Part shown: positions 1 through 64,000 of the stretch, piece after piece | Layout: every line of letters starts with the position of its first letter | Position numbering within the stretch: the first letter of the stretch is position 1 | From: Azospirillum canadense | GTDB lineage: Bacteria > Pseudomonadota > Alphaproteobacteria > Azospirillales > Azospirillaceae | DNA length: 64,000 nt | NCBI RefSeq assembly: GCF_025961225.1 | Contig: NZ_JAOQNG010000009.1 | Coordinates: 209,162-273,161 of the forward strand | Reading direction: 5' to 3' | Notes under the pieces: model-generated | The model's input: only the letters and a program-made list of their open reading frames with translations | The model's database searches: none | Told to the model about the DNA's origin: nothing | Made by a program: the position numbers and the translations under genes

Positions 1-1250
1 GAATGCCGAGGCCGGTGTCCCAGATCTCAACGCGCACATGGGCTCCGCGCTGACGGCAGCCCACCAGGACCCCACCGTGGTCGGTGTAGCGGATCGCGTT
101 GGCGATCAGGTTGCGCACGAGGCGCTCCAGCAGCAATGGGTCGCTGCGCACCGTTCGATCGGCGGACACGAGCCGCAGGTCGAGGCCCCGGTCCGCCGCC
201 TGGGGGGCGAAGTCATCATACAGCCGCCCGAGCATGGGGCCGAGCGGAACCGGGCCGACCTTGGGCACGACGGCTCCCGCCTCCAGCTTGGACAGGTACA
301 GAAGGTCGTCGAGCAAAGCGATCGCCGAGGTCAAGGCCGTCTGTGCCTTGTGCACGAGGCTCAGCAGCGCGGGCTCGGTGACGCGATGTTCGAGCAGGCC
401 CGTGAACAGGGCGGTGGCCTGGAGCGGCTGCCGCAAGTCGTGGCTGGCCGCCGCGATCAACCGCGTCCGCGCCGCGTTGGCGCGCTCGGCTTCCCGCTTG
501 GCCGCGATGAGCTGATCTTCCGCCCGCTTGCGCTCGGCGACATCGATCGCGATGACGATGATGCCCAGGATATCGCCGGCCTCGGAGCGCAGCGGCAGCT
601 TGATCTTCTCCATCAGCATCGGCGTTCGGGACGGGATTGGCACGAACGGCTCGGTGAGCACCAGCGTCCGCCCGGTCCGCAGCACCTCCTCGTCCTCACG
701 GCGCAACAGCGCGGCCACGTCCGGCGTGCAGAAGTCGGCGTCCGTGCGGCCCACGACGATGTCCGGAGTGCGCACGCCGCAGGCGAGGGCGAACGCCCGG
801 TTACAGCCGAGATAGCGGGACTGGCAGTCCTTCCAGAGGATCCAATGCGGCAACTGGTCGATGACCGTGCGCAGCATCGTTTCGCTCTGCCGCTGCCGAG
901 CTTCGGCTTGTCGCCGTGCGGTGATGTCGCGAGCGTGGACGACAACCTCGGCCACCTTTCCCGAGGGCGCGATGACCGGTTCCAGGGAGATGTCGAAGCA
1001 GCGTTCGCCGACCGTCCGTTCCACATGCAGAGACCGGCCTCCCGCGCCGATGGTCTTGAGGGCCCATCGCAAATTATCGGCATCGTTGGAGGACAGGGCA
1101 TCGAAGATGCTGCGCCCCGGCACGCTTGCCTCCGTCCGGCCGAGGAATGCGGCCGCCGCAGCGTTGACCAGCCGGATGGTGCCGTCCACGCGCAGCACCA
1201 GCACCGGGTCCTGGAGCGCGTTGAGCGCCGTGCATGCCACCGCATCCATC
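1..1250 (-). CDS. PAS-domain sensor histidine kinase, 3' end beyond window
   Basis: Open reading frame from ATG at 1250 to the window edge, about 416 residues, with the stop outside. AAGGAGG lies just upstream of the ATG. Two PAS-like segments come first (about residues 5-120 and 130-250). A HisKA segment follows with the phosphoacceptor in AASHDLRQPLQ. The HATPase N-box region (LVRNLIANAIRYTDHGG) and the start of the G1 box (DTGLGI) end the visible part. No transmembrane helix is seen, so this is probably a cytosolic kinase, possibly a hybrid if a receiver domain lies beyond the edge. No cognate regulator is visible. The signal is unknown. Confidence 0.85.
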
Positions 1251-1391
1251 GCCACCTCCTTAACCGCCCTGTCCTCAGGCATGCCTACTGTGGCAAAAAT
1301 CGACGGACCGAGAAGATTCGCCTCCCCGGAGCCGGTCAGGGGAGAGGGAACCGGCGGAGCGCGCCCTGTGCGGGCACGCTCCGCAGTCGGG

Positions 1392-1601
1392 CTATTCCTT
1401 GCCTTCCAGAGCGAAGGTGATCTTGGCGTTGATGCGGTAGCTCGTGATCTTGTTGTTCTCAACCTTCGCCTCGAACTCCTTGACGTAGATCGATGATATG
1501 CCCCGCACTGTCTCCGTCGCTTGGCGCAGAGCGTTTTGCGCGGCTTCCTCCCAGCTGTTGGGCGACTCCGCAAGCACCTCAACGACTTTCAGCATCGTCA
1601 T
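1392..1601 (-). CDS. dodecin family flavin-binding protein
   Basis: A 69-residue protein starting MTMLKVVEVLAESPNSWEEA, with GGAGGAAA placed correctly before the ATG. Length and pattern (KVVEVLAES.NSWEEAAQNAL, then RGISSIYVKEFEAKVENNKI and a final ITFALE strand) match dodecins. These are small dodecameric proteins that bind riboflavin or FMN pairs and act as flavin buffers in the cytosol. It stands alone between the kinase and an empty region. No sign of damage. Confidence 0.92.
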   Translation of the reverse strand: MTMLKVVEVLAESPNSWEEAAQNALRQATETVRGISSIYVKEFEAKVENNKITSYRINAKITFALEGKE

Positions 1602-1969
1602 GGCGTTTCCTCCAGGATTGCCTTGGCCCAAGATTAGGCGGCACGCATCACGCATGCACAAGACCAACAACTCGGGCCGGCTTCTGCTGCTGGGGGCCAC
1701 GGCATGCCCCCCCGATCTTATGCGAACGACCTGCACATCAGACGAACATTCCGTTATTCTGCTCTCCAAGCAGGTCTGCTGGTGCCTTCTTCTTATGGAG
1801 TGCGTGTGGCAATTGGCCGCGTTTGCTGCAATGGACAGCGGCCACGGCTCCGGGGCCAAGCCCGCCGTTGGTGACCGGTTTCCCGCTGTGCCGCGCCATG
1901 TTTCAGAAAAGTTCCCGGTGGGCGATGAACGAAGCGCCGTTTGCCATTCCGCCCAGGCGGGAGATGTCC
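1602..1969. other. intergenic region without recognised gene
   Basis: About 370 bp between dodecin and the oxygenase. Open frames here have no ribosome binding site or recognisable protein pattern. It should hold the dodecin promoter near 1610-1700. Nothing else identified. Confidence 0.5.
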
Positions 1970-2593
1970 CTACGCGCGGTTGCCCATGAAGCCCTTCGCC
2001 CAGACGCCCAGACGATGGCGCCATTGCTCCTGCCAGACGTAGGCGCCGCCCTTGACCCAGTTCATTTGGACGGCTCGGCGCGGCCCCTCAAACGGCGGGT
2101 GCCCATGCCAGGAATGGTCGGAGCGGCGGAAGCACAGCAGCGTCCCGGCCTCGGGCGGCACCTCGGCAGCATAGTCCTCCAGGTTTGGCGAACGCAGCAC
2201 GCGCAGGCGGCCGCCGGACGCCTCCCAGGGCGGGTTCATGTAGATCAGCACCGTAATGATCTTGCTGGCCGAGTCCGTATGGATTTTGCCGTCGGTGGCG
2301 CGGCACTGACCACGCACGGTGAACATGGTCGGGTAGGGCGAGAGGTCGAGGCCGAACTTCTCCGAGAACGCCTGCCGCATCTTCGGCCCGCGCAGTTCCT
2401 CGATGAAGGCGGCGAAGGCCGGGCCGTGCGGATAGACGTCGAGCGGGATCGATCCCGGCCTGTCCACCTGGGGGTAGTCGCGGTTGATCGCGGCCAGGTG
2501 CTCGGCCTTGACAAAGCCCGGCACGCACAGGAATTCGTACGGCTCCCGGTTCAGCGGCGTGGCGCGGAACGTGTCGAGGTCGAGCATGGTCAT
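1970..2593 (-). CDS. 2-oxoglutarate/Fe(II)-dependent oxygenase
   Basis: A 207-residue protein with the double-stranded beta-helix iron site: H105 and D107 in GKIHTDSAS, the distal H163 in SDHSWHGHPP, and R172/R173 in the 2-oxoglutarate-binding position. The stretch IITVLIYMNPPWEASGGRLRVL matches the Oxy_3/prolyl-4-hydroxylase superfamily. The substrate cannot be deduced. Related proteins are often encoded beside sugar or polysaccharide genes, but no such neighbours occur here. The start is either ATG 2593 or ATG 2587 (M3); no strong Shine-Dalgarno separates them. Confidence 0.82.
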   Translation of the reverse strand: MTMLDLDTFRATPLNREPYEFLCVPGFVKAEHLAAINRDYPQVDRPGSIPLDVYPHGPAFAAFIEELRGPKMRQAFSEKFGLDLSPYPTMFTVRGQCRATDGKIHTDSASKIITVLIYMNPPWEASGGRLRVLRSPNLEDYAAEVPPEAGTLLCFRRSDHSWHGHPPFEGPRRAVQMNWVKGGAYVWQEQWRHRLGVWAKGFMGNRA

Positions 2594-2681
2594 GGCGCGG
2601 GATCCGCTCCGTCAGATCAGGATGTCAGGGAAGCACAAGTCATCGCGAACGTGCTACTCCAGACCGCAGGGCTGTTCACCG

Positions 2682-2960
2682 CTATATGACGCGGCATTGT
2701 AGGAGGGCATTCAGGCCGCGGATGGACAGGCGATATCGGGCATCGCGAACGTTCTCGACGCCATTGGCGCGGGTGATGTTGGCGGCAAAGGATCGGATGC
2801 GGGCCAGGATGCCAAGGTTCTTGCCTACGCGGGAGGCGTCCTCGGCCATGGTGACGCCGCGGTGGTCGTGGGTGCGGTTTACATCCCCAGTGCCCGCGGA
2901 TGGCCTCGGAGGCTACGGCCCTAGTGACGGAAGCGCCGCTGACGCGGACTGCCGCCGCGT
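2682..2960 (-). pseudogene. ISAs1-family transposase remnant (C-terminal end)
   Basis: On the minus strand one frame reads SEAIRGHWG and the next, after a one-base shift near 2885, reads NRTHDHRGVTMAEDASRVGK followed by a leucine-rich tail ending at a TAG at 2682. The RGHWxxxN.LH..DVTF.ED.SR pattern is typical of the ISAs1 family C-terminus. The N-terminal two thirds are gone. Confidence 0.7.
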
Positions 2961-3191
2961 CGGCTCGCGCGGTTCACAGTCCGGAACGCGACAACCGGTC
3001 TATGCGCTCGCGTCGGACGCACCGCCGCGTCAGGCGTTTCCAGAATCGTTTGTATTACTGACCATCGGCCTATTGATGCACAGAAAGAAGGCCGCTAGAC
3101 AGATGTCCGCGGCCTGAGTCAAGGGAGGAAACGCCCAAGAATGGGCACGTCGCGCAAAGCGACACCGGATCATGTGATGCTGCGCCGCACC

Positions 3192-3218
3192 AAATCCAGC
3201 CCTCGCGGGGCTGGATTT
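3192..3218. terminator. hairpin terminator downstream of the secreted-protein gene
   Basis: AAATCCAGCCC, a TCGCG loop, then the exact reverse complement ending in TTT: an 11-bp stem with A/T ends that could work in both directions. It lies about 175 bp past the stop of the 520-residue gene. A weaker hairpin lies at 3088-3114. Confidence 0.65.
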
Positions 3219-3392
3219 TGCGTTTCGGGGTGCGCTGTCGCCAAAACGCTACAGCCCAGACCGCTCCCCCGACCGGCAAAAAGTTGTGCCCACGTCGGCG
3301 TGTTGCAGCGAGGCGAGCAGGGTAAGAGATCGCCCCAGGCGGAAACGTAACACCGTCCGGAGGGGTATCCGCTTGCGCCGGTTGAAGCGCGA

Positions 3393-4955
3393 TCACCGAG
3401 CGCATTTGTCCGTGATGACCGGCGCGTCGTAGAGGCCGAGGACGTCGACCGCGCTGTCGTCCGGGCGATGGTAGCGGCGCACCAGCTGGCGCGCCTGAAA
3501 GCTCACGCAGCCGACCACTTCGGGAGGACCGGCGTCCGCAACGCCTTCGGAGTCCAGGGCATAGTGCTGGGCGGGATCGCCGATGTAAGGCTGCCCGATG
3601 TCGACGCCGTCGCGCGTGCGCTGCATGACCGGGAACGACGCGAGGATGCCGTCGGCGTGCTGCCAGCCGACCTGCCGCTCGCCGTGCTGAATGAGCTTCT
3701 GCGGATCGATGTCGGGCAGGCATTGCGTGATGGGAGAAAACATCTCGACCGCGTTCTCGCCGCCGCCCTGCCGCCGCACGCCATAACGGACCATCGGCCA
3801 GGACACACCGCCCGCCATGTCGTCGTAATACTGCCCGGCGCACGCCCGGGCGTCCTTCTCGACCGTTCCCTCGGGCACCCCCCAAGGACCGCAGGGAAGC
3901 AACTTGCGGTAAGTCGAAGCGTCGGCGTCGGTCTGCACGTGGATCTCGCTCATGGTGACTCCCCACACGTTGCCCATGAAGCCATCCATGGCGCCGGAGC
4001 ACGCCCGCGCCTGGTGGTTGAGCGTGACCGGAATCGGGTGGAGGCAGGGGGTGAGGCCGCGGTAGACGCCGTCCGGCGTCGTCCAGCCGTAGCGTTGCGC
4101 GGCCGTGCTCGATCCCCCTTGGCCACCGGGCGCGATGACGGGTCTTTGGACGCAGCCGCCGATGGTGATTCCGAAAGGCGCGCTTGGCCGCTGCTGGTCG
4201 GGCAAGCAGCTCTGGATCTGCAGGAGCGGGCCGTTGTCGCCGAGTGGACGGTAGACCAGGCGGTAGGCGGGATAAATCTTGTCCTGGTCGGCCGGCATCC
4301 AATCGCAGCCGCGGTAATCGCGCTCGATGCGCCAGAGGCCGGCGCCGACGTCCGGTGAGCAGTCGTTGTACAGGGTCCGTCCTTTGGCGTCGCTCTTGTA
4401 GGTGCGCGTCTGCGCGACCACGGCCCCGCGCGAGTAATGGACGAGGTCGGGGCAGCCACCGCGCACGCGCTGGTCCAGCGACGCGGCGAAGCCGGGAATG
4501 CCGGCGCGCAAGGCGTCGATGTCGCCCACCACGGTCAGGGCGGTTCCGCCGGGCACGATGGTATCGCGCGGCGCGCGAGCGCGGCTGACCAGGGCGGCGC
4601 TGAGCGCGCCCTCCTGGCCGGCCCGCCGCGTCCACAGGATGGTCGCCGAGACGCTGCCGTCGGCGGCCGCCGCGAAGGTCACCGAGCCGGACAGGCGAAT
4701 GGGCGTGCCGTCCGCGGCGCCGCCGGCGAGCGCCCCGGTCGCGTCGCCACGATAACCGGCGCGCAGCGTGAGTGGTGTTTCCAAGGTGATCTTGGCCTGG
4801 GTCTCCAGGGCCGCCGACCCGGTGAGCGGCGGGAAGCTGTCCGCCGGCAGGCCCAAAGGCTGGGAGGCGCGCACCGGTGCCGCGCCGGCCAGCGGGCCGG
4901 CGAGGAGGAGGGCGGACAGGAGGGCGCTGAGGGCGAACCGGGGCCAGGAGGGCAT
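3393..4955 (-). CDS. secreted protein of unknown function, 520 aa
   Basis: The start at 4955 (MPSWPRFALSALLSALLLAG) is preferred over ATG 4991 because AAGGAAA sits correctly before it and a clean Sec signal peptide follows (hydrophobic core, GAAPVRA). The mature part has no transmembrane helix. It carries about a dozen cysteines in short contexts such as NDCSPD, RGCDWMP, QSCLPD, TPCLHP, RACSGAM and LPCGPWG, suggesting a disulphide-bonded periplasmic or extracellular protein. I do not recognise the family. It follows the 241-residue gene by 56 bp on the same strand, so the two probably form one operon. Confidence 0.6.
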   Translation of the reverse strand: MPSWPRFALSALLSALLLAGPLAGAAPVRASQPLGLPADSFPPLTGSAALETQAKITLETPLTLRAGYRGDATGALAGGAADGTPIRLSGSVTFAAAADGSVSATILWTRRAGQEGALSAALVSRARAPRDTIVPGGTALTVVGDIDALRAGIPGFAASLDQRVRGGCPDLVHYSRGAVVAQTRTYKSDAKGRTLYNDCSPDVGAGLWRIERDYRGCDWMPADQDKIYPAYRLVYRPLGDNGPLLQIQSCLPDQQRPSAPFGITIGGCVQRPVIAPGGQGGSSTAAQRYGWTTPDGVYRGLTPCLHPIPVTLNHQARACSGAMDGFMGNVWGVTMSEIHVQTDADASTYRKLLPCGPWGVPEGTVEKDARACAGQYYDDMAGGVSWPMVRYGVRRQGGGENAVEMFSPITQCLPDIDPQKLIQHGERQVGWQHADGILASFPVMQRTRDGVDIGQPYIGDPAQHYALDSEGVADAGPPEVVGCVSFQARQLVRRYHRPDDSAVDVLGLYDAPVITDKCAR

Positions 4956-5011
4956 GCGGGGTTTCCTTGGGCGCGGAGAATGGCGCGGCACGATGGAGAC
5001 GGGCGGTGGGG

Positions 5012-5737
5012 TCAGCGCGCGAGCCCGCCGCCCCGCCCGCCGCCGACCCCGGTGCCGCCAAGTCCGGCGGCCGCTTGGGTCCTGCAGGCGGCGATCAGCG
5101 CCTGCAGGGCATCCGACGGCTGGATGCCTTTGGCGGTCATCGCCTGCAGGCCGGCCTCCAAGCCGTCGTCCAAGGCGGCCACACGGTCCGCCGGTGCGCT
5201 GCCCGTGGCCAGCAAGCCCTTGATCATCTCGGCGGTGACGGCGATGGCGGCGACGATGGCGATCGGCAGGCGGTCCTGCATCAGGTCCAGAAGGCGACGG
5301 CGGTCGGCTTCTTCACGGACCGTGATCGCTTCCGCTCGGTCGCGCGCGTTGCGGTGGGCCTCGACGATGGCCGCGAACACCCGGTCGCGCGCGCCGGTCG
5401 GATCGATCGGCTCCCCTTTGGCGATGCGCTCGATGATGGCGCGCGCGTCGGCGTGCGCCGGGCCGGGTTCCGCGCCGCCGACAAGCGCCCGCGGGGGTGC
5501 CAGAAGGAGGTGGGTCGCGATATCGCGCGCGAAAGCCGCCCAAGCCTCGTCGGCGCCCTCGGCCACTTTGTCGAGCGCGCCGACGAGCAGAAACGTCTGC
5601 TGGAACGGCGTCTTCGCGTCGGTCTGATCCAATACCCGGCGCAGAGCGTCCGGGCGGAGGGGTTGCGGCCGCTCCGCCGGCGTGTCCGGAGAAACGGTCG
5701 CCGTGGCGTCGTCGCCGTTCTGGAGCTGGAACACCAT
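5012..5737 (-). CDS. hypothetical protein, 241 aa, upstream partner of the secreted protein
   Basis: Start at ATG 5737 (MVFQLQNGDDATATV), preceded by AGAGGAAAGG; the longer frame from 5794 lacks such a site. The protein is Ala/Asp/Arg-rich and mostly helical. It has one moderately hydrophobic stretch (LPIAIVAAIAVTAEMI, about residues 162-177) and a glycine-rich tail (GGTGVGGGRGGG). No known domain is recognised. The operon position suggests it works with the exported product downstream; this is inference from order only. Confidence 0.55.
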   Translation of the reverse strand: MVFQLQNGDDATATVSPDTPAERPQPLRPDALRRVLDQTDAKTPFQQTFLLVGALDKVAEGADEAWAAFARDIATHLLLAPPRALVGGAEPGPAHADARAIIERIAKGEPIDPTGARDRVFAAIVEAHRNARDRAEAITVREEADRRRLLDLMQDRLPIAIVAAIAVTAEMIKGLLATGSAPADRVAALDDGLEAGLQAMTAKGIQPSDALQALIAACRTQAAAGLGGTGVGGGRGGGLAR

Positions 5738-5985
5738 GCCTTTCCTCTTGCACTTTCCCGCGTCCGTCCTCACCGGCGCAGGGCATCGTAACATCGGTTG
5801 TTTCCGTGGTCACGATCGCAACGAAAAGGGAATTACAATCGACGGACAGGCCGCGGTGAGCGGTAACGGGTTTGCGAAAGTCTGATCGTCTGCCAGCTGG
5901 TTGGGCGGGGAGCCCTCAAGTGCGATAAGGTTAATTCTGGAAAACCTGGGCCGGGCACCGGAAGCCGCCGTTACGAGAGAGGTAA

Positions 5986-6237
5986 CAAAAGATTTCCGTT
6001 ACCGACTTGGCCGATGCGCTCGACATAAGCCGCAAGCACGCCAGCCAGATCATCAACGGGCACACGCGCATCGAGCCGATGATGGCGGTGCGGCTGTCGC
6101 GCGTGCTCGGGACGACGCCGCGCTTCTGGCTCAATCTGCAGGCTTCTGTCGACGAATGGGATGCCAACGTCGAACTCGCCGATTGGCAACCTCGCACGAC
6201 CTTTGCTGCACCTGGCCCGACCAATCATCCCGTGTAG
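5986..6237 (+). pseudogene. HigA-type antitoxin, 5'-truncated
   Basis: From just after an in-frame TAA the frame reads KISVTDLADALDISRKHASQIINGHTRIEPMMAVRLSRVLG and on through TPRFWLNLQA. This is the XRE helix-turn-helix of HigA/VapI-type antitoxins with the typical WLNLQ tail. The usual first 20-25 residues (HPGEIL-type N-terminus) are missing, and no ATG with a ribosome site precedes it. A TTG at 6007 is the only near start. No HigB toxin is adjacent. Confidence 0.6.
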
Positions 6238-6292
6238 ATGAACCCTCCCGCCCCTGCTTGAGCTGGCGCTCAGGGAAGCCTCCTCAAGCGAG

Positions 6293-6900
6293 TTACGGAC
6301 TCCCGGAGAATCCGAACGGGTCAGGCTCCGGGTCCTCCGCCGGGTTGGTCAGGTCCGTGCAGCCGACGCCGATGAGCCGGAAGGCACCACCATCGGCCTC
6401 AGATTCCAGAATTTCGTCGGCGACCCGAAGAATGTCAGCGGCCGAACGGGTCGGCTCGACGCGGCAGGAGCGGGTGAACTGGGTGAAGTCGGCGGCTTTG
6501 AACTTGACCACGACACTGCGGCCGAGCACCCCTTCCCGCGCCATGCGGCGCTCCACCTTGTTCGCCAACGGCCGCAGCTCTTCCCGCGGCGCCGCGGCCG
6601 TCGACACGTCCCAGTCGAAGGTCGTTTCCGCGGAAATCGATTTGCTGGGACCTTCCGGCTCGACCCTCCGGTTGTCCTCGCCGCGTGCAAAGCGGTGCAG
6701 CGTTGGGCCGAAACTTCCGTACCGCCTTGGCCAGCCAAAGCTCGTCCTTGCTCTGCAGTTCGCCGACGGTGGTGATGCCGTCGGCCCACAGCTTCCGCTC
6801 CAACGCCGGGCCGACACCCCCCAGAATGATGACCCGCTTCGGCGCTCGCAGGGCGGCGGCCTCGGCCCGGCCGACCATCAAGAAGCCGCGCGGCTTGTCC
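6293..6900 (-). pseudogene. DNA polymerase IV (DinB) C-terminal remnant, frameshifted
   Basis: The minus strand begins at DKPRGFLMVGRAEA and continues through the helix-hairpin region (GVGPALERKLWADGITTVGEL). Near 6728 it shifts frame to YGSFGPTLHRFARGEDNRRV and the little-finger domain (KSISAETTFDWDV). The C-terminus FGFSGSP ends at 6293. The catalytic palm and fingers are absent: at 6901 the sequence changes abruptly to an IS110 fragment on the other strand. Non-functional for translesion synthesis. Confidence 0.75.
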
Positions 6901-7284
6901 GCCCACCTCGTGGCTTGGGCCGGGGTGTGCCCCGGCAACTACGCCAGCACCGGCCGTAAGCGTAGCGCCGGATGCCGGCGCGGCAATCTCCACCTCAAGA
7001 CCGCCCTGGTCGGCGCCGCCAAGACCGCGGTGCGCACCAGGGACAGGAACTGGAAGGCCAAGCACCACACGCTCAAAGCGCGCCGCGGCGCCCTGCGCGC
7101 GCCGCTGGCGATCGCCCACAAGGTCTTGATCGCCGCCTATCACATGCTCGCCGCGCATCAAACGTATAAGGACCTGGGCGAAGATCACCTAAACCACGTC
7201 GATCAGAAACGCGCAGCCCGCCGGCTCGTCCAGCACCTCGAAAGCCTCGGCTACGAGGTCGTCGCGACGCCCAAGGCCGCTTGA
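6901..7284 (+). pseudogene. IS110-family transposase C-terminal remnant
   Basis: AHLVAWAGVCPGNYASTGRKRS, then KTALVGAAKTAVRTRDRNWKAKH, LAIAHKVLIAAYHML and KRAARRLVQHLESLGYEVV match the transposase_20/C-terminal region of IS110 DEDD recombinases. Only the last ~127 residues remain. The upstream boundary coincides with the broken end of dinB, so the junction at about 6900 is a deletion or transposition scar. Confidence 0.75.
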
Positions 7285-7347
7285 ACCGGGAGCGCCCCAT
7301 GCATCGCGGCCCACCCGACCGAGGGATTTTCATGGCAGTGTCCGTTG

Positions 7348-7842
7348 CTACTCGCCTCCCAGGTGGCACCAAATCGCCCACAGATGCCGGGAGTCGGCCA
7401 ACGCTCGGTGCTGCCGGGGTGCCATTTGGCTGGCTGCGGTGATGGCCGCCTGCACGGCAGTCGCGTCGGCGCCGACTAGGCGCAGGAGATCCGTAAAGGG
7501 CCGCACGTTCAGTGACGCCGGCGGGCTGGCCCATTCCAGAAGGCGGGCCAGCCATTGGCTGTCGATCACAGCGGCGTCGGTGTAGAGCAACACGTCGGCG
7601 AGCTGTGCGGCGGCCCGATCAGCGACATAAGCTGCCGACCACCCTTCATGTTCCAGCCACGCGTGGGAGAGACCGTGAAGCGCTTCCGCAGCAGCATCCC
7701 ACCCCGCGGCCGTCCACTCGTCGGGTGGACAGATCAGCCACGCTTCGCCGGTTCCATCGGCAAAGGTCCATCCGACTTCCACAGGATAGGAGCCAGGGCC
7801 GAAACCAGAGGCCTCGATGTCGAGAAAGGCAAGCCGCATCAT
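7348..7842 (-). CDS. DnaQ-like 3'-5' exonuclease (DEDDh)
   Basis: A 164-residue single-domain protein. Exo I is FLDIEASGFGPGSYPVEVGW (D and E metal ligands); Exo III is HRALADSRHLWAIW with the catalytic H and final D. The middle matches the RNase T/DnaQ fold. Probably trims DNA or RNA 3' ends; the substrate is unknown. It stands alone among mobile-element remnants and looks intact. Confidence 0.78.
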   Translation of the reverse strand: MMRLAFLDIEASGFGPGSYPVEVGWTFADGTGEAWLICPPDEWTAAGWDAAAEALHGLSHAWLEHEGWSAAYVADRAAAQLADVLLYTDAAVIDSQWLARLLEWASPPASLNVRPFTDLLRLVGADATAVQAAITAASQMAPRQHRALADSRHLWAIWCHLGGE

Positions 7843-8093
7843 GGTGGGACTATAACATCAGGGCAACCACGGGCAAGGCGATGCACGGCAGGCGGCGCGC
7901 GCCCGCTAACGCCGGGGCTCACCTAATTTCCGCCCGCTGCTCGGCCCGAACGGCAATGGTCCTGCCGGCACACTCATCGCCACGGATTCAGACGGGGCGG
8001 GCATCACGGGCTTTGGACCGGCACCGTCAAATCGTTGGCAGTGGGGGTGATGGGCGGCGCAGTTTGACCAAAGACGGCCGGCGGACCGAGTGA

Positions 8094-8265
8094 TCACGCG
8101 GCCAGAGGCACGCCGGCCACCTCGGCCCAGGCGGAGAAGGCCTGGGCGTGGGCAGCTCGGAACTCGGAGGCGGTGAGGTGATCGCGGCGGAGGTGGACAA
8201 GGTTGTTGATCGGGTCATGGATGGAGAGGAAGCACTGCACCTGCCGCGGTGATTTAAAGTGTAGG
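8094..8265 (-). pseudogene. IS6-family transposase C-terminal remnant
   Basis: The minus strand reads TLHFKSPRQVQCFLSIHDPI, then LVHLRRDHLTASEFRAAHAQ and AFSAWAEVAGVPLAA before the stop. This is the FKS..QAQRFL...H..N.F...R..L.A..YR..R..AF..W signature of IS6/IS26-type DDE transposases. Everything upstream was replaced, apparently by the adjoining IS481 element. Confidence 0.65.
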
Positions 8266-8276
8266 GTCTGGGCACA

Positions 8277-9236
8277 TCATTTCAGGGCCGCCAAGGTTGC
8301 ATCGACGGCGTAGTTGGCGGTTCGGATGCGCTCTTTGGTCGGATCATAGGCGGCCTCGACCTCGTCGCGGAGCGGGGTTTTGGGAGAAAGTTCACAGACG
8401 CGGTCGATGGGCGTTTTGCCATTCAAGGCACTGTGTGGGCGATGCCAATTCCAAAAGTGCTGCCATTCGGCGAGGCGCTCCTGAAGGTCGGGCGCGCGCG
8501 GGTCCACGGTCGTCCAGAACTCTTCCAGGTCGGCCCGTTGGGTACGTTCAACCTTGCCGTTGAGATGCGGCGAGCGCGGTTTGGTGGGGCGGAACTTGAT
8601 GGCCCAATCCATGAGCTGGCGCTGGACCTTTTCCGCGAAGGACTCCAGTCCGCGGTCGGTTGGCAGGCGCTGAATGGCGAAGGGCATTTCCTCCACGACG
8701 CGCTCCAAAAAGGCCAGCGTGTACTTGGCGCTGCGGCGCGGGTAGACGGCAAGCACCTTGTAGCGGGAACCGTCGTCGATCGCGGTGTACTGCTAGACGC
8801 CCGGAGCAATCTTGCAGGTGTCCATCTGCACGCGATCGCCGGGGATCGGGCGGGTGTAGCGCTTGACGCCTTTGCGGGGCAGCTTGCGGCGTTGCAAGTG
8901 CTGCGCGCCGTGGCGCACCAGCACCCGGTGGAGCGTATCGAGGGACAAGGTCAGCCCGTGCTGCCGGATCAGTTCATGGCGCAGTTGCTTGATGCCGAGC
9001 TGGCGTGTGCGGCGCAGGTCGAGGATCAACGCCTCCTGCTCCGCAAAGACCTTCTGGCTCACTTGCCGCCGGGGACGGCGGCTCTCGTCCTCCAGCCCCG
9101 CGAGCCCAGCGGCCTGATAGCGGCGCCACCATTTGCGCAGGGTCGGCCGGGAGATGCCGCAGCGCCGACAGACGAGCCCGGCATCGCCAAGCTGCTCGTA
9201 CAATCGGACCCACCCGAGCCGGGTTTTGACGTCCAT
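8277..9236 (-). pseudogene. IS481-family transposase interrupted by an amber codon
   Basis: Start MDVKTRLGWVRLYEQLGDAG at 9236 with a helix-turn-helix (LVCRRCGISRPTLRKWWRRY), then the rve/DDE domain. The first D lies in RVQMDTCKIAPGV and a later one in QYTAIDDGSRYK. TERGLESF-like, NGKVERTQR and HFWNWHRPHSALNGKTP motifs follow. A TAG at 8793-8795 stands where the family has a codon for an aromatic residue (GxYQYTAIDD). The frame is otherwise open over about 319 codons, so one point mutation seems to have inactivated it. Confidence 0.82.
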
Positions 9237-9514
9237 CCGTCGCCTCCGCGAGATCGGTCTTCACGGCCGCCGGAGGGTGGCTTGGACGCGGTCGTCGCCG
9301 TCAAGCCCTGCGCCTGCGGCGCACCGCTGCGCGGCTATGGGGCTTGACCGCGCCGCCGCTCCAAGCCGGGGCTCAGCAGCCGCGAATGCCTTTTTGAGTG
9401 TTTCACGCCCAACGCGACAGGACTTCTGTCGGCTTACTCCGCGCGTCGGTTGTCGCCGCAACCATCGGACGAGCGGCGTTGATAACGTGGTCGGTTGCTC
9501 ACGCCGGAAAGTGA

Positions 9515-9955
9515 ATGGATGTCACCGAACTCCACAGAATTCCTGACAGACCCGATTCCGACGCCCTCTCCGCCGACACCGCCAAGCTCCTCTATCGCGC
9601 CATCCTCATCGCCGACCGCCGCGAAGCCCTCCGCGCCCAGGCCTTCGCCGCCGCGATCGACGCCGGCCCCCTGCCCGACGACGAGCACCTCCGCACCCTC
9701 GCCGATGACCCGACCTGGGGCCTCACCGACCCCATGACCGAGTGGACACTCGCCATCACCCCGGCCCACGACCATGGCCTGTCCTGTTTCATGACGGTTG
9801 ATCCATTCGTGTCGAACCCGACACCACGCACTCGCGCACCCGCTCGCGCCGGCCGCGCTATTCTCTCAACGGCGGAATCGTCCCATCCTACCCATCCGGC
9901 GGCCCTCGCAGGACACCATCGTCCGCCACATCCCCATAGTGCCGCCGCTCCATAA
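9515..9955 (+). CDS. hypothetical protein
   Basis: A 146-residue frame starting MDVTELHRIPDRPDSDALSA. The first ~95 residues have ordinary composition (AKLLYRAILIADRREALRAQ); the remainder is Pro/His/Arg-rich and may be read-through into non-coding DNA. No family recognised and the Shine-Dalgarno is weak. It converges on the 202-residue gene at 10082-10690. Confidence 0.35.
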   Translation: MDVTELHRIPDRPDSDALSADTAKLLYRAILIADRREALRAQAFAAAIDAGPLPDDEHLRTLADDPTWGLTDPMTEWTLAITPAHDHGLSCFMTVDPFVSNPTPRTRAPARAGRAILSTAESSHPTHPAALAGHHRPPHPHSAAAP

Positions 9956-10081
9956 TCCGATCCCAGACGGGCCTGCCGTCCAGCCCAGGCACCACAGCCG
10001 CACCGGATGTCCCCTCATCGCCCCGCGACGCCACCACCTCCACCACCACCCTCGCGCGAGGCTTAGGCTTCGGCCCCAACG

Positions 10082-10690
10082 TCAGCCCCCCGCCCACGCT
10101 CCCGCCAGCTCCCGCCCCCGCCGTTCCGACACCCATACCCCCCGGCGCGCGCGCCACCTCATCCCGCTTCGCCGTGACCACGCCGCCACCATCCGCCGCC
10201 CGCCCAGCGCCGCCCGCCACCCATCCGACGCCTCCCGTACCCCCAGGGGCTCCGCCCCCGCCCCAACACCATTCCCGTCCCCCGACGCGCACGCCCGCTT
10301 GATGGCGCGCCACGTCCCCCGCCCGGCCCGCTTGTCACGCTCGGTTTTATAGAGACACATGACGGTCTTCACGGACCAAGCCGCTCCACCGGACAGCGGC
10401 ACCCGCGACTGCTTCAGAAGGGCGACGATGTGCTTCCACTTCCAGCCAGCGGCCCGCATCGTCGTGATCTCATCGTACAGGCGTTGTATCCAGCGCGCCG
10501 CCCCCATCCCATCGCGAGATGGCTTCTGCGGGCTGGCGGGAGGCGTGAACTGTCGCGCCAGTGCCACGAAGCGCTCAGTGACCACCTCCGCGGCTTTCTC
10601 CTCGTCCACTCGGCTCGGACCACCAGCCACGCAACCCCTCCGCGCCTTGCACGGGCGGCGCTCGATTGCTCCGCCACCCATTTTTCCCAT
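10082..10690 (-). CDS. putative plasmid-borne DNA-binding/accessory protein
   Basis: Start ATG 10690 (MGKMGGGAIERRP) with GAAGGGGAG upstream. The central part (VVTERFVALARQFTPP, then RWIQRLYDEITTMRAAGWKW and KHIVALLKQSRVPLSGGAAW, SVKTVMCLYKTERDKR) looks like a helix-turn-helix segment of the kind found in small proteins near plasmid mobilisation or replication genes. The C-terminus becomes low-complexity. An overlapping frame at 9888-10313 ends in a more natural-looking tail (GLDGRPVWDRIMERRHYGDV), so a frameshift near 10250-10300 is possible. The GTNGTCGC array begins 40 bp upstream. Function not established. Confidence 0.45.
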   Translation of the reverse strand: MGKMGGGAIERRPCKARRGCVAGGPSRVDEEKAAEVVTERFVALARQFTPPASPQKPSRDGMGAARWIQRLYDEITTMRAAGWKWKHIVALLKQSRVPLSGGAAWSVKTVMCLYKTERDKRAGRGTWRAIKRACASGDGNGVGAGAEPLGVREASDGWRAALGGRRMVAAWSRRSGMRWRARRGVWVSERRGRELAGAWAGG

Positions 10691-10730
10691 AACCCACTCC
10701 CCTTCGGCCTCGCAGCACATTTCACGTCGC

Positions 10731-10929
10731 GTGGTCGCACTCTCCACTCGCCTGCGTGGTCGTGCGTGGTCGCTCCGTTGTCGCGCCTGTGGTCGCGCGT
10801 GGTCGCGCCCGTTGTCGCTCGCGTGGTCGCACCCGTTGTCGCTCGCGTGGTCGCCTGTGTCGCGCGTGGTCGCATCGTAGTCGGCACGTGGTCGGCGCAC
10901 GGTCGCCACCGTAGTCGCATCGTTGTCGC
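10731..10929. repeat. helically phased array of GTNGTCGC-type repeats
   Basis: About 17 degenerate octamers of the form GT(G/T/A)GTCG(C/G/T) in one orientation, starting at about 10731, 10756, 10766, 10777, 10789, 10799, 10811, 10823, 10835, 10847, 10866, 10877, 10888, 10898 (degenerate), 10911 and 10922. Another degenerate copy lies near 10857. Spacing is mostly 10-12 bp, about one helical turn. That is not a multiple of three, so it is not a coding repeat. The layout resembles an iteron or operator array upstream of the minus-strand gene starting at 10690. Confidence 0.7.
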
Positions 10930-10946
10930 GCTCCACAGGCGCCGCC

Positions 10947-11177
10947 TCAGTTGGCCTCCTCCACCACGTCCATCGCCACGCCGCGCCCCATCTCCGTCCG
11001 TACTTTCTCCACCAACGCGTGCATCAACCGCCCCCCCAGAATCGCCCGCGCGCGGCGCCTTCGGCGCCGCGTTTGGTCGCCCACGCCTCGCCTCCAGCCC
11101 AGCGCCAACTGCGCCACCTCCTCACGACGCCGCGTCACGCCACACCGCCGGTGCAAGCGCGTGGACAGCCACCACAC
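10947..11177 (-). CDS. possible small hypothetical protein
   Basis: A frame of up to 76 residues ending ILGGRLMHALVEKVRTEMGR plus GVAMDVVEEAN. The last ~35 residues have protein-like composition, while the first part is Arg-rich. It ends close to the distal end of the GTNGTCGC array. No family recognised; could be chance. Confidence 0.25.
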   Translation of the reverse strand: MWWLSTRLHRRCGVTRRREEVAQLALGWRRGVGDQTRRRRRRARAILGGRLMHALVEKVRTEMGRGVAMDVVEEAN

Positions 11178-12310
11178 GCATTTTCACCAAGATCAACGTC
11201 TTCGCCTGAATCGGCTCGACGTCATAACGCGCATCGCTTCAGCAACGGACGGCCTCAACCTGGCTCCATCACGCCACCAACGCGGCCGCTTCTCGCCTTC
11301 TCAGCGCGCTGATCAGCACGTCGCAACGGCACAGGCGTCAGCGTCTCCAGACCGTGTCAACACGTTGATCGGCCTGCATTTTCGCGACGTCGCAAGGTCG
11401 CAGGTTCACCATCTCCAGCACGACATCATCACAGCCAACCAGCACGATCGCGCAGTCACAGATCAGCGCATCAGGGCGCCATTTATGCATCTGCAGCGCA
11501 GGTCGCACGCGGCATCAGCGCCAGGTGGCGCTGTGTCAGGTCACGGCTCATGAAAAGCACGCCACGTCTGGGCAGGCACAGCGTCGGCACCGTTCAATCA
11601 AGCGACAGCGGCACAGGTCACGCATCGTCAACGCCAGCCTCGCTCGGTCAGGTCACGTCTCGCGGGCAGCGCGCCAGCTACTCGGAGTTGTGCGGAAGCG
11701 GCGAGGAGGCGGGAGGTGGCGGCCTACGGCATTGGTCATCACACCTGTGCATCAATTTGCACGGACTTTCCGGGTAAGTTCTCTTAAGATTCCAATAATT
11801 TCAAAGCATTAACGGATTTTTGGCAGGAGCTGCGATAGCCCAGGCGCTCTGGAACATGCAAAAAAAATGGTGCAGCGCTCTGCTTGAACAACTTGTACGT
11901 AGGAGCGAGCCAAGCTTTTGAGTTTATAGGGTTTTTTCTTTGTCAGGAAAACCCCTGCATATTGATGCACAGGTGTGACGATCAAGAAGAGGACACGACC
12001 TGCACCATAGACTGCTTCCATTGCGCACAAAGCCGCCCAGCGGTGATGCGCGCCCTGCCCTGCGTTGTCGCACCGTCGTCCACCCATGGCTGCCCGCTGT
12101 CGCGACTTGGTAGCGCGTTGTCAGCCCCGTTGTCCTATTGTCTGCCCCGCCTCCCACCCCATGCAGCTCTTCGCTCAAGCCCTATCACCATCCGCCACTT
12201 CCGTGACCCGGACGCGGGACTGCCAAGAGTTTGGGGGTGTTGTGCCGGGCAGGCTATGATCGGTCGGGTCTGTCACCGTCAAGGGATCGGGAATGGGGTG
12301 GGTGTTGTGC
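11178..12310. other. long region without recognised gene
   Basis: About 1.1 kb with no convincing coding frame. It contains scattered CGTCA/GTCGC-rich direct motifs (11220-11660), an AT-rich island bounded by inverted repeats (separate entry) and a second loose cluster of GTTGTC/GTCGTC motifs at about 12065-12150. Together with the array at 10731 this looks like a cis-acting region rather than decayed genes. Confidence 0.5.
11739..11978. repeat. AT-rich island flanked by 18-bp perfect inverted repeats
   Basis: TCACACCTGTGCATCAAT at 11739-11756 recurs as its exact reverse complement at 11961-11978. The ~204 bp between them are much richer in A/T than the surroundings, with A8, T6 and TTAAGATTCCAATAATTTC tracts, and contain no credible gene. 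A small non-autonomous element or an origin/transfer cis-site are both possible. Confidence 0.55.
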
Positions 12311-12349
12311 GGTAACGTCCAGCGGCGTGGTGGAAAAAGCGCTCATGAA

Positions 12350-12408
12350 GGATCGGGCTGGGGCCGGGCGAAGCCCTCCCATAGCGTAGCCCGGCCCCAG
12401 CCCGATCC
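12350..12408. terminator. 20-bp perfect hairpin inside the left end of IS256 A
   Basis: 12350-12369 and 12389-12408 are perfect reverse complements of GC-rich sequence around a 19-base loop. It lies between the terminal repeat and the transposase start (12507). It would fold in any transcript entering from outside, so it may stop or attenuate read-in transcription of the transposase. Confidence 0.5.
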
Positions 12409-13253
12409 TCCGCCCCGCAGGCGGTGTGTTCGGTGACAGGATGTGGTCATCGCGCATCTTCGGTAAGGTCAAGTTGCGACACGCGATCACAACCAAGGAC
12501 ACGACGATGACCGACGACAGAATGGCACTGATCGAGCAAATCCAGAAGAGCACGGACGGCGATTTCCTGCGCGCCGTCGCCGAGCACACGCTGCACCGGC
12601 TGATGGACTTCGAGGTCGAGGCGCTGATCGGCGCCGCCCGGCACGAGCGCAGCGACACGCGCACCACCTACCGCAACGGCTCGCGCCCGCGCCAGCTCGA
12701 CACCCGGCTCGGCACGCTGGACCTGAAGATCCCCAAGCTGCGCCAGGGCAGCTATTTCCCGGCCTTTCTGGAGCCGCGCAAGACCGCGGAGAAGGCGCTC
12801 ACCGCGGTCATCCAGGAAGCCTGGATTCAGGGCGTCTCCACGCGCAAGGTCGATGACCTGGTGCAAGCGCTGGGCATGACCGGCATCTCCAAGTCCCAGG
12901 TCTCGGCGCTGTGCCAGGACATCGACACCCGCGTGCAGTCCTTCCTGGAGCGCCCGCTGGAGGGCGAGTGGCCGTACCTCTGGCTGGATGCCACCTACCT
13001 GAAGGTCCGCCAGGACGGCCGCATCGTCTCGATCGCCGCGATAATCGCCACCGGCGTCAATCAGGATGGCCGCCGCGAAATCCTCGGCCTCGGGCTGGGG
13101 CAGTCGGAAGCGGCCATCTTCTGGATCGCGTTCCTGCGCTCGCTGGTGCGGCGCGGGCTGCAGGGCGTGAAGCTGGTGATCTCCGATGCCCATGAGGGGC
13201 TGAAGGCGGCGATCAGTCAGGTGCTGAGCGCCACCTGGCAGAGGTGCCGTGTT

Positions 13254-13273
13254 CACACGATCCGAACGCAATC
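13254..13273. repeat. left attachment site (core CA plus element arm)
   Basis: Core dinucleotide CA (13254-13255) followed by the element arm CACGATCCGAACGCAATC (13256-13273). The arm is the reverse complement of the right arm at 16592-16609. The outer flank is IS256 A transposase coding sequence. Confidence 0.75.
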
Positions 13274-13973
13274 CACCAATCGGCTCAGCTGTCGGGTCCC
13301 GGCCGGGTGGCGGGCTGTGCAGCGGGATGACATGGCGGATCTCCAAGCTGTCGTCATGGACGATGATGCGCTCGATGACGAGTTGCAAGATGGCCTGCTT
13401 GTCAGCAAGAGAGGCGTCGTCCAGCCGTTCCCGAACACGCGCGCAGAAGGCCGTCAGCTCGCCCACGACCTCTTGCGCCTTGGCGCGTTGGCCACGTAGA
13501 ACGCGCTGTTGCTGCTGTTGGTGTTCCAGCGCGCGCCGTTGGTCGGCGACCTGCTGGCGCCGCTCGGTCAACTCCTCCAAGCTGATCACCGCCGCCTGAT
13601 AGGCATCAAGCAGGCGTTGGTCGGCGCGGGCAAGCCCGCCAAGGCGCCCGGCGATCCGCTGCTCGGCCCGCTGCTCCTGGGCTGCATGGTGGTCGGCCTC
13701 GTCAGCAAACTGCTGGAATTGGGCCACCAGCTGATCGGGCGCTTCGAGCAGGCCGCGGACATGCTCCCAGACCGCGCGTTCGAGATCGTCGGCGTTCACG
13801 CAGGCGCGCGGACAGGGCTGTGCACGGGCGGTTTCCAACCAGTCCTTGCCGGCGCACCGGTAGTAGCGGCGCCCGCCGGGGCGGACGGTGCCGAACATGG
13901 TGAGGCCGCAGGCGCTACACGTCAGCAAGCAGCGCAGAAGGTAAGTGTGCTTGGTGTTGTTGCGGAACGACAG

Positions 13974-15399
13974 GATCGCGTCCCACCGCGTGGTGTCTGA
14001 GGCGTGAGGCTGGCCCGCCGGAGCGCTCCCCCATAGCTGGCGCAGGCGGGCCGGCCGTTCGGGAGCGGCGGTCACCGTGTTCTTCGGCTAAGTTGAGGTT
14101 GCTTAACGACCATCAACCAAGACGGAGACCACGATGACCGAGGACAGGATCGCTCTTCAGGAGCTGATTGGGAAGAGCGCCGATGCCGACTTTCTGCGCG
14201 AGATGGTCGGCTTCGCCGCCCAGCGCCTGATGGAGCTGGAGGTGGAGAGCCTGTGCGGCGCCGGGTATGGCGAACGCAGCGAGGACCGCCAGACCAAGCG
14301 CAACGGCTACCGGGAGCGGACCTGGGAGACGCGCGCCGGGGCCATCGACCTGCGCATCCCCAAGCTGCGGCGCGGCTCCTACTTCCCGGCCTTCCTGGAG
14401 CCGCGCCGCACCGCGGAGAAGGCGCTAATCGCGGTGATTCAGGAGGCCTACGTGCAGGGCATCTCGACGCGCAACGTCGATGATCTGGTCAAGGCGATGG
14501 GCATGACCGGCATCTCCAAGAGCCAGGTCAGCCGCCTGTGCCAGGACATCGACGAGCGCGTGCAGGCGTTCCTGAACCGGCCGCTGGAAGGCGACTGGCC
14601 CTTTGTGTGGCTGGATGCGACCTACGTGAAAGTGCGCCAGGACGGCCGCATCGTCTCGCTCGCCGCCATACTGGCCATCGGCGTCAACAGCGATGGCCGG
14701 CGCGAGGTGCTGGGGCTCGGCCTCGGGCTGTCGGAAGCCGAGACCTTCTGGACCGATTTCCTGCGCACCCTCACCCGCCGGGGCCTACGCGGCGTAAAGC
14801 TGGTGATCGCCGATGCGCATCTCGGGCTGAAGGCCGCCGCTTCCAAGGTGCTGGGCGCCACACTTCAACGCTGTCGTGTTCATTGCATGAGGAATCTCCT
14901 CGCCTGCGTCGGCAAGGCGCACCAGACGATGGTCGCGGCCACCATTCGCACCGCCTTTGCCCAGGAGACCGCTGAGGCGGCGCATGAGCAGTGGCGCCGG
15001 GTGGCCGACAGCCTGCGGCCGCGCTTTTCCAAGCTGGCGGCGCTGATGGACGAGGCGGAGTTCGACGTGCTGGCCTACATGAAGTACCCCAAGGACCTGC
15101 GCACCAAATTGCACAGCACGAATCCTCTGGAGCGGCTGAATGGCGAGATCAAGCGGCGCACCAACGTCGTCGGCATCTTCCCTGGCGAAGGGGCGGTTGT
15201 GCGCCTCGTCGGCGCCTTGCTGCTGGAGCAGCATGATGAATGGGCGGTGGCCCGGCGCTACATGACCATGGAAAGCCTGGCCGAGCTGTGCCACCCTCAC
15301 ACCCCTGATCCGCTGTCCATCGCAGCGGAGTAGACCGGCGGCCTCAACCCGCCGAAGAGCACAGAGGCCCCCTCAGACACCACGCCTCGGGGCACGATC
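13974..15399 (+). mobile_element. IS256-family element B, complete
   Basis: 1,426 bp flanked by a perfect 8-bp target duplication AACGACAG (13966-13973 and 15400-15407), inside the serine recombinase gene. Inverted repeats: the left end starts GATCGCGTCCCACCGCGTGG and the right, read inward, GATCGTGCCCCGAGGCGTGG. Both continue TGTCTGAGG. Removing the element and one duplication rejoins the recombinase frame at T-L-S-F without loss. It has a different terminal repeat from element A. Confidence 0.92.
14134..15333 (+). CDS. IS256-family transposase B, intact
   Basis: A 399-residue mutator-type transposase starting MTEDRIALQELIGKSADADF after GGAGACCACG. The frame is complete, with WLDATYVKVRQDGRIVSLAA, IADAHLGLKAAA, RCRVHCMRNLLACVGK and KLHSTNPLERLNGEIKRRTN, covering the DDE catalytic region. 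It is clearly homologous to but diverged from transposase A. Element B is complete and could mobilise itself. Confidence 0.92.
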   Translation: MTEDRIALQELIGKSADADFLREMVGFAAQRLMELEVESLCGAGYGERSEDRQTKRNGYRERTWETRAGAIDLRIPKLRRGSYFPAFLEPRRTAEKALIAVIQEAYVQGISTRNVDDLVKAMGMTGISKSQVSRLCQDIDERVQAFLNRPLEGDWPFVWLDATYVKVRQDGRIVSLAAILAIGVNSDGRREVLGLGLGLSEAETFWTDFLRTLTRRGLRGVKLVIADAHLGLKAAASKVLGATLQRCRVHCMRNLLACVGKAHQTMVAATIRTAFAQETAEAAHEQWRRVADSLRPRFSKLAALMDEAEFDVLAYMKYPKDLRTKLHSTNPLERLNGEIKRRTNVVGIFPGEGAVVRLVGALLLEQHDEWAVARRYMTMESLAELCHPHTPDPLSIAAE

Positions 15400-16591
15400 A
15401 ACGACAGCGTGGCATTGCGCGCCAACTGGGCTTGCGCCCGGTCCCAGGTCTCCTGGTCGATGAGGGCCGGCACGGCGATCGGAATCCACTCCTCCTTTGG
15501 CCGGAGCCGGCGGCACCCGACGCCTGAGTAACTGGGCTTGCGCGTGCGGGGTTTCGTGGCCGGCACGTACTCATAGCGGTTCGAGTAGGCGGTGCCCGTG
15601 TAGACCGGGTCGGACAGGATGTGATGAACGGTCGAGGGCGACCAGGGACGTCGGCCGCAGCGCGGAAACCAGGGACCGAAGTTCAGGCGCTTGAGGATCT
15701 GGCGCAGGCTCATCCGCTCCTCGGTCAGCCAGCCATAGAGCAGACGGACGAGGTCCGCTTCGGCGTCATCGATGACCAGACGCCCGGGCGCCCCCTCGTG
15801 CCGCGGCAGGTAGCGGTAGCCGTAGGGGGCACGGCCCCCGACGAATTGGCCAGCCCGCGCCTTCTGGAGCTTGCCGCGGCGGAACCGCTCGCCCAGCAGG
15901 GCGCGCTCATACTCGGCCACGGCGCCCTGGATCTGCAGGAGGAGCTGATCGCCGGGATCGTCGGAGATCGCATGGTTGAGAAAGGCCACCGCGCAGCCCG
16001 CCCGGCGGAACTCTTCCAGAAGCAGTGCCTGGTAGACATAGCGCCGGGCCAGACGATCCGGGGCCAGGACGGCCACGATCTCCACCTCGCCGTCGCGCAC
16101 CGCATCGCGCAGAGCATCCAGCCCCGGCCGATCGAGGCGAGAGCCGCTGTAGCCTTCGTCGCGAAAGACGTGGCGGTCGCTCAAGTCATGATCGTTGGCG
16201 CCGGCCCAGGCGCGCAGGGCGGTGAGCTGGCTGTCGATGGTCTGCTGGCGTTCCTGACGCTCGGTGGAGACGCGGGCATAGATGGCGGCGCGCATGATGC
16301 TTCTCCCTCGGTCAAGCCGGCGGTCGCCGCTGGCCGTGATTCCGCAACGGGGACGAGAAGGCGGCGGTAGGTGTCGGCCAACCGATCCGGCCCGTCGCGG
16401 GTCCGGACGAAGACGGAGTGGATGGTCCAAATCGCTGGCGTCGGGGGCTGTCGATGATGCGGCATGGGCAGACATCTCCGTAGTGGAGGTGTCCGCCAAA
16501 CAGTCGGCCCCGGTGGTCACTGGCGACGGTGTCGCGATTTGGCCAGGTGCGGCCAAGCAAACGCCAGCGTGACCGTGAAGTGGATTCGGTC

Positions 16592-16611
16592 GATTGCGTT
16601 CGGATCGTGCA
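16592..16611. repeat. right attachment site (element arm plus core CA)
   Basis: GATTGCGTTCGGATCGTG (16592-16609) followed by CA (16610-16611) and then IS256 A coding sequence (TTTCCTTCGC). Paired with the left site it would give a symmetric circular junction, arm-CA-arm. The non-palindromic core would fix orientation. Confidence 0.75.
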
Positions 16612-17162
16612 TTTCCTTCGCTCGCTGCTCTGTCACGTGCCCAAGGGGCAGCAGACCGTGGTGTCGGCCGCCGTGCGCCAAGTCTTCGTGCAGCCCGACC
16701 GCAAGAGCGCCGGGGAGGTCTGGCGCCATGTCGCCGATCAGCTGCGGGCGCGCTTTCCCAAGCTGGCAGCACTACTCGACGACGCTGAGCACGACGTCCT
16801 CGCTTACATGGACTATCCCGAGGCGCACCGCACCAAGCTACACTCGACGAATCCTCTTGAACGTCTCAACAAGGAAGTCAAACGCCGCACCGATGTTGTT
16901 GGTATATTCCCAAATGAGGAAAGCGTTCGAAGGCTGGTCGGTGCAATTCTGCTGGAACAGAACGATGACTGGCAGCTCCAGCACCGTTACCTGACACTCG
17001 AAACCATGGCGGGGATCGCCGCATCCGACGAGCCCGTCATCACACCGCTCCCCTCAACAAAGGCGGCCTGAGCGACGACGCACCTGACCACCTTCCAATT
17101 TCCACCACCTTGACGGACGTGACCGTTGTGGTTGTGTGCTGATAGAGAGCGGGGTCGATGGT

Positions 17163-18456
17163 CCGTCGCGCGGTGTTGAAGTGCTGGCGATCGAGCGCCC
17201 CGGTGATCTAAGCAATCTGGTGGACCTCGGCCTGACGCACGCCTAGGGCAAGCGGCTCCTGACCCGGGTTCAGCAGGCAATCGTCGCGGCGCAAAGCCGC
17301 GCCCATGCCACCCGCCGGCCGCCCTGCTGGAGGTGTGGAACGGCGTGCCGGGTCAAGGACTACGGGCCCCACCGGATCGCCACCTTGTTCGGCAAGATCA
17401 CGGTCCGGCTGCCGCGCTTTCGCTGTGCTCGTTGCGGTGAGGCGCAAGCCGGTGTTGGTTGGCCAACGTATAGCCGCTCGACGCCGGGATGGACGTCGAG
17501 ACCTTGCGCGCCCACACCTTGAAACTCGGCAACGAACTGGTCGACACCGCGGCGACCGCGCCGGCACCTTCAGCTGCGGCGATCACGCTCACCGGGATTC
17601 GACCTTCATCCGCAGCTGTGAGGATGACCAGCGGTATCTCGAAGTCCGCCTCGGCAATGCCGAAACCTCCGAGGGAACCCGACGGGTGTTCGCCGCAGTC
17701 GCCAAGACGGACACGGCGATCGAAACGCTGATCCGGTGCACTCTCACCGAGATCGGCTAAGGCGAGGACACTGAACTGACTGCCTTCACCGACGGCTGCC
17801 CGGGGCTGCGCGCCCTACTGGTCGAGGCCGGCGTCACGGCCCCGCCGTTGCTCGACTGGTTCCACGTCGGCATGCGCCTGCAGCATGCGGAAAAGGCCGC
17901 GGGCAGCTTGCTAGGCGACACCCCGGAACGGGAGCAGGCCAAGGAACTGATCATCACGGAAGTCGAGCGCCTGCACTGGCGGATTTGGCACGGCAAGGTG
18001 GCTGACGCCCAGCTCACCCTCGAGCACATCCAGGCCGTCCTGCCAGCTTTTTACGGCGAGCGCGGGCCTGGATCCAACCGTCCCGCGTCGCGCCGGCTGT
18101 GGACCGCGTTGCACGAGATCGACCGCTTTCTCACCAGCCAGAGCGCGTGGCTGACCAACTATGCCGAGCGCCATCGCGCCGGCCTGCGGGGTGGCACCGC
18201 GCTCACCGAAGGCGCCGCCAACTTTCTGGTCAACCGCCGCATGGCCAAATCGCAGCAGATGCGCTGGTCCCGCCGGGGAGCCGATCGTCTGCTCCAGGTC
18301 CGCTGTGCCGTCATCAACGGCAAGCTCGGCTCCGGGCTCGGCCACCTCTTCAAGGCCGAAGCCGATCTCGCGTCCGAGATGGCCGTGGCGGCCTGCCCCC
18401 AATTCCTCGGCAGTCCCCTTGGGCCTCATACGGAATCTATCTGCCAACCCATTTGA
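17163..18456 (+). pseudogene. ISKra4-family transposase, multiply broken
   Basis: Fragments in order: VEVLAIERPGDLSNLVDLGL, stop TAG at about 17243, KDYGPHRIATLFGKITVRLP RFRCARCG, an internal deletion, DVETLRAHTLKLGNELVDTA, a frame change near 17585, LDSTFIRS-like CEDDQRYLEVRLGN, TAA at 17758, then a long intact 3' part (FTDGCPGLRALLVEAG, LLDWFHVGMRLQH, NYAERHRAGLRGGTALTEGA, NFLVNRRMAKSQQMRWSRRG). The pattern and order are typical of ISKra4 transposases. Several independent lesions mark an old remnant. Confidence 0.8.
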
Positions 18457-19852
18457 GCCCAGCGGCGCTCATCCGGTCCCAAAACGACCGCTTTTGCCGG
18501 TGCTTCGCCGCGAGATGCTGGCGGTACAGCTCCTGAGACGGATGCCCTATCCAGTCCTTGATGTTGGCCGCAAGGTGCTCGGCAGCAACCAGGTCCCGGA
18601 CCGCATGCTCATAGTAGGTCGATTGCGCGCGGGCGAGGACGGCGTCCGTCATCCTCCGGTACAGCAGGATTGCCGCCACCGGATGACGGCCGGACAGGGC
18701 CTTCGCCACCGGACGGAGAGTCGTATACAGGTCGCCGTTAATCGACTCGATCCGTGTCAGCACCAGACCTGCGGCGGCATCTAAGTCGAGACCGGCCAGC
18801 AGGGACATGGCGGCGTAGAGCTCGGCATGGTCGGTTGCGATATCCACGGCCTTCCGCCGGGCCTGCCCGCGCTCCTCTTGGGGCAGCCGGGACAGGTAGG
18901 CGTCGAGCGTGGGTTTCGCCAGGGTGCGACGGAACGCCGCCCAACGTGCCGCCTGCGCCTCGTCCGCGCGCCCCAGAAGGTCGAGGACCTGCACACGGAG
19001 GTCCTCGAGCTCACGCAGCTTGTGCGCCGGAACCACCGCCCGCTCGAGCCGCCCCAGCGTCTCCTCCAGACGCCCGGCCGCGATCAGGCGCTCGCAGATG
19101 GCCGCGATGGCGGCGTCCTCGGTCCCGGCAACCCGCTGCGCGGCGATGAAGGCGTCGACGTCGCCGCGCGCATCGGCGATGTCCTTGAGGCCTCGCCCCA
19201 ACGCCCAGTCCTTTGAGCCGTCATGAGCCTCCGCCCGGTGCGCCAGATCGCGCCGCAGCAGGCGCTCCAGCGCATCAAGGCCGACGGAGCCGAGGGCGTC
19301 CTTGAAGGCACGGATGATGCCGCCATGGACCCCGTAGCTGTCCTTCAGGAAGATCGCAGCCACCTCATGCGCCAGCTGCACCGGATCACGGTCAGGAACC
19401 GCCGCCCAGGCACGCCCGAAATCCCCAACGGCTTGCTGCATCACACCCCCGATCTGACCGTCGGAGTCGTCGGCGCGCTCAAACACATTCCGGTCCAAAC
19501 GGATAAAGCGGTCGAGCAGGGATGCCGCCGCCTTCGGGTCCCGGGGCTGCACGTTGTGGACGATGGCGTCCCGAATGCGGTCCAACTCCGAGGCCAGCGT
19601 GCGGCTGGTTCGCCAATCGAAGAAGCGGTCATCGGACCGAATACGATCAATCTCCAGAGCGAGACTCTGGACCAGGCGGTCGCCGGTCGCCCGGGACGCG
19701 ACCGCCAAGCGCAGAGTCTGCCGCAGACCGGCGTCCTGCCAGGAGTGCTCGACCAGGATCTCGGCCAGCCGCCGCGCGCCGAGGGCCTCGACGTCTTCGA
19801 CCGAAACCTCCGGCTCAGGCACACTCGGCGTGCATCTTGTTCTGCGTCCCAC
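18437..19852 (-). CDS. DUF6880-like protein, third gene of a three-gene operon
   Basis: A 471-residue soluble helical-repeat protein. GTG at 19852 is taken as start because no ATG fits; AGGGAAATGACG precedes it at slightly long spacing. Composition and periodic helices (LLDRFIRLDRNVFERADDSD, LKDIADARGDVDAFIAAQRV, GRLEETLGRLERAVVP, GRHPVAAILLYRRMTDAVL) fit the DUF6880 family as I recall it; I could not run a profile. It follows the 415-residue gene by 48 bp. The stop region overlaps the tail of the ISKra4 remnant by 20 bp. Confidence 0.55.
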   Translation of the reverse strand: MGRRTRCTPSVPEPEVSVEDVEALGARRLAEILVEHSWQDAGLRQTLRLAVASRATGDRLVQSLALEIDRIRSDDRFFDWRTSRTLASELDRIRDAIVHNVQPRDPKAAASLLDRFIRLDRNVFERADDSDGQIGGVMQQAVGDFGRAWAAVPDRDPVQLAHEVAAIFLKDSYGVHGGIIRAFKDALGSVGLDALERLLRRDLAHRAEAHDGSKDWALGRGLKDIADARGDVDAFIAAQRVAGTEDAAIAAICERLIAAGRLEETLGRLERAVVPAHKLRELEDLRVQVLDLLGRADEAQAARWAAFRRTLAKPTLDAYLSRLPQEERGQARRKAVDIATDHAELYAAMSLLAGLDLDAAAGLVLTRIESINGDLYTTLRPVAKALSGRHPVAAILLYRRMTDAVLARAQSTYYEHAVRDLVAAEHLAANIKDWIGHPSQELYRQHLAAKHRQKRSFWDRMSAAGLKWVGR

Positions 19853-19900
19853 GGCTCGTCATTTCCCTGTTTCCGGCTGCTGAACGGTTCTTCGGTGTCA

Positions 19901-21148
19901 TCATCGATTGACCAACCGCGAATGCCCATGCTCGAGGAGGGAGGCCAAGGCCTGCCTCATGGGCTCTCTGCCGGGCGAGCACGGCCCCGCCGCCAGCGTT
20001 GCGGCCTGCTCCCTGGCCCAGCCTTCGGCGCCGATCCGGGACGCCGCCACCAGGAGGTGATCGTAGGCGGCGTTCACCTCGGCGGCGCTCGGGTCGTAGC
20101 CAGCGCCGTTGAGCAGCCCCCAGAGGGCGTGCAGTGCTACCTGGGCGGCAAAGGTCGGGTCCTTCTCCCCGAAGTCCCGTGCGGCGCGGACCAGCGTGGC
20201 GGGCTCGGCATCCAACGCACCCGCGCAGTCCAGGGCGATGTCGAAAAAGCTCGCGTCCTTGGCGGCGGCAAACCACTTCCCCTTCTCGCCGCGCGCCGCG
20301 ATCAGGTCGAGCAGAACCTGGCGCGGCTCCTTTCCCGGATACCGGCGAAGGGTGTCACGGTAGGTGGCGAGGTAGGTCACCCCTGCGCCCGCCCGCAGGC
20401 CGAAGCGGCGGTAGGCCTCCTCCTCGCGCCCGGCCTTCAGCAGGACGCTTTCGCAGAACCGGTCAATCCGGCGTTCGTCGTAGCCACCCAACTTGGAGTC
20501 GCGGCACGCCTCGGCGTAGGCAAGCGCGGCCTCGTAAAGACCTTGGCGCGCCAGCGCCTCCGCACCATACCGATGGTCCGACCAGAACCTGTGATCTCGG
20601 AGCCTCAGCAGTTCGAGAAGGTCTCCGTAGCGGCCAACCTCCAGCAGACAGGAAAGGCAGATCGTGCCACCGACGACGTAGCCGCCGGGCACCTCCCCGG
20701 ACCAGACCCGCCGCAACAGTGGCAGCAGCCGGTCGGCGTACTCGTTCATCAGTTCCGGATAGACCGCAATCTCGCCCCACCGCTCCTCGATCGGCCAGAG
20801 GTATTGCACGCCGTCGTCCTGGATCGCCTCGTACAGACGTTCCAACCATGCCGCCCGCATCTTCGGGCTGGTGGGTGCGGCGATCAAAATCGGGATGACG
20901 GCCTCGAGCGCGTCGTGGACGGCACGCCCGAGCGCCCCCGAGGAGGTGTCGATGTCCTGAAAGGCGGGCCAGACCCGTTCCGCGAGGACCACGGCCCCCT
21001 CCCCCGCCGTCAACGGATCGGACTTGGCGGCCGTCTTGATCTCCGACACAGCCTCCTTCAGCCGCGTGACGGCGGTTTTCGACCCGCGCCATCCGAAGCC
21101 GCTGGTCCGAAGTTTGGACCGGAACGCCCATTTGTGCCGGCTCGCCAT
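19901..21148 (-). CDS. hypothetical helical-repeat protein, second gene of the operon
   Basis: 415 residues starting MASRHKWAFRSKLRTSGFGW, with ACGGAGG upstream lying across the stop of the previous gene (21164). This implies tight co-translation. Helical repeats (YGDLLELLRLRDHRFWSDHR, EALARQGLYEAALAYAEACR, CESVLLKAGREEEAYRRFGL) suggest a TPR-like scaffold. No catalytic motif or membrane segment is seen and no family is recognised. The conserved order with DUF2786 and DUF6880-type genes implies a joint role. Confidence 0.6.
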   Translation of the reverse strand: MASRHKWAFRSKLRTSGFGWRGSKTAVTRLKEAVSEIKTAAKSDPLTAGEGAVVLAERVWPAFQDIDTSSGALGRAVHDALEAVIPILIAAPTSPKMRAAWLERLYEAIQDDGVQYLWPIEERWGEIAVYPELMNEYADRLLPLLRRVWSGEVPGGYVVGGTICLSCLLEVGRYGDLLELLRLRDHRFWSDHRYGAEALARQGLYEAALAYAEACRDSKLGGYDERRIDRFCESVLLKAGREEEAYRRFGLRAGAGVTYLATYRDTLRRYPGKEPRQVLLDLIAARGEKGKWFAAAKDASFFDIALDCAGALDAEPATLVRAARDFGEKDPTFAAQVALHALWGLLNGAGYDPSAAEVNAAYDHLLVAASRIGAEGWAREQAATLAAGPCSPGREPMRQALASLLEHGHSRLVNR

Positions 21149-21163
21149 TTTCAGTCGCCTCCG

Positions 21164-21913
21164 TCAGCCGACCTTCCGTGCGAGGCGTGCCGCAACCTCT
21201 CCCGAAACGCCTGGATAGATGGCGAGCTTTCGTCCGGCGGTCTGCCCGGCCTCGAAGGCATTCTTCGTCACCGACCGCCCGGACGAGCGAGATTTCCGGA
21301 GATTTAAGTTGAGCTTGGCCAGTTCCTCCTCGACGACGGCTGTCTTGACGACCACCAGGTCACGGCCGGTGGTGGCGTTCGCGGCGTCGCGCTGGCTCTT
21401 CATGTCCGCGAGTTTCTCCGCGACGGATGCCGCCATGCCGTGCAGGAACGCGGTGCGGACCGTGCGTCGGTCGTCGGGATGGTAGCGCAAATAGTCCTTG
21501 GTCCTCTTGAACCGCTCAACCTCGGTGTGCATGGCCGTCGACACCAGGTCCGTGATGTACTGCGCGACCGTGGCGTCCGGCGACAGGCCGAAGAAAACAT
21601 AGCGGAACTCGCCACATCCATTTTTCTCGCGCCACACCCGGCAGTCGCAGAATACCGCGATGGCATTCACGCAGCCATCCAGCGGGACCCGCTGCTTGCG
21701 GTGGGTCTCGACGACGGCGCGCTCGCAGGCCTCCTCGCGGATTTCGATGTCGCTGAGCGACAGGTCGTGCTGGTCGAGCAGTTCGGCGACTTTCGCCGCG
21801 GCCGCCCACGCCTCCTGCTCGGTGCAGCCGTTCTCTACGGTTTTGGCACGCAAGGCCTGGGTGCGCGCCTTCAGACGGCCAAGGTCACCGGCGCGTGCTG
21901 AGATGTCGGTCAT
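21164..21913 (-). CDS. DUF2786/DUF7168-type protein, first gene of the operon
   Basis: The preferred start is ATG 21913 (MTDISARAGDLGRLKARTQA); the longer frame from 21970 has no better ribosome site. The N-terminus (LRAKTVENGCTEQEAWAAAA then KVAELLDQHDLSLSDIEI) matches DUF2786. The rest resembles the DUF7168 metallopeptidase-like tail found in phage and plasmid proteins, but I see no HExxH. The C-terminal KNAFEAGQTAGRKLAIYPGV is typical of the group. It heads a tightly spaced minus-strand operon of three. Confidence 0.65.
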   Translation of the reverse strand: MTDISARAGDLGRLKARTQALRAKTVENGCTEQEAWAAAAKVAELLDQHDLSLSDIEIREEACERAVVETHRKQRVPLDGCVNAIAVFCDCRVWREKNGCGEFRYVFFGLSPDATVAQYITDLVSTAMHTEVERFKRTKDYLRYHPDDRRTVRTAFLHGMAASVAEKLADMKSQRDAANATTGRDLVVVKTAVVEEELAKLNLNLRKSRSSGRSVTKNAFEAGQTAGRKLAIYPGVSGEVAARLARKVG

Positions 21914-22023
21914 CACGGAGATCCGCTTCGGTCGGGTCCGACAGCTTCCACAGATTCCGTCCCGAAGCAAGGCAGCAATGGCTCCCCGAACATGCCGGTT
22001 GACGGCCGTGTTCAGCGGTCGGC

Positions 22024-23055
22024 ATGGCTGCCGCTTTCTGCCCCATGGAATACCGCGGTTTTAGCAGGCGCGTCTCGTCACGCCTTCTTGTGGAGCTTGC
22101 ACCATCTTGCCCTGCCCCGCCTCTCTACGCCACGCAGGGCGCCACACCGGTCGCCCGCTCCACCGGCGCCGCCGCGGCGGCGGCCGTTCCACCACCGCCC
22201 GAGCTGAATCCCTACACACCGTTGGGCGACACGCACGACGCCTGGCGCCAGCCGGTCGCCGCACCGGGCCAGGTCGCGCCGGGCGTGCGCCTGCTGCGCA
22301 TGCGCGACAACATGGTGGGCGTCATTCACACCCGCGCCTTCAAGCAGACGCTGATCCGGTTGTCGCCGTGCGAGGAGATCACTCTGGCCAGCGTCGGGGA
22401 GTCGCGCGGCTTCACCGCGACGGTGGAAGCGATCAAGGCGGGCGGCGCGGCGCAAGCCAAGGCGCGCGGCATCCCGCTCAACGAGGCGGAGCTCTCGACC
22501 ATCGTCGCGGGCTCCGACACCAGCCTGCACATCCGCACCCGCTCCGGCCGCCTCTACGCCTTCCAGGTGTTCGCCGAGACGCTCGACTACGACAAGGTCT
22601 CCGACCTCTCGGTGATCGTCGAGCACGACGCGGCCTGCCAGGCCGAGGCCGTGGTCACCTCCGCGGCCGCCCCTGGCGACTTCGTCCGCCGCATTCCCTT
22701 CGACGCGGCGAAGATGCGCTTCGACGCCTACCGGGCGTTCGGCGCCGACCCCTCGGTCGCCTGGCTGGCCCCCGACCACCTCGCCTTCGACGGGCTGTGG
22801 CTGTTCATCGACTACGGCCGCCGCGCCGACCAAATCGCCAAACCGATCGCGCTCAACGTCGTGGAGGGCGTGCCCTCGCCGGCGCAGCAGGAGTGGATCG
22901 GCCCGGACAGCGCCATGCTGGTGGTCAAGTCGCCGGCCGACACGGTGATGCTGCAGTCCGGCGGCACGTGGCTGTGCGTCCGGCGGGTAACCCCGGACGG
23001 CCCGCCGCCGCCACTCAGCGTCTTCGCCATCGACCCGGCGCTCGGCAAGCCGTGA
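22024..23055 (+). CDS. virB9: VirB9/TrbG-like type IV secretion protein, N-terminus doubtful
   Basis: Residues about 75-343 form a VirB9-like outer-membrane core subunit. One beta-rich domain covers VGVIHTRAFKQTLIRLSPCE to FQVFAETLDYDKVSDLSVIV. After a linker comes the C-terminal domain (MRFDAYRAFGADPSVAWLAP, DGLWLFIDYGRRADQIAKPI, MLQSGGTWLCVRRV). The N-terminal 60 residues (CPMEYRGFSRRVSS...) lack a signal peptide and look like read-in from other DNA, so the true 5' end may be lost. No virB1-virB8 lies upstream. The virB10 start follows 10 bp after its stop. Confidence 0.72.
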   Translation: MAAAFCPMEYRGFSRRVSSRLLVELAPSCPAPPLYATQGATPVARSTGAAAAAAVPPPPELNPYTPLGDTHDAWRQPVAAPGQVAPGVRLLRMRDNMVGVIHTRAFKQTLIRLSPCEEITLASVGESRGFTATVEAIKAGGAAQAKARGIPLNEAELSTIVAGSDTSLHIRTRSGRLYAFQVFAETLDYDKVSDLSVIVEHDAACQAEAVVTSAAAPGDFVRRIPFDAAKMRFDAYRAFGADPSVAWLAPDHLAFDGLWLFIDYGRRADQIAKPIALNVVEGVPSPAQQEWIGPDSAMLVVKSPADTVMLQSGGTWLCVRRVTPDGPPPPLSVFAIDPALGKP

Positions 23056-23065
23056 CGGAGCAATC

Positions 23066-24763
23066 ATGCGTGTGACCGCGAAAGGCGCCTGGATCGGCGG
23101 CGGCGCCCTCATCCTGGTGGTGATCGCCGCCTCGGCCTTCTGGGACGACAAGGCGCCCCCTCCCCCGCCCCCTCCCCCGCCGATGCTGGCGACCGGGCCG
23201 GCGAGCGTGCCCGCGTTCCAGACAAGCGCGCCGCCCACGCCCTCCTCGCCCCCAGCGGCCACGCCGGCGCCGGCGGCCGAGCCCGGGCGTCTGCAGGTCG
23301 AGCCGCCGACACTGCGCCTGGAAGGCCTGGTGGGCGGGGCGACCCGCGCCACGGTGCGCGTGACCAACACCGGCGGCGCGCGCCTGGCGCTGACCGCCGG
23401 GCTCAACGGCGACGGCGCCTACGCGCTCGACGGCGGCTGCCCCGAGGCGCTCGACAGAGCCCAGAGCTGCCTGCTCGGCCTGGTGTTCCGGCCGCTCGTC
23501 GCGGGCGCCGCGGCCGGCCAGCTGCTGGTGCAGCCGGCGGTCGGCGATCCGCTCGCCGTGGCCCTCGACGGCGTGGCGGCGGCGCCCGCCGCCATCGCCA
23601 CCGCGCCGCCGGCGCCCGACACCAGCCTGCGCGACCGGATGCGCGAGCAGCGCCTGGCCGGCGTTCCGCACCTCGGACCACCGCCGCCGCGCGACGCGCC
23701 ACGCGCCGTGCAGGAGGAGTACCAGGCGCGCCAGCAGCAGGTGCGCGCCGTCAACGCGGCGCCGGAACCGGCGACGACGCAGCCGGACTACGGCGGCTAT
23801 CCGTCCTACAAATCGAGCCTGCCCGTGGACAGCTGCCGCGTCGTCGGCGCCGACAGCGTCATCGAAGCGCACCTTCTGACCTACATCGACAGCGCGCAGT
23901 GCGGCGAGGTGCGCGCCATCGTCGACCGCCACGTCTACAACTCGGGCGGCGACGGCCGCTGCCGCACCGTGCTCATCCCGGCGGGCAGCTCGATCATCGG
24001 CGAGTGCACGGCGGTCGGCGGCAGCCAGGAGCGCGTCGACGTCCGGTGGCGGCGCATCATCCGCGCCGGCGACCGCGCACACATCCTCATCGAGGAAGCG
24101 GCGAGCGACGCGCTCGGCCGCAAGGGCCTGCCGGGCCACATCGACCGCGGCACCGACCGGGCGCTGCTGGCCACCGTCCTCGGCGCGGCGGTGAACGCGG
24201 CGACCGGCGGGCTGATCGGCGCCCTCGACCGCTCGACCATCACCTCGGCGATCGACATCACGACCGGGCTGGCGACGAGCACGCAGTCCAAGCGCAGCGC
24301 CGCCGGCGAGGCGGCGGTGGCCTTCGGGCGGACGATGGCCGACGGCGTCAACGGCCTGGTCGAGCGCGAGCTGGAGCGGTTGCGCGCGCAGAGCCAGGTG
24401 ATCGTGCCGCCGGGCACCAAGGTGCTGATCGTGCCGACGACCGACCTGTGGATCCGCTCACCAGCGGAAGGGCCGATGGTGATGGGGGAAACCGGCCGCG
24501 GCGTCGGGGAGCGCCTCAACCCGCAATTCCAGCCGAACGTCCAGCCGAACGGGGCGTCGCGGACGCCGCCGTCCAACGTCGTCCCGACCTACCCGCCCTC
24601 CCCGTACCCATCGCCCGGCGGCGCGTCCTCCGGCTACGAACCGTCGCGCACGGGCACCGTGCAGCAAAGCGGCGCCGTGCTGGCGCCGGGCCAGAGCAGC
24701 ACCTTCGGCTCGGCCAATTCCGGCGTGACGGTGCAGCGGGTCAAGCCGGGAGGGACGTGGTAA
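23066..24763 (+). CDS. virB10: VirB10/TrbI-like type IV secretion protein with Ig-like insert
   Basis: 565 residues. A short cytoplasmic head and one transmembrane helix (WIGGGALILVVIAASAFW, about 11-28) come first, then a proline-rich linker (PPPPPPPPP). An inserted ~100-residue Ig/ASH-like domain follows (LQVEPPTLRLEGLVGGATRA to LVFRPLVAGAAAGQLLV), then the VirB10 barrel (CRTVLIPAGSSIIGECTAVG, WRRIIRAGDRAHILIEEA, GTKVLIVPTTDLWI). It spans the envelope, linking the inner-membrane ATPases to the VirB9 ring. The Ig-like domain is not part of classical VirB10. Confidence 0.85.
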   Translation: MRVTAKGAWIGGGALILVVIAASAFWDDKAPPPPPPPPPMLATGPASVPAFQTSAPPTPSSPPAATPAPAAEPGRLQVEPPTLRLEGLVGGATRATVRVTNTGGARLALTAGLNGDGAYALDGGCPEALDRAQSCLLGLVFRPLVAGAAAGQLLVQPAVGDPLAVALDGVAAAPAAIATAPPAPDTSLRDRMREQRLAGVPHLGPPPPRDAPRAVQEEYQARQQQVRAVNAAPEPATTQPDYGGYPSYKSSLPVDSCRVVGADSVIEAHLLTYIDSAQCGEVRAIVDRHVYNSGGDGRCRTVLIPAGSSIIGECTAVGGSQERVDVRWRRIIRAGDRAHILIEEAASDALGRKGLPGHIDRGTDRALLATVLGAAVNAATGGLIGALDRSTITSAIDITTGLATSTQSKRSAAGEAAVAFGRTMADGVNGLVERELERLRAQSQVIVPPGTKVLIVPTTDLWIRSPAEGPMVMGETGRGVGERLNPQFQPNVQPNGASRTPPSNVVPTYPPSPYPSPGGASSGYEPSRTGTVQQSGAVLAPGQSSTFGSANSGVTVQRVKPGGTW

Positions 24764-25756
24764 GTGGAACACTGGACGCTGGAGAACCACCCGTCGATCA
24801 AGGAGCTCGTGCGGCCGCTGACGCCGTATATCAAGGATCAGCGGATCACCGAGATCAGCATCAACGCGTTCGGCGAGGTCTGGATCGAGCGGGTCGGCCA
24901 GGGCTACCGCGCCGAGGCGGCGCCGTGGTGCACGCCCGAGTGGGCCTGGATGCTGTGCCTCGGGCTGGCCAACGTGTCGGGCCACGCCTTCCCGCGCACG
25001 CGGGAACACCTCAGCGCCAAGCCGATCCTGTCGCTCGTCCTGCCCGGCCGGCATCGCCTGCACGCCATCCTCGGCAACGCGGTGCCGAGCGGCGTTTCGC
25101 TGTCGATCCGCCTGTACCGCGTCGACGACACGCGCACCTTGCGCGACTTCGGGCTGAGCGACGCCGTCGCGGCGCGCCTGCGCACGACCATCGCGGACGG
25201 CGCCACCGTTCTGGTGTCGGGCGCGGTCGGTTCGGGCAAGTCGTCGCTGCTGCGCCTCCTGGCCCGCGACATCCGCATGGACCGCCGCCTCGTGGTGATC
25301 GGCGACCTCGACGAGCTCGACCTGCCCCACCGCAACCAGACCCGCCTGATGCGCAACCGCTTCGCCCAGGCGGCCACCGCGCTCGACTTCGGCGACCTGA
25401 TCGACAGCGTGCTGCGGCTCAACGGCTCGGTCACCGTGCTCAACGAGCTGTCCTACGACAACGCCGTGCCGGCGTTGCGGCTGCTCAACACCGGGGCCCT
25501 CGGCGGCTTTCTCACCACCTTGCATTCGAACTCGCCGCTCGACGCCCTCGAGGCGTGGCGGCGCAACGTCGCCATGCGCGAGGGCAGCCAGGGCAGCGCG
25601 GAGATCGTCGCGTTCCTGGCACGGACCGTCGATGTGGTGGTGCACGTCGCCAAGACCGGGATCGACCGCCGCGAGGTGACCGGGATTGCCTGGAAGGATC
25701 CGGCGACCGGCGATCTGGACGTTCCGTGGCGCCGGATGATCAACGGAGCGCTCTGA
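24764..25756 (+). CDS. virB11: VirB11-like type IV secretion ATPase
   Basis: 330 residues from GTG 24764, directly after the virB10 stop, with GGGAGGG upstream. The N-terminal domain (1-120) precedes a RecA-like ATPase domain: Walker A GAVGSGKS at 153-160, an Asp-box-like IGDLDELD at about 179-186, the Walker B region VTVLNEL, and a His box TTLHSNS. It forms a cytosolic hexamer that powers pilus assembly or substrate transfer. Translationally coupled to virB10. Confidence 0.88.
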   Translation: MEHWTLENHPSIKELVRPLTPYIKDQRITEISINAFGEVWIERVGQGYRAEAAPWCTPEWAWMLCLGLANVSGHAFPRTREHLSAKPILSLVLPGRHRLHAILGNAVPSGVSLSIRLYRVDDTRTLRDFGLSDAVAARLRTTIADGATVLVSGAVGSGKSSLLRLLARDIRMDRRLVVIGDLDELDLPHRNQTRLMRNRFAQAATALDFGDLIDSVLRLNGSVTVLNELSYDNAVPALRLLNTGALGGFLTTLHSNSPLDALEAWRRNVAMREGSQGSAEIVAFLARTVDVVVHVAKTGIDRREVTGIAWKDPATGDLDVPWRRMINGAL

Positions 25757-25807
25757 GGGAGCCCGTGGGTCCGGTGGACCCGCGGGCCAAGCGGGAGGAA
25801 CGGCGCG

Positions 25808-27307
25808 ATGCGCGAATGGCTCGAGGACGAGCCCGGCCGACGGAAATGGCTGTGGTGGCAGATCGGGGCGCTGTGCGCCGGCCTCGCCGTCGGCGGCCTT
25901 CTCATGGTGCTGAGCTGGCCGGTGGCGCAGCTCTACGACCCGTGGATCGCCACGCCCCAGGGCTGGGTGCGCGACGGACGCTACTGGCCACCAGGGCTCG
26001 GAATCCGCTGGGTCGAGGCGACCGGCTCCTTCCTCGTCGGCGTGTGGGGGGCGCTCGACGGCTGGTGGCCGCACTTGGTCGAGCGCTTCTGGGAGCAGCC
26101 GCTGGAGGGGCGCGGCGCCTGGCCCTGGCTCTTCCATCGGTGGACGGGGGCGGTGTGGAGCGGTCCGGCGCCGGAGTGGCTGGTCAGCTGGACGGCCGCC
26201 CTGGTCACCTTCCTGGTGCTGGCGCGCGTCTGTCCGCACGATCCGCGCTACGTCTCCAAGGGCGCGGCGAAGTGGGCGACGCTGCGCGACCTGCGGCTCG
26301 ACCGCCTGTTCTGCCGCACCGGTCTGGTGCTGACGCTGTACGCCGGCTCGCCGGTCAGCCCGACGATGCGCGGCGGCGCGGTCCGGAACTGGGAGTGGCT
26401 GTCCGCGCTTGTCGTGGCGCCGCCCGGAACGGGCAAGTCGGTGCTCCTCACGACGAACCTGCTGGCGGATTGGCCGGACGACGCCGAGCTGCCGGGACCG
26501 TCGATCGTCGTTAACGACCCCAAGGGCGAGCTGTTCGAAACCACCGGCGCCTGGCGCGCGCAGCTCGGCCCAGTGTTCCGCCTGGCCTGGGGCAACAACC
26601 AGGGCCACCGCTACAATTTCCTGTCGGTGCGCGCCATGCCCTTCGGCATGACCCTGGCGCGGCTGCGCCGGGAGCTGCTGACCGCGCTCGACCAGCACTA
26701 TGAGGACGCGCGCACGGTGTTCAACCGCGTGCTGCGCGAGGTGGAGCGCGGCGTCGGTTGGCACGAGCGGCTCGTCGCCGAGCCGGAGCGCGTCGGCACC
26801 CTGCGCGAGAACGCCAAGGCGGACACCGGCCGGCTCTTCGCAACGCGGGCCGGCGACTTTGAAGAGGCGCAGGGCCTGGTCGGCAAGCTGGAGACCTTCG
26901 TCGACCGCACCTGCGCGACGCTGATTCCGGAGACGATCGAAGCGCACTGGCGCAACACCGGGCGGGCGGCGCTCGCCGGCTTCATTCTCTACGAGCTGCA
27001 CCGCGCCGAGCTGGAGGCCCGTGAGGCGACCTTCTCCGACCTGCTGTTCTGGCTGGAGGGCGCCCTGGATGAGGGCAAGGACAGTTTCAGCGACTTGCAG
27101 GTTACGCGTCCGGTCACCGACGAGCAGGGCGTCCACCACCCGGGCACGGCGGCCCTGCCCGACATCATCGGGACGCAGCAGAACCCGACGGGCGGCGATG
27201 CCGCCGACGGCGACCGCACCGCCACGCTGCTGGAGGACGCCATCGCGTTCGGCAAGCGCAACGGCTTCAGCCCGCGCTGCCTGCAGGAGCCAACGGCCTG
27301 CTCATGA
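25808..27307 (+). CDS. virD4: VirD4/TraG coupling protein, N-terminal part
   Basis: 499 residues: N-terminal transmembrane helices (about 18-40 and 126-140) and the start of the coupling ATPase with Walker A PPGTGKS near 205-211 and NDPKGELFETTG. The frame ends in an unnatural tail (QEPTACS) at 27307. The remaining half, with Walker B, lies in the next frame. Inserting one G in GAGCC (27287-27291) would fuse both into one ~810-residue VirD4. As written, this product lacks Walker B. Confidence 0.8.
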   Translation: MREWLEDEPGRRKWLWWQIGALCAGLAVGGLLMVLSWPVAQLYDPWIATPQGWVRDGRYWPPGLGIRWVEATGSFLVGVWGALDGWWPHLVERFWEQPLEGRGAWPWLFHRWTGAVWSGPAPEWLVSWTAALVTFLVLARVCPHDPRYVSKGAAKWATLRDLRLDRLFCRTGLVLTLYAGSPVSPTMRGGAVRNWEWLSALVVAPPGTGKSVLLTTNLLADWPDDAELPGPSIVVNDPKGELFETTGAWRAQLGPVFRLAWGNNQGHRYNFLSVRAMPFGMTLARLRRELLTALDQHYEDARTVFNRVLREVERGVGWHERLVAEPERVGTLRENAKADTGRLFATRAGDFEEAQGLVGKLETFVDRTCATLIPETIEAHWRNTGRAALAGFILYELHRAELEAREATFSDLLFWLEGALDEGKDSFSDLQVTRPVTDEQGVHHPGTAALPDIIGTQQNPTGGDAADGDRTATLLEDAIAFGKRNGFSPRCLQEPTACS

Positions 27308-28236
27308 AGCCCGACCGCGAACGCGGGTCGGTGATCTCGACGGCCGGGTCGGCGATCGCGGTGTTCAAGAAAGCGGTGGTGCGCTCGCGCACCCGGACCT
27401 CGGATTTCGGGCTATCCGACCTGCGCGGCATGCTGCGCACGCGCTCGGACGCGCTCGGCAAGCCGATCACCGTCTACATCACGGTGTCCATCGAAGACGC
27501 CGAGTATTATGGCCGGCTGACCGGCCTGTTCTTCGATCAGGCCGCCGACTTCCTGCTGTCCACACCGGTCAAGGAGGTGAAGGAGCGGCGCCCGGTGCTG
27601 TTCCTTGCCGACGAGTTCTGGACGATGCCGCCGCTCGCCAGCCTGCCAAAGATTCCAGCATTCGGCCGCGGTCAGCGGGTCGCTTTGGTGCTGGTCGGGC
27701 AGAACACGGCGCAGATCGTCACCCGCTATGGCAACCAGGGGGAAAGCATCAAGCGCTCGCTGGTCGGGTCGATGTCCTATTTCGTGTGGTTCACGCAGAC
27801 CGACCGCCAGGCCGCCGATGAGGTGCAGAAGTCAATCGGCGATACGACCTTCATCGAGAATTCCGGTTCGCAGCAGGTCGGCTTCGGGCAGGGCGTGAAC
27901 CTGTTCTCCTACAACCAGCAGCGCAAGCTGGCGGGCAAACCGCTGTTCCGCGCCGACGACATCATGTCGATGCAGAAGCTCGACCCGCAGAAGAAGCGCT
28001 GGGGCCGCATGCTCATCCAGGTCTCGGGTGCGATGAACCGGCCGATTTACGGCCGGCCGCCCGTGTGGTTCCGGGACAGCAAGATGGAGAAGCGGGCGGG
28101 CATGGCCAAACACGTGAAGAACGTCCTGTATGTGCCCCGCCCGAAGGCCCCGGCGGCGCCCGCCCCTGCCCCGCGCCGCCGCTTTGTGGCGGCTCTTCGC
28201 GGGCGGTTTGCGGGCTTCCTGCGCCGGATAGGCTGA
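27304..28236 (+). CDS. virD4: VirD4/TraG coupling protein, C-terminal part
   Basis: 310 residues from ATG 27304, which overlaps the stop of the preceding frame as ATGA. It carries the TraG/VirD4 C-terminal half: Walker B RPVLFLADEFW (about 96-106), ALVLVGQNTAQI, and YFVWFTQTDRQAADEVQKSI. No strong Shine-Dalgarno is seen, so independent translation would rely on re-initiation. Either a genuine frameshift mutation (or sequencing error) or a split gene; the lost half is needed for ATP hydrolysis. Confidence 0.78.
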   Translation: MKPDRERGSVISTAGSAIAVFKKAVVRSRTRTSDFGLSDLRGMLRTRSDALGKPITVYITVSIEDAEYYGRLTGLFFDQAADFLLSTPVKEVKERRPVLFLADEFWTMPPLASLPKIPAFGRGQRVALVLVGQNTAQIVTRYGNQGESIKRSLVGSMSYFVWFTQTDRQAADEVQKSIGDTTFIENSGSQQVGFGQGVNLFSYNQQRKLAGKPLFRADDIMSMQKLDPQKKRWGRMLIQVSGAMNRPIYGRPPVWFRDSKMEKRAGMAKHVKNVLYVPRPKAPAAPAPAPRRRFVAALRGRFAGFLRRIG

Positions 28237-28283
28237 GAGGGTGAGAGCAACAAAGGGCGCCTCATTCAGCGCCAATGCACCGG

Positions 28284-28305
28284 CTTCATGATTCGAATCA
28301 TGAAG
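28284..28305. promoter_or_regulatory. 22-bp perfect palindrome, possible operator
   Basis: CTTCATGATTC followed directly by its reverse complement, with no loop. It lies in the 270-bp gap between virD4 and the aldo/keto reductase operon. The form fits a dimeric repressor site rather than a terminator. No cognate regulator is adjacent. Confidence 0.5.
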
Positions 28306-28508
28306 CAGGACGAAGGGTTCCGCTACAGTCTTGGCCGTGGTGTGGGGCTGATCTGCGACCTATTGGAGCGCCGCCGACAGAGCCCTCACCGCACCTCCCA
28401 CGCCACGCGATGCCATGGCTGGTGCAGCTCCAGACCCTCCGCCGGACACTAACTTAGTGTCAATGCCCACCAACGAACTTGGCGACACGGGCGAGAGAAG
28501 GAGGGAGC

Positions 28509-29423
28509 ATGACAGCGACACGACGAACAGTCCTGAAAGGCGTTCTGGCGGCGGGTGTTGCGATGCCAACGATGCGCGCCTGGGCACAGCCCGGCGCGCC
28601 GACCGCCCGGCTTATTCCCTCCACCGGAGAGGCCATTCCTTCTGTGGGCCTGGGCACCTGGATCACCTTCAACGTCGGTGACGACGTTGAACTGCGCGAG
28701 GAATGCGCGGCGGTCATGCAGGCCTTTTTTCAGGCGGGGGGGCGGATGATCGACTCCTCGCCCATGTATGGTTCCTCTCAGGAGGTGATCGGGTACGGCC
28801 TCCGAAAATTTGGGCGCCCAACGGGTTTGTTCGCCGCGGACAAAGTCTGGATCTCCTCGGGCCCGCGCGGACCGTCGCAGATCGAACATTCCCGCAGCTT
28901 GTGGGGCGTCCCGCACTTCGATCTGCTGCAGGTGCACAACCTACTGTCCTGGGAGGAACATCTGAGGACGCTGCATGCGATGAAGGCCGCGGGGCAGCTG
29001 CGCTACGTCGGGATCACGACGTCGGAGGGGCGACGCCATGAGCAGTTCGAAGTGATCATGCGCCGGCAGCCACTCGATTTTGTTCAAGTCACCTACAACA
29101 TCGTCGACCGCGAGGTGGAGAACCGCATTCTGCCTCTGGCGGCCGATCGCGGGATGGGGGTCATCATCAATCGCCCGTTTCAGCAAGGCGCACTGCTCCG
29201 CCGGCTGTCCGGTCGGCGCCTACCCGCCTGGGCCGGTGACATCGGCGCTTCCAGCTGGGCGCAGTTCATCCTGAAATTCATCATCTCCCATCCCGCGGTC
29301 ATGGTGGCCATCCCGGCAACCAGCCAAGTCGCGCATGTGCGCGAGAATATGGCCTCAATGGCCACACCGTTGCCCGATGCCGCGATGCGGCAGCGCATGG
29401 CCGTGTATGTGAGGGACCTCTGA
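28509..29423 (+). CDS. Tat-exported aldo/keto reductase
   Basis: 304 residues starting MTATRRTVLKGVLAAGVAMP: an RR-x-x-L-K twin-arginine signal and AWA cleavage site, with AAGGAGG correctly placed before ATG 28509. The aldo/keto reductase tetrad is present: D and Y in MIDSSPMYGSS, K in AADKVWI, H in LLQVHNLL. Also present are VTYNIVDREVENRILPLA and VAIPATSQVAHVRENM. Family members reduce carbonyls with NADPH, usually in the cytosol, so a Tat signal is unusual. It overlaps the DUF6064-like gene (TGATG). Confidence 0.82.
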   Translation: MTATRRTVLKGVLAAGVAMPTMRAWAQPGAPTARLIPSTGEAIPSVGLGTWITFNVGDDVELREECAAVMQAFFQAGGRMIDSSPMYGSSQEVIGYGLRKFGRPTGLFAADKVWISSGPRGPSQIEHSRSLWGVPHFDLLQVHNLLSWEEHLRTLHAMKAAGQLRYVGITTSEGRRHEQFEVIMRRQPLDFVQVTYNIVDREVENRILPLAADRGMGVIINRPFQQGALLRRLSGRRLPAWAGDIGASSWAQFILKFIISHPAVMVAIPATSQVAHVRENMASMATPLPDAAMRQRMAVYVRDL

Positions 29424-30079
29424 TGTCGGAGTGGTGGACTTATTCGGCTGAGGATTTCCTGCTCTTCAGCCCCCGCACCTACTGGCGGATGATCGAACGG
29501 CACAATGAGGCGCTTTGGCCGGCACAACTCCTGACATTTCTGCTCGGCGCCGCAATTCTGCTGTGGCTGATCCGCCCCCGCCCATGGTCACATCGGGTGA
29601 TCGCGGGGACCCTTGCCGTCCTGTGGGCTTGGCTGGCGTGGAGCTTCCTATGGGAACGCTACGCCACCATCAATTGGGCGGCCCCCTATGTGGCGCCGCT
29701 ATTCGCGCTTCAGGCATTCCTGCTGTTGTTGATCGGAGGGCGGCTTCGCTGGGAGGTCGGGCGCGCGGGACAGGGACCGGTCGGGCTTACTCTGTTCCTC
29801 TCTGCGCTTGTCCTGCATCCACTCGTGGCGCCGCTCATGGGTCGGTCATTGCGGGGAGCGGAGACCTTCGGCATCACACCGGATCCGACCGCTATCGCAA
29901 CCATCGGACTGGTCCTGATGGCGGCCGGGCGGCGGTCGTGGTTGTTGCTCGTTGTGCCGTTGGCGTGGTGCATCGGCAGTTGGGCAACACTGTATACCTT
30001 GGGAGCGCCGGAGAGTTGGTTGCTGTTGGTAGCGGTTCTGCTTGCCATCATTCCCGTCACACGTCGGCACGCGGACTGA
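29423..30079 (+). CDS. DUF6064-like integral membrane protein
   Basis: 218 residues with about six or seven hydrophobic helices (LLTFLLGAAILLWLI, VIAGTLAVLWAWLAWSFLW, YVAPLFALQAFLLLLIGG and others), starting MSEWWTYSAEDFLLFSPRTY. The pattern fits the DUF6064 family. Start and stop overlap with the exported reductase, so the two are co-translated. A role as its membrane partner is inference. Confidence 0.7.
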   Translation: MSEWWTYSAEDFLLFSPRTYWRMIERHNEALWPAQLLTFLLGAAILLWLIRPRPWSHRVIAGTLAVLWAWLAWSFLWERYATINWAAPYVAPLFALQAFLLLLIGGRLRWEVGRAGQGPVGLTLFLSALVLHPLVAPLMGRSLRGAETFGITPDPTAIATIGLVLMAAGRRSWLLLVVPLAWCIGSWATLYTLGAPESWLLLVAVLLAIIPVTRRHAD

Positions 30080-30294
30080 TTGACGCCGGGGCGCCGCGCC
30101 GTTTCGGGTGGTGTTGATCGCGTCGGCAACGCTCGATCGCCAGTGGGGTTCTACCAATTGAAAAGAGTCGCCCGCATCGTGCTCCTGGCAGCAGGCTCGT
30201 AAAGCGTCGGCATTTCGGTCCGCGAACCGAGTCGTAAAGCGCTCATCAGGGTAGGGTAGGGCCACATTATACGGATGTGAACATTGGCAAGACA

Positions 30295-30398
30295 CTTACG
30301 ACGTCGTAGGAAGCGCCCCGCGCCGGATGCCTGAGCTCAGCTCGGCGCCCCCAAGGCGGCATCTCGCAACGATGTGAGATGACTTACGACGTCGTAAG
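30295..30398. promoter_or_regulatory. two putative parS palindromes (upstream pair)
   Basis: CTTACGACGTCGTAGG (30295-30310, last positions imperfect) and CTTACGACGTCGTAAG (30383-30398, perfect). They lie 1.1 kb beyond the parB stop in the gene-poor 30080-30635 region, next to a short duplicated piece of parB. Same palindrome as the sites beside parAB. Confidence 0.72.
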
Positions 30399-30422
30399 AA
30401 GCGCCCTCCACACTCCAATCAT

Positions 30423-30471
30423 AGCGTTGATGCGGTCCCGCACGGCGCGTAGATGTGACCGATGATCGTCG
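30423..30471 (-). pseudogene. duplicated 3' end fragment of parB
   Basis: A 49-bp block matches the end of the intact parB (31492-31540) with three mismatches. It lies 25 bp from a perfect parS palindrome. This mirrors the arrangement at the real parB end (palindrome at 31453 then parB), so it is a remnant of a duplicated par locus. Confidence 0.65.
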
Positions 30472-30635
30472 CTAAATGCCCCTAACAATACCTACGCCTT
30501 TAAAACAGTGTCCCCATAATTGAGGTTCTTGCGCCTGATCAGAAAGTCTCTTTAGGAGCAGTTGCCGGCATCTCTGGCCGGGTCCATCCTGGGCGTACAG
30601 TCCAATGAGCGGCCGCCCCTCAATGGAGGAACATC

Positions 30636-31163
30636 ATGAACCACCTTGGCACGATCACTTTGGCCGCCATGGCACTTCCGTTCCTGGGGATTACGCTGCC
30701 CTCGGGCGACGCGCTCGGCCAGGAAAAGAGCCATAAAGAGCAACTCGTTGGGTCGTGGGAGTACGTCTCGATTGACACCATCCGCCCGGACGGCACCCGA
30801 GTACCGAGTTACGGTCCCAACCCACGGGGCTTGGCGACCTTTGGCAGCGACGGTCGTTACGTGCTGCTGATCGCACGGGCTGACCTGCCCAAGTTCGCAT
30901 CCGGCAAGCGCATCGAGGGCACGCCGGAGGAGTACAAAGCGGTCGTGCAAGGTTCGAACGCCCACTTCGGCCGCTACACGGTGGACGAGGCAGGCAAGAC
31001 CCTCACCTTCCACATCGACACCAGCACCTTCCCGAATTGGAACGGGATTGAGCAGAATCGCCCCTTTACCCTTGCCGGAGATGAAATGCGGTGGTCGAAC
31101 CCAGCATCATCCGGCACGGGCAGTCCGTCCGAGGTTGTCTTGAGGCGAGCTAAGACGCCCTAA
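30636..31163 (+). CDS. secreted lipocalin-like domain protein
   Basis: 175 residues after GGAGGAACATC. A signal peptide (MNHLGTITLAAMALPFLGIT, cleaved near the G-D-A region) precedes a single beta-barrel domain: LVGSWEYVSIDTIRPDGTRV, NPRGLATFGSDGRYVLLIAR, AHFGRYTVDEAGKTLTFHID, EVVLRRAK. This is the lipocalin-like (PF13924-type) pattern of about 130-150 residues. Probably periplasmic, binding a small ligand; function unknown. Monocistronic. Confidence 0.75.
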   Translation: MNHLGTITLAAMALPFLGITLPSGDALGQEKSHKEQLVGSWEYVSIDTIRPDGTRVPSYGPNPRGLATFGSDGRYVLLIARADLPKFASGKRIEGTPEEYKAVVQGSNAHFGRYTVDEAGKTLTFHIDTSTFPNWNGIEQNRPFTLAGDEMRWSNPASSGTGSPSEVVLRRAKTP

Positions 31164-31380
31164 CAGAACCTCTGGAGGAATCGGAAGCAGAGCTGCGCGC
31201 AGGCGAGCGTGAGAAATCCGAAATTGATGTCGGGGCGGTGCTCATACCGGACAACGAGTCGGCGACGGCTGCGGGATTGGAAGGCGTCCCAAACCCCGGC
31301 CCTCTGCCAATCCCGCAGCCGTCGCAAGCAGGTCATGCCCGAGCCGCAGCCCAGCTCCTGCGGCGCATCTCCCAAGGGGT
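31164..31380 (-). pseudogene. IS5-family transposase remnant with internal deletion
   Basis: The minus strand joins an N-terminal piece (GMTCLRRLRDWQRAGVWDAF) directly to a C-terminal piece (SRRRLVVRYEHRPDINFGFL, TLACAQLCFRF). The central DDE domain is missing. Both halves fit the IS427-type group of IS5. Confidence 0.65.
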
Positions 31381-31410
31381 GCCGCTCGTCAGCATATACC
31401 TGCATCCATC

Positions 31411-31468
31411 GCACTTACGACGTCGTAAGTGCAATGCCCAAGACGGCACCAACTTACGACGTCGTAAG
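31411..31468. promoter_or_regulatory. two putative parS palindromes (downstream of parB)
   Basis: CTTACGACGTCGTAAG occurs at 31414-31429 (extended by GCA/TGC into a longer palindrome, 31411-31432) and again at 31453-31468, 8 bp past the parB stop. ParB has a central helix-turn-helix that would bind such sites. Confidence 0.78.
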
Positions 31469-31476
31469 CGGCTTCA

Positions 31477-32364
31477 TTATTCGCCGAGAAGAGCGTTGAT
31501 GCGGTCCCGCACGGCGCGCAGATGTGACCGATGGTCCTCGCCCAACAAGGCACGCCCTTGGTCCAGCCGGTCGATCTCCCCAACGATCTTCGTCACGCTT
31601 TGACCCAAGGCGCGCACGGTGACTGGGCGAGTACGGGCCGCAGTGGCGGTCTTCCCTGCGGCCTGAGCCTGCTTCTTCTCGGCCCGCAGATCACGCACGG
31701 TCAGACCGGCTTTGGCCCGATCCCACAAGGCACGCACCAGATCCGGATCGTCCAGGGTCGCGAGTTCGACCAGGACGGAACGGCTGACCGCGGAAGGGTC
31801 CGCTCGGTACTCGGCCACGATAGCGTCCGGCAGGCGCAGCACCGACAGGCGACGTGAGACTTCCGCTTCAGCGCAGCCAAGCATCGCGCCGACATCGCTC
31901 ATGCGGTAGCCATGCTGTTCCATCAAACGCTCCAGCCCGCGCGCCAGATCGATGGCATCAAGGTCCACGCGCTGCAGGTTTTCAATGAGCGCGATTTCCT
32001 CGGAGCGGCCTTGCGTGATGATCGCCGCGATCGTCGGGCGGCCAAGCAGTATGTGCGCTCGCCAACGCCGCTCACCGGCGACGAGGGTGTAGTGGCCCGG
32101 CGTGCCGGTCGTTTTGACAAGGATGGGCTGCTGCAGGCCGTGCTTATCGATGGAGTCTGCAAGCGAACGCAACGCATCATCATCGAACACGGTCCGCGGC
32201 TGGTCGGGGTTCGGGACGATCCGTTCGACGTCCGCCTCGATGAGGCGGGGCAGGGTACCGGACAGGCCGAACAGCTTATTTGTCTCGGCAGCATCCTCCC
32301 CTTCACGGGCAGCGGCCCCAGCCGTGATCTGCGCGCGCGTGGCGCGCTGGAACTTAGGCGCCAT
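31477..32364 (-). CDS. parB: ParB partition protein
   Basis: 295 residues. ParB/Sulfiredoxin-like N-domain: RLIEADVERIVPNPDQPRTV, LRSLADSIDKHGLQQPILVK, and the CTPase/box motif VAGERRWRAHILLGRPTIAA, with ALIENLQRVDLDAIDLARG. A KorB-like helix-turn-helix follows (YRMSDVGAMLGCAEAEVSRR) and a C-terminal dimerisation helix. ATG 32364 overlaps the parA end by 11 bp, so the two are co-translated. It would load on the nearby CTTACGACGTCGTAAG sites and interact with ParA. Confidence 0.92.
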   Translation of the reverse strand: MAPKFQRATRAQITAGAAAREGEDAAETNKLFGLSGTLPRLIEADVERIVPNPDQPRTVFDDDALRSLADSIDKHGLQQPILVKTTGTPGHYTLVAGERRWRAHILLGRPTIAAIITQGRSEEIALIENLQRVDLDAIDLARGLERLMEQHGYRMSDVGAMLGCAEAEVSRRLSVLRLPDAIVAEYRADPSAVSRSVLVELATLDDPDLVRALWDRAKAGLTVRDLRAEKKQAQAAGKTATAARTRPVTVRALGQSVTKIVGEIDRLDQGRALLGEDHRSHLRAVRDRINALLGE

Positions 32365-33391
32365 GCGTCACCTCCGGTGCCGGAGAGGTCTGTGCGAGTT
32401 GACCACCGCTCTGCATGAGGCTGCGGGCGATTTCCACGAACGTTTCGACGCCAGGAGCTCCAGGATCGCCGGCCAGCGTGATGGAGTTTGCGGCCGCTGC
32501 TTGGCTGTAGACGGTCGAGCGAGGTATTGGCTCGAACATGCGCGCCTGCTGCCCCCAGAGTGCTTGCAGATCATCGAGTGAAGCCCGGTCTTGCGACTGC
32601 CGCGCGGAATACATCGTTGGCACGATGCCGAGGATTTGCAGATCCGGATTGGAGCGTCGCCGGATCTTCGCGATTGTCTCGGAAAGATGTTCCAGACCAA
32701 GGATGGCGTGGGCCTCGGTTTGGCAGGGAATCAGCAGGTATTGGGCCGCGACGAGCGCATTCGACGTGATCATGCCAAGCGTTGGTGCGCAATCGATGAT
32801 GATGAAGTCGTAAACCTCCCTCATCGGTGCCAGCATATCGGCCATTGCGTTGATCCCCGTCGGCTCGTGATAGAGCTCCGCTTCGGCAGCGGCTAGGGCA
32901 ATGCTCGCCGGAATGAGGTCAAGGCTTGGCACATCAGTCGACAGAATGACGTCGGCGAGGGGCGACTTGCCAACCAATGCATGGTAATGCGTCTTGCCCT
33001 GTTTTGAGAGCTCGACAACGCGCGTCTGAGGAATGCCGACGTGGACAGTGGCGTTGCCCTGTGAATCCGCATCAACGAGCAGGACACGGTTGCCGGCTCG
33101 CGCCAGAACATAGCACAGATTGATGGCAGTGGCCGTTTTCGCCGTGCCACCCTTCTGCAAAGCGACGGCGACGGTTATGCCAAGGCCTCGACGCGGGGAA
33201 CGATCAACACCGAGGGCGGCGACCGACAGGGCTCCGAGAACCTCACGCGGCAGGCGTTCACGGTCGGTTTCCCACCGTGAAATCTTCTGCTTATCGTAAC
33301 GACGCCCCATCAGCTCGTTGAGCCAAGTGGCGAACTCGAGCTGTGTCATGTGCAGGCGTTCACGCAGTGCGCGAAGATCTTCCCCCGTCAC
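32354..33391 (-). CDS. parA: ParA partition ATPase with N-terminal HTH
   Basis: 345 residues. An N-terminal helix-turn-helix (LRERLHMTQLEFATWLNELM ... ISRWETDRERLP, residues 8-50) suits self-repression at its own promoter. A ParA/MinD ATPase follows with deviant Walker A KGGTAKT at 80-86, the DADSQGN switch and IIDCAPTLG. This is a type Ia-like plasmid ParA with parB overlapping downstream. Two parS palindromes lie 200-260 bp upstream, in the presumed promoter region. Confidence 0.92.
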   Translation of the reverse strand: MTGEDLRALRERLHMTQLEFATWLNELMGRRYDKQKISRWETDRERLPREVLGALSVAALGVDRSPRRGLGITVAVALQKGGTAKTATAINLCYVLARAGNRVLLVDADSQGNATVHVGIPQTRVVELSKQGKTHYHALVGKSPLADVILSTDVPSLDLIPASIALAAAEAELYHEPTGINAMADMLAPMREVYDFIIIDCAPTLGMITSNALVAAQYLLIPCQTEAHAILGLEHLSETIAKIRRRSNPDLQILGIVPTMYSARQSQDRASLDDLQALWGQQARMFEPIPRSTVYSQAAAANSITLAGDPGAPGVETFVEIARSLMQSGGQLAQTSPAPEVTHGA

Positions 33392-33586
33392 CGATGCCTC
33401 CTATTTGGTAGCGTTGCCTCAAGCTATACAGTAGATTCGACACCGTCAAGAGGGTCTACCGGCCAAGCGCTATCAACCCGTCCTCCTGCGTCTCCCAAGA
33501 GGCAATGTGACGGGAACCTCAGGGCATTGACTTCTGGAATGCCATGTTAGGAATAGGGCGCCCCAATCGCCTGTCCGCATGGCCCT

Positions 33587-33648
33587 CTTACGACGTCGTA
33601 AGTCGCGTCGTTATCCCTTAGCCCGGCGTCGACTTACGACATCGTAAG
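33587..33648. promoter_or_regulatory. two putative parS palindromes (upstream of parA)
   Basis: CTTACGACGTCGTAAG at 33587-33602 and CTTACGACATCGTAAG at 33633-33648 (one central change). The 498-bp gap 33392-33889 holds these sites and the parA promoter, and otherwise shows nothing. Confidence 0.75.
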
Positions 33649-33889
33649 TCGGCATTCCACGTCCCGACCGTACAGCCCACCGGACGACTGAGCGCGGATC
33701 GGGGATGTTGATGGAGCCAACGATCCGGCGACTGTTGGAAATTACAAAGAATAAATGAGGAAGCCAGCCTCACAAAATCTATCAAGGATCTGTGCCGTCG
33801 AAAGGCACGTTCCACCCACTTGAGCATCTTCTCTTCCGCACACTGGCGGGCTACACCTCGGCGCCACTTTGGCCATTCCGTGAGACGCG

Positions 33890-34222
33890 ATGATCGACAC
33901 ACCCGAGTTTTTGCCCAAGGAGCGCGATCTGATCCGGCGCGAGTTCATGGTCCGGTTCAGCAGCGCCCGTTCCATCCATGATGGCATCCTCGTGAAGCGC
34001 TGGGCGACCGGCCCGCACAAGGGTCAGCCGAAGCCGGCGGCCGCGGTGCAGAGCATGATCGAGCGTGGCCTGTTGTCTCTGGTGGACGACGGCGCGCACT
34101 GGTTGAAGGCGACTTTCACGCCGGCGGGCATCCAGGCGCTCCGCCGTATGGCCGCCGACCAGCGGGCGCTGCCGCCCAGCCAGTACCAGCAGCTGCTCGA
34201 TGAGCTCGCCGGGCTGCCATGA
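33890..34222 (+). CDS. hypothetical protein, partly duplicated at 39239
   Basis: 110 residues starting MIDTPEFLPKERDLIRREFM. It looks like a small winged-helix-like protein (AVQSMIERGLLSLVDDGAHW LKATFTPAGIQALRRM). No family recognised. Bases 34056-34146 recur nearly identically at 39239-39329, showing that this small gene is a recombination substrate or was copied. Its position beside the partition locus may be incidental. Confidence 0.6.
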   Translation: MIDTPEFLPKERDLIRREFMVRFSSARSIHDGILVKRWATGPHKGQPKPAAAVQSMIERGLLSLVDDGAHWLKATFTPAGIQALRRMAADQRALPPSQYQQLLDELAGLP

Positions 34223-34322
34223 GGGGAGGGGAGATGGCTCGCACTTCGGTACAGGACTCCCCACCGGTTTGCAAGCGGATTTATTGAGTGAATAGCGGCC
34301 CCATCAGCCAGTTTGGATTATT

Positions 34323-34391
34323 CCCGTCGGGAAGGGCCGCGTCAAGCCCGCCACAGGCGGTGGCGGGCTTGACCCGCCCCTTCCCGACGGG
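34323..34391. repeat. 32-bp stem, 5-base loop inverted repeat
   Basis: Arms 34323-34354 and 34360-34391 are complementary at 30 of 32 positions around AGGCG. It would form an exceptionally stable hairpin in DNA or RNA. It lies just outside the IS110 transposase gene end, between it and the 110-residue gene. No T-tract follows, so it is not a textbook terminator. Confidence 0.6.
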
Positions 34392-34431
34392 CGGGAGCTC
34401 CACCATTGGCTTGATGGGCGGGTGTCGCTGT

Positions 34432-35688
34432 TCATGCCGTGGCGGCCCGAGCCGGGTCAAAGGGCTGCCGGTGGGTCAGCATGGCGCAGGCCACCGCGAG
34501 CAGGCGGTCGGCCACCGAGCGGAGAGCGCGGGCATGACCATGACCACGGTGACGTAAGGCGGAGTATTTCGCCCGGCTCTTGGGATCGGGCTGCACGGCG
34601 ACCCGAGCCCAATGGTAGACGGCATTGGCCAGACGGTTATGGGCCGCCTGCCTCCTCCGGACGATCGTCGACTTCCCCGAACGTTTGGTCACCGGCGCGA
34701 CGCCACACAGGCAGCGCAGAGCATGGTAATCTCACCGTTGCAGGGCATTCCAGGCTTCTGCCAGCAGCGTGGCGAGGACGATCCTGCCGACTCCCGGCAA
34801 GGATCTCAGGATCGTCACGTCACGCTGCCCCGGGCTCGGCCCCAACGCGTCGGTCTCCTGTCCGGCGGCGGGTTCGGCCAGGCGCTCGGTCAGCCGATCG
34901 AGCTGGTGTTCAGCCTCGGCAATTTGCCGGTTCACCAAGTCAAGCCGTTTGGAGACCGCTTTCACGTGGGCAACGGCTGCTTCGGTGGTGCCGGGCGCCA
35001 CCCGGATCGCCGGCTGCCGCAAGCGATCAAGAACCTGGGCCGCGTCAAGGCGGCGGATCCGGTGCCGTTTCAGGAAACGGGCCAGCGTGTCTTCGCGGAC
35101 CCGCCGCGCTTTGTCGGGCGTCGGAGCCAAGTTCCAAAGGTCCAGGAACCAATCAGCCGCGACATCCTCGGTCAGTTCGAGGATCTGTGGATAGTAGCGC
35201 CAGAGCTGGTCTCGGATACGATTGCTCAGCCGGTTCCGTTCGTCGCGCAGATCTTCGGCAATTCGCGACCATTCCCGAAGTTCAACGACCGTTGGATCAA
35301 GCGGTGCCAGCGGGCGGAAGCACCGCGGATCGGTCCGCAGCGCGTCGGCCAGGGCCTCGGCATCGCGGCTGTCGTCCTTAGCGCCAGCGGGCGAGAAGCG
35401 GTCGCGGAAGCGATCAAGCTGCTTCGGGTTGATGGAATGGACACGGAAGCCGCGTTCCATCAGGCTCTCGACAACGGGACCATGCGGGACCTCGATCGCG
35501 ACAAAGACTTGGTCGGCCGAGGTTCTCGTCAGCGCCAAAATCCACGCCGCCATGTCGGCCAGGCCGGCGCCACCGTGCGGAAACGTCTTCTCACCGACGG
35601 TCCGGCCCTTGGCATCCGACACGCGAACCTGATGCGCTTCGGATGCCCAGTCGATACCGACGAACCAGTGTCGTTCTTCCTCGTCCAT
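34432..35688 (-). pseudogene. IS110-family DEDD transposase with a premature stop
   Basis: The start at ATG 35688 (MDEEERHWFVGIDWASEAHQ) is supported by GGAAGGAG nine bases upstream. RuvC-like DEDD motifs: VGIDWA, VAIEVPHGPVV, KDDSRDAEALADAL. The C-terminal transposase_20 region is LRSLPGVGRIVLATLLAEAW. A TGA at 34732-34734 interrupts NALQR-DYHALRCLCGVAPVTKR. The same frame then continues to a normal end at 34432, so a single CGA-to-TGA-type change is likely. The catalytic serine region lies around the lesion, so the product is probably inactive. Confidence 0.82.
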
Positions 35689-35918
35689 GCGCGTCATCTC
35701 CTTCCTGCCGGAGCCACCGCGATGCAAACCGGTCCCTGTACTGGTGCTCGAAGGCACGGACTCCCCACGGGGCTTCCATCACGGCGACCAGCCGGGGCAC
35801 GTGTCCCCCCCAGGTGCTCGAAGCACAAGGGGCGCTTGGTGGCTCCCGGCTGGCTGGCCCAATCCGAAGAACCCGGCCAAGGCCACTTCGGACCACCGTG
35901 AAGGGTACAGGGGGCGGG
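35689..35918. other. non-coding flank of the IS110 element
   Basis: About 230 bp upstream of the IS110 transposase, without a gene. In the IS110 group the non-coding end next to the transposase start can encode a structured guide (bridge) RNA; whether this one does cannot be judged by eye. Confidence 0.35.
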
Positions 35919-36072
35919 GCGGCCCAGGATCTGACCGCCGCCGGCTTCGGCCTGCCGGCCATCCAGCAGGCGGGGCGCTGGAAAAGTCCCAACATGCCGG
36001 CCCGCTACGCCGAAAGGATCGTCCCCAAGCAAGGTGCCATGGCCCAACTCGGCTGCAAGCAGGGCAGGGGAC
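35919..36072 (+). pseudogene. tyrosine recombinase C-terminal remnant
   Basis: The frame reads AAQDLTAAGFGLPAIQQAGR WKSPNMPARYAERIVPKQGA MAQLG. It has the last catalytic positions of phage-type integrases (W in GRW and the nucleophilic Y in ARYAER). Nothing of the rest of the gene is present immediately upstream, where the IS110 element ends. Confidence 0.6.
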
Positions 36073-36140
36073 GACGCGGCCGACCTCGACCGAAGGCCCC
36101 CCTCCTTATTAACCGCAATCCGCTGCAGTGCGCTTGGAGC

Positions 36141-37097
36141 TCAGCCAAGCAACAGGGAGCCCTGGCGCGGCGCGGCGATTTCACGCTCGGGAATCGGCGG
36201 CTTCGACGGATACAGAACCACACCCTGGTCGTCGATGGTGACCTGAGCGTCCGGATAGACGACCATGGCCATCTTCAGAACATCGGGGAACTTGTACTTG
36301 AACTGGGCGCGGGTGCGATAGGCCGCCCCGAATTGCGCGTGCAGCGCTGCCCAGCTGACTGGCGTCGGGCCGGTCAGGACGTGCAGTCGGTAGGCGAGCC
36401 ACACATAGACGTCGATCGCCATGGACTGGTTGATGATGTGGCGCAGAGCCGGTTCCCAGATCGGGACCGGATGTTCGCGTAGTGCCTTGTAAAAGCTCGG
36501 CGACAGACGGACCTTGTCGGTCCACAGCCGCGGCTGGCTCGGGTCATCGGTGTGCAGCTGGATGCCGCCGCCCTTGATGATGCTGTCCTTCTCGAACTCG
36601 CCGCGGCCGCCGGCGTTGTTCCACATGAAGGTCAGGTTGCAGGCCGATAGGCGGTTGGCCTGCTCACGAACGTCTTTGTAGGCTTGGCCGCCATTGCTGA
36701 GGCCCATTCGGTCCAGCCAATCGTTCATCGAGCGGCCCAGTTCCACCTCGGGCGAGTTGTTCTGCACGGCTTGGGTCTGCAGGTAAAGGAGGATAAGGCG
36801 TGCCCGGCTGCCGTATGGCACACCAAATTGTTTGCGTCCGCCGTTGCCGTCGGGCAGCCAGCCCGGTTGGACCACGAGCGTGACGTTGTGCCCCTTGCGC
36901 TCCCATTCCTGTTCGTCTGGCAGCTTCTTGTGGGGCAGGGCGGTCAGGCAGAAGCCGGAGTAGGTGATGCCGAGTGCGGTCGACTCCTCGGCCAGCACTG
37001 CCGCGGCGATGTCCACAAGGTTGCGATCCTTCACGTCGACCAGACGGCGAGCTTCGTCACGGCCGTGGGTTCGCACAAGCTGGTGGATCGAAGCCAT
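36141..37097 (-). CDS. repA: RepA-type plasmid replication initiator
   Basis: 318 residues from ATG 37097 (MASIHQLVRTHGRDEARRLV); AGGAAGG stands six bases before it, which argues against ATG 37103. The pattern ITYSGFCLTALPHKKLPDEQ, PYGSRARLILLYLQTQAVQN, VELGRSMNDWLDRMGLSNGG and MAIDVYVWLAYRLHVLTGPT fits the plasmid-encoded RepA family (PF04796-type) of alpha- and gammaproteobacterial iteron plasmids. It would bind the iterons upstream to open the origin. One inverted iteron 60 bp from its start suggests autorepression. Confidence 0.88.
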   Translation of the reverse strand: MASIHQLVRTHGRDEARRLVDVKDRNLVDIAAAVLAEESTALGITYSGFCLTALPHKKLPDEQEWERKGHNVTLVVQPGWLPDGNGGRKQFGVPYGSRARLILLYLQTQAVQNNSPEVELGRSMNDWLDRMGLSNGGQAYKDVREQANRLSACNLTFMWNNAGGRGEFEKDSIIKGGGIQLHTDDPSQPRLWTDKVRLSPSFYKALREHPVPIWEPALRHIINQSMAIDVYVWLAYRLHVLTGPTPVSWAALHAQFGAAYRTRAQFKYKFPDVLKMAMVVYPDAQVTIDDQGVVLYPSKPPIPEREIAAPRQGSLLLG

Positions 37098-37157
37098 GAT
37101 CATCCTTCCTGAACAGCACTGTCCGAAGGGTGGCCTGATTGCGGCGTCCTGTCCATT

Positions 37158-37585
37158 CGCGGTCTGGTGATGGGAGCTACTTGGAAGGCTAGTAGGATCT
37201 TCTAGTTGCTTAGTATCACCAGACAGCGGAGGAAAAGCCGAGTCGCGCCGATTCGTTCATCACAAGACCGCGAAGACGCATCACCAGACCGCGAGGGAAA
37301 AAGTGCTAGCGCGTGGGAGCCATTCACCGCCTGCGTCCGACTCGGGAATGCCATCACCAGACCGCGAACATGCCCATCACCAGACAGCGATCCCGCCTTG
37401 AACAGGTCCAAGACCCCTGATTGGTGGTCCTTTTGATCGTCCACACACCACATCGGCATCACCAGACCGCGATCCAACCCATCACCAGACCGCGACTATC
37501 ACCAGACCGCGAACACGCTGATCACCAGACAGCGATCTCGACGATCACCAGACAGCGATCTCGACGATCACCAGACAGCGAGTCT
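37158..37585. repeat. iteron origin of replication (oriV), 12 copies
   Basis: The 15-mer ATCACCAGAC(C/A)GCGA recurs at about 37217, 37258, 37279, 37352, 37376, 37460, 37480, 37498, 37520, 37544 and 37568 in one orientation (37258 has ATCACAAGAC). It occurs once inverted at 37158-37172 near the repA promoter. Spacings range from about 18 to 80 bp. The last three copies are identical 24-bp units. Typical of an iteron-regulated plasmid origin with RepA. Confidence 0.9.
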
Positions 37586-37721
37586 GTGGCGCGATGCATG
37601 TTGAGCAGAATGCCCCTACCGACAGGGACTCAGTGCTGACCATTTACATCAACGTCTCGTTCACAGCACCAACCAGCGATGGCCGTCCGACCTCCGCGAT
37701 GCGGCTCTGCTGGCGGTCGGG

Positions 37722-38117
37722 CTAGAAATCCCGAAACGTGAGATTGGCGGCACTCTCCACGCAAACCTTTCGCATGATTCCCGGTCGGTCTTCTGTCAGC
37801 GGGCAAACTGTGAAATTACCGAAGGCAGCCTTGGAGCAGGGCGGCATCACGGAAATCCCGCGGTCGAGCCGGTCCGGAAGGAGGTGCTCGCCAGCAGGAT
37901 CGCCTTCGGGATTTACGACCCCCAGAATGCGTTTCGTACCGATTATCCAGATTCTGACGCTGGGCACGGCCGTGCATGATGTCATCCTCCCATGAACGGT
38001 GAAGCACTCTCCGACGCGCAGGGAACTTGCCGCACATGTGAGTAGATGATCGTCTGCCTCAACGTGCGAAGCAAAGAGAACCAGTCCGGTGAGGGCCGCG
38101 ACGGTGAATCGTCTCAT
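37722..38117 (-). CDS. small secreted hypothetical protein
   Basis: 131 residues with a clear signal peptide (MRRFTVAALTGLVLFASHVEA). The mature part has six cysteines and a beta-rich pattern (GECFTVHGRMTSCTAVPSVR, IWIIGTKRILGVV, TVCPLTEDRPGIMRKVCVES). No transmembrane helix and no recognised family. The signature of a periplasmic small beta protein; function unknown. Confidence 0.65.
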   Translation of the reverse strand: MRRFTVAALTGLVLFASHVEADDHLLTCAASSLRVGECFTVHGRMTSCTAVPSVRIWIIGTKRILGVVNPEGDPAGEHLLPDRLDRGISVMPPCSKAAFGNFTVCPLTEDRPGIMRKVCVESAANLTFRDF

Positions 38118-38188
38118 CAGTCTTTCTCACGACGGTGTCGGGGCGGTTGAGGAAACCTCCCTTCCGCGACAGCTTCTTCACCGGCCGG

Positions 38189-38662
38189 TTACAGGGCCTG
38201 TTCCAGTATTGCCCTCGCGGGCGCGTATTTCTCAGCGACCATCCGAGGCCCTGCGGCGATTGCCGCGACACGGGCTGGATCGCTGTTGTCCAAGTTGTCG
38301 GCCAGCTTGACCCGGATTGCCGTGGTGTTGCCGCTGACGGCGATCCGGGCAATCCAATCCAGGTAACTCCCTTCCGGACTCAGGTTCCGACTCACGAGTT
38401 GGATGGCGGCGATGGCTTCCTCTTCGATACCCAGCTCCCGGAGCTGGTCGGGTGTCACGCCAGCGTCTTCAATGGCATCGTGCAGCAAAGCCGCTTGGAC
38501 CTGAACCTTGGTTGCGTCTGGCAACCGCTCGACCAACCGCTGGGCAACTCGCTCAAGGTGAAGCCAATAGGGCGCACCAGCTTTGTCAACCTGACCGGCA
38601 TGCAGAGCCTTGGCCAGTTCCAGCGTTTCCCGGTACCAGTTCGTACTCTGCATGGCACTCAC
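38189..38662 (-). CDS. HD-domain hydrolase, Mesh1/RelA-hydrolase-like
   Basis: 157 residues. HD signature: ALHAGQVDKAGAPYWLHLER (first His region), AALLHDAIEDAGVT (HD with ED), VKLADNLDNSDPAR (late D/N). This is the layout of the small stand-alone (p)ppGpp hydrolase (Mesh1-like) domain. Substrate assignment is from family resemblance only; other nucleotides are possible. It follows the isochorismatase-like gene by 17 bp in the direction of transcription, so the two may be co-transcribed. Confidence 0.75.
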   Translation of the reverse strand: MSAMQSTNWYRETLELAKALHAGQVDKAGAPYWLHLERVAQRLVERLPDATKVQVQAALLHDAIEDAGVTPDQLRELGIEEEAIAAIQLVSRNLSPEGSYLDWIARIAVSGNTTAIRVKLADNLDNSDPARVAAIAAGPRMVAEKYAPARAILEQAL

Positions 38663-38679
38663 CCCCTTATTGCTCCCTT

Positions 38680-39201
38680 TTACGACAGGTCGCCGGCGGC
38701 CTCCGCGGCCTCGGCGTGAGGTATACAGCTCTGGAACTCGTCGGCGTTATGAAGCACGCTGGCGGCACCGAAATGGTGCTTCCACAACTTTGCACCCAAG
38801 GAGGCTGATCGGTCCAGAGACGAACCAACGGTCAGCCACTTGAGCAGTGTTGGAAAAAATCCGGCATCGAAAAGCATGAAACCGGCGGCAAGGCAGCAGG
38901 TATCGGCCTGGATGCCGCAGACCAGGACACGCTCAAAGCTCATGGATTTGAGATAGTCAATCAGTTCGGGGGGTGGGAGATACCCGTGCTTGACGAACAC
39001 CTTGTCGGTTAGAACCAGTGGCTCGTCGGCGGCAGCGGGCTTCCATCCAAGCTGCCGCTCAAAGGGTGTCACTGCCTCATCATGCCTCTCAACGGTCGCC
39101 ACTGAGTGCATAGTTAGGGCAAGCTGTGAAATCTTTTCGACCTGCCACGCGGGTGGGTTGAAGCAGGGTTGGACGTCGATGATGAGGAGTGCTTGTTTCA
39201 T
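38680..39201 (-). CDS. isochorismatase-family cysteine hydrolase
   Basis: 173 residues starting MKQALLIIDVQPCFNPPAWQ. The catalytic triad pattern is D9 in LIIDVQ, K in TDKVFVKHGY, and the nucleophile in VLVCGIQADTCCLAAGFMLF. Family members hydrolyse isochorismate, nicotinamide or N-carbamoyl compounds; the substrate is not predictable here. The last codons are Ala/Glu-rich. Upstream gene of the 38.2-39.2 kb pair. Confidence 0.78.
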   Translation of the reverse strand: MKQALLIIDVQPCFNPPAWQVEKISQLALTMHSVATVERHDEAVTPFERQLGWKPAAADEPLVLTDKVFVKHGYLPPPELIDYLKSMSFERVLVCGIQADTCCLAAGFMLFDAGFFPTLLKWLTVGSSLDRSASLGAKLWKHHFGAASVLHNADEFQSCIPHAEAAEAAGDLS

Positions 39202-39238
39202 GGGGCATGTTAGTGGGGATTTTGCCCCTGCGCCACCG

Positions 39239-39329
39239 CATGATCGAGCGTGGCCTGTTGTCTCTGGTGGACGACGGCGCGCACTGGCTCAAGGCGACCT
39301 TCACACCGGCGGGCATCGAGGCGCTGTGA
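39239..39329 (+). pseudogene. partial copy of the 110-aa gene at 33890
   Basis: About 91 bp matching 34056-34146 with a handful of changes (MIERGLLSLVDDGAHWLKAT FTPAGIEAL), then a stop. The 5' part of the gene is missing and other DNA precedes it. A truncated duplicate. Confidence 0.7.
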
Positions 39330-39379
39330 ACCGCCCCGGGTTTGTCGGAGTCCCCTTTTCCTGAGAAGATGGGGTCATC

Positions 39380-40301
<922 letters not shown>

Positions 40302-40567
40302 TGAGAGGCATCAACGGAGACATGGCTTCAATTCCCCATCCATGCACCACGCTGGCGACGGGGGGAGTGGCCAGCGGGGAAATGACGCGACCAACCACTG
40401 AACACGCTGGGTGTCACCAACCGGCGGCAGCACAGGTTGGGGAATTCCCTTCGCCCAGCCTGCCGGAGATTGCTCGGCTCGGTTTCATGGCGTTGCCGAG
40501 CCCGAGCATCACAGGGCGCGCCCAGAACGCCCTAAGGCCGTGCCCACGGCGTTCTGGTCGATGGCCA

Positions 40568-41209
40568 TCAATGCACGCTCGGCGCGGCGTGGCGTTTTCC
40601 GCGTCCGCGGCGTGCGGCGGGCGCAGGCGTCGCCGAAGAGGATGTGCCGTTTTCCTTGACCGCACCGGTCGCCGCTGCTTTCTTCCGTTTCGAGGCCGGC
40701 TCACCGTTGGGCGGAGTGGCCGCCGCCTTCTTCGCGACGTCGGTTGGGGACCACACCGCCTTGCGACCCTTGGCTGGCGTGTCGGTCTTCTTCGCAGCCG
40801 CCGTTGTCTTCGCAGCCGCCGTTGTCCGTCGTGTTTTCTTTTTGGGCTGAGCGATCGCCTCCACGGCGTCCGACACGGTTTCCACGCCGGCGGTGGCGGC
40901 GTCGCTCACCGTCTCCGCGACCATCCGCCCCATCTGGAGAGCGGCGTCCGTGAGCGTGTTCTCCGAAGTCTTCGTCTTGCGTGAACGCCGCGGCGTGTCG
41001 GGCGGAGCGGCGGTCAAGGCCGGCGCTGCCGCCTTGCGGCGGCGCTTCGCCACCGGGGCGGTTCGCGCCGCGTCGGCGGCTTGTTCCTCCGCCTCGATCT
41101 CCCGGCACGCCTGAATCCAATGAACTTCCGCCATGCCCTCCGGGCGGCCGTCGCGTTCCCAAATACTGTGCGCCCGCTCCCGAATGCGCGCGTCGCGGTC
41201 TTCTGTCAT
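40568..41209 (-). CDS. DUF2934 protein with basic Ala/Lys-rich tail
   Basis: 213 residues. The first ~40 (MTEDRDARIRERAHSIWERD GRPEGMAEVHWIQACREIEA) are a DUF2934 domain, common in alphaproteobacteria. The rest is a low-complexity, strongly basic tail (PKKKTRRTTAAAKTTAAAKK, PASKRKKAAATGAVK, RRGRGKRH) like histone H1-type nucleoid proteins. Probably binds DNA; the exact role is unknown. Confidence 0.72.
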   Translation of the reverse strand: MTEDRDARIRERAHSIWERDGRPEGMAEVHWIQACREIEAEEQAADAARTAPVAKRRRKAAAPALTAAPPDTPRRSRKTKTSENTLTDAALQMGRMVAETVSDAATAGVETVSDAVEAIAQPKKKTRRTTAAAKTTAAAKKTDTPAKGRKAVWSPTDVAKKAAATPPNGEPASKRKKAAATGAVKENGTSSSATPAPAARRGRGKRHAAPSVH

Positions 41210-41593
41210 GTCTGCCTCGGTCCTGTCAGCGCCATTTCACTGCCTGACATGTGGAACGCGACATGAAAAAGAAAGATCCCCTTTGTACTTACCTTCACGG
41301 GCGGGAGGCCTGGACCACGAAGAATGCGTCCGGCGGCAGCTTTGTTCACTCCGTCAGGGCCGTTGTTGTGATGCGATCGGGTGCGAAATGCGGGCGGTGG
41401 CTGGTCTTCTGGGGCGCATCATCTCAAGTTATTAGGCCTTTGATGATCCGGTGTCGTCGCACCATTCCAAGTGCGGACAGCAGTGGGGTTGTTTGGCTAC
41501 ACGAAAGCCCATATGAAAGGCATTGAGTTCTGCCGAATGGAACCACGACCCCGCAGCAAAAAGGGTCTGTCACTCAACATTGGGAGCGTTTGG
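41210..41593. other. intergenic region between DUF2934 and mucR genes
   Basis: About 380 bp with the divergent promoters of the two neighbours. No further gene supported. The frame upstream of the MucR start (from 41471) is open but has no ribosome site. Confidence 0.45.
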
Positions 41594-42049
41594 ATGGAAC
41601 GTGAAAAGCTGGTCGCGTTGACCGCCGAGATCGTCGCGTCTTATGTCAGCGCCAACCGGGTCGCTTCCAGCGACATTCCGCTTGTGGTGAACGAGGTGTT
41701 CAACGCTTTGGCTGGCACCGGCCAGCCGAAGGTCGAGGCGGTGAAGCCGGATCCGGCGGTGCCGGTCAAGAGGTCGGTGACGCCGGACTACATCGTCTGC
41801 CTGGAGGACGGCAAGAAGCTGAAGATGCTCAAGCGGCACCTGCGCACCGCCTACAACATGTCGCCCGCGGAGTATCGGGCCAAGTGGAACCTGCCGCCCG
41901 ACTACCCGATGACCGCGCCCAACTACGCCGCCACACGCAGCGAATTCGCCAAGCGGATCGGTCTGGGAAACAAAGGCCGCTCCGAGCCCGTGGCTGTGGC
42001 GCCGAGTGAACCCGCGCCCGCGAAAGGCCGGCGCAAGAAGGCCGCCTGA
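41594..42049 (+). CDS. MucR/Ros-family transcriptional regulator
   Basis: 151 residues from ATG 41594 (MEREKLVALTAEIVASYVSA), with GGGAGCG upstream. N-terminal oligomerisation helix, then the Ros-type zinc-finger region DYIVCLEDGKKLKMLKRHLR with YNMSPAEYRAKWNLPPDYPM TAPNYAATRSEFAK. The C-terminus is Pro/Ala/Lys-rich. MucR proteins bind AT-rich targets and repress exopolysaccharide, motility and transferred genes. The finger shows one Cys and later His residues, as in the reduced-finger MucR forms. Confidence 0.85.
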   Translation: MEREKLVALTAEIVASYVSANRVASSDIPLVVNEVFNALAGTGQPKVEAVKPDPAVPVKRSVTPDYIVCLEDGKKLKMLKRHLRTAYNMSPAEYRAKWNLPPDYPMTAPNYAATRSEFAKRIGLGNKGRSEPVAVAPSEPAPAKGRRKKAA

Positions 42050-42254
42050 CATCAGGCTTCCGGCATGGCGGCTGGCTGGAACGGGCGGTCTGCGAGCGCG
42101 CAAGAGGCACGTGCCCGGCATGGCGCTTGGCGCGCTCCTTGGATCCGAGCGGCACCACTTCATCCGTCTGGAGGAATGGTCGGGGATTCCCCTGGGACTC
42201 GAGCTGCGCTAAACTCGGGGCCGGTTTCGCCGTCACCCACCATATCTGGCCCGC

Positions 42255-42648
42255 ATGGTCCCCAGCCCTCAGCCACACACCACGCCGATCGCGCCATCCA
42301 ACACCCGGGTCTGCGAGCACTGCGGGCGTCCCCATGGCCACGCGCTGCGCTGCTGCCCGACGGGCGCTGGCTCTCGCCCGACGGCCTGTGGGTCGGCCCC
42401 GACGGCGCGCCGGCGCCCTGGCCGGATGTGGTCGACTACGCCGGCGTGAAGACGTCGCGGATCGTCGTCGGCCTGTATCGGCGCCGCTCCGAGGCGGCGG
42501 TGGCAGCGATGACCGCACCGGAACGGCATCGGCTGTGCCGGCGTTGTCACCTGGTCACCGGGCGCGAGGAGCACCGGCGCGTCGCGCGCAGCGGGCACTG
42601 ATGCGCTTCGCCTTGGGTGATCTGTTCGAAGGCACCTACCGTCTCTGA
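42255..42648 (+). pseudogene. possible HNH-like zinc protein, frameshifted
   Basis: Three frames carry successive protein-like pieces: SNTRVCEHCGRPHGHALRCC, then LLPDGRWLSPDGLWVGPDGA and APERHRLCRRCHLVTGREEH RR, then RFALGDLFEGTYRL. In order they resemble small HNH-type plasmid proteins (CxxC, then LCxxCHxxxxREEHRR, then a GDLFEG.Y end). Two frameshifts would be needed, so either decayed or a coincidence. Confidence 0.4.
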
Positions 42649-42687
42649 GAATCCGACTGGCCCCCTCGAGAAAGAGCCACCAACCTC

Positions 42688-43149
42688 ATGCACCATCGAC
42701 AGGACCAGCGCCGCTGGGACGCCCAGCCACGCGCGATCAAAGACCCTCGGCCCCAGAACGCGACGGCCACGGATCCACTGGTCCTGGCCACCAGCCTGCT
42801 GGATGGCGCGCGCACGCGGGCGGCTTTGCTTAAGGCCGTCGAGGCACGTGTGAAAGCCGACGCCGAGGAACGCCGACACTTCGCCGCGGCGGCCGGCCGC
42901 GTCCGCGGGCTGTCCGGCGACCAAGCGTTGGTCCAGGCGGTGCGCAACTATCTCCAGGATCTGGCTCGGTCTGCGGCGAATGACCGGACGGCAACCGTCG
43001 TGTGGCTCGCCCAAACGGTGGCAACGCTCACCGGCACGGGCGTTCCCAACGGTGCACACTCGGGCGTAACGGTCGCACGCGATCTCCGGGCTGCGGCCGA
43101 AGCGCTGTTCCGACCGCGAGGCCGGGACGACGTCTCGGTGTCCGGGTAG
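42688..43149 (+). CDS. hypothetical protein, 153 aa
   Basis: Starts MHHRQDQRRWDAQPRAIKDP. Composition is ordinary, with two amphipathic helical stretches (LVLATSLLDGARTRAALLKA VEARVK, LVQAVRNYLQDLARSAANDR). No membrane segment, motif or known family. The ribosome site is weak. It lies 65 bp before the TauE-like gene on the same strand. Confidence 0.45.
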   Translation: MHHRQDQRRWDAQPRAIKDPRPQNATATDPLVLATSLLDGARTRAALLKAVEARVKADAEERRHFAAAAGRVRGLSGDQALVQAVRNYLQDLARSAANDRTATVVWLAQTVATLTGTGVPNGAHSGVTVARDLRAAAEALFRPRGRDDVSVSG

Positions 43150-43214
43150 GGGAGGGCGCGACGGGGCATGTGCAGGCAACGTGATAGAGAACAGCGCTTC
43201 GAGCCCCCGCGGCC

Positions 43215-43979
43215 ATGCTGACCGACCCGGCCTTTTACGCCCTGGCCGTTCCCGCCGTGCTGCTGGCGGGCATCAGCAAGGGCGGGTTGTCCGGTTTGGG
43301 CGCTCTGTCGGTGCCAATCCTGACCTTGGTCATTCCACCAGGGCAGGCCGCCGGGCTGATGCTGCCGGTCCTGTGCCTGATGGATGTGTTTGGTCTGTGG
43401 GCGTATCGCCGCCAATGGAGCCACTCCGAGATGGCCGTGCTGCTGTCCGGGGCGGTGCTGGGGATTGGCCTCGGCGTGCTGGCCTTTGGGCGTCTGAACG
43501 ACGACGCGGTGCGGGCGCTCATCGGCGTGATCGCCGTCGTCTTTTCCATCCACCAATGGCTGAAACCCATCCTGCAGCGCCGGATGGCGGACAAGCCCCC
43601 GACGTCACGGTGGAAGGGGCTGTTCTGGTCCGGCATGTCCGGCTTCACCAGCTTCCTCGCCCACGCCGGCGGCCCCCCACTGATGGTCTATCTGCTCCCG
43701 CAGCGCTTGGAGAAGATGCGGTTGGCCGGCACGACCGTCGTGTTCTTCGGCGTGGTGAACTACGTGAAGTTGGTGCCTTATGTCTGGCTGGGGCAGATCG
43801 ACACCGCGAACCTGACGACCGCCCTCGCGCTGTCGCCACTCGCGCCGCTCGGCATCTGGCTGGGGGTGTGGTTGACCCGGTGGGTGTCGGAACGCCTGTT
43901 TTACCAGGCCAGCTATGCCTTGCTGTTCCTGGCCGGGCTGAAACTCCTCCACGACGGGCTGGGGGCCTGGGCACCGTAG
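43215..43979 (+). CDS. TauE/SafE-family anion exporter
   Basis: 254 residues with about eight transmembrane helices and the two TauE/SafE repeats: LLAGISKGGLSGLGALSVPI near the N-terminus and WSGMSGFTSFLAHAGGPPLM at mid-protein. The family exports or imports sulfite, sulfoacetate, taurine-derived anions or other small organic anions. It converges on the TRAP operon with a shared terminator. The substrate is not deducible; the neighbouring aromatic pathway suggests an organic anion, but this is speculation. Confidence 0.82.
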   Translation: MLTDPAFYALAVPAVLLAGISKGGLSGLGALSVPILTLVIPPGQAAGLMLPVLCLMDVFGLWAYRRQWSHSEMAVLLSGAVLGIGLGVLAFGRLNDDAVRALIGVIAVVFSIHQWLKPILQRRMADKPPTSRWKGLFWSGMSGFTSFLAHAGGPPLMVYLLPQRLEKMRLAGTTVVFFGVVNYVKLVPYVWLGQIDTANLTTALALSPLAPLGIWLGVWLTRWVSERLFYQASYALLFLAGLKLLHDGLGAWAP

Positions 43980-43989
43980 ACGCAACGGA

Positions 43990-44013
43990 GGCTGGCGGAG
44001 CCCGCCAGCCTTT
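43990..44013. terminator. terminator between tauE-like gene and dctM
   Basis: GGCTGGCGG, loop AGC, CCGCCAGCC, then TTT: a 9-bp GC stem with a short T run, 10 bp past the tauE-like stop. It probably serves both convergent transcripts. Confidence 0.7.
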
Positions 44014-44092
44014 CGTTCCCGTCGCTCGCGTGGGAGCACCACGTCGTCGTGTGTTTCCGTTTCCGAAGCAAGTGGGTGCCAACCCGGCGCCG

Positions 44093-45373
44093 TCAGCCAG
44101 CGAACCAGGCGGCCGGGACGGTGACCAGAGACGGGAACAGGATGAGCAGCAACAGGACGAGCAGCTGCGCCACCATGAAGGGCCAGACGCCCTTGATGAT
44201 GTCCTCCATGCTGATCCGCGAGACGCCGCACACCACGTTCAGCACCGTGCCGACCGGCGGCGTGATCAGCCCGATCGCGTTGTTGATGATGAACAGCACG
44301 CCGAAATAGACTGGGTCGATGCCCGCCTGCTTGATGACCGGCATCAGCACGGGGGTGAGGATCAGGATGGTCGGCGTCATGTCCATGGCCGTGCCGATGA
44401 CCACGACCAGCGCCATGATCGCGAACATCAGCAGCATCGGGCTGCCCATCAGCGGCTCCAGCAGGTCGGTCAGCTCACCGGGCAGGTCGGCGACCGTGAT
44501 GAGCCAAGACGACACCATGGCCGCGGCGACCAGGAACATCACCACCGCCGTCGTCTTGGCCGCGGTGGCGAAGACGGCGTAGAGGTCGGCGACGGTCATC
44601 TCGCGGTACACGAAAAGCGCGACGACCAGCGAGTAAACCGCGGCGACCACCGCCGCCTCGGTCGGCGTGAAGACGCCGAGCTTCAGCCCGAAGATGATGA
44701 TGCCCGGCAGCACCAGCGCCCAGAAGGCGTCGAAGAACGCACGCACCATCTCTTTCAGCGGCCGCCGGGGTGGCGGAGCGATGGTCTCCTGCCGCACCAC
44801 ATACCACCAGGCGACGCACAGGCCGAGCGCCAGAAGGACGCCCGGAACGATGCCGGCCAGAAACAGCTTGGTGATGGAGACGTTGGCGGCGACACCGAAG
44901 ATGATGAAGCCGATGGAGGGCGGAATGATCGGGGCGATGATGCCGGCCGCGGCGATCAGGCCGCCCGAGCGCGCCTTGTCGTGCCCGGCCGCCACCATCA
45001 TCGGCACCAGCAGCGCGGCCAAGGCGGCCGCGTCCGCCACGGCGGAGCCGGACAGGCTGGCGAGGATGGTCGCCGCCAGAATGGCGACGTAGCCGAGCCC
45101 GCCCTTGACGTGCCCGACCAGGGTGAGGGCGAAGGTCACGATGCGCCGGGACAGGCCGCCGGTGTTCATGATCTCGCCGGCCAGCATGAAGAACGGCACC
45201 GCCATCAGCGGGAAGCTGTCGGCGCCGTTGATGACGTTCTGCGCGATCACCTGCGCGTCGAACAGGTCGAGGTGCACCATCAGCGCCGCGCCGCACAGCA
45301 GCAGCGCGTAGGCGATGGGCATGCCGATGGCCATGGCCCCGAGCAGAGGCACCAGAAAGACGGCGATGGTCAT
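44093..45373 (-). CDS. dctM: TRAP transporter large permease (DctM-type)
   Basis: 426 residues from ATG 45373 (MTIAVFLVPLLGAMAIGMPI) with GAGGAGG upstream; the longer frame is antisense-like. About 12 transmembrane helices; conserved segments SAVADAAALAALLVPMMVAA, IIAPIIPPSIGFIIFGVAAN and FIINNAIGLITPPVGTVLNV. It forms the sodium-driven channel with DctQ. The last ~80 codons are almost identical in DNA to the second dctM at 63729. Last gene of iclR-dctP-aroQ-dctQ-dctM. Confidence 0.9.
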   Translation of the reverse strand: MTIAVFLVPLLGAMAIGMPIAYALLLCGAALMVHLDLFDAQVIAQNVINGADSFPLMAVPFFMLAGEIMNTGGLSRRIVTFALTLVGHVKGGLGYVAILAATILASLSGSAVADAAALAALLVPMMVAAGHDKARSGGLIAAAGIIAPIIPPSIGFIIFGVAANVSITKLFLAGIVPGVLLALGLCVAWWYVVRQETIAPPPRRPLKEMVRAFFDAFWALVLPGIIIFGLKLGVFTPTEAAVVAAVYSLVVALFVYREMTVADLYAVFATAAKTTAVVMFLVAAAMVSSWLITVADLPGELTDLLEPLMGSPMLLMFAIMALVVVIGTAMDMTPTILILTPVLMPVIKQAGIDPVYFGVLFIINNAIGLITPPVGTVLNVVCGVSRISMEDIIKGVWPFMVAQLLVLLLLILFPSLVTVPAAWFAG

Positions 45374-45383
45374 AAGGGCCTCC

Positions 45384-45974
45384 TCAGCTCTTGTGGCCCG
45401 GGGCCGCGGCGGCGCCGGCCGGCGGCACCGGGGTGCCCAAATCCTTGTGCAGGTCGTCGAACTCCGCCTGCTCTTCGGAGTCGACGACCATGACCAACTC
45501 ATGCTCGGTCAGCCGACCGGTCAGGACCCGGTACAGCTCCACCAGGAGGATGCCGCCGGTCGTGAGGCTGAAGACGACGCCGATGCCGTAGAACAGCCCC
45601 ATCGAGAGGCCGGTCGCCGGCGCTTGGACATCGCGGTTGATGAGGGTCTGCACCCAGCTTCCCTTCAGCATCAGGAACGTGATGTACAGCATCAGGAGGT
45701 GGCCAATGACCAGAAGGCTCTTCTTCCCCGCCGCGGGCAGCCGCCGGACCAGCGTGTCAACCCCGAGATGAGCATGCTCCCGCAGGCCGATGGCGGCGCC
45801 CAGGAAGGTCATCCAGATGAAGAAGAACCGCGACAACTCCTCGGACACGGTGATGCCGCTGTTGAAGGCGTAGCGGAGCACCACATTGCCGAACACGAGG
45901 ACCACCATGGCCGCCAGGCACAGCACGGTCAGCAGCTTCAACACGCGGAAATAGGCGTCCACAAGGACCTGCAT
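45384..45974 (-). CDS. dctQ: TRAP transporter small permease (DctQ-type)
   Basis: 196 residues, four transmembrane helices (LLTVLCLAAMVVLVFGNVVL, FFFIWMTFLGAAIGL, LLVIGHLLMLYITFLML, GLFYGIGVVFSLTTGGILLV), with the typical RY.F..GI..SEELSRF.FIW motif. The C-terminal tail (EEQAEFDDLHKDLGTPVPP) is longer than usual. Ten bp separate it from dctM. It joins DctM in the membrane. Confidence 0.88.
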   Translation of the reverse strand: MQVLVDAYFRVLKLLTVLCLAAMVVLVFGNVVLRYAFNSGITVSEELSRFFFIWMTFLGAAIGLREHAHLGVDTLVRRLPAAGKKSLLVIGHLLMLYITFLMLKGSWVQTLINRDVQAPATGLSMGLFYGIGVVFSLTTGGILLVELYRVLTGRLTEHELVMVVDSEEQAEFDDLHKDLGTPVPPAGAAAAPGHKS

Positions 45975-46062
45975 GTCCTCCTCCCTTCATCCGGGTTCCC
46001 GCCCCGAGGGGTGGATCGGGCCCGTCGCTGTTCACGGGAACGGGCGCTCGCGCGTGCCTCCG

Positions 46063-46509
46063 TCACCGCGCGCTCAAAAGGCCGTGCAGGGCTTGCAGCG
46101 CCAGACCATAGCCCTGGGCCCCGACCCCCATGATCACACCCGTCGCTGCCAAGCTGACGTAGGAATGGTGCCGGAAGGGCTCGCGGCGATGGATGTTGCT
46201 GAGGTGAACCTCCATGATCGGGCCCTCAAAGGTTTTCAGGGCATCCAGGATGGCGATCGACGTCGAGGTGAAGCCGGCCGGGTTGATGATCAGGCCGGAT
46301 GCGGTGCCGCGCGCCTCCTGAATCCAATCGATGATTTGCCCTTCATGGTTTGACTGGCGGAAGAACAGCACGTCGACGCCAAGCTGTTTGGCCCGCTCGC
46401 GGCACAGCGTCTCGATCTCGGGCAGCGTGGTCGTGCCATAGATGTGCGGCTCGCGCACGCCCAGGAGGTTCAACGAAGGGCCGTTCAAAACGGCGATGGA
46501 CTGGGTCAC
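46063..46509 (-). CDS. aroQ: type II 3-dehydroquinate dehydratase
   Basis: 148 residues from GTG 46509 ([20 protein letters not shown]), AAAGGG upstream; the usual length is about 150. Active-site pattern: [17 protein letters not shown] (N, R and the catalytic Y), [13 protein letters not shown] (N, H, E), [37 protein letters not shown] (S/N, H, R). It interconverts 3-dehydroquinate and 3-dehydroshikimate. Its place inside a TRAP operon and beside quinate/protocatechuate genes points to a catabolic role. Confidence 0.92.
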
Positions 46510-46612
46510 GGAAGCACCCTTTCGGCTGGCGTCACACCAAGCCGCGCGCGTCCTCAACCCCTATGGCTAGGGGTGCCGCGGCTTGGCATGACGGCGTTTG
46601 GTGGAGACGGGG

Positions 46613-47629
46613 TCAGTTGGCGGCGTGGATGCGTTGCAGCTCGGATTGGAAGAGCTTCGCCAAAGCCGGATCGTATTCGGCGGTGAACCGGTCGAGGATG
46701 GGCTTGGTCAGCTGGCGCATGCGGTCCAACTCGGCCGGCGCGATGTCATTGACCTGCATGCCTTTTTCCTTGAGTTCCAGCACCGCCTTCTGCGCCTGCG
46801 CACGGCTGACCTGCCGTTGGTAGTCCTGCGTCTCGGCCGCGGCCTCCTGCATGATCTTTTTTTCCGTCGCGGAGAGCTTGTCCCAGAACGCCTTGCTGAC
46901 GAGCACAATGTTCGTGCTGTAGGTGTGGTTCGTCGAGGACAAATATTTCTGCACTTCATACATCTTGTTGGACAGAATGACGGAATAGGGATTCTCCTGC
47001 CCGTCCACCCCACGCGTTTCCAGCGCGCCGTAGAGTTCGCCGAAGTTCATCGGCACCGGGTTGGCCTTCAAGGTCTTGAAGGTTTCGATGTAAACCGGAT
47101 TTTGAATGACGCGCAGCTTGAGCCCCTCCAGATCCTCGACCCTGGTGATTGGATGCCGGCTGTTGGTCACGTTGCGGAAGCCCAGGTCCCAATAGCCGAG
47201 ACCAACCAGGCCTTTTTCGGGCAGCTTCTTCAAAAGCTCTGCCCCCACCGGGCCGTCGAGCAAGGCGTCGGCCTGTTGCGGCGTGCTGACGATGAACGGC
47301 AGGTCGAGCACGCCGAATTCCTTGACGATGCCGGCCAGAGACGTGGTCGCGGGCGAGGTCATCTCCTGAGTGCTGCCCCGCAACGCCGACTGCTGTTGCA
47401 TCTCGTTGCCAAGCTGCGACGCCGGATACTCCCGGATCTTGAGCTTGCCGCCGCTCTTGGCCGCGACGAGTTCCGTGAACTTCTTGACGCCGAAGCTCAC
47501 CGGGTGGTCGGTGTTGTTGAGGTGCCCCCAACGGATGGTGCGGTCCTGAATGTCCTGGGCGAACCCAGGGGCCGCGACGAAGCCGATGGTGACCGCCAAG
47601 GCGGCGGTCAGCACTCCACGCATGATCAT
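46613..47629 (-). CDS. dctP: TRAP transporter solute-binding protein (DctP-type)
   Basis: 338 residues after GGGAGGAGAG. Signal peptide (MRGVLTAALAVTIGFVAAPG FAQ), then the DctP fold: KKFTELVAAKSGGKLKIREY, LEGLKLRVIQNPVYIETFKT with the substrate arginine in LRVIQ, and GVDGQENPYSVILSNKMYEV. A periplasmic receptor for an organic acid. Co-location with aroQ and quinate enzymes suggests quinate, shikimate or protocatechuate-type ligands (inference). Homologous to the second DctP at 62668. Confidence 0.9.
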   Translation of the reverse strand: MIMRGVLTAALAVTIGFVAAPGFAQDIQDRTIRWGHLNNTDHPVSFGVKKFTELVAAKSGGKLKIREYPASQLGNEMQQQSALRGSTQEMTSPATTSLAGIVKEFGVLDLPFIVSTPQQADALLDGPVGAELLKKLPEKGLVGLGYWDLGFRNVTNSRHPITRVEDLEGLKLRVIQNPVYIETFKTLKANPVPMNFGELYGALETRGVDGQENPYSVILSNKMYEVQKYLSSTNHTYSTNIVLVSKAFWDKLSATEKKIMQEAAAETQDYQRQVSRAQAQKAVLELKEKGMQVNDIAPAELDRMRQLTKPILDRFTAEYDPALAKLFQSELQRIHAAN

Positions 47630-47862
47630 GGCGTCTCTCCTCCCTATTGTCCGTGGTTAAGAGCGAGGTCTGCTTATGAGGGTGTTGTTGGGGCGCCAGA
47701 GCCCAGTCCCGGGCGGTCCGCCGCCGTCCGGGTGTGTGGCGACGCCAAACCCCCGAGGGTGCGTCGCTGTTGACCTATGCTTGACCGTCAGCCGGTACGA
47801 TCGCCGACAGGTTTAGCGCGATGAGACCTCGTCGGTGCTTCCTGAGGTGGCGGACGACGGCC

Positions 47863-48681
47863 TCACTCCGCCGCTTCCATCGCCGATCCAGAGGTGTGAC
47901 GCCGCCCCCCGAACCACCGGGATGCGTGGCTGGCCAGCGCCATCTCCTCGGTGGCGGCGAGCAGTTCCGGCGCCAAGGCGAGCAGGCGCTTTTCGTCGAG
48001 CCGGTGGATTGGGCCGGCGATGCTGATGACGCCGATCGCGGCGCCGCTCTCCGAATCCCGCACCGGCGCGGCAACCGTGGACATGCCCGGAGCGAAGCTC
48101 TCGAGGTTGAGAGCGTATCCTCGCTCGCGCGCCGCATGCAGCCGGTCCAGCACCTCGCGCACGGTTCTTGGAGCGTTGGGGCCGAATTGCCCGGACTCGC
48201 CGAGGCCCTGCCGGTAGATCAGGCTGAGGGCCGCTTCGTCGTCGATCGTGGACAACCAGGCGAGCCCGCTCGCCGTGGAGGCGAGATGCACGTCCATGCC
48301 CATGTCCGGATCATAGCGCAGGCCGAACCGGGCGCCCTGGGCCTTGGCGACGAAGGTTAACTCCTCGTTCTCGATCACGCTGAGGCGCACGAGTTCGCCG
48401 CTGCTCACGGCGAGGCGGTCGAGGATTGGCTGCGCGACGTCGAGAATGCCGTTGCGCGCCAGATAGCTGAGGCCGAGCGCAACCAGACGGATGGTCAAGA
48501 AATACGGCGCGCCTTCGCGCTCCTGCCGCACGTAGCGCTGCTGGATCATGTCGGCGAGCAGCCGATGAGCGGCGCTCTTCGGCAGCGTCAACTGGTCGGC
48601 GATCGCTTGCAGCGGCAAACCGTCCGGATGCGCGGCGAGGAGTTCCAGAATTTTGAAGGCCCGATCAAGAGCAGCGGTCAC
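47863..48681 (-). CDS. IclR-family transcriptional regulator
   Basis: 272 residues: winged helix (ALDRAFKILELLAAHPDGLP LQAIADQLTLPKSAAHRLLA) and an IclR effector domain (LGLSYLARNGILDVAQPILD, LRYDPDMGMDVHLASTASGL AWLS, GMSTVAAPVRDSESGAAIGV ISIAG). It lies on the same strand as, and upstream of, dctP-aroQ-dctQ-dctM. An IclR-type palindrome is 140 bp upstream. Likely a ligand-responsive regulator of the quinate/protocatechuate genes, with autoregulation. Confidence 0.9.
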   Translation of the reverse strand: MTAALDRAFKILELLAAHPDGLPLQAIADQLTLPKSAAHRLLADMIQQRYVRQEREGAPYFLTIRLVALGLSYLARNGILDVAQPILDRLAVSSGELVRLSVIENEELTFVAKAQGARFGLRYDPDMGMDVHLASTASGLAWLSTIDDEAALSLIYRQGLGESGQFGPNAPRTVREVLDRLHAARERGYALNLESFAPGMSTVAAPVRDSESGAAIGVISIAGPIHRLDEKRLLALAPELLAATEEMALASHASRWFGGRRHTSGSAMEAAE

Positions 48682-48819
48682 GGAGCAATCTCCGCCTCGG
48701 CGAGTGGGGGAGCAAGGGTGGGCAGCCGGTCCATTGGGTCGCCTCCAAAGCCATCCGCATCGGGATAATTGGCATCACAACATACTTGGAATCCGGATGC
48801 AATGGGAATGTCGTTCAGA

Positions 48820-48836
48820 TTGGAACTAAGTTCCAA
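48820..48836. promoter_or_regulatory. IclR-type operator upstream of iclR
   Basis: TTGGAACTAAGTTCCAA is a perfect 17-bp palindrome around a central A. It is close to the known IclR-box form TGGAAATNATTTCCA, and stands about 140 bp upstream of the IclR-family gene. The 385-bp gap 48682-49067 holds this site and otherwise no supported gene. Confidence 0.7.
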
Positions 48837-49067
48837 AATTGGAGTTTGTGCGATGCGGATAGCGCAGATCGCGGTGCAGACCTCAACGGTTCGACGGGGG
48901 CGCCCCGCGGTGTGGATCGGCGGCGATCGTGAACGCCGATGGCGTACCATCCCGCCGGTTTCCCATGTGTCTTCAGGTCGGCCTTGCACGCCGCTGAACA
49001 TTCGGCTGCTGGACGAAACGTGGGTGCCGATCCCTATGTCCGCCCACTCGACCCGCGACGGCGCCGC

Positions 49068-49205
49068 TCAGGGCTTACCGCCTCCAAGAGCGGCGAGCTT
49101 GCTGCCGCCAATCATGACGAACGGCCCCGCCAAAAGCAGGACGACGCCCAGGAGGTACAGCCAGAGCCTGATTGGAGGTGACGGGAACTCGGTCGTTTCA
49201 TGCAC
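49068..49205 (-). CDS. small single-pass membrane protein
   Basis: 45 residues if started at GTG 49205, nine bases after GGAG: VHETTEFPSPPIRLWLYLLG then VVLLLAGPFVMIGGSKLAAL GGGKP. One transmembrane helix with a short charged N-terminus. A longer frame upstream (to 49349) lacks membrane or domain features. No family identified. Confidence 0.45.
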   Translation of the reverse strand: MHETTEFPSPPIRLWLYLLGVVLLLAGPFVMIGGSKLAALGGGKP

Positions 49206-49378
49206 CTTGGGTGCTCCAACGGTCGCGGTGGCTGCTCGGACCGGTCCTTTCGCTGAGTGGGAGCACGTCTGCTCCGCAATGCCGTGCCGCAACGTGAATG
49301 CGGCGATACGGCAGGGAGAGTGTGCATGCTGCCGAACCATACCCGCCACCGGTCGTGGACGGCGTCATGGTCGCCGCC

Positions 49379-50440
49379 TCAGGGAATCAGGCGGTCGGCG
49401 CGGAGCCTTGCGAAGAGGTCGAAGAACGCGTCATCGGTGGGCTGGTAGCGGGTGAAGCCGAGGCGTCGGCTTTTGCTCATGTCGGTGACGACCTCGATCG
49501 GCCGTCCGAGGTCGGCGTCCGTGTGCCAGGGCGATGCCAGACGGTCGAGATCGGTTTCCGCCAGCCCCTTACTCTCGGCGAGGCGCCGCCAGACGGGAGC
49601 ATCGTTCTTCATGATCTGCTCCAACGGCTGGACGGTGCCGTCGAAGGGCGCCGGGGCAAGGCCAAACCAGTCCGCGATGCGGCTCCACATCCAGTTCCAG
49701 CGGAAGACGTCGCCGTTCACGACGTTGAAGTCCTCGTTCGCCGCCTGAGCGGTGGTCACCGCCCAAAGGAGATGGTGGGCGAGCAGGCGGGCGTCGGTCA
49801 TGTCGGTCAGGCCGTTCCACTGTGCGGCCGATCCCGGAAACCGGAAGGGCCGTTCTGTCTCCCGGCAGATGGTCGCGTAGGTGGCGAGTGTCGTTCCCAT
49901 GTTCATCGTATTGCCGACCGCCTTGCCGATCACCGTATGGGGTCGGTGCACGCTCCAGGAAAAGCCGTCGCGCTTCGCCGCCGCGAAGAGTTCGTCCTCC
50001 TGCGCATAGTAGAAGTTCGGCACATCCAGGCGGCCTTGGCTTTCGCGGAACGGCGTCAGTGGCAATGTGCCTTTGCCGTAGGCTTCGAAGGGGCCGAGAT
50101 AGTGCTTCAAGCCCGTGACCAGTGCGACATGGCGCACGCTTCCCGCTGGGCGAAGCCCGTCGAGCAGGTTGCGGACCATGGCCGAGTTGACCCGGATGTT
50201 CTCCGCCTCACTGTTCTGGCGAAGCCAAGTAGTGATGAAGACCACGTCCGGCCTCAGATCCTTCAGGGCATCCGCCGTGGCCGGCGCATCTTGAAGATCC
50301 GCGACGACCGGCTGCACGCCGGGCTGTTCGGTTGCGCGACGGGCAAGGCCCTGAACCTCCCAGCCTTCCTTGACCAGCAGAGTCGCCGTCGCACTGCCGA
50401 CGATGCCGCTCGCGCCAACAATCAGTGCCGATCCCGCCAT
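49379..50440 (-). CDS. SDR-family NAD(P)-dependent oxidoreductase (PRISE-like)
   Basis: 353 residues from ATG 50440 (MAGSALIVGASGIVGSATAT); the 50-residue upstream extension is not protein-like. Rossmann GASGIVG motif, LARRATEQPGVQPVVADLQD, YYAQEDELFAAAKRDGFSWS (active-site tyrosine region) and SVHRPHTVIGKAVGNTMNMG. The length and the FNVVNGDVFRWNWMW segment match the progesterone-5-beta-reductase/iridoid-synthase-like group. These reduce enones, but the bacterial substrates are mostly unknown. Stand-alone gene. Confidence 0.8.
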   Translation of the reverse strand: MAGSALIVGASGIVGSATATLLVKEGWEVQGLARRATEQPGVQPVVADLQDAPATADALKDLRPDVVFITTWLRQNSEAENIRVNSAMVRNLLDGLRPAGSVRHVALVTGLKHYLGPFEAYGKGTLPLTPFRESQGRLDVPNFYYAQEDELFAAAKRDGFSWSVHRPHTVIGKAVGNTMNMGTTLATYATICRETERPFRFPGSAAQWNGLTDMTDARLLAHHLLWAVTTAQAANEDFNVVNGDVFRWNWMWSRIADWFGLAPAPFDGTVQPLEQIMKNDAPVWRRLAESKGLAETDLDRLASPWHTDADLGRPIEVVTDMSKSRRLGFTRYQPTDDAFFDLFARLRADRLIP

Positions 50441-51078
50441 TCCAATGTCCTTCGTTGCTGCACGGGAGCGAGTTAGAAGGGGCGCTGGTGCCGTCAAGGC
50501 ACCATCGAGAGGCCTGCGATCGGATGGAGTTCGGCTTCCGGGCGGACAGTCCTTTTGGCCAGTGTCGCCCGGTTGCGGGCACCGCGCCAAGCGTACACAA
50601 GCAACGTGATGGACAAACGTTGTGAGGATGCCCCTGGCCTTGCTTCAACGGGCGGCGTTGGTGGAAGGAAAGGGATTTGAACGTCCATTGATCGCCTGCG
50701 TTGATCGGAGCTGCGTTGAAACAGAGAGACCCGTTCTGTTGGATATGTCCGAAGTGTCGGCTGTGTATTGGCGTTCGCCTTTGACACCGACCGGCATGCG
50801 ATCACGCTGATTTCCCTTACCGCTCTGGCCGGATTTGCGCGCCGACGCGCAAATCGGTGGCGCTGCTCAGACGGCCCTGCGGGTCTTTGCCCCACGCTTG
50901 GCACATTCCCGGACGACATATGCCTCCTGAGCCGCATCAGGCGCCGTTCGAGCAGGAAGGCGAAGGCGATCTCGGTCCGCCTCCGCCAAGCTCCGCGGTG
51001 ATGCTCGATTGAGGTGACGCGCGCCGCATCGCATGATCGGGCGGCCGGCTGCCCGGACAGGTTGGCGTCGACGACATC
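50441..51078. other. intergenic region without supported gene
   Basis: About 640 bp between the SDR gene and a broken NAD(P)-binding gene. It probably contains decayed downstream sequence of the latter, but no recognisable protein fragment. Confidence 0.4.
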
Positions 51079-51303
51079 CTATCCAGCGATGGCTGCTGCG
51101 AGCGTCGCGGCGTCCAGAACGTCGCCTTCGACGACTGTGATCCGATCGGCCGGGCCGGGTTCCTTCAAGCGGCGGGCATCGCGCAGGTAAAGCGAAAGGC
51201 GCGCGTCGGGCTGGACCAGGAAGAGCCGGGTGGCCACGCGCGCACTCTGCCCGTTCCCTCCGAGGGTCAGAATTTTGGCCGTGGGGCACTCCAGTGGCCG
51301 CAC
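51079..51303 (-). pseudogene. NmrA/SDR-like NAD(P)H-binding gene, cut by an amber codon
   Basis: Reads CPTAKILTLGGNGQSARVAT RLFLVQPDARLSLYLRDARR then ITVVEGDVLDAATLAAAIAG and TAG. This is the start of a NAD(P)H-binding SDR (GGNGQ Rossmann loop). After the stop the same frame reads DVVDANLSG, the expected continuation (usually GQDVVYANL), so CAG probably became TAG. It soon decays further. Confidence 0.6.
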
Positions 51304-51357
51304 CGGGCCTCCGGCGCCGCTGTGCGGCCGCCGAAGGCGCGGTGCGGCCTGGACCGT

Positions 51358-52380
<1,023 letters not shown>

Positions 52381-52638
52381 TCAGCGATACGAGAATTGCA
52401 GAATGGCTTCGGGCAGCCGCGCCCCCCGCACCTCGATGTCTTGGCCGGATCTTGGCAAGGAGGACGCCATGCGGCGCCCGCATGGCTCCCCGCCGTCAAG
52501 CGAACCTGGCGTTTGTGCAGTGCAGCAATAAAATGAGGGCGTCAAAGGCGGCCTGTGACGTTGCCGGCCGGCTCCGGCAGCATTTGTCCCGTCGTTCCAG
52601 GTGAGCACTCCGGAGTGGATCCGGTGCGAAGGATTGTT

Positions 52639-53115
52639 ATGCGCAAGATATTGGACGGATGGACCGAGCTTGATCGCGGCTTGAGCTTTCTGGCCGCGAT
52701 GGCGGCGGCTGGCGCTATCCTGTCCGGACTGGTGATCGGCGCTTGGGGGCCGGTTGCCGGGGGATCGCTTGTGGCAGCAGACGTGGCCGACCAAGGAATG
52801 CATAACCTTCCTCCGGCGGTCTGTCGCGCGACGGTGACGACACTCATGGACCTGTATCGCAGCGATCCGCGAGTGCTTTGGGTGTGGGTGGAGGAAAGTG
52901 CGCCCACGCTCTCCAGCCTCACCGTCATCACACAAGACACCGGAGTCCGGCATGACGCTCCGCGTCCTTACGCATTCCGCCCCGACGTGGAGGAGACGCC
53001 TGCCGGCGTCTGCCGGTTTGCCATGAACTCGGTACACGCGTTGTCCCTGGGGGGCGTTGCCGGCGCGGTGCTTGCCCCCGAAACGGACCCCTTGATCGTC
53101 GGCGTTGGCATTTGA
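52639..53115 (+). CDS. hypothetical protein with N-terminal membrane anchor
   Basis: 158 residues from ATG 52639 (MRKILDGWTELDRGLSFLAA), AAGGA upstream. One hydrophobic segment (LSFLAAMAAAGAILSGLVIG AWG, residues 15-37), then a soluble domain (AVCRATVTTLMDLYRSDPRV LWVWVEESAPTLSSLTVITQ). No known family. Probably anchored in the inner membrane. Confidence 0.5.
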   Translation: MRKILDGWTELDRGLSFLAAMAAAGAILSGLVIGAWGPVAGGSLVAADVADQGMHNLPPAVCRATVTTLMDLYRSDPRVLWVWVEESAPTLSSLTVITQDTGVRHDAPRPYAFRPDVEETPAGVCRFAMNSVHALSLGGVAGAVLAPETDPLIVGVGI

Positions 53116-53215
53116 CCTCCGGTCCATTCATCTCGATCGCGTGTGAACAGTTCCAGGAGAGCATCGGGAAATCTATGGTCCAGGGCCGGGGAAGCAAGAT
53201 TCATTTGGTCCGCAC

Positions 53216-53497
53216 CTCCGCGAAGCGGAATTGTATCGGCTCGGTCGGGACGCGAAGCACGGGACGCAACGCTCGCGTCTGTGGATCATCTGGCTGCTGA
53301 CGTCGGGGCGCTCGGCGACGTTTGTCCCCGAAGTGACGGGCTACGCGCAACGCTGGATCAGCGACGTCACCGGACGGTATGACGTGGCCGGGGTGAATTG
53401 GCTGGGGGATCTGCGCCGTTTGGACCCTGGCTCCCAGGAGAAACAAACCAAGCGGCCAACTCGTTTATGGCCTACGGTGATCCCGTCGACGATCTGA
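53216..53497 (+). pseudogene. IS630-like transposase N-terminal remnant
   Basis: Frame reads GPHLREAELYRLGRDAKHGT QRSRLWIIWLLTSGRSATFV, then GYAQRWISDVTGRYDVAGVN WLGDLRR. This matches the helix-turn-helix start of IS630-type transposases (R..R.Q.VWLLA.GRS...A...G....WV..I..RYN..G..GLGDRR). The DDE domain is missing. Confidence 0.6.
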
Positions 53498-53666
53498 CTC
53501 TTGCGATCACACGGGGCTGCGACGCGGCTGCCCCGGAGATTGGTGCTGGGTGGTGCCCGATTCCTTTTTCGCCACGTGATCGACGGGAGCAAACGCGACC
53601 ACGCGGATTGGCCCGTGTGGCCAGTCTCTTTGGGCGATTATCGAACGATGTGCGCGAAAATCGCCC

Positions 53667-53731
53667 TTGACAGCAACAGTCCGCCGTGCGCATTGTGTTC
53701 GAACACTGATTATCTGTGCGTTAAACGCACA
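53667..53731 (+). promoter_or_regulatory. promoter and two palindromic operators before the BKACE-pcaHG operon
   Basis: A TTGACA box (53667-53672) is followed 18 bp later by CATTGT (53691-53696). A perfect 12-bp palindrome GTGTTCGAACAC (53695-53706) overlaps the -10 region. A 17-bp palindrome TGTGCGTTAAACGCACA (53715-53731) lies just downstream. The first gene starts at 53874. The sites suit repression by dimeric regulators. Confidence 0.62.
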
Positions 53732-53873
53732 TTGTTCACGGCATTTTCGCCGATCCGTGGGACGCGCGACGTCGGTTCGCTGCGTCGGCCATGGCGCGCT
53801 GCTGGCATTGTCCGTCGCTTTGTGCAGGCGACACGTCGTGCCCGGCGCTCGATCACAAGGAAGGGAGGACACG

Positions 53874-55482
<1,609 letters not shown>

Positions 55483-55485
55483 GCC

Positions 55486-56118
55486 ATGATCGCGTCCCGT
55501 CCACCCTTCACGGAAACCGCCTCGCAGACGGCGGGCCCCTACGTGCACATCGGGCTGATCCCGCACCAGGCTGGGTTCGACATCTTCGAAACCAATTTCA
55601 GCAACATCCTCGTCGGCCCGGCGACGAAGGGCACACGCATCCGCATTGAAGGGCGCGTCTTCGACGGGCTTGGCGCCGTCACGAAGGACATACTGGTGGA
55701 GATTTGGCAGGCCAACGCCGCCGGCCGCTACAACCACCCCGCCGACCGCCAGGAGGACAAGCCCATCGACCCCAGCTTCCGGGGCTGGGGCCGGGCCGGG
55801 ACCGACTTCAAGACCGGCATCTACACGTTCGAGACGATCAAGCCGGGCCGGGTCGTCGGCCGGCACGGGCATAGGCCGATGGCGCCGCACGTCAATGTCT
55901 GGCTGGCGGCGCGGGGCATCAACATGGGCCTCTCGACCCGCCTGTATTTCTCCGACGAGGCGGTGGCCAACGCGGAGGATCCGGTGTTGAACATGATCGA
56001 CCCGCCGCTGCGGCGCGACACGTTGATCGCCCAGCGCGAGGACCGGGATGGCGAGGCGGTCTACGTCTTCGACATCCATCTTCAGGGCGAACGCGAAACC
56101 GTCTTCTTCGACATCTGA
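55486..56118 (+). CDS. pcaG: protocatechuate 3,4-dioxygenase alpha subunit
   Basis: 210 residues starting MIASRPPFTETASQTAGPYV HIGL, the classic alpha-subunit start. GRVFDGLGAVTKDILVEIWQ and AAGRYNHP follow, then GRHGHRPMAPHVNVWLAARG INMGLSTRLYF and VYVFDIHLQGERETVFFDI. The alpha subunit lacks the full iron ligand set and shapes the active site with PcaH. Translationally close to pcaH. Confidence 0.95.
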   Translation: MIASRPPFTETASQTAGPYVHIGLIPHQAGFDIFETNFSNILVGPATKGTRIRIEGRVFDGLGAVTKDILVEIWQANAAGRYNHPADRQEDKPIDPSFRGWGRAGTDFKTGIYTFETIKPGRVVGRHGHRPMAPHVNVWLAARGINMGLSTRLYFSDEAVANAEDPVLNMIDPPLRRDTLIAQREDRDGEAVYVFDIHLQGERETVFFDI

Positions 56119-56168
56119 CGCGGTGGAGTGACGCCGCGCGTGACGCCGGCGTCCCATGGAGACTTGCC

Positions 56169-57044
56169 GTGGTTCACGACACTTCCAAACGCTCGGTCCT
56201 GCTTGGCCTGATCGGCCAGGACATCCAGGGCTCCCGCACGCCCGAACTGCACATGCGCGAGGGGGAGGCGCAGGGGCTGCGCCTCGTCTACCGCCTGATC
56301 GACCTCACCCAGCTCGGCCTTGGCGTCGCAGCCCTGCCGGACCTGCTCACCGCGGCCCAGCGCATGGGCTTTGACGGGCTGAACATCACGCACCCGTGCA
56401 AGCAGGCGATCATCCCGCATTTGGACGCGCTGTCCGAAAACGCCCGCGCGCTCGGGGCCGTGAACACGGTCCTCTTCAAGGACGGCAAGCGAATCGGCGA
56501 GAACACGGACTGGTCCGGGTTCGCCGAACCCTTCCGCCGCGCGATGAGCGACGTGGCGCTGGACCGTGTGGTGCAGATCGGCGCGGGCGGGGCCGGGGCC
56601 GCCGTGGCGCACGCGGCGCTGATGCTCGGCGTGCGGGAACTCACCCTGTTCGACATCGATCCCGGACGCGCCGAACGCGTGGCGCAAAACCTGTCGCGGC
56701 ATTTCGGGGTCGGGCGCGCCAAAGTTGGCGGCGACCTCTCGGAGGCCATCGCCCAGGCGAACGGCTTGATCAACGCCACCCCGATCGGTATGGAGGCCCA
56801 TCCCGGCATGCCCCTGCCGGCGGCCCTGCTGCGACCCGACCTCTGGGTGGCCGAGATCATCTACTTCCCCCTGGAGACCGAGCTTCTGCATCGTGCGCGC
56901 GCCATCGGCGCCCGCACCATCGACGGCGGTGGCATGGCGGTGTTCCAGGCCGTCGCCGCCTTCCGGCACTTCACCGGCCTCGAGCCCGACAGCGACCGGA
57001 TGCTCGCCCACTTCAGGGCGATGACGGATACCAAGCGTCCATAA
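56169..57044 (+). CDS. quinate/shikimate dehydrogenase (catabolic AroE type)
   Basis: 291 residues from GTG 56169 after GGAGA. Substrate site SRTPELHMREGEAQGL and the catalytic K in NITHPCKQAI and D in GENTDWSGF; cofactor loop GAGGAGAAVAHAAL; FDIDPGRAE (an acidic residue after the second strand fits NAD). This sequence class resembles QsuD-type enzymes of quinate catabolism more than biosynthetic AroE. Fourth gene of the BKACE-pcaHG operon, before the transporter. Confidence 0.88.
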   Translation: MVHDTSKRSVLLGLIGQDIQGSRTPELHMREGEAQGLRLVYRLIDLTQLGLGVAALPDLLTAAQRMGFDGLNITHPCKQAIIPHLDALSENARALGAVNTVLFKDGKRIGENTDWSGFAEPFRRAMSDVALDRVVQIGAGGAGAAVAHAALMLGVRELTLFDIDPGRAERVAQNLSRHFGVGRAKVGGDLSEAIAQANGLINATPIGMEAHPGMPLPAALLRPDLWVAEIIYFPLETELLHRARAIGARTIDGGGMAVFQAVAAFRHFTGLEPDSDRMLAHFRAMTDTKRP

Positions 57045-57076
57045 GTTCCAATCAAGAATCCCGGAGGAAACCACTC

Positions 57077-58519
57077 ATGACAGGCTCTCCGATGGCCAAT
57101 CTCGCAAGCAACGGCCTGGCCGGGGCGGCGGTCCACGAGCCGCTAGGCGCGCACCAGCCCAAGCTCGCCGCCGCCAGCGGGTGGATCGGCTCGGCGTTGG
57201 AGTACTACGACTTCTTCATCTACGCCACCGCGGCGTCCCTGGTGTTCCCGCAGCTCTTCTTCCCGTCGGGAAACCCAACGGCCGCGATCGTCGCGTCGCT
57301 GGCCACCTATGGCGTCGGGTACGTCAGCCGGCCCATCGGTGCCTTCGTGCTCGGCCACTGGGGCGACACCCACGGGCGCAAGAACGTGCTGATCCTGTGT
57401 ATGTTCCTGATGGGCTTCGCCACCATGGGCGTCGGTCTGCTGCCGACCTACCAGCAGATCGGCATCTGGGCTCCGGTGCTTCTGGTCGTCCTGCGCCTCC
57501 TCCAGGGCTTTGCGGTGGCGGGGGAGATCTCGGGCGCGAGTTCGATGGTGGTGGAGCACGCGCCGTTCGGCCGGCGCGGCTTTTACGGCAGCTTCACCCT
57601 GCAAGGCGTGCAGGCCGGCCAGATCCTGGCCGCGGCCGTCTTCCTGCCGCTCGCCGCCTACATGCCCGCCGACGCGTTCAATTCCTGGGGCTGGAGGATC
57701 CCGTTCCTTCTCAGCGTTGTGGTCGTCATCGCGGGCTACATCATCCGCCGCGAGGTGCACGAGACGCCGGCCTTCGCGGAAGAGGGCAAGCACGGGGACG
57801 TTCCGAAGGCGCCGATCGTCGAAGCGATGCGGACCAGCGGGAAGGACATGCTGCGGGTAATCTGCATGTCCCTGATGAACGTCATCCCCGTCGTCACCGC
57901 GATCTTCGGCGCGGCCTACGCGGTGCAGCCGGCCTATGGAATCGGCTTCTCCAAGGATCTCTATCTGTGGATTCCGGTGCTGGGCAACATCCTGGCGGTG
58001 CTGGTCATTCCCTTCGTCGGCAACCTGTCGGACCGGATCGGCCGCAGGCCCCCGATCATCGTCGGCGCGCTCGGGTCCGGGCTGATGTCCTTCGGCTATC
58101 TCTACGCCATCAGCATCCACAGCGTGCCGCTGGCGATCACCATGTCGCTTCTGATGTGGGGCATTGTCTACCAGGGCTACAACGCCGTCTTCTCAAGCTT
58201 CTATCCGGAGCTTTTCACCACGCGGACCCGGGTGTCGGCGATGGCCGTGTCGCAGAACATCGGGACGGCGATCACCGCGTTGCTGCCGGCGCTCTTCACG
58301 GCCGTGGCGCCTCCCGGCTCGCAGAACATCCCGCTCACCGTCGGAGGCATCACCTTCGGCATCACCGTCCTCGTGGCGGTGGCGGCCGCGACCGCCCGCG
58401 AAACCTACCGCATCCACATGAACGACCTCGGCAAACCGGGTGCGGTTCCGGTGGATAAAGACGATTATGACCGCCTGCGCGCGCAGAGCATCAGCGACGC
58501 CCGGCTGACGCGGTCGTGA
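57077..58519 (+). CDS. MFS transporter, metabolite:H+ symporter (MHS) family
   Basis: 480 residues from ATG 57077 after GGAGGAAACC. Twelve helices; the MHS signatures are ASGWIGSALEYYDFFIYATA, GHWGDTHGRKNVLILCMFLM, GEISGASSMVVEHAPFGRRG FYGS and SDRIGRRPPIIVGALGSG. The family includes shikimate (ShiA) and other organic-acid importers. Last gene of the forward operon, followed by a strong hairpin. A quinate, shikimate or protocatechuate substrate is inferred from context. Confidence 0.88.
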   Translation: MTGSPMANLASNGLAGAAVHEPLGAHQPKLAAASGWIGSALEYYDFFIYATAASLVFPQLFFPSGNPTAAIVASLATYGVGYVSRPIGAFVLGHWGDTHGRKNVLILCMFLMGFATMGVGLLPTYQQIGIWAPVLLVVLRLLQGFAVAGEISGASSMVVEHAPFGRRGFYGSFTLQGVQAGQILAAAVFLPLAAYMPADAFNSWGWRIPFLLSVVVVIAGYIIRREVHETPAFAEEGKHGDVPKAPIVEAMRTSGKDMLRVICMSLMNVIPVVTAIFGAAYAVQPAYGIGFSKDLYLWIPVLGNILAVLVIPFVGNLSDRIGRRPPIIVGALGSGLMSFGYLYAISIHSVPLAITMSLLMWGIVYQGYNAVFSSFYPELFTTRTRVSAMAVSQNIGTAITALLPALFTAVAPPGSQNIPLTVGGITFGITVLVAVAAATARETYRIHMNDLGKPGAVPVDKDDYDRLRAQSISDARLTRS

Positions 58520-58523
58520 CGTC

Positions 58524-58563
58524 GGGCAAAGCCCGGCTTCGGAAACGAGGCCGGGCTTTGCCC
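58524..58563 (+). terminator. terminator of the BKACE-pcaHG-transporter operon
   Basis: Perfect 14-bp stem GGGCAAAGCCCGGC / GCCGGGCTTTGCCC around a 12-base loop, 5 bp past the transporter stop. The T-run is short. Confidence 0.75.
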
Positions 58564-58715
58564 TCCGGGCACGGGGTGCGGGCGCCGGTCAGCATGCGTC
58601 GCATGCGGCATCGATGCGAAGCGCCGGGACGAGCGACGGGCGCGACCGCCTCGGGATGAATCGAGTCGTCGAGCTGGCGCTACGCCACACAGAAAGGTTG
58701 GTGATCAGGCGCTTG

Positions 58716-59576
58716 TCAGCGGCCCATGGAGGCGAAATGGCGCAGCATGCGGGCAGCGTCGGGCGCGACCCCGGTGAAGAGGCGGAACGCCTCCACCGCT
58801 TGAAAAACGGCCATGCCGCCGCCGTCCATCGTGCGACAGCCCAGCGAGCGGGCCACGCGCAGCAATTCCGTTTCCAACGGAAAATAGACGATCTCCGCGA
58901 CCCACAGGGCCGGACGCAGCAGATCGCGCGGCAGGGGCAGTCCAGGATATTTCGCCATGCCCGTCGGCGTCGCATGGATCAGTCCGTCCGCTGCGCCCAT
59001 GGCCCTGGCGAGGTCGCCGCCGGCCACCGCGCGCCCGTTGCCGAAGCGAGCGGACAGCTCCGCGGCCAGAGACTCAGCGCGCGTGCGGTCGACATCAAAC
59101 AGGGTCAGCTGGCCCGTGCCCAACGTCAGGGCGGCGTGTGCCACCGCGGCCCCGGCCCCGCCCGCACCGAGTTGCACCACCCGGTCACGCCGGACGTCCG
59201 GCAGGCCGCGCCGGAAACTCTCGGCGAAGCCCCACCAGTCGGTGTTGTGGCCGACTTTGCGGCCGTCCTTCAACACCACGGTGTTGACCGCGCCCAGCGC
59301 GCGGGCGTCGTCGGACAACGCATCGAGCAGCGGAATGATCGCCTGCTTGCAGGGGTGCGTGATGTTCAGCCCGTCAAAGCCGAGGCGTTCGGCCGCAGCC
59401 AGCAACTCCGGCAGGGCCTCCGCAGGCAGGCGGAGCGCCTCCAAATCGATCAGCTTGTAGATGTAGCGGAGTCCCTGTTCCGCGCCTTCGCGCTCGTGCA
59501 TGGACGGCGTGCGGGACGCCTGGATGCCCGAGCCGATCAGGCCGGCGAGAACGGCGGGTTTGGCGGCGTCGGTCAT
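58716..59576 (-). CDS. second quinate/shikimate dehydrogenase (catabolic AroE type)
   Basis: 286 residues from ATG 59576 (MTDAAKPAVLAGLIGSGIQA). Same class as the gene at 56169: SRTPSMHEREGAEQGLRYIY, NITHPCKQAI (catalytic K), GHNTDWWGF (D), GAGGAGAAVAHAAL, LFDVDRTRAE, NATP-like HATPTGMAKYPGLPLP. It converges on the operon terminator and diverges from the dehydratase gene. Two paralogues may split quinate and shikimate specificity or cofactor use. Confidence 0.88.
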   Translation of the reverse strand: MTDAAKPAVLAGLIGSGIQASRTPSMHEREGAEQGLRYIYKLIDLEALRLPAEALPELLAAAERLGFDGLNITHPCKQAIIPLLDALSDDARALGAVNTVVLKDGRKVGHNTDWWGFAESFRRGLPDVRRDRVVQLGAGGAGAAVAHAALTLGTGQLTLFDVDRTRAESLAAELSARFGNGRAVAGGDLARAMGAADGLIHATPTGMAKYPGLPLPRDLLRPALWVAEIVYFPLETELLRVARSLGCRTMDGGGMAVFQAVEAFRLFTGVAPDAARMLRHFASMGR

Positions 59577-59799
59577 GGATACGGTGTCCCCGAAACGGCA
59601 CGAAATAGGGCGGGTCACCGGAATTCGTTCCGGCAACCGATGTTGAGCAGAGTTGAGCACAAGGGGAGCGCAGCCAGCGCAGAGCGTTGGTCGGACCAAA
59701 GGTCCGGAAGGTCCACGGGTCACGTATTCACGGCGCCGACCACCCGAAAGCATCGGCTGGCCCCCTCCCCGGTTGCCCGTTATTGTTGTTGCACCAAAA

Positions 59800-59819
59800 T
59801 GTACGAACCGGTACGTTCA
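59800..59819. promoter_or_regulatory. imperfect palindrome between divergent dehydrogenase and dehydratase genes
   Basis: TGTACGAACCGGTACGTTCA, with core ACGAACCGGTACGT symmetric except at one pair. It lies about 90 bp before the dehydratase start and 225 bp before the divergent dehydrogenase. The shape fits a TetR-type or other dimeric regulator. The 330-bp gap 59577-59907 otherwise holds only promoters. Confidence 0.5.
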
Positions 59820-59907
59820 GTCAAGCGGATCCGACAACGCTCATCAGAAGTTTCCGGGTCCTTAAAAAAACAACCGACACGTCAGGCTCCGAACCCTGGA
59901 GGGAACG

Positions 59908-61827
59908 ATGACCGAAGGCACCGCCCTGGATGCTGAGCTCAGCGCCGCTTCGGCGCTGCCGAAATCGATCGCGACGGTGTCGCTCAGCGGCACGCTGCCG
60001 GAAAAATTGGAGGCCGCCGCGGCCGTTGGGTTCGACGGCGTGGAGATCTTCGAGAACGATCTGCTGACCTTCGACGGCTCACCCGACGATGTGCGCCGGA
60101 TCGCCGAGGGGTTGGGCCTTGCCATAACCATCTTCCAGCCCTTCCGCGACTTTGAGGCGATGCCGGAGCCGCAGCGCACCCGCAACTTGGACCGGGCCGA
60201 GCGCAAATTCGATATTATGCAGGCGCTGGGCACCGATCTCGTGCTGGTGTGCAGCAACGTCCAGCCGCACGCCCTCGACGACCCGGCGCGCGCCGCCGCC
60301 GACCTCGCCGAGATGGCGGAGCGCGCGGCGCGGCGCGGCTTGCGCGTCGGCTACGAGGCGCTGGCCTGGGGCCGGCACGTCAACCGCTGGCGCCAGGCCT
60401 GGGACATCGTGCGCCACGCCGACCACCCGGCGCTGGGCCTGATCGTGGACAGCTTCCACACGCTGTCGCTGGGCGACGACCCGTCCGGCATCGCCGAGGT
60501 GCCGGCCGACAAGCTGTTCTTCGTGCAGCTGGCCGACGCTCCGAAGCTGAGCATGGACGTGCTGTCCTGGAGTCGCCATTTCCGCAACTTCCCCGGCCAG
60601 GGTCAATTGCCGGTCGGCAGCTTCCTGCGCGCGGTGCTCGCCAGCGGCTACCGCGGCCCGCTGTCGCTGGAGGTGTTCAATGACGAGTTCCGCGCCGCCC
60701 CGGCCCGCCTCACCGCGGCGGACGGCCTGCGTTCCCTGATCCTGGCGGAGGATGAGGCCGGGCACGGCCCCGGCCTGCCGGCCCCGCCGGTCTTCGACGG
60801 CTTCGAATTCCTGGAATTCGCGGTGGACGAACCGACCAAGCGGACGCTGGCCGACCTGCTGGGCACGCTGGGCTTCCGCCACGCCGGCCGCCACAAGTCG
60901 AAGGCGGTGGACTTCTACCGGCAGGGCCGCGCCAACCTGGTCCTCAACAGCGAACCGGACAGCGCCGCGTCGGAGCACTTCCAAATGCACGGGCCGTCGG
61001 TCTGCGCCATGGCGCTGCGCGTGGACGACGCTGGCCGCGCCGTGGAGCGCGCGCGGGCCCTGCACTACTCCACCTACCAGGAACGCATCGGCGCGGGCGA
61101 GCGGCCGATCCCGGCGGTGCGCGCGCCGGACGGCACGCTGGTGTATCTGGTCCAGCCCACCGCGTCCGTCCACAGCATCTGGGAGGACGACTTCCACCTC
61201 GTTCCTGACACCGGCGGGGGGCCGAGCGCGATCGACGGCATCGACCATGTGGCGCTGGCTCTGCCGCAGGGGCGCATGGACAGCTTCGTCCTGTTCTACC
61301 GCGCCGTCTTCGGTTTGGTGCCGGAGCAGCTGTGGGAGCTTCCCGACCCCTACGGCCTGATCCGCAGCCGCGCCATGGTCAGCCCCGACCGCAGCGTGCG
61401 CCTGCCGCTGAACTATTCGGAAAGCCGCATGACCGCGACCGGCCGCTTCGTCACCGCCACGGCGGGGGCCGGCGTGCACCACGTCGCCTTCGGCGCCCGC
61501 GACATCGGCCGGGCCGTGTCGCAGGCCCACGCCGCCGGCGCGCCGATGCTGCCGGTGCCGGCGAACTATTACGACGACCTCGCCGCCCGCCACCTGCTGG
61601 ACGACGCCCATGTGGCGGTGCTGAAGGCGGACGACCTGCTGTTCGACCGCGACGACCAGGGCGACTTCACCCACGCTTACACGGACAGCTTCGAGGAACG
61701 CTTCTTCTTCGAATTCGTGCAACGGCGCGGCTATCAGCAGTTCGGTGCGGTCAACGCCCCGGTGCGCATGGCGATGCAGGCGCAGTTGCGCGAGGAGGCG
61801 CAACTGACCGGCCTCTCGCCCAGTTGA
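59908..61827 (+). CDS. 3-dehydroshikimate dehydratase, QsuB-like two-domain
   Basis: 639 residues after GGAGGGAACG. The N-terminal AP-endonuclease/TIM-barrel domain (about 18-285) has metal ligands E150 (GYEALAWG), D181 (IVDSFHTL), Q207 (FFVQLADA) and E255 (SLEVFNDEF). Their spacing of 31, 26 and 48 equals that of QsuB E134/D165/Q191/E239. The C-terminal half (about 300-635) is a vicinal-oxygen-chelate/HPPD-like domain (GIDHVALALPQGRMDSFVLF, AGVHHVAFGARDIG, FFFEFVQRRGYQQFG). It converts 3-dehydroshikimate to protocatechuate, feeding PcaHG. Confidence 0.92.
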   Translation: MTEGTALDAELSAASALPKSIATVSLSGTLPEKLEAAAAVGFDGVEIFENDLLTFDGSPDDVRRIAEGLGLAITIFQPFRDFEAMPEPQRTRNLDRAERKFDIMQALGTDLVLVCSNVQPHALDDPARAAADLAEMAERAARRGLRVGYEALAWGRHVNRWRQAWDIVRHADHPALGLIVDSFHTLSLGDDPSGIAEVPADKLFFVQLADAPKLSMDVLSWSRHFRNFPGQGQLPVGSFLRAVLASGYRGPLSLEVFNDEFRAAPARLTAADGLRSLILAEDEAGHGPGLPAPPVFDGFEFLEFAVDEPTKRTLADLLGTLGFRHAGRHKSKAVDFYRQGRANLVLNSEPDSAASEHFQMHGPSVCAMALRVDDAGRAVERARALHYSTYQERIGAGERPIPAVRAPDGTLVYLVQPTASVHSIWEDDFHLVPDTGGGPSAIDGIDHVALALPQGRMDSFVLFYRAVFGLVPEQLWELPDPYGLIRSRAMVSPDRSVRLPLNYSESRMTATGRFVTATAGAGVHHVAFGARDIGRAVSQAHAAGAPMLPVPANYYDDLAARHLLDDAHVAVLKADDLLFDRDDQGDFTHAYTDSFEERFFFEFVQRRGYQQFGAVNAPVRMAMQAQLREEAQLTGLSPS

Positions 61828-62180
61828 CCGGGTGCGGCGCGTCGTCGCCGGGCTCGCTGCGCGTCGCCGATGGCCGCCACGCTCGGACCGGCGGCGCGAC
61901 AGGGGGCCGTGCGGCGGGCACACGGGGCCAAAGCGCACAAGGACGATCCTAGCTCCGGCGCTCGGCTACCCCCGTGGGTGTCCAGCCAGCGGCTTGCGAC
62001 AGGGCCCGGGCCGCAGTCAACTGAGAAGGGACGCTGCGGCGGACACGATCAGCACGGCAAAGAAAGAGCCGGGCGGAGGCCCGGCGCAAGGTGCGCGCCC
62101 GATGGGGAGAAGGGCAGGGGCGGAGACACGGCGGAGGATCACACGGGGCATGACGGCCGGTGCCGGCCAGCGGTAGACGC
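61828..62180. other. intergenic region without supported gene
   Basis: About 350 bp between convergent dehydratase and uspA genes. Open frames are composition artefacts (Arg/Gly/Pro-rich). No terminator with a T-run was found by eye. Confidence 0.45.
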
Positions 62181-62603
62181 CTAGCGGTAAACGAGGACCG
62201 GTACCTTAGATTGCCGCAGCACCTGGGCGGTCTGGCTGCCGACCAGCAGAGTGGCGAGCGCCGGCCGCGTGTGTGAGGCCATGACGATCAGGTCGCACCG
62301 GCGGTTCTCCGCCACCTGGACGATCTCCGCGGCGGGGCTGTCCCCCACCACGTAGAAATAGGTGTGCGGCACACCGAGGCGGCTGGCGTCGTGACCGATC
62401 CGGTTCAGGTACTCCTGCGCCGCGTGGATCCCGGCGGTCTCGTCCCGCATCGCTTTGCCGATTCCGGCCGCAACCCCCGTATCGACCACGACGTGGAGGA
62501 CGGTGACCGTGGCCCCGAGGGACTTCGCCAACCGCAACCCCGATCGAACCGCCGTTTCGCAGAGCTCCGACCCGTCGGTCGGCAACAGCATGTGCGTGTA
62601 CAT
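62181..62603 (-). CDS. universal stress protein (UspA family)
   Basis: 140 residues from ATG 62603 (MYTHMLLPTDGSELCETAVR) with AGGAG upstream. A single Usp domain: the DGS start, VTVLHVVVDTGVAAGI, and the ATP-loop region IVMASHTRPALATLLVGSQT AQVLRQSKVPVLVYR. It follows the TRAP binding protein gene on the same strand by 64 bp. UspA proteins are often found next to TRAP genes, where one is known to bind the transporter. Confidence 0.88.
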   Translation of the reverse strand: MYTHMLLPTDGSELCETAVRSGLRLAKSLGATVTVLHVVVDTGVAAGIGKAMRDETAGIHAAQEYLNRIGHDASRLGVPHTYFYVVGDSPAAEIVQVAENRRCDLIVMASHTRPALATLLVGSQTAQVLRQSKVPVLVYR

Positions 62604-62667
62604 GGTCGCTCCTGTGCAGGCGTCGTGCGCTGCGTCGCCGGAACCCGCCGGCGACGCTGCCCGGGGC

Positions 62668-63690
62668 TCATTTGCCGGCGCGGACCTTCGCGATCTCGGC
62701 GTACATCTGCTCAACCAGCGCGGGGCCGACCTCCGCCTTGTACTTCTCGACCACCGGCTTCACCTTCTCGCGGAACTGGTTCAGCTCCGCCGCGGGAAGC
62801 TCGACCACCTGGACGCCTTTGGCCCTGAGGGCATTCAGCGCCTCAGCATCCTGCTCGCGGGAGACCTTGCGCTGGTAGGCGGTGGCCTCCGCCGCCGCGT
62901 CGCGGAACAGCGTCTGCTCGTCCGGGGTCAGCTTGTCCCAGAAGGCCTTGCTGATCAGCAGGGATTGCGGGTTGTAGATGTGGCGGGTGACGGTCAGGTG
63001 CTTCTGCACCTCGTAGAGCTTGGACAGCTCAATGGTCTTGGACGGGTTCTCCTGGCCGTCCACGGTGCGGGTTTCCAACGCCGTGTACAGCTCGGTGAAG
63101 GGCAGGGGAACCGGATTGGCGCCCAGCGCTTTGAAGGTGTCGATGTAGATCGGCGTCTGGATCACGCGGATCTTCAGCCCCGCGACGTCGTCCACCTTGG
63201 TGACCGGCCGCCGGTTGTTGGTCAGGTTGCGGAAGCCGAGGTCCCAGTAGCCGAGCGCGAGCACGCCTTTTTCCGGCAACTTGTCGTGCAGCGTCTTTCC
63301 GAAAGGACCGTCCAGCAGCGCGTCGGCCTCAGCGGCGCTGTTGAACAGGAACGGCATGTCGACGGCCGCGAATTCCTTGGCGAGACCGACCAGAATGCCG
63401 CTGTTCATCACCGTCATCTCGACCGTGCCGCCCTGCAGGGCTGACAGGGTCTGCAGGTCACCGCCCAGCGTACCACCCGGGAAGGTCCGGACCTTGATCT
63501 TGCCGCCGCTCTTCTCGGCGACGAGGTCCGCGAACTTCTGGGCGCCAAGGCCTTGCGGATGCTCCTTGGCGTTGAGATAGGAGAACTTGAGCGTCCGCTC
63601 CTTGTAGTCGGCGGCCATGGTGGTGCCGGCGACCAGCATGAGCCCCGGAACCAGCAGGCCAAGACCGAACGATTTCAGACGTTTGTTCAC
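62668..63690 (-). CDS. dctP: TRAP transporter solute-binding protein, second copy (DctP-type)
   Basis: 340 residues from GTG 63690 (VNKRLKSFGLGLLVPGLMLV) with AGGAGG upstream and a signal peptide ending TMAADY. DctP fold: FADLVAEKSGGKIKVRTFPG, VAGLKIRVIQTPIYIDTFKA (substrate arginine), TVDGQENPSKTIELSKLYEV. A paralogue of the product at 46613, with the same motif order and length. Here the permease gene lies upstream (dctM-dctP-uspA), the reverse of the first set. Confidence 0.9.
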   Translation of the reverse strand: MNKRLKSFGLGLLVPGLMLVAGTTMAADYKERTLKFSYLNAKEHPQGLGAQKFADLVAEKSGGKIKVRTFPGGTLGGDLQTLSALQGGTVEMTVMNSGILVGLAKEFAAVDMPFLFNSAAEADALLDGPFGKTLHDKLPEKGVLALGYWDLGFRNLTNNRRPVTKVDDVAGLKIRVIQTPIYIDTFKALGANPVPLPFTELYTALETRTVDGQENPSKTIELSKLYEVQKHLTVTRHIYNPQSLLISKAFWDKLTPDEQTLFRDAAAEATAYQRKVSREQDAEALNALRAKGVQVVELPAAELNQFREKVKPVVEKYKAEVGPALVEQMYAEIAKVRAGK

Positions 63691-63728
63691 GGCGTTTCCT
63701 CCTTCGCGCATTCTTTGTTTATGGAAGG

Positions 63729-64000
63729 TCAGTGGGCGAACCAGGCGGCGGGGACGGTGACCAGAGACGGGAACAGGATGAGCAGCAGCAGGACGAGCAG
63801 CTGCGCCACCATGAAGGGCCAGACGCCCTTGATGATGTCCTCCATGCTGATCCGCGAGACGCCGCACACCACGTTCAGCACCGTGCCGACCGGCGGCGTG
63901 ATCAGCCCGATCGCGTTGTTGATGATGAACAGCACGCCGAAATAGACCGGGTCGATGCCCGCCTGCTTGATGCACGGGGGGGGGGGGCGGCGTCCCATGG
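63729..64000 (-). CDS. dctM: TRAP transporter large permease, 5' part beyond window
   Basis: Only the C-terminal ~80 residues are visible (KQAGIDPVYFGVLFIINNAI to SLVTVPAAWFAH). The DNA is nearly identical to the end of the first dctM (44093-44335). At 63973 the identity stops and a run of 12 G (63976-63987) appears, so the last ~28 bp may not be genuine dctM sequence. Confidence 0.75.
   Translation of the reverse strand, partial: MGRRPPPPCIKQAGIDPVYFGVLFIINNAIGLITPPVGTVLNVVCGVSRISMEDIIKGVWPFMVAQLLVLLLLILFPSLVTVPAAWFAH

Follow-up and report, generated by a model that had tools for sequence, protein, structure and literature searches.

In this report, we found a run of 17 short direct repeats, at positions 10731-10929 (+ strand) of the window, that is quite probably a stbDR-type binding site for StbA, unusually long for its kind and situated in the remnant of a transfer module. 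By “the window” we mean the whole stretch of DNA analysed, which is the final 64 kb of contig C9 (273 kb) in the Azospirillum canadense genome (9.73 Mb in 10 contigs). The StbA/stbDR kind of site was known before from plasmid R388; what is new is this long array as a further member. On this reading, an unnamed gene and the repeats beside it gain a testable role, and StbA/stbDR-type plasmid positioning, studied in R388, is extended to large multi-replicon alphaproteobacterial genomes.

Composition and spacing of the array

The repeats are GTNGTCGC-like octamers. Twelve exact copies of GTNGTCGC lie on the + strand inside 10731-10929, and the totals for the whole 64-kb window are 24 on the + strand and 12 on the - strand. 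When degenerate copies are counted in, there are 17 sites and one blank position near 10743; apart from this blank, the steps between sites are 9-12 bp, with a mean of 11.24 bp. GTCG is kept in 17/17 listed sites, and the site as read towards the gene is GCGACNAC. From the start of the first site to the end of the last, the array spans 10731-10929. The original prediction, made from the sequence, had described about 17 degenerate octamers on one strand, 10-12 bp apart, within these same bounds, and on these points it was in essence correct.

The array stands well clear of chance. Its chain score is 14.3, whereas the best of 1000 dinucleotide shuffles scores 9.0 (0/1000 reach the array), and the score of the array peaks at a step of 11. 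A plain word count gives 15 (shuffle maximum 8), the first chain test, in which no skipped sites were allowed, gives 13 (shuffle maximum 6), and the chain test with skipped sites at k=8 is reached by 0/100 shuffles. In the raw scan of the window, 10731-10929 is the top-scoring place, the runner-up being a C-rich stretch at 10.0-10.3 kb (score 12.1); Tandem Repeats Finder also reports the array. The reversed-letter reading scores the same by construction and is no control. Because the sites occur in all three reading frames, they are not a protein repeat, and the signal lies at the DNA level despite the frame upstream of the adjacent gene (10082-10690), which happens to be open; at the sister locus on contig C5, a stop stands four codons before the start. 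A blastn search of PLSDB with the array region returned eight records, seven of them Streptomyces lamin-tail genes, which we judged to be chance GC-rich matches. In a limited literature search, we recognised no paper describing these arrays.

One further claim, that all sites share a single face of the helix, did not survive in its simple form. The phase coherence of the sites is low at 10.5 bp/turn (R=0.20), and they come into register only near 11.2 bp (R=0.82). If the DNA were relaxed B-form, the sites would slip out of register by more than one turn from one end of the array to the other. Thus, the one-face claim requires undertwisted or wrapped DNA.

The StbA-like gene and its sister module

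The gene at 10082-10690 (- strand; P0001) encodes a putative StbA-like DNA-binding protein of 202 aa, a relative of the 318-aa product of a gene on C5. Its predicted helix-turn-helix part (about residues 61-121; 10328-10510, - strand) aligns with StbA of R388, and a single-sequence AlphaFold model, of low confidence (mean pLDDT 55), has three helices there. No match to the protein was found in Pfam (searched with a 284-aa reading of the gene frame), PHROGs or NCBIfam. In PLSDB, neither the window protein (tblastn) nor its C5 relative had a match. Among 82 genomes of the family, which were also those taken in by the gene-order search, the gene has one strong relative, the paralogue on C5 (E 8e-17, 42%); matches in six other family genomes are weak (E 3e-4 to 7e-3), and five of them contain internal stops.

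Profile comparisons connect this gene to StbA. A profile of 11 StbA-like proteins, from which R388 was left out, finds StbA of R388 (PDB 7pc1) with an E of 4.1e-11, the next chain being at 0.017, and a profile built from this genome's two proteins alone misses 7pc1, its best hit (E 0.14) being unrelated. When this genome's proteins are left out of the profile, the window gene comes out first among 1139 ORFs, with a modest E of 0.0023; the C5 gene is absent from the best 12 of the same 1139. In hhalign, this genome's pair matches the other StbA-like proteins with an E of 2.9e-5 (probability 74). We hold the kinship of the window gene with StbA with moderate confidence. Similarity to the C5 protein appears to continue in another frame at 9882-10301 (- strand), as found by tblastn without composition correction in Gly/Ala-rich sequence; once the correction is applied, this piece drops out. 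The tail of the window stbA is probably frameshifted, or else the assembly is in error, a reading that is suggestive only.

A class-wide search with the StbA profile gave matches in at least two of 385 genomes, one of them the genome studied here; since at most eight candidates were scored per genome, this search says little on frequency. Separately, we observed a single long chromosomal frame (771 aa; C1:1422283-1423581 of G000) in which a match to the StbA profile is followed by one to a StbB-like ATPase. Similar neighbouring pairs of matches occur, for example, on G007:C7, G010:C1 and G015:C1, and a StbA-StbB-like fusion is possibly common in the genus.

The C5 paralogue is part of a fuller module. 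It begins with the TrwC relaxase and a small ORF, continues through some 1 kb of oriT-like DNA and the 11-bp array, and ends with the stbA-like gene (318 aa) and a ParA/StbB-like ATPase gene (345 aa), an arrangement that is also that of R388. The ATPase has a weak CbiA/ParA signal; its match to NCBIfam StbB (E 1.4e-4, 21 bits) is far under the 200-bit cut-off, and hhalign of the ATPase set against StbB of R388 gives an E of 1.1e-4 (probability 56). On the other side, beyond the array and the oriT-like DNA, are a 238-aa ORF and then an 1857-aa TrwC relaxase-helicase (PF08751, E 2.7e-53). The latter is the sole TrwC match in the genome, and a scan of the contigs with the relaxase N-terminus found one weak locus. 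A VirB4-type gene (PF03135), the only type IV secretion family sought, was not found in the genome; thus C5 looks mobilisable, not self-transmissible. A few kb from this module (L046:27-2770) lie DpdA-like (PF23859) and PAPS-reductase-like genes, possibly a DNA-modification cluster.

The C5 array has other letters and is weaker. Its score is reached by 2/1000 shuffles and peaks at a step of 11, and its plain word count is 11 (shuffle maximum 9). It missed the first chain test, without skipped sites (4 versus a shuffle maximum of 8), and passed once skipped sites were allowed (0/100 at k=8, 2/1000). As the test was changed after the C5 letters had been viewed, this array is the weaker evidence. 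Further, C-rich stretches of the same locus score 10.8-14.5 in the raw scan, above the C5 array.

When the two loci are set side by side, the oriT-like flank is present in both, and the relaxase is present at C5 and absent in the window. The non-coding oriT-like region of the window (10976-11773) is 66% identical over 923 columns to the C5 DNA between array and relaxase side. By segment, one forced alignment of the two loci gives identities of 0.81 beside the array, 0.69 in the body and 0.87 at the hairpin end, as against 0.51 in the array and 0.45-0.59 in stbA, low values that may be near background in GC-rich DNA. From this difference, array and stbA appear to have diverged together between better conserved flanks.

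The conserved end contains a hairpin, CCTGTGCA...TGCACGG (11744-11764, + strand), found also at C5 and a candidate relaxase site. Its fold is weak alone: for 11738-11775, z is -1.4 and 23/200 shuffles fold as well. An inverted partial copy of this end (40 nt; 11946-11985, - strand) is 85% complementary to 11732-11771 and has a fold z of -3.4; for this copy and for the hairpin at C5, 2/200 shuffles each are as good. With up to two mismatches allowed, the hairpin word ACCTGTGCATCAATNTGCA has three genomic occurrences, one of them at C5 and the other two, inverted, in the window. We observe that 11732-11771 and 11946-11985 form an inverted pair around 174 nt, with two opposed hairpin words where C5 has one. 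A look-alike on A. lipoferum AZO_p1, spotted by eye, does not fold (180/200 shuffles as good). In view of this last result and of the 23/200 shuffles, the oriT reading is a proposal. According to PMC4853378, oriT regions are usually repeat-rich, and TrwC can act on an oriT unlike the R388 nic site.

Where C5 has its relaxase operon, the window has transposase and serine-recombinase genes (12426-16772), with no relaxase remnant by tblastn. Two Mutator-family transposases occur there, of which the first matches a portion of the profile; they are interleaved with pieces of serine recombinase on the opposite strand. Searched by tblastn with the C5 relaxase, ATPase and 238-aa ORF, the window yielded nothing better than E 0.027, and the StbB-like ATPase gene is absent downstream of stbA. 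With no adjacent relaxase or StbB gene and a stbA tail that is probably frameshifted, the window module looks like a remnant.

Similar modules were sought in 18 plasmid stretches (L053-L070), five picked by relaxase similarity and 13 by ATPase similarity. Eight of the 18 (L053, L057, L058, L059, L062, L063, L064 and L065) have the order mobF, small gene(s), gap, stbA-like gene, ATPase; the order in L053, which is without annotation, was taken from ORFs. Two of the five relaxase-picked stretches (L053 and L057) are in this set. Eleven of the 18 were tested for arrays; L054, L055, L056, L060, L066, L069 and L070 were left out because the stbA-like gene was not annotated or located at the expected place. 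At k=8, three of 13 alphaproteobacterial upstream regions stand out, namely those of the window, C5 and Komagataeibacter, and the other ten, A. lipoferum AZO_p1 included, have no clear array; R388, the positive control, scores 5.0 (2/100 shuffles reach it). At k=6, L061 is reached by 0/100 shuffles but has a low score (4.3), R388 by 9/100, and a control stretch of C5 oriT-like DNA by 1/100. The plain word count found nothing at L057 or L053. In Komagataeibacter nataicola (NZ_CP134888, L065:1170-1640), 26-28 TAACGT-like sites precede a stbA-like gene beside mobF, with a step of 11.3 bp and a coherence R of 0.91; 0/100 (k=8) and 0/1000 shuffles reach this array, which scores 9 in the first chain test (shuffle maximum 6).

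Possible functions of the array

We propose that the neighbouring helix-turn-helix protein would bind the array cooperatively, with about one unit per 11-bp step, and that the units may pack as a filament, undertwisting or wrapping the DNA. The coated array would repress stbA (autorepression), would contribute to keeping the plasmid copies distributed across the nucleoid, and would restrain transfer from the adjacent oriT until counteracted by the ATPase. Each replicon would have its own StbA/array pair, with private specificity. Because the relaxase and the StbB-like gene are missing beside the window array, and the stbA tail is probably frameshifted, the roles that may remain on C9 are autorepression, StbB-free positioning and mobilisation in trans by the C5 relaxase.

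The original prediction had offered, among its possibilities, a partition or incompatibility site and a cooperative regulator platform for the gene that starts at 10690. Both come near the reading supported here, in which they merge: a StbA-type array is a site of segregation and transfer control and is also an operator. The part that is unlikely is that of a main partition site. A canonical ParA/ParB pair is encoded on C9 at 31477-33391 and RepA (RepA_C, PF04796) at 36141-37103; the array is thus not next to the Rep gene and probably not the sole site of partition. Across the genome, there are nine ParB_N matches, one per contig on nine contigs, and none on C8.

The alternative that survives best, possible but in our opinion doubtful, is that the array is an autoregulatory operator and nothing else, such that a cooperative StbA-like coat represses its own gene and no segregation or transfer role is left here. 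The array is directly upstream of the gene, a separate ParAB is encoded on C9, neither relaxase nor StbB-like gene is present beside the array, and StbA of R388 lowers its own promoter 50-fold (PMC3937220). However, the same stbDR sites of R388 are described as serving both stability and transfer control (PMC3098194). Further, some 17 sites over 200 bp would exceed the need of an ordinary operator, and a scan of 10600-11000 found no sigma-70-like promoter.

Some centromeres of other partition types, such as ParR/parC, are also known to have direct repeats phased at about 11 bp. That the array is the centromere or incompatibility site of such a non-Stb partition system, or an orphan ParB-like site, is nevertheless improbable: the C5 partner is a ParA/CbiA-like Walker ATPase beside a TrwC relaxase and is not actin-like, no actin-like family was found among the neighbours scanned, and the canonical ParAB of C9 is 20 kb away. 

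Slightly less probable still is a functionless by-product of slippage in GC-rich DNA. The region is indeed GC-rich, the raw scan also gives high scores to C-rich stretches, and a search of relatives, suggested with the original prediction, did not find the letters of the array in the 81 other family genomes searched. As a check on conservation, the outcome is mixed, however: arrays with the same 11-bp step and other letters occupy the corresponding position at the C5 paralogue and in Komagataeibacter. Moreover, the steps range from 9 to 12 bp although every listed site retains GTCG, a pattern unlike plain slippage.

Least probable are iterons belonging to a second or ancestral origin of replication, as the original prediction had also suggested: the repeats are short, direct and on one strand, as in iteron origins, but their step is 11 bp and not about 22 bp, the adjacent gene resembles StbA and has no Rep match (Pfam, PHROGs, NCBIfam), and C9 has RepA with its own repeats at 36-37.6 kb, those reported by Tandem Repeats Finder at 37458-37581 being of the ATCACCAGACAGCGA type with periods of 23, 40 and 46 and, as had been noted, unlike the array.

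Returning to the array as a stbDR-type site, we tentatively raise a broader possibility. Some Rhodospirillales plasmids might carry a long-filament form of Stb, in which at least 17 StbA units occupy an unbroken array of 11.2-11.3 bp step, the step is set by filament geometry, and the letters (GCGACNAC, GCRGCAAC, TAACGT) change with the protein. Because letters and protein change together, such arrays would be private to each replicon within one cell, and an array-plus-oriT remnant could ride a co-resident relaxase while being positioned separately. Two arrays of the same step and different letters in one cell, each with a diverged StbA-like protein, would probe StbA specificity; the same pair would test for a DNA-wrapping filament behind the 11-bp step. 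From the relaxase-free copy one may learn how secondary replicons keep or lose mobility.

Comparison with known systems

Among the closest known systems is TraK-TraL/oriT of RP4 (IncP-1, MOBP). TraK is described in PMC3098194 as related to StbA and as binding the DNA that lies between nic and the traK gene; the relaxase family differs. A rhizobial paper compares its own system with StbA/StbB and, in the portion available, describes no arrays (PMC13055273).

Another is R388 (IncW, MOBF). As reported in PMC3098194, its stbDRs form two groups, each of five 9-bp repeats with 2-nt spacers, around the stbABC promoter. StbA, which binds these repeats, reduces conjugation and is required for stability; StbB is dispensable for stability but required for conjugation in the presence of StbA. 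Like R388, the modules described here have direct repeats of 11-bp step upstream of stbA, beside an oriT-like region and divergent from the relaxase side, a putative helix-turn-helix StbA and, on C5, a Walker ATPase downstream. Unlike R388, with its two sets of five TTGCATCAT repeats, the window has one run of 17 GCGACNAC-like sites and neither an adjacent relaxase nor StbB, and the proteins are only distantly alike.

The MobF plasmid of K. nataicola (NZ_CP134888) resembles the window in its long 11-bp array in the gap, followed by a stbA-like gene; the ATPase is next, and the plasmid order begins with mobF, small gene and gap. It differs in that its 26-28 TAACGT-like sites, of 11.3-bp step, lie in AT-rich DNA, and in that its relaxase is present.
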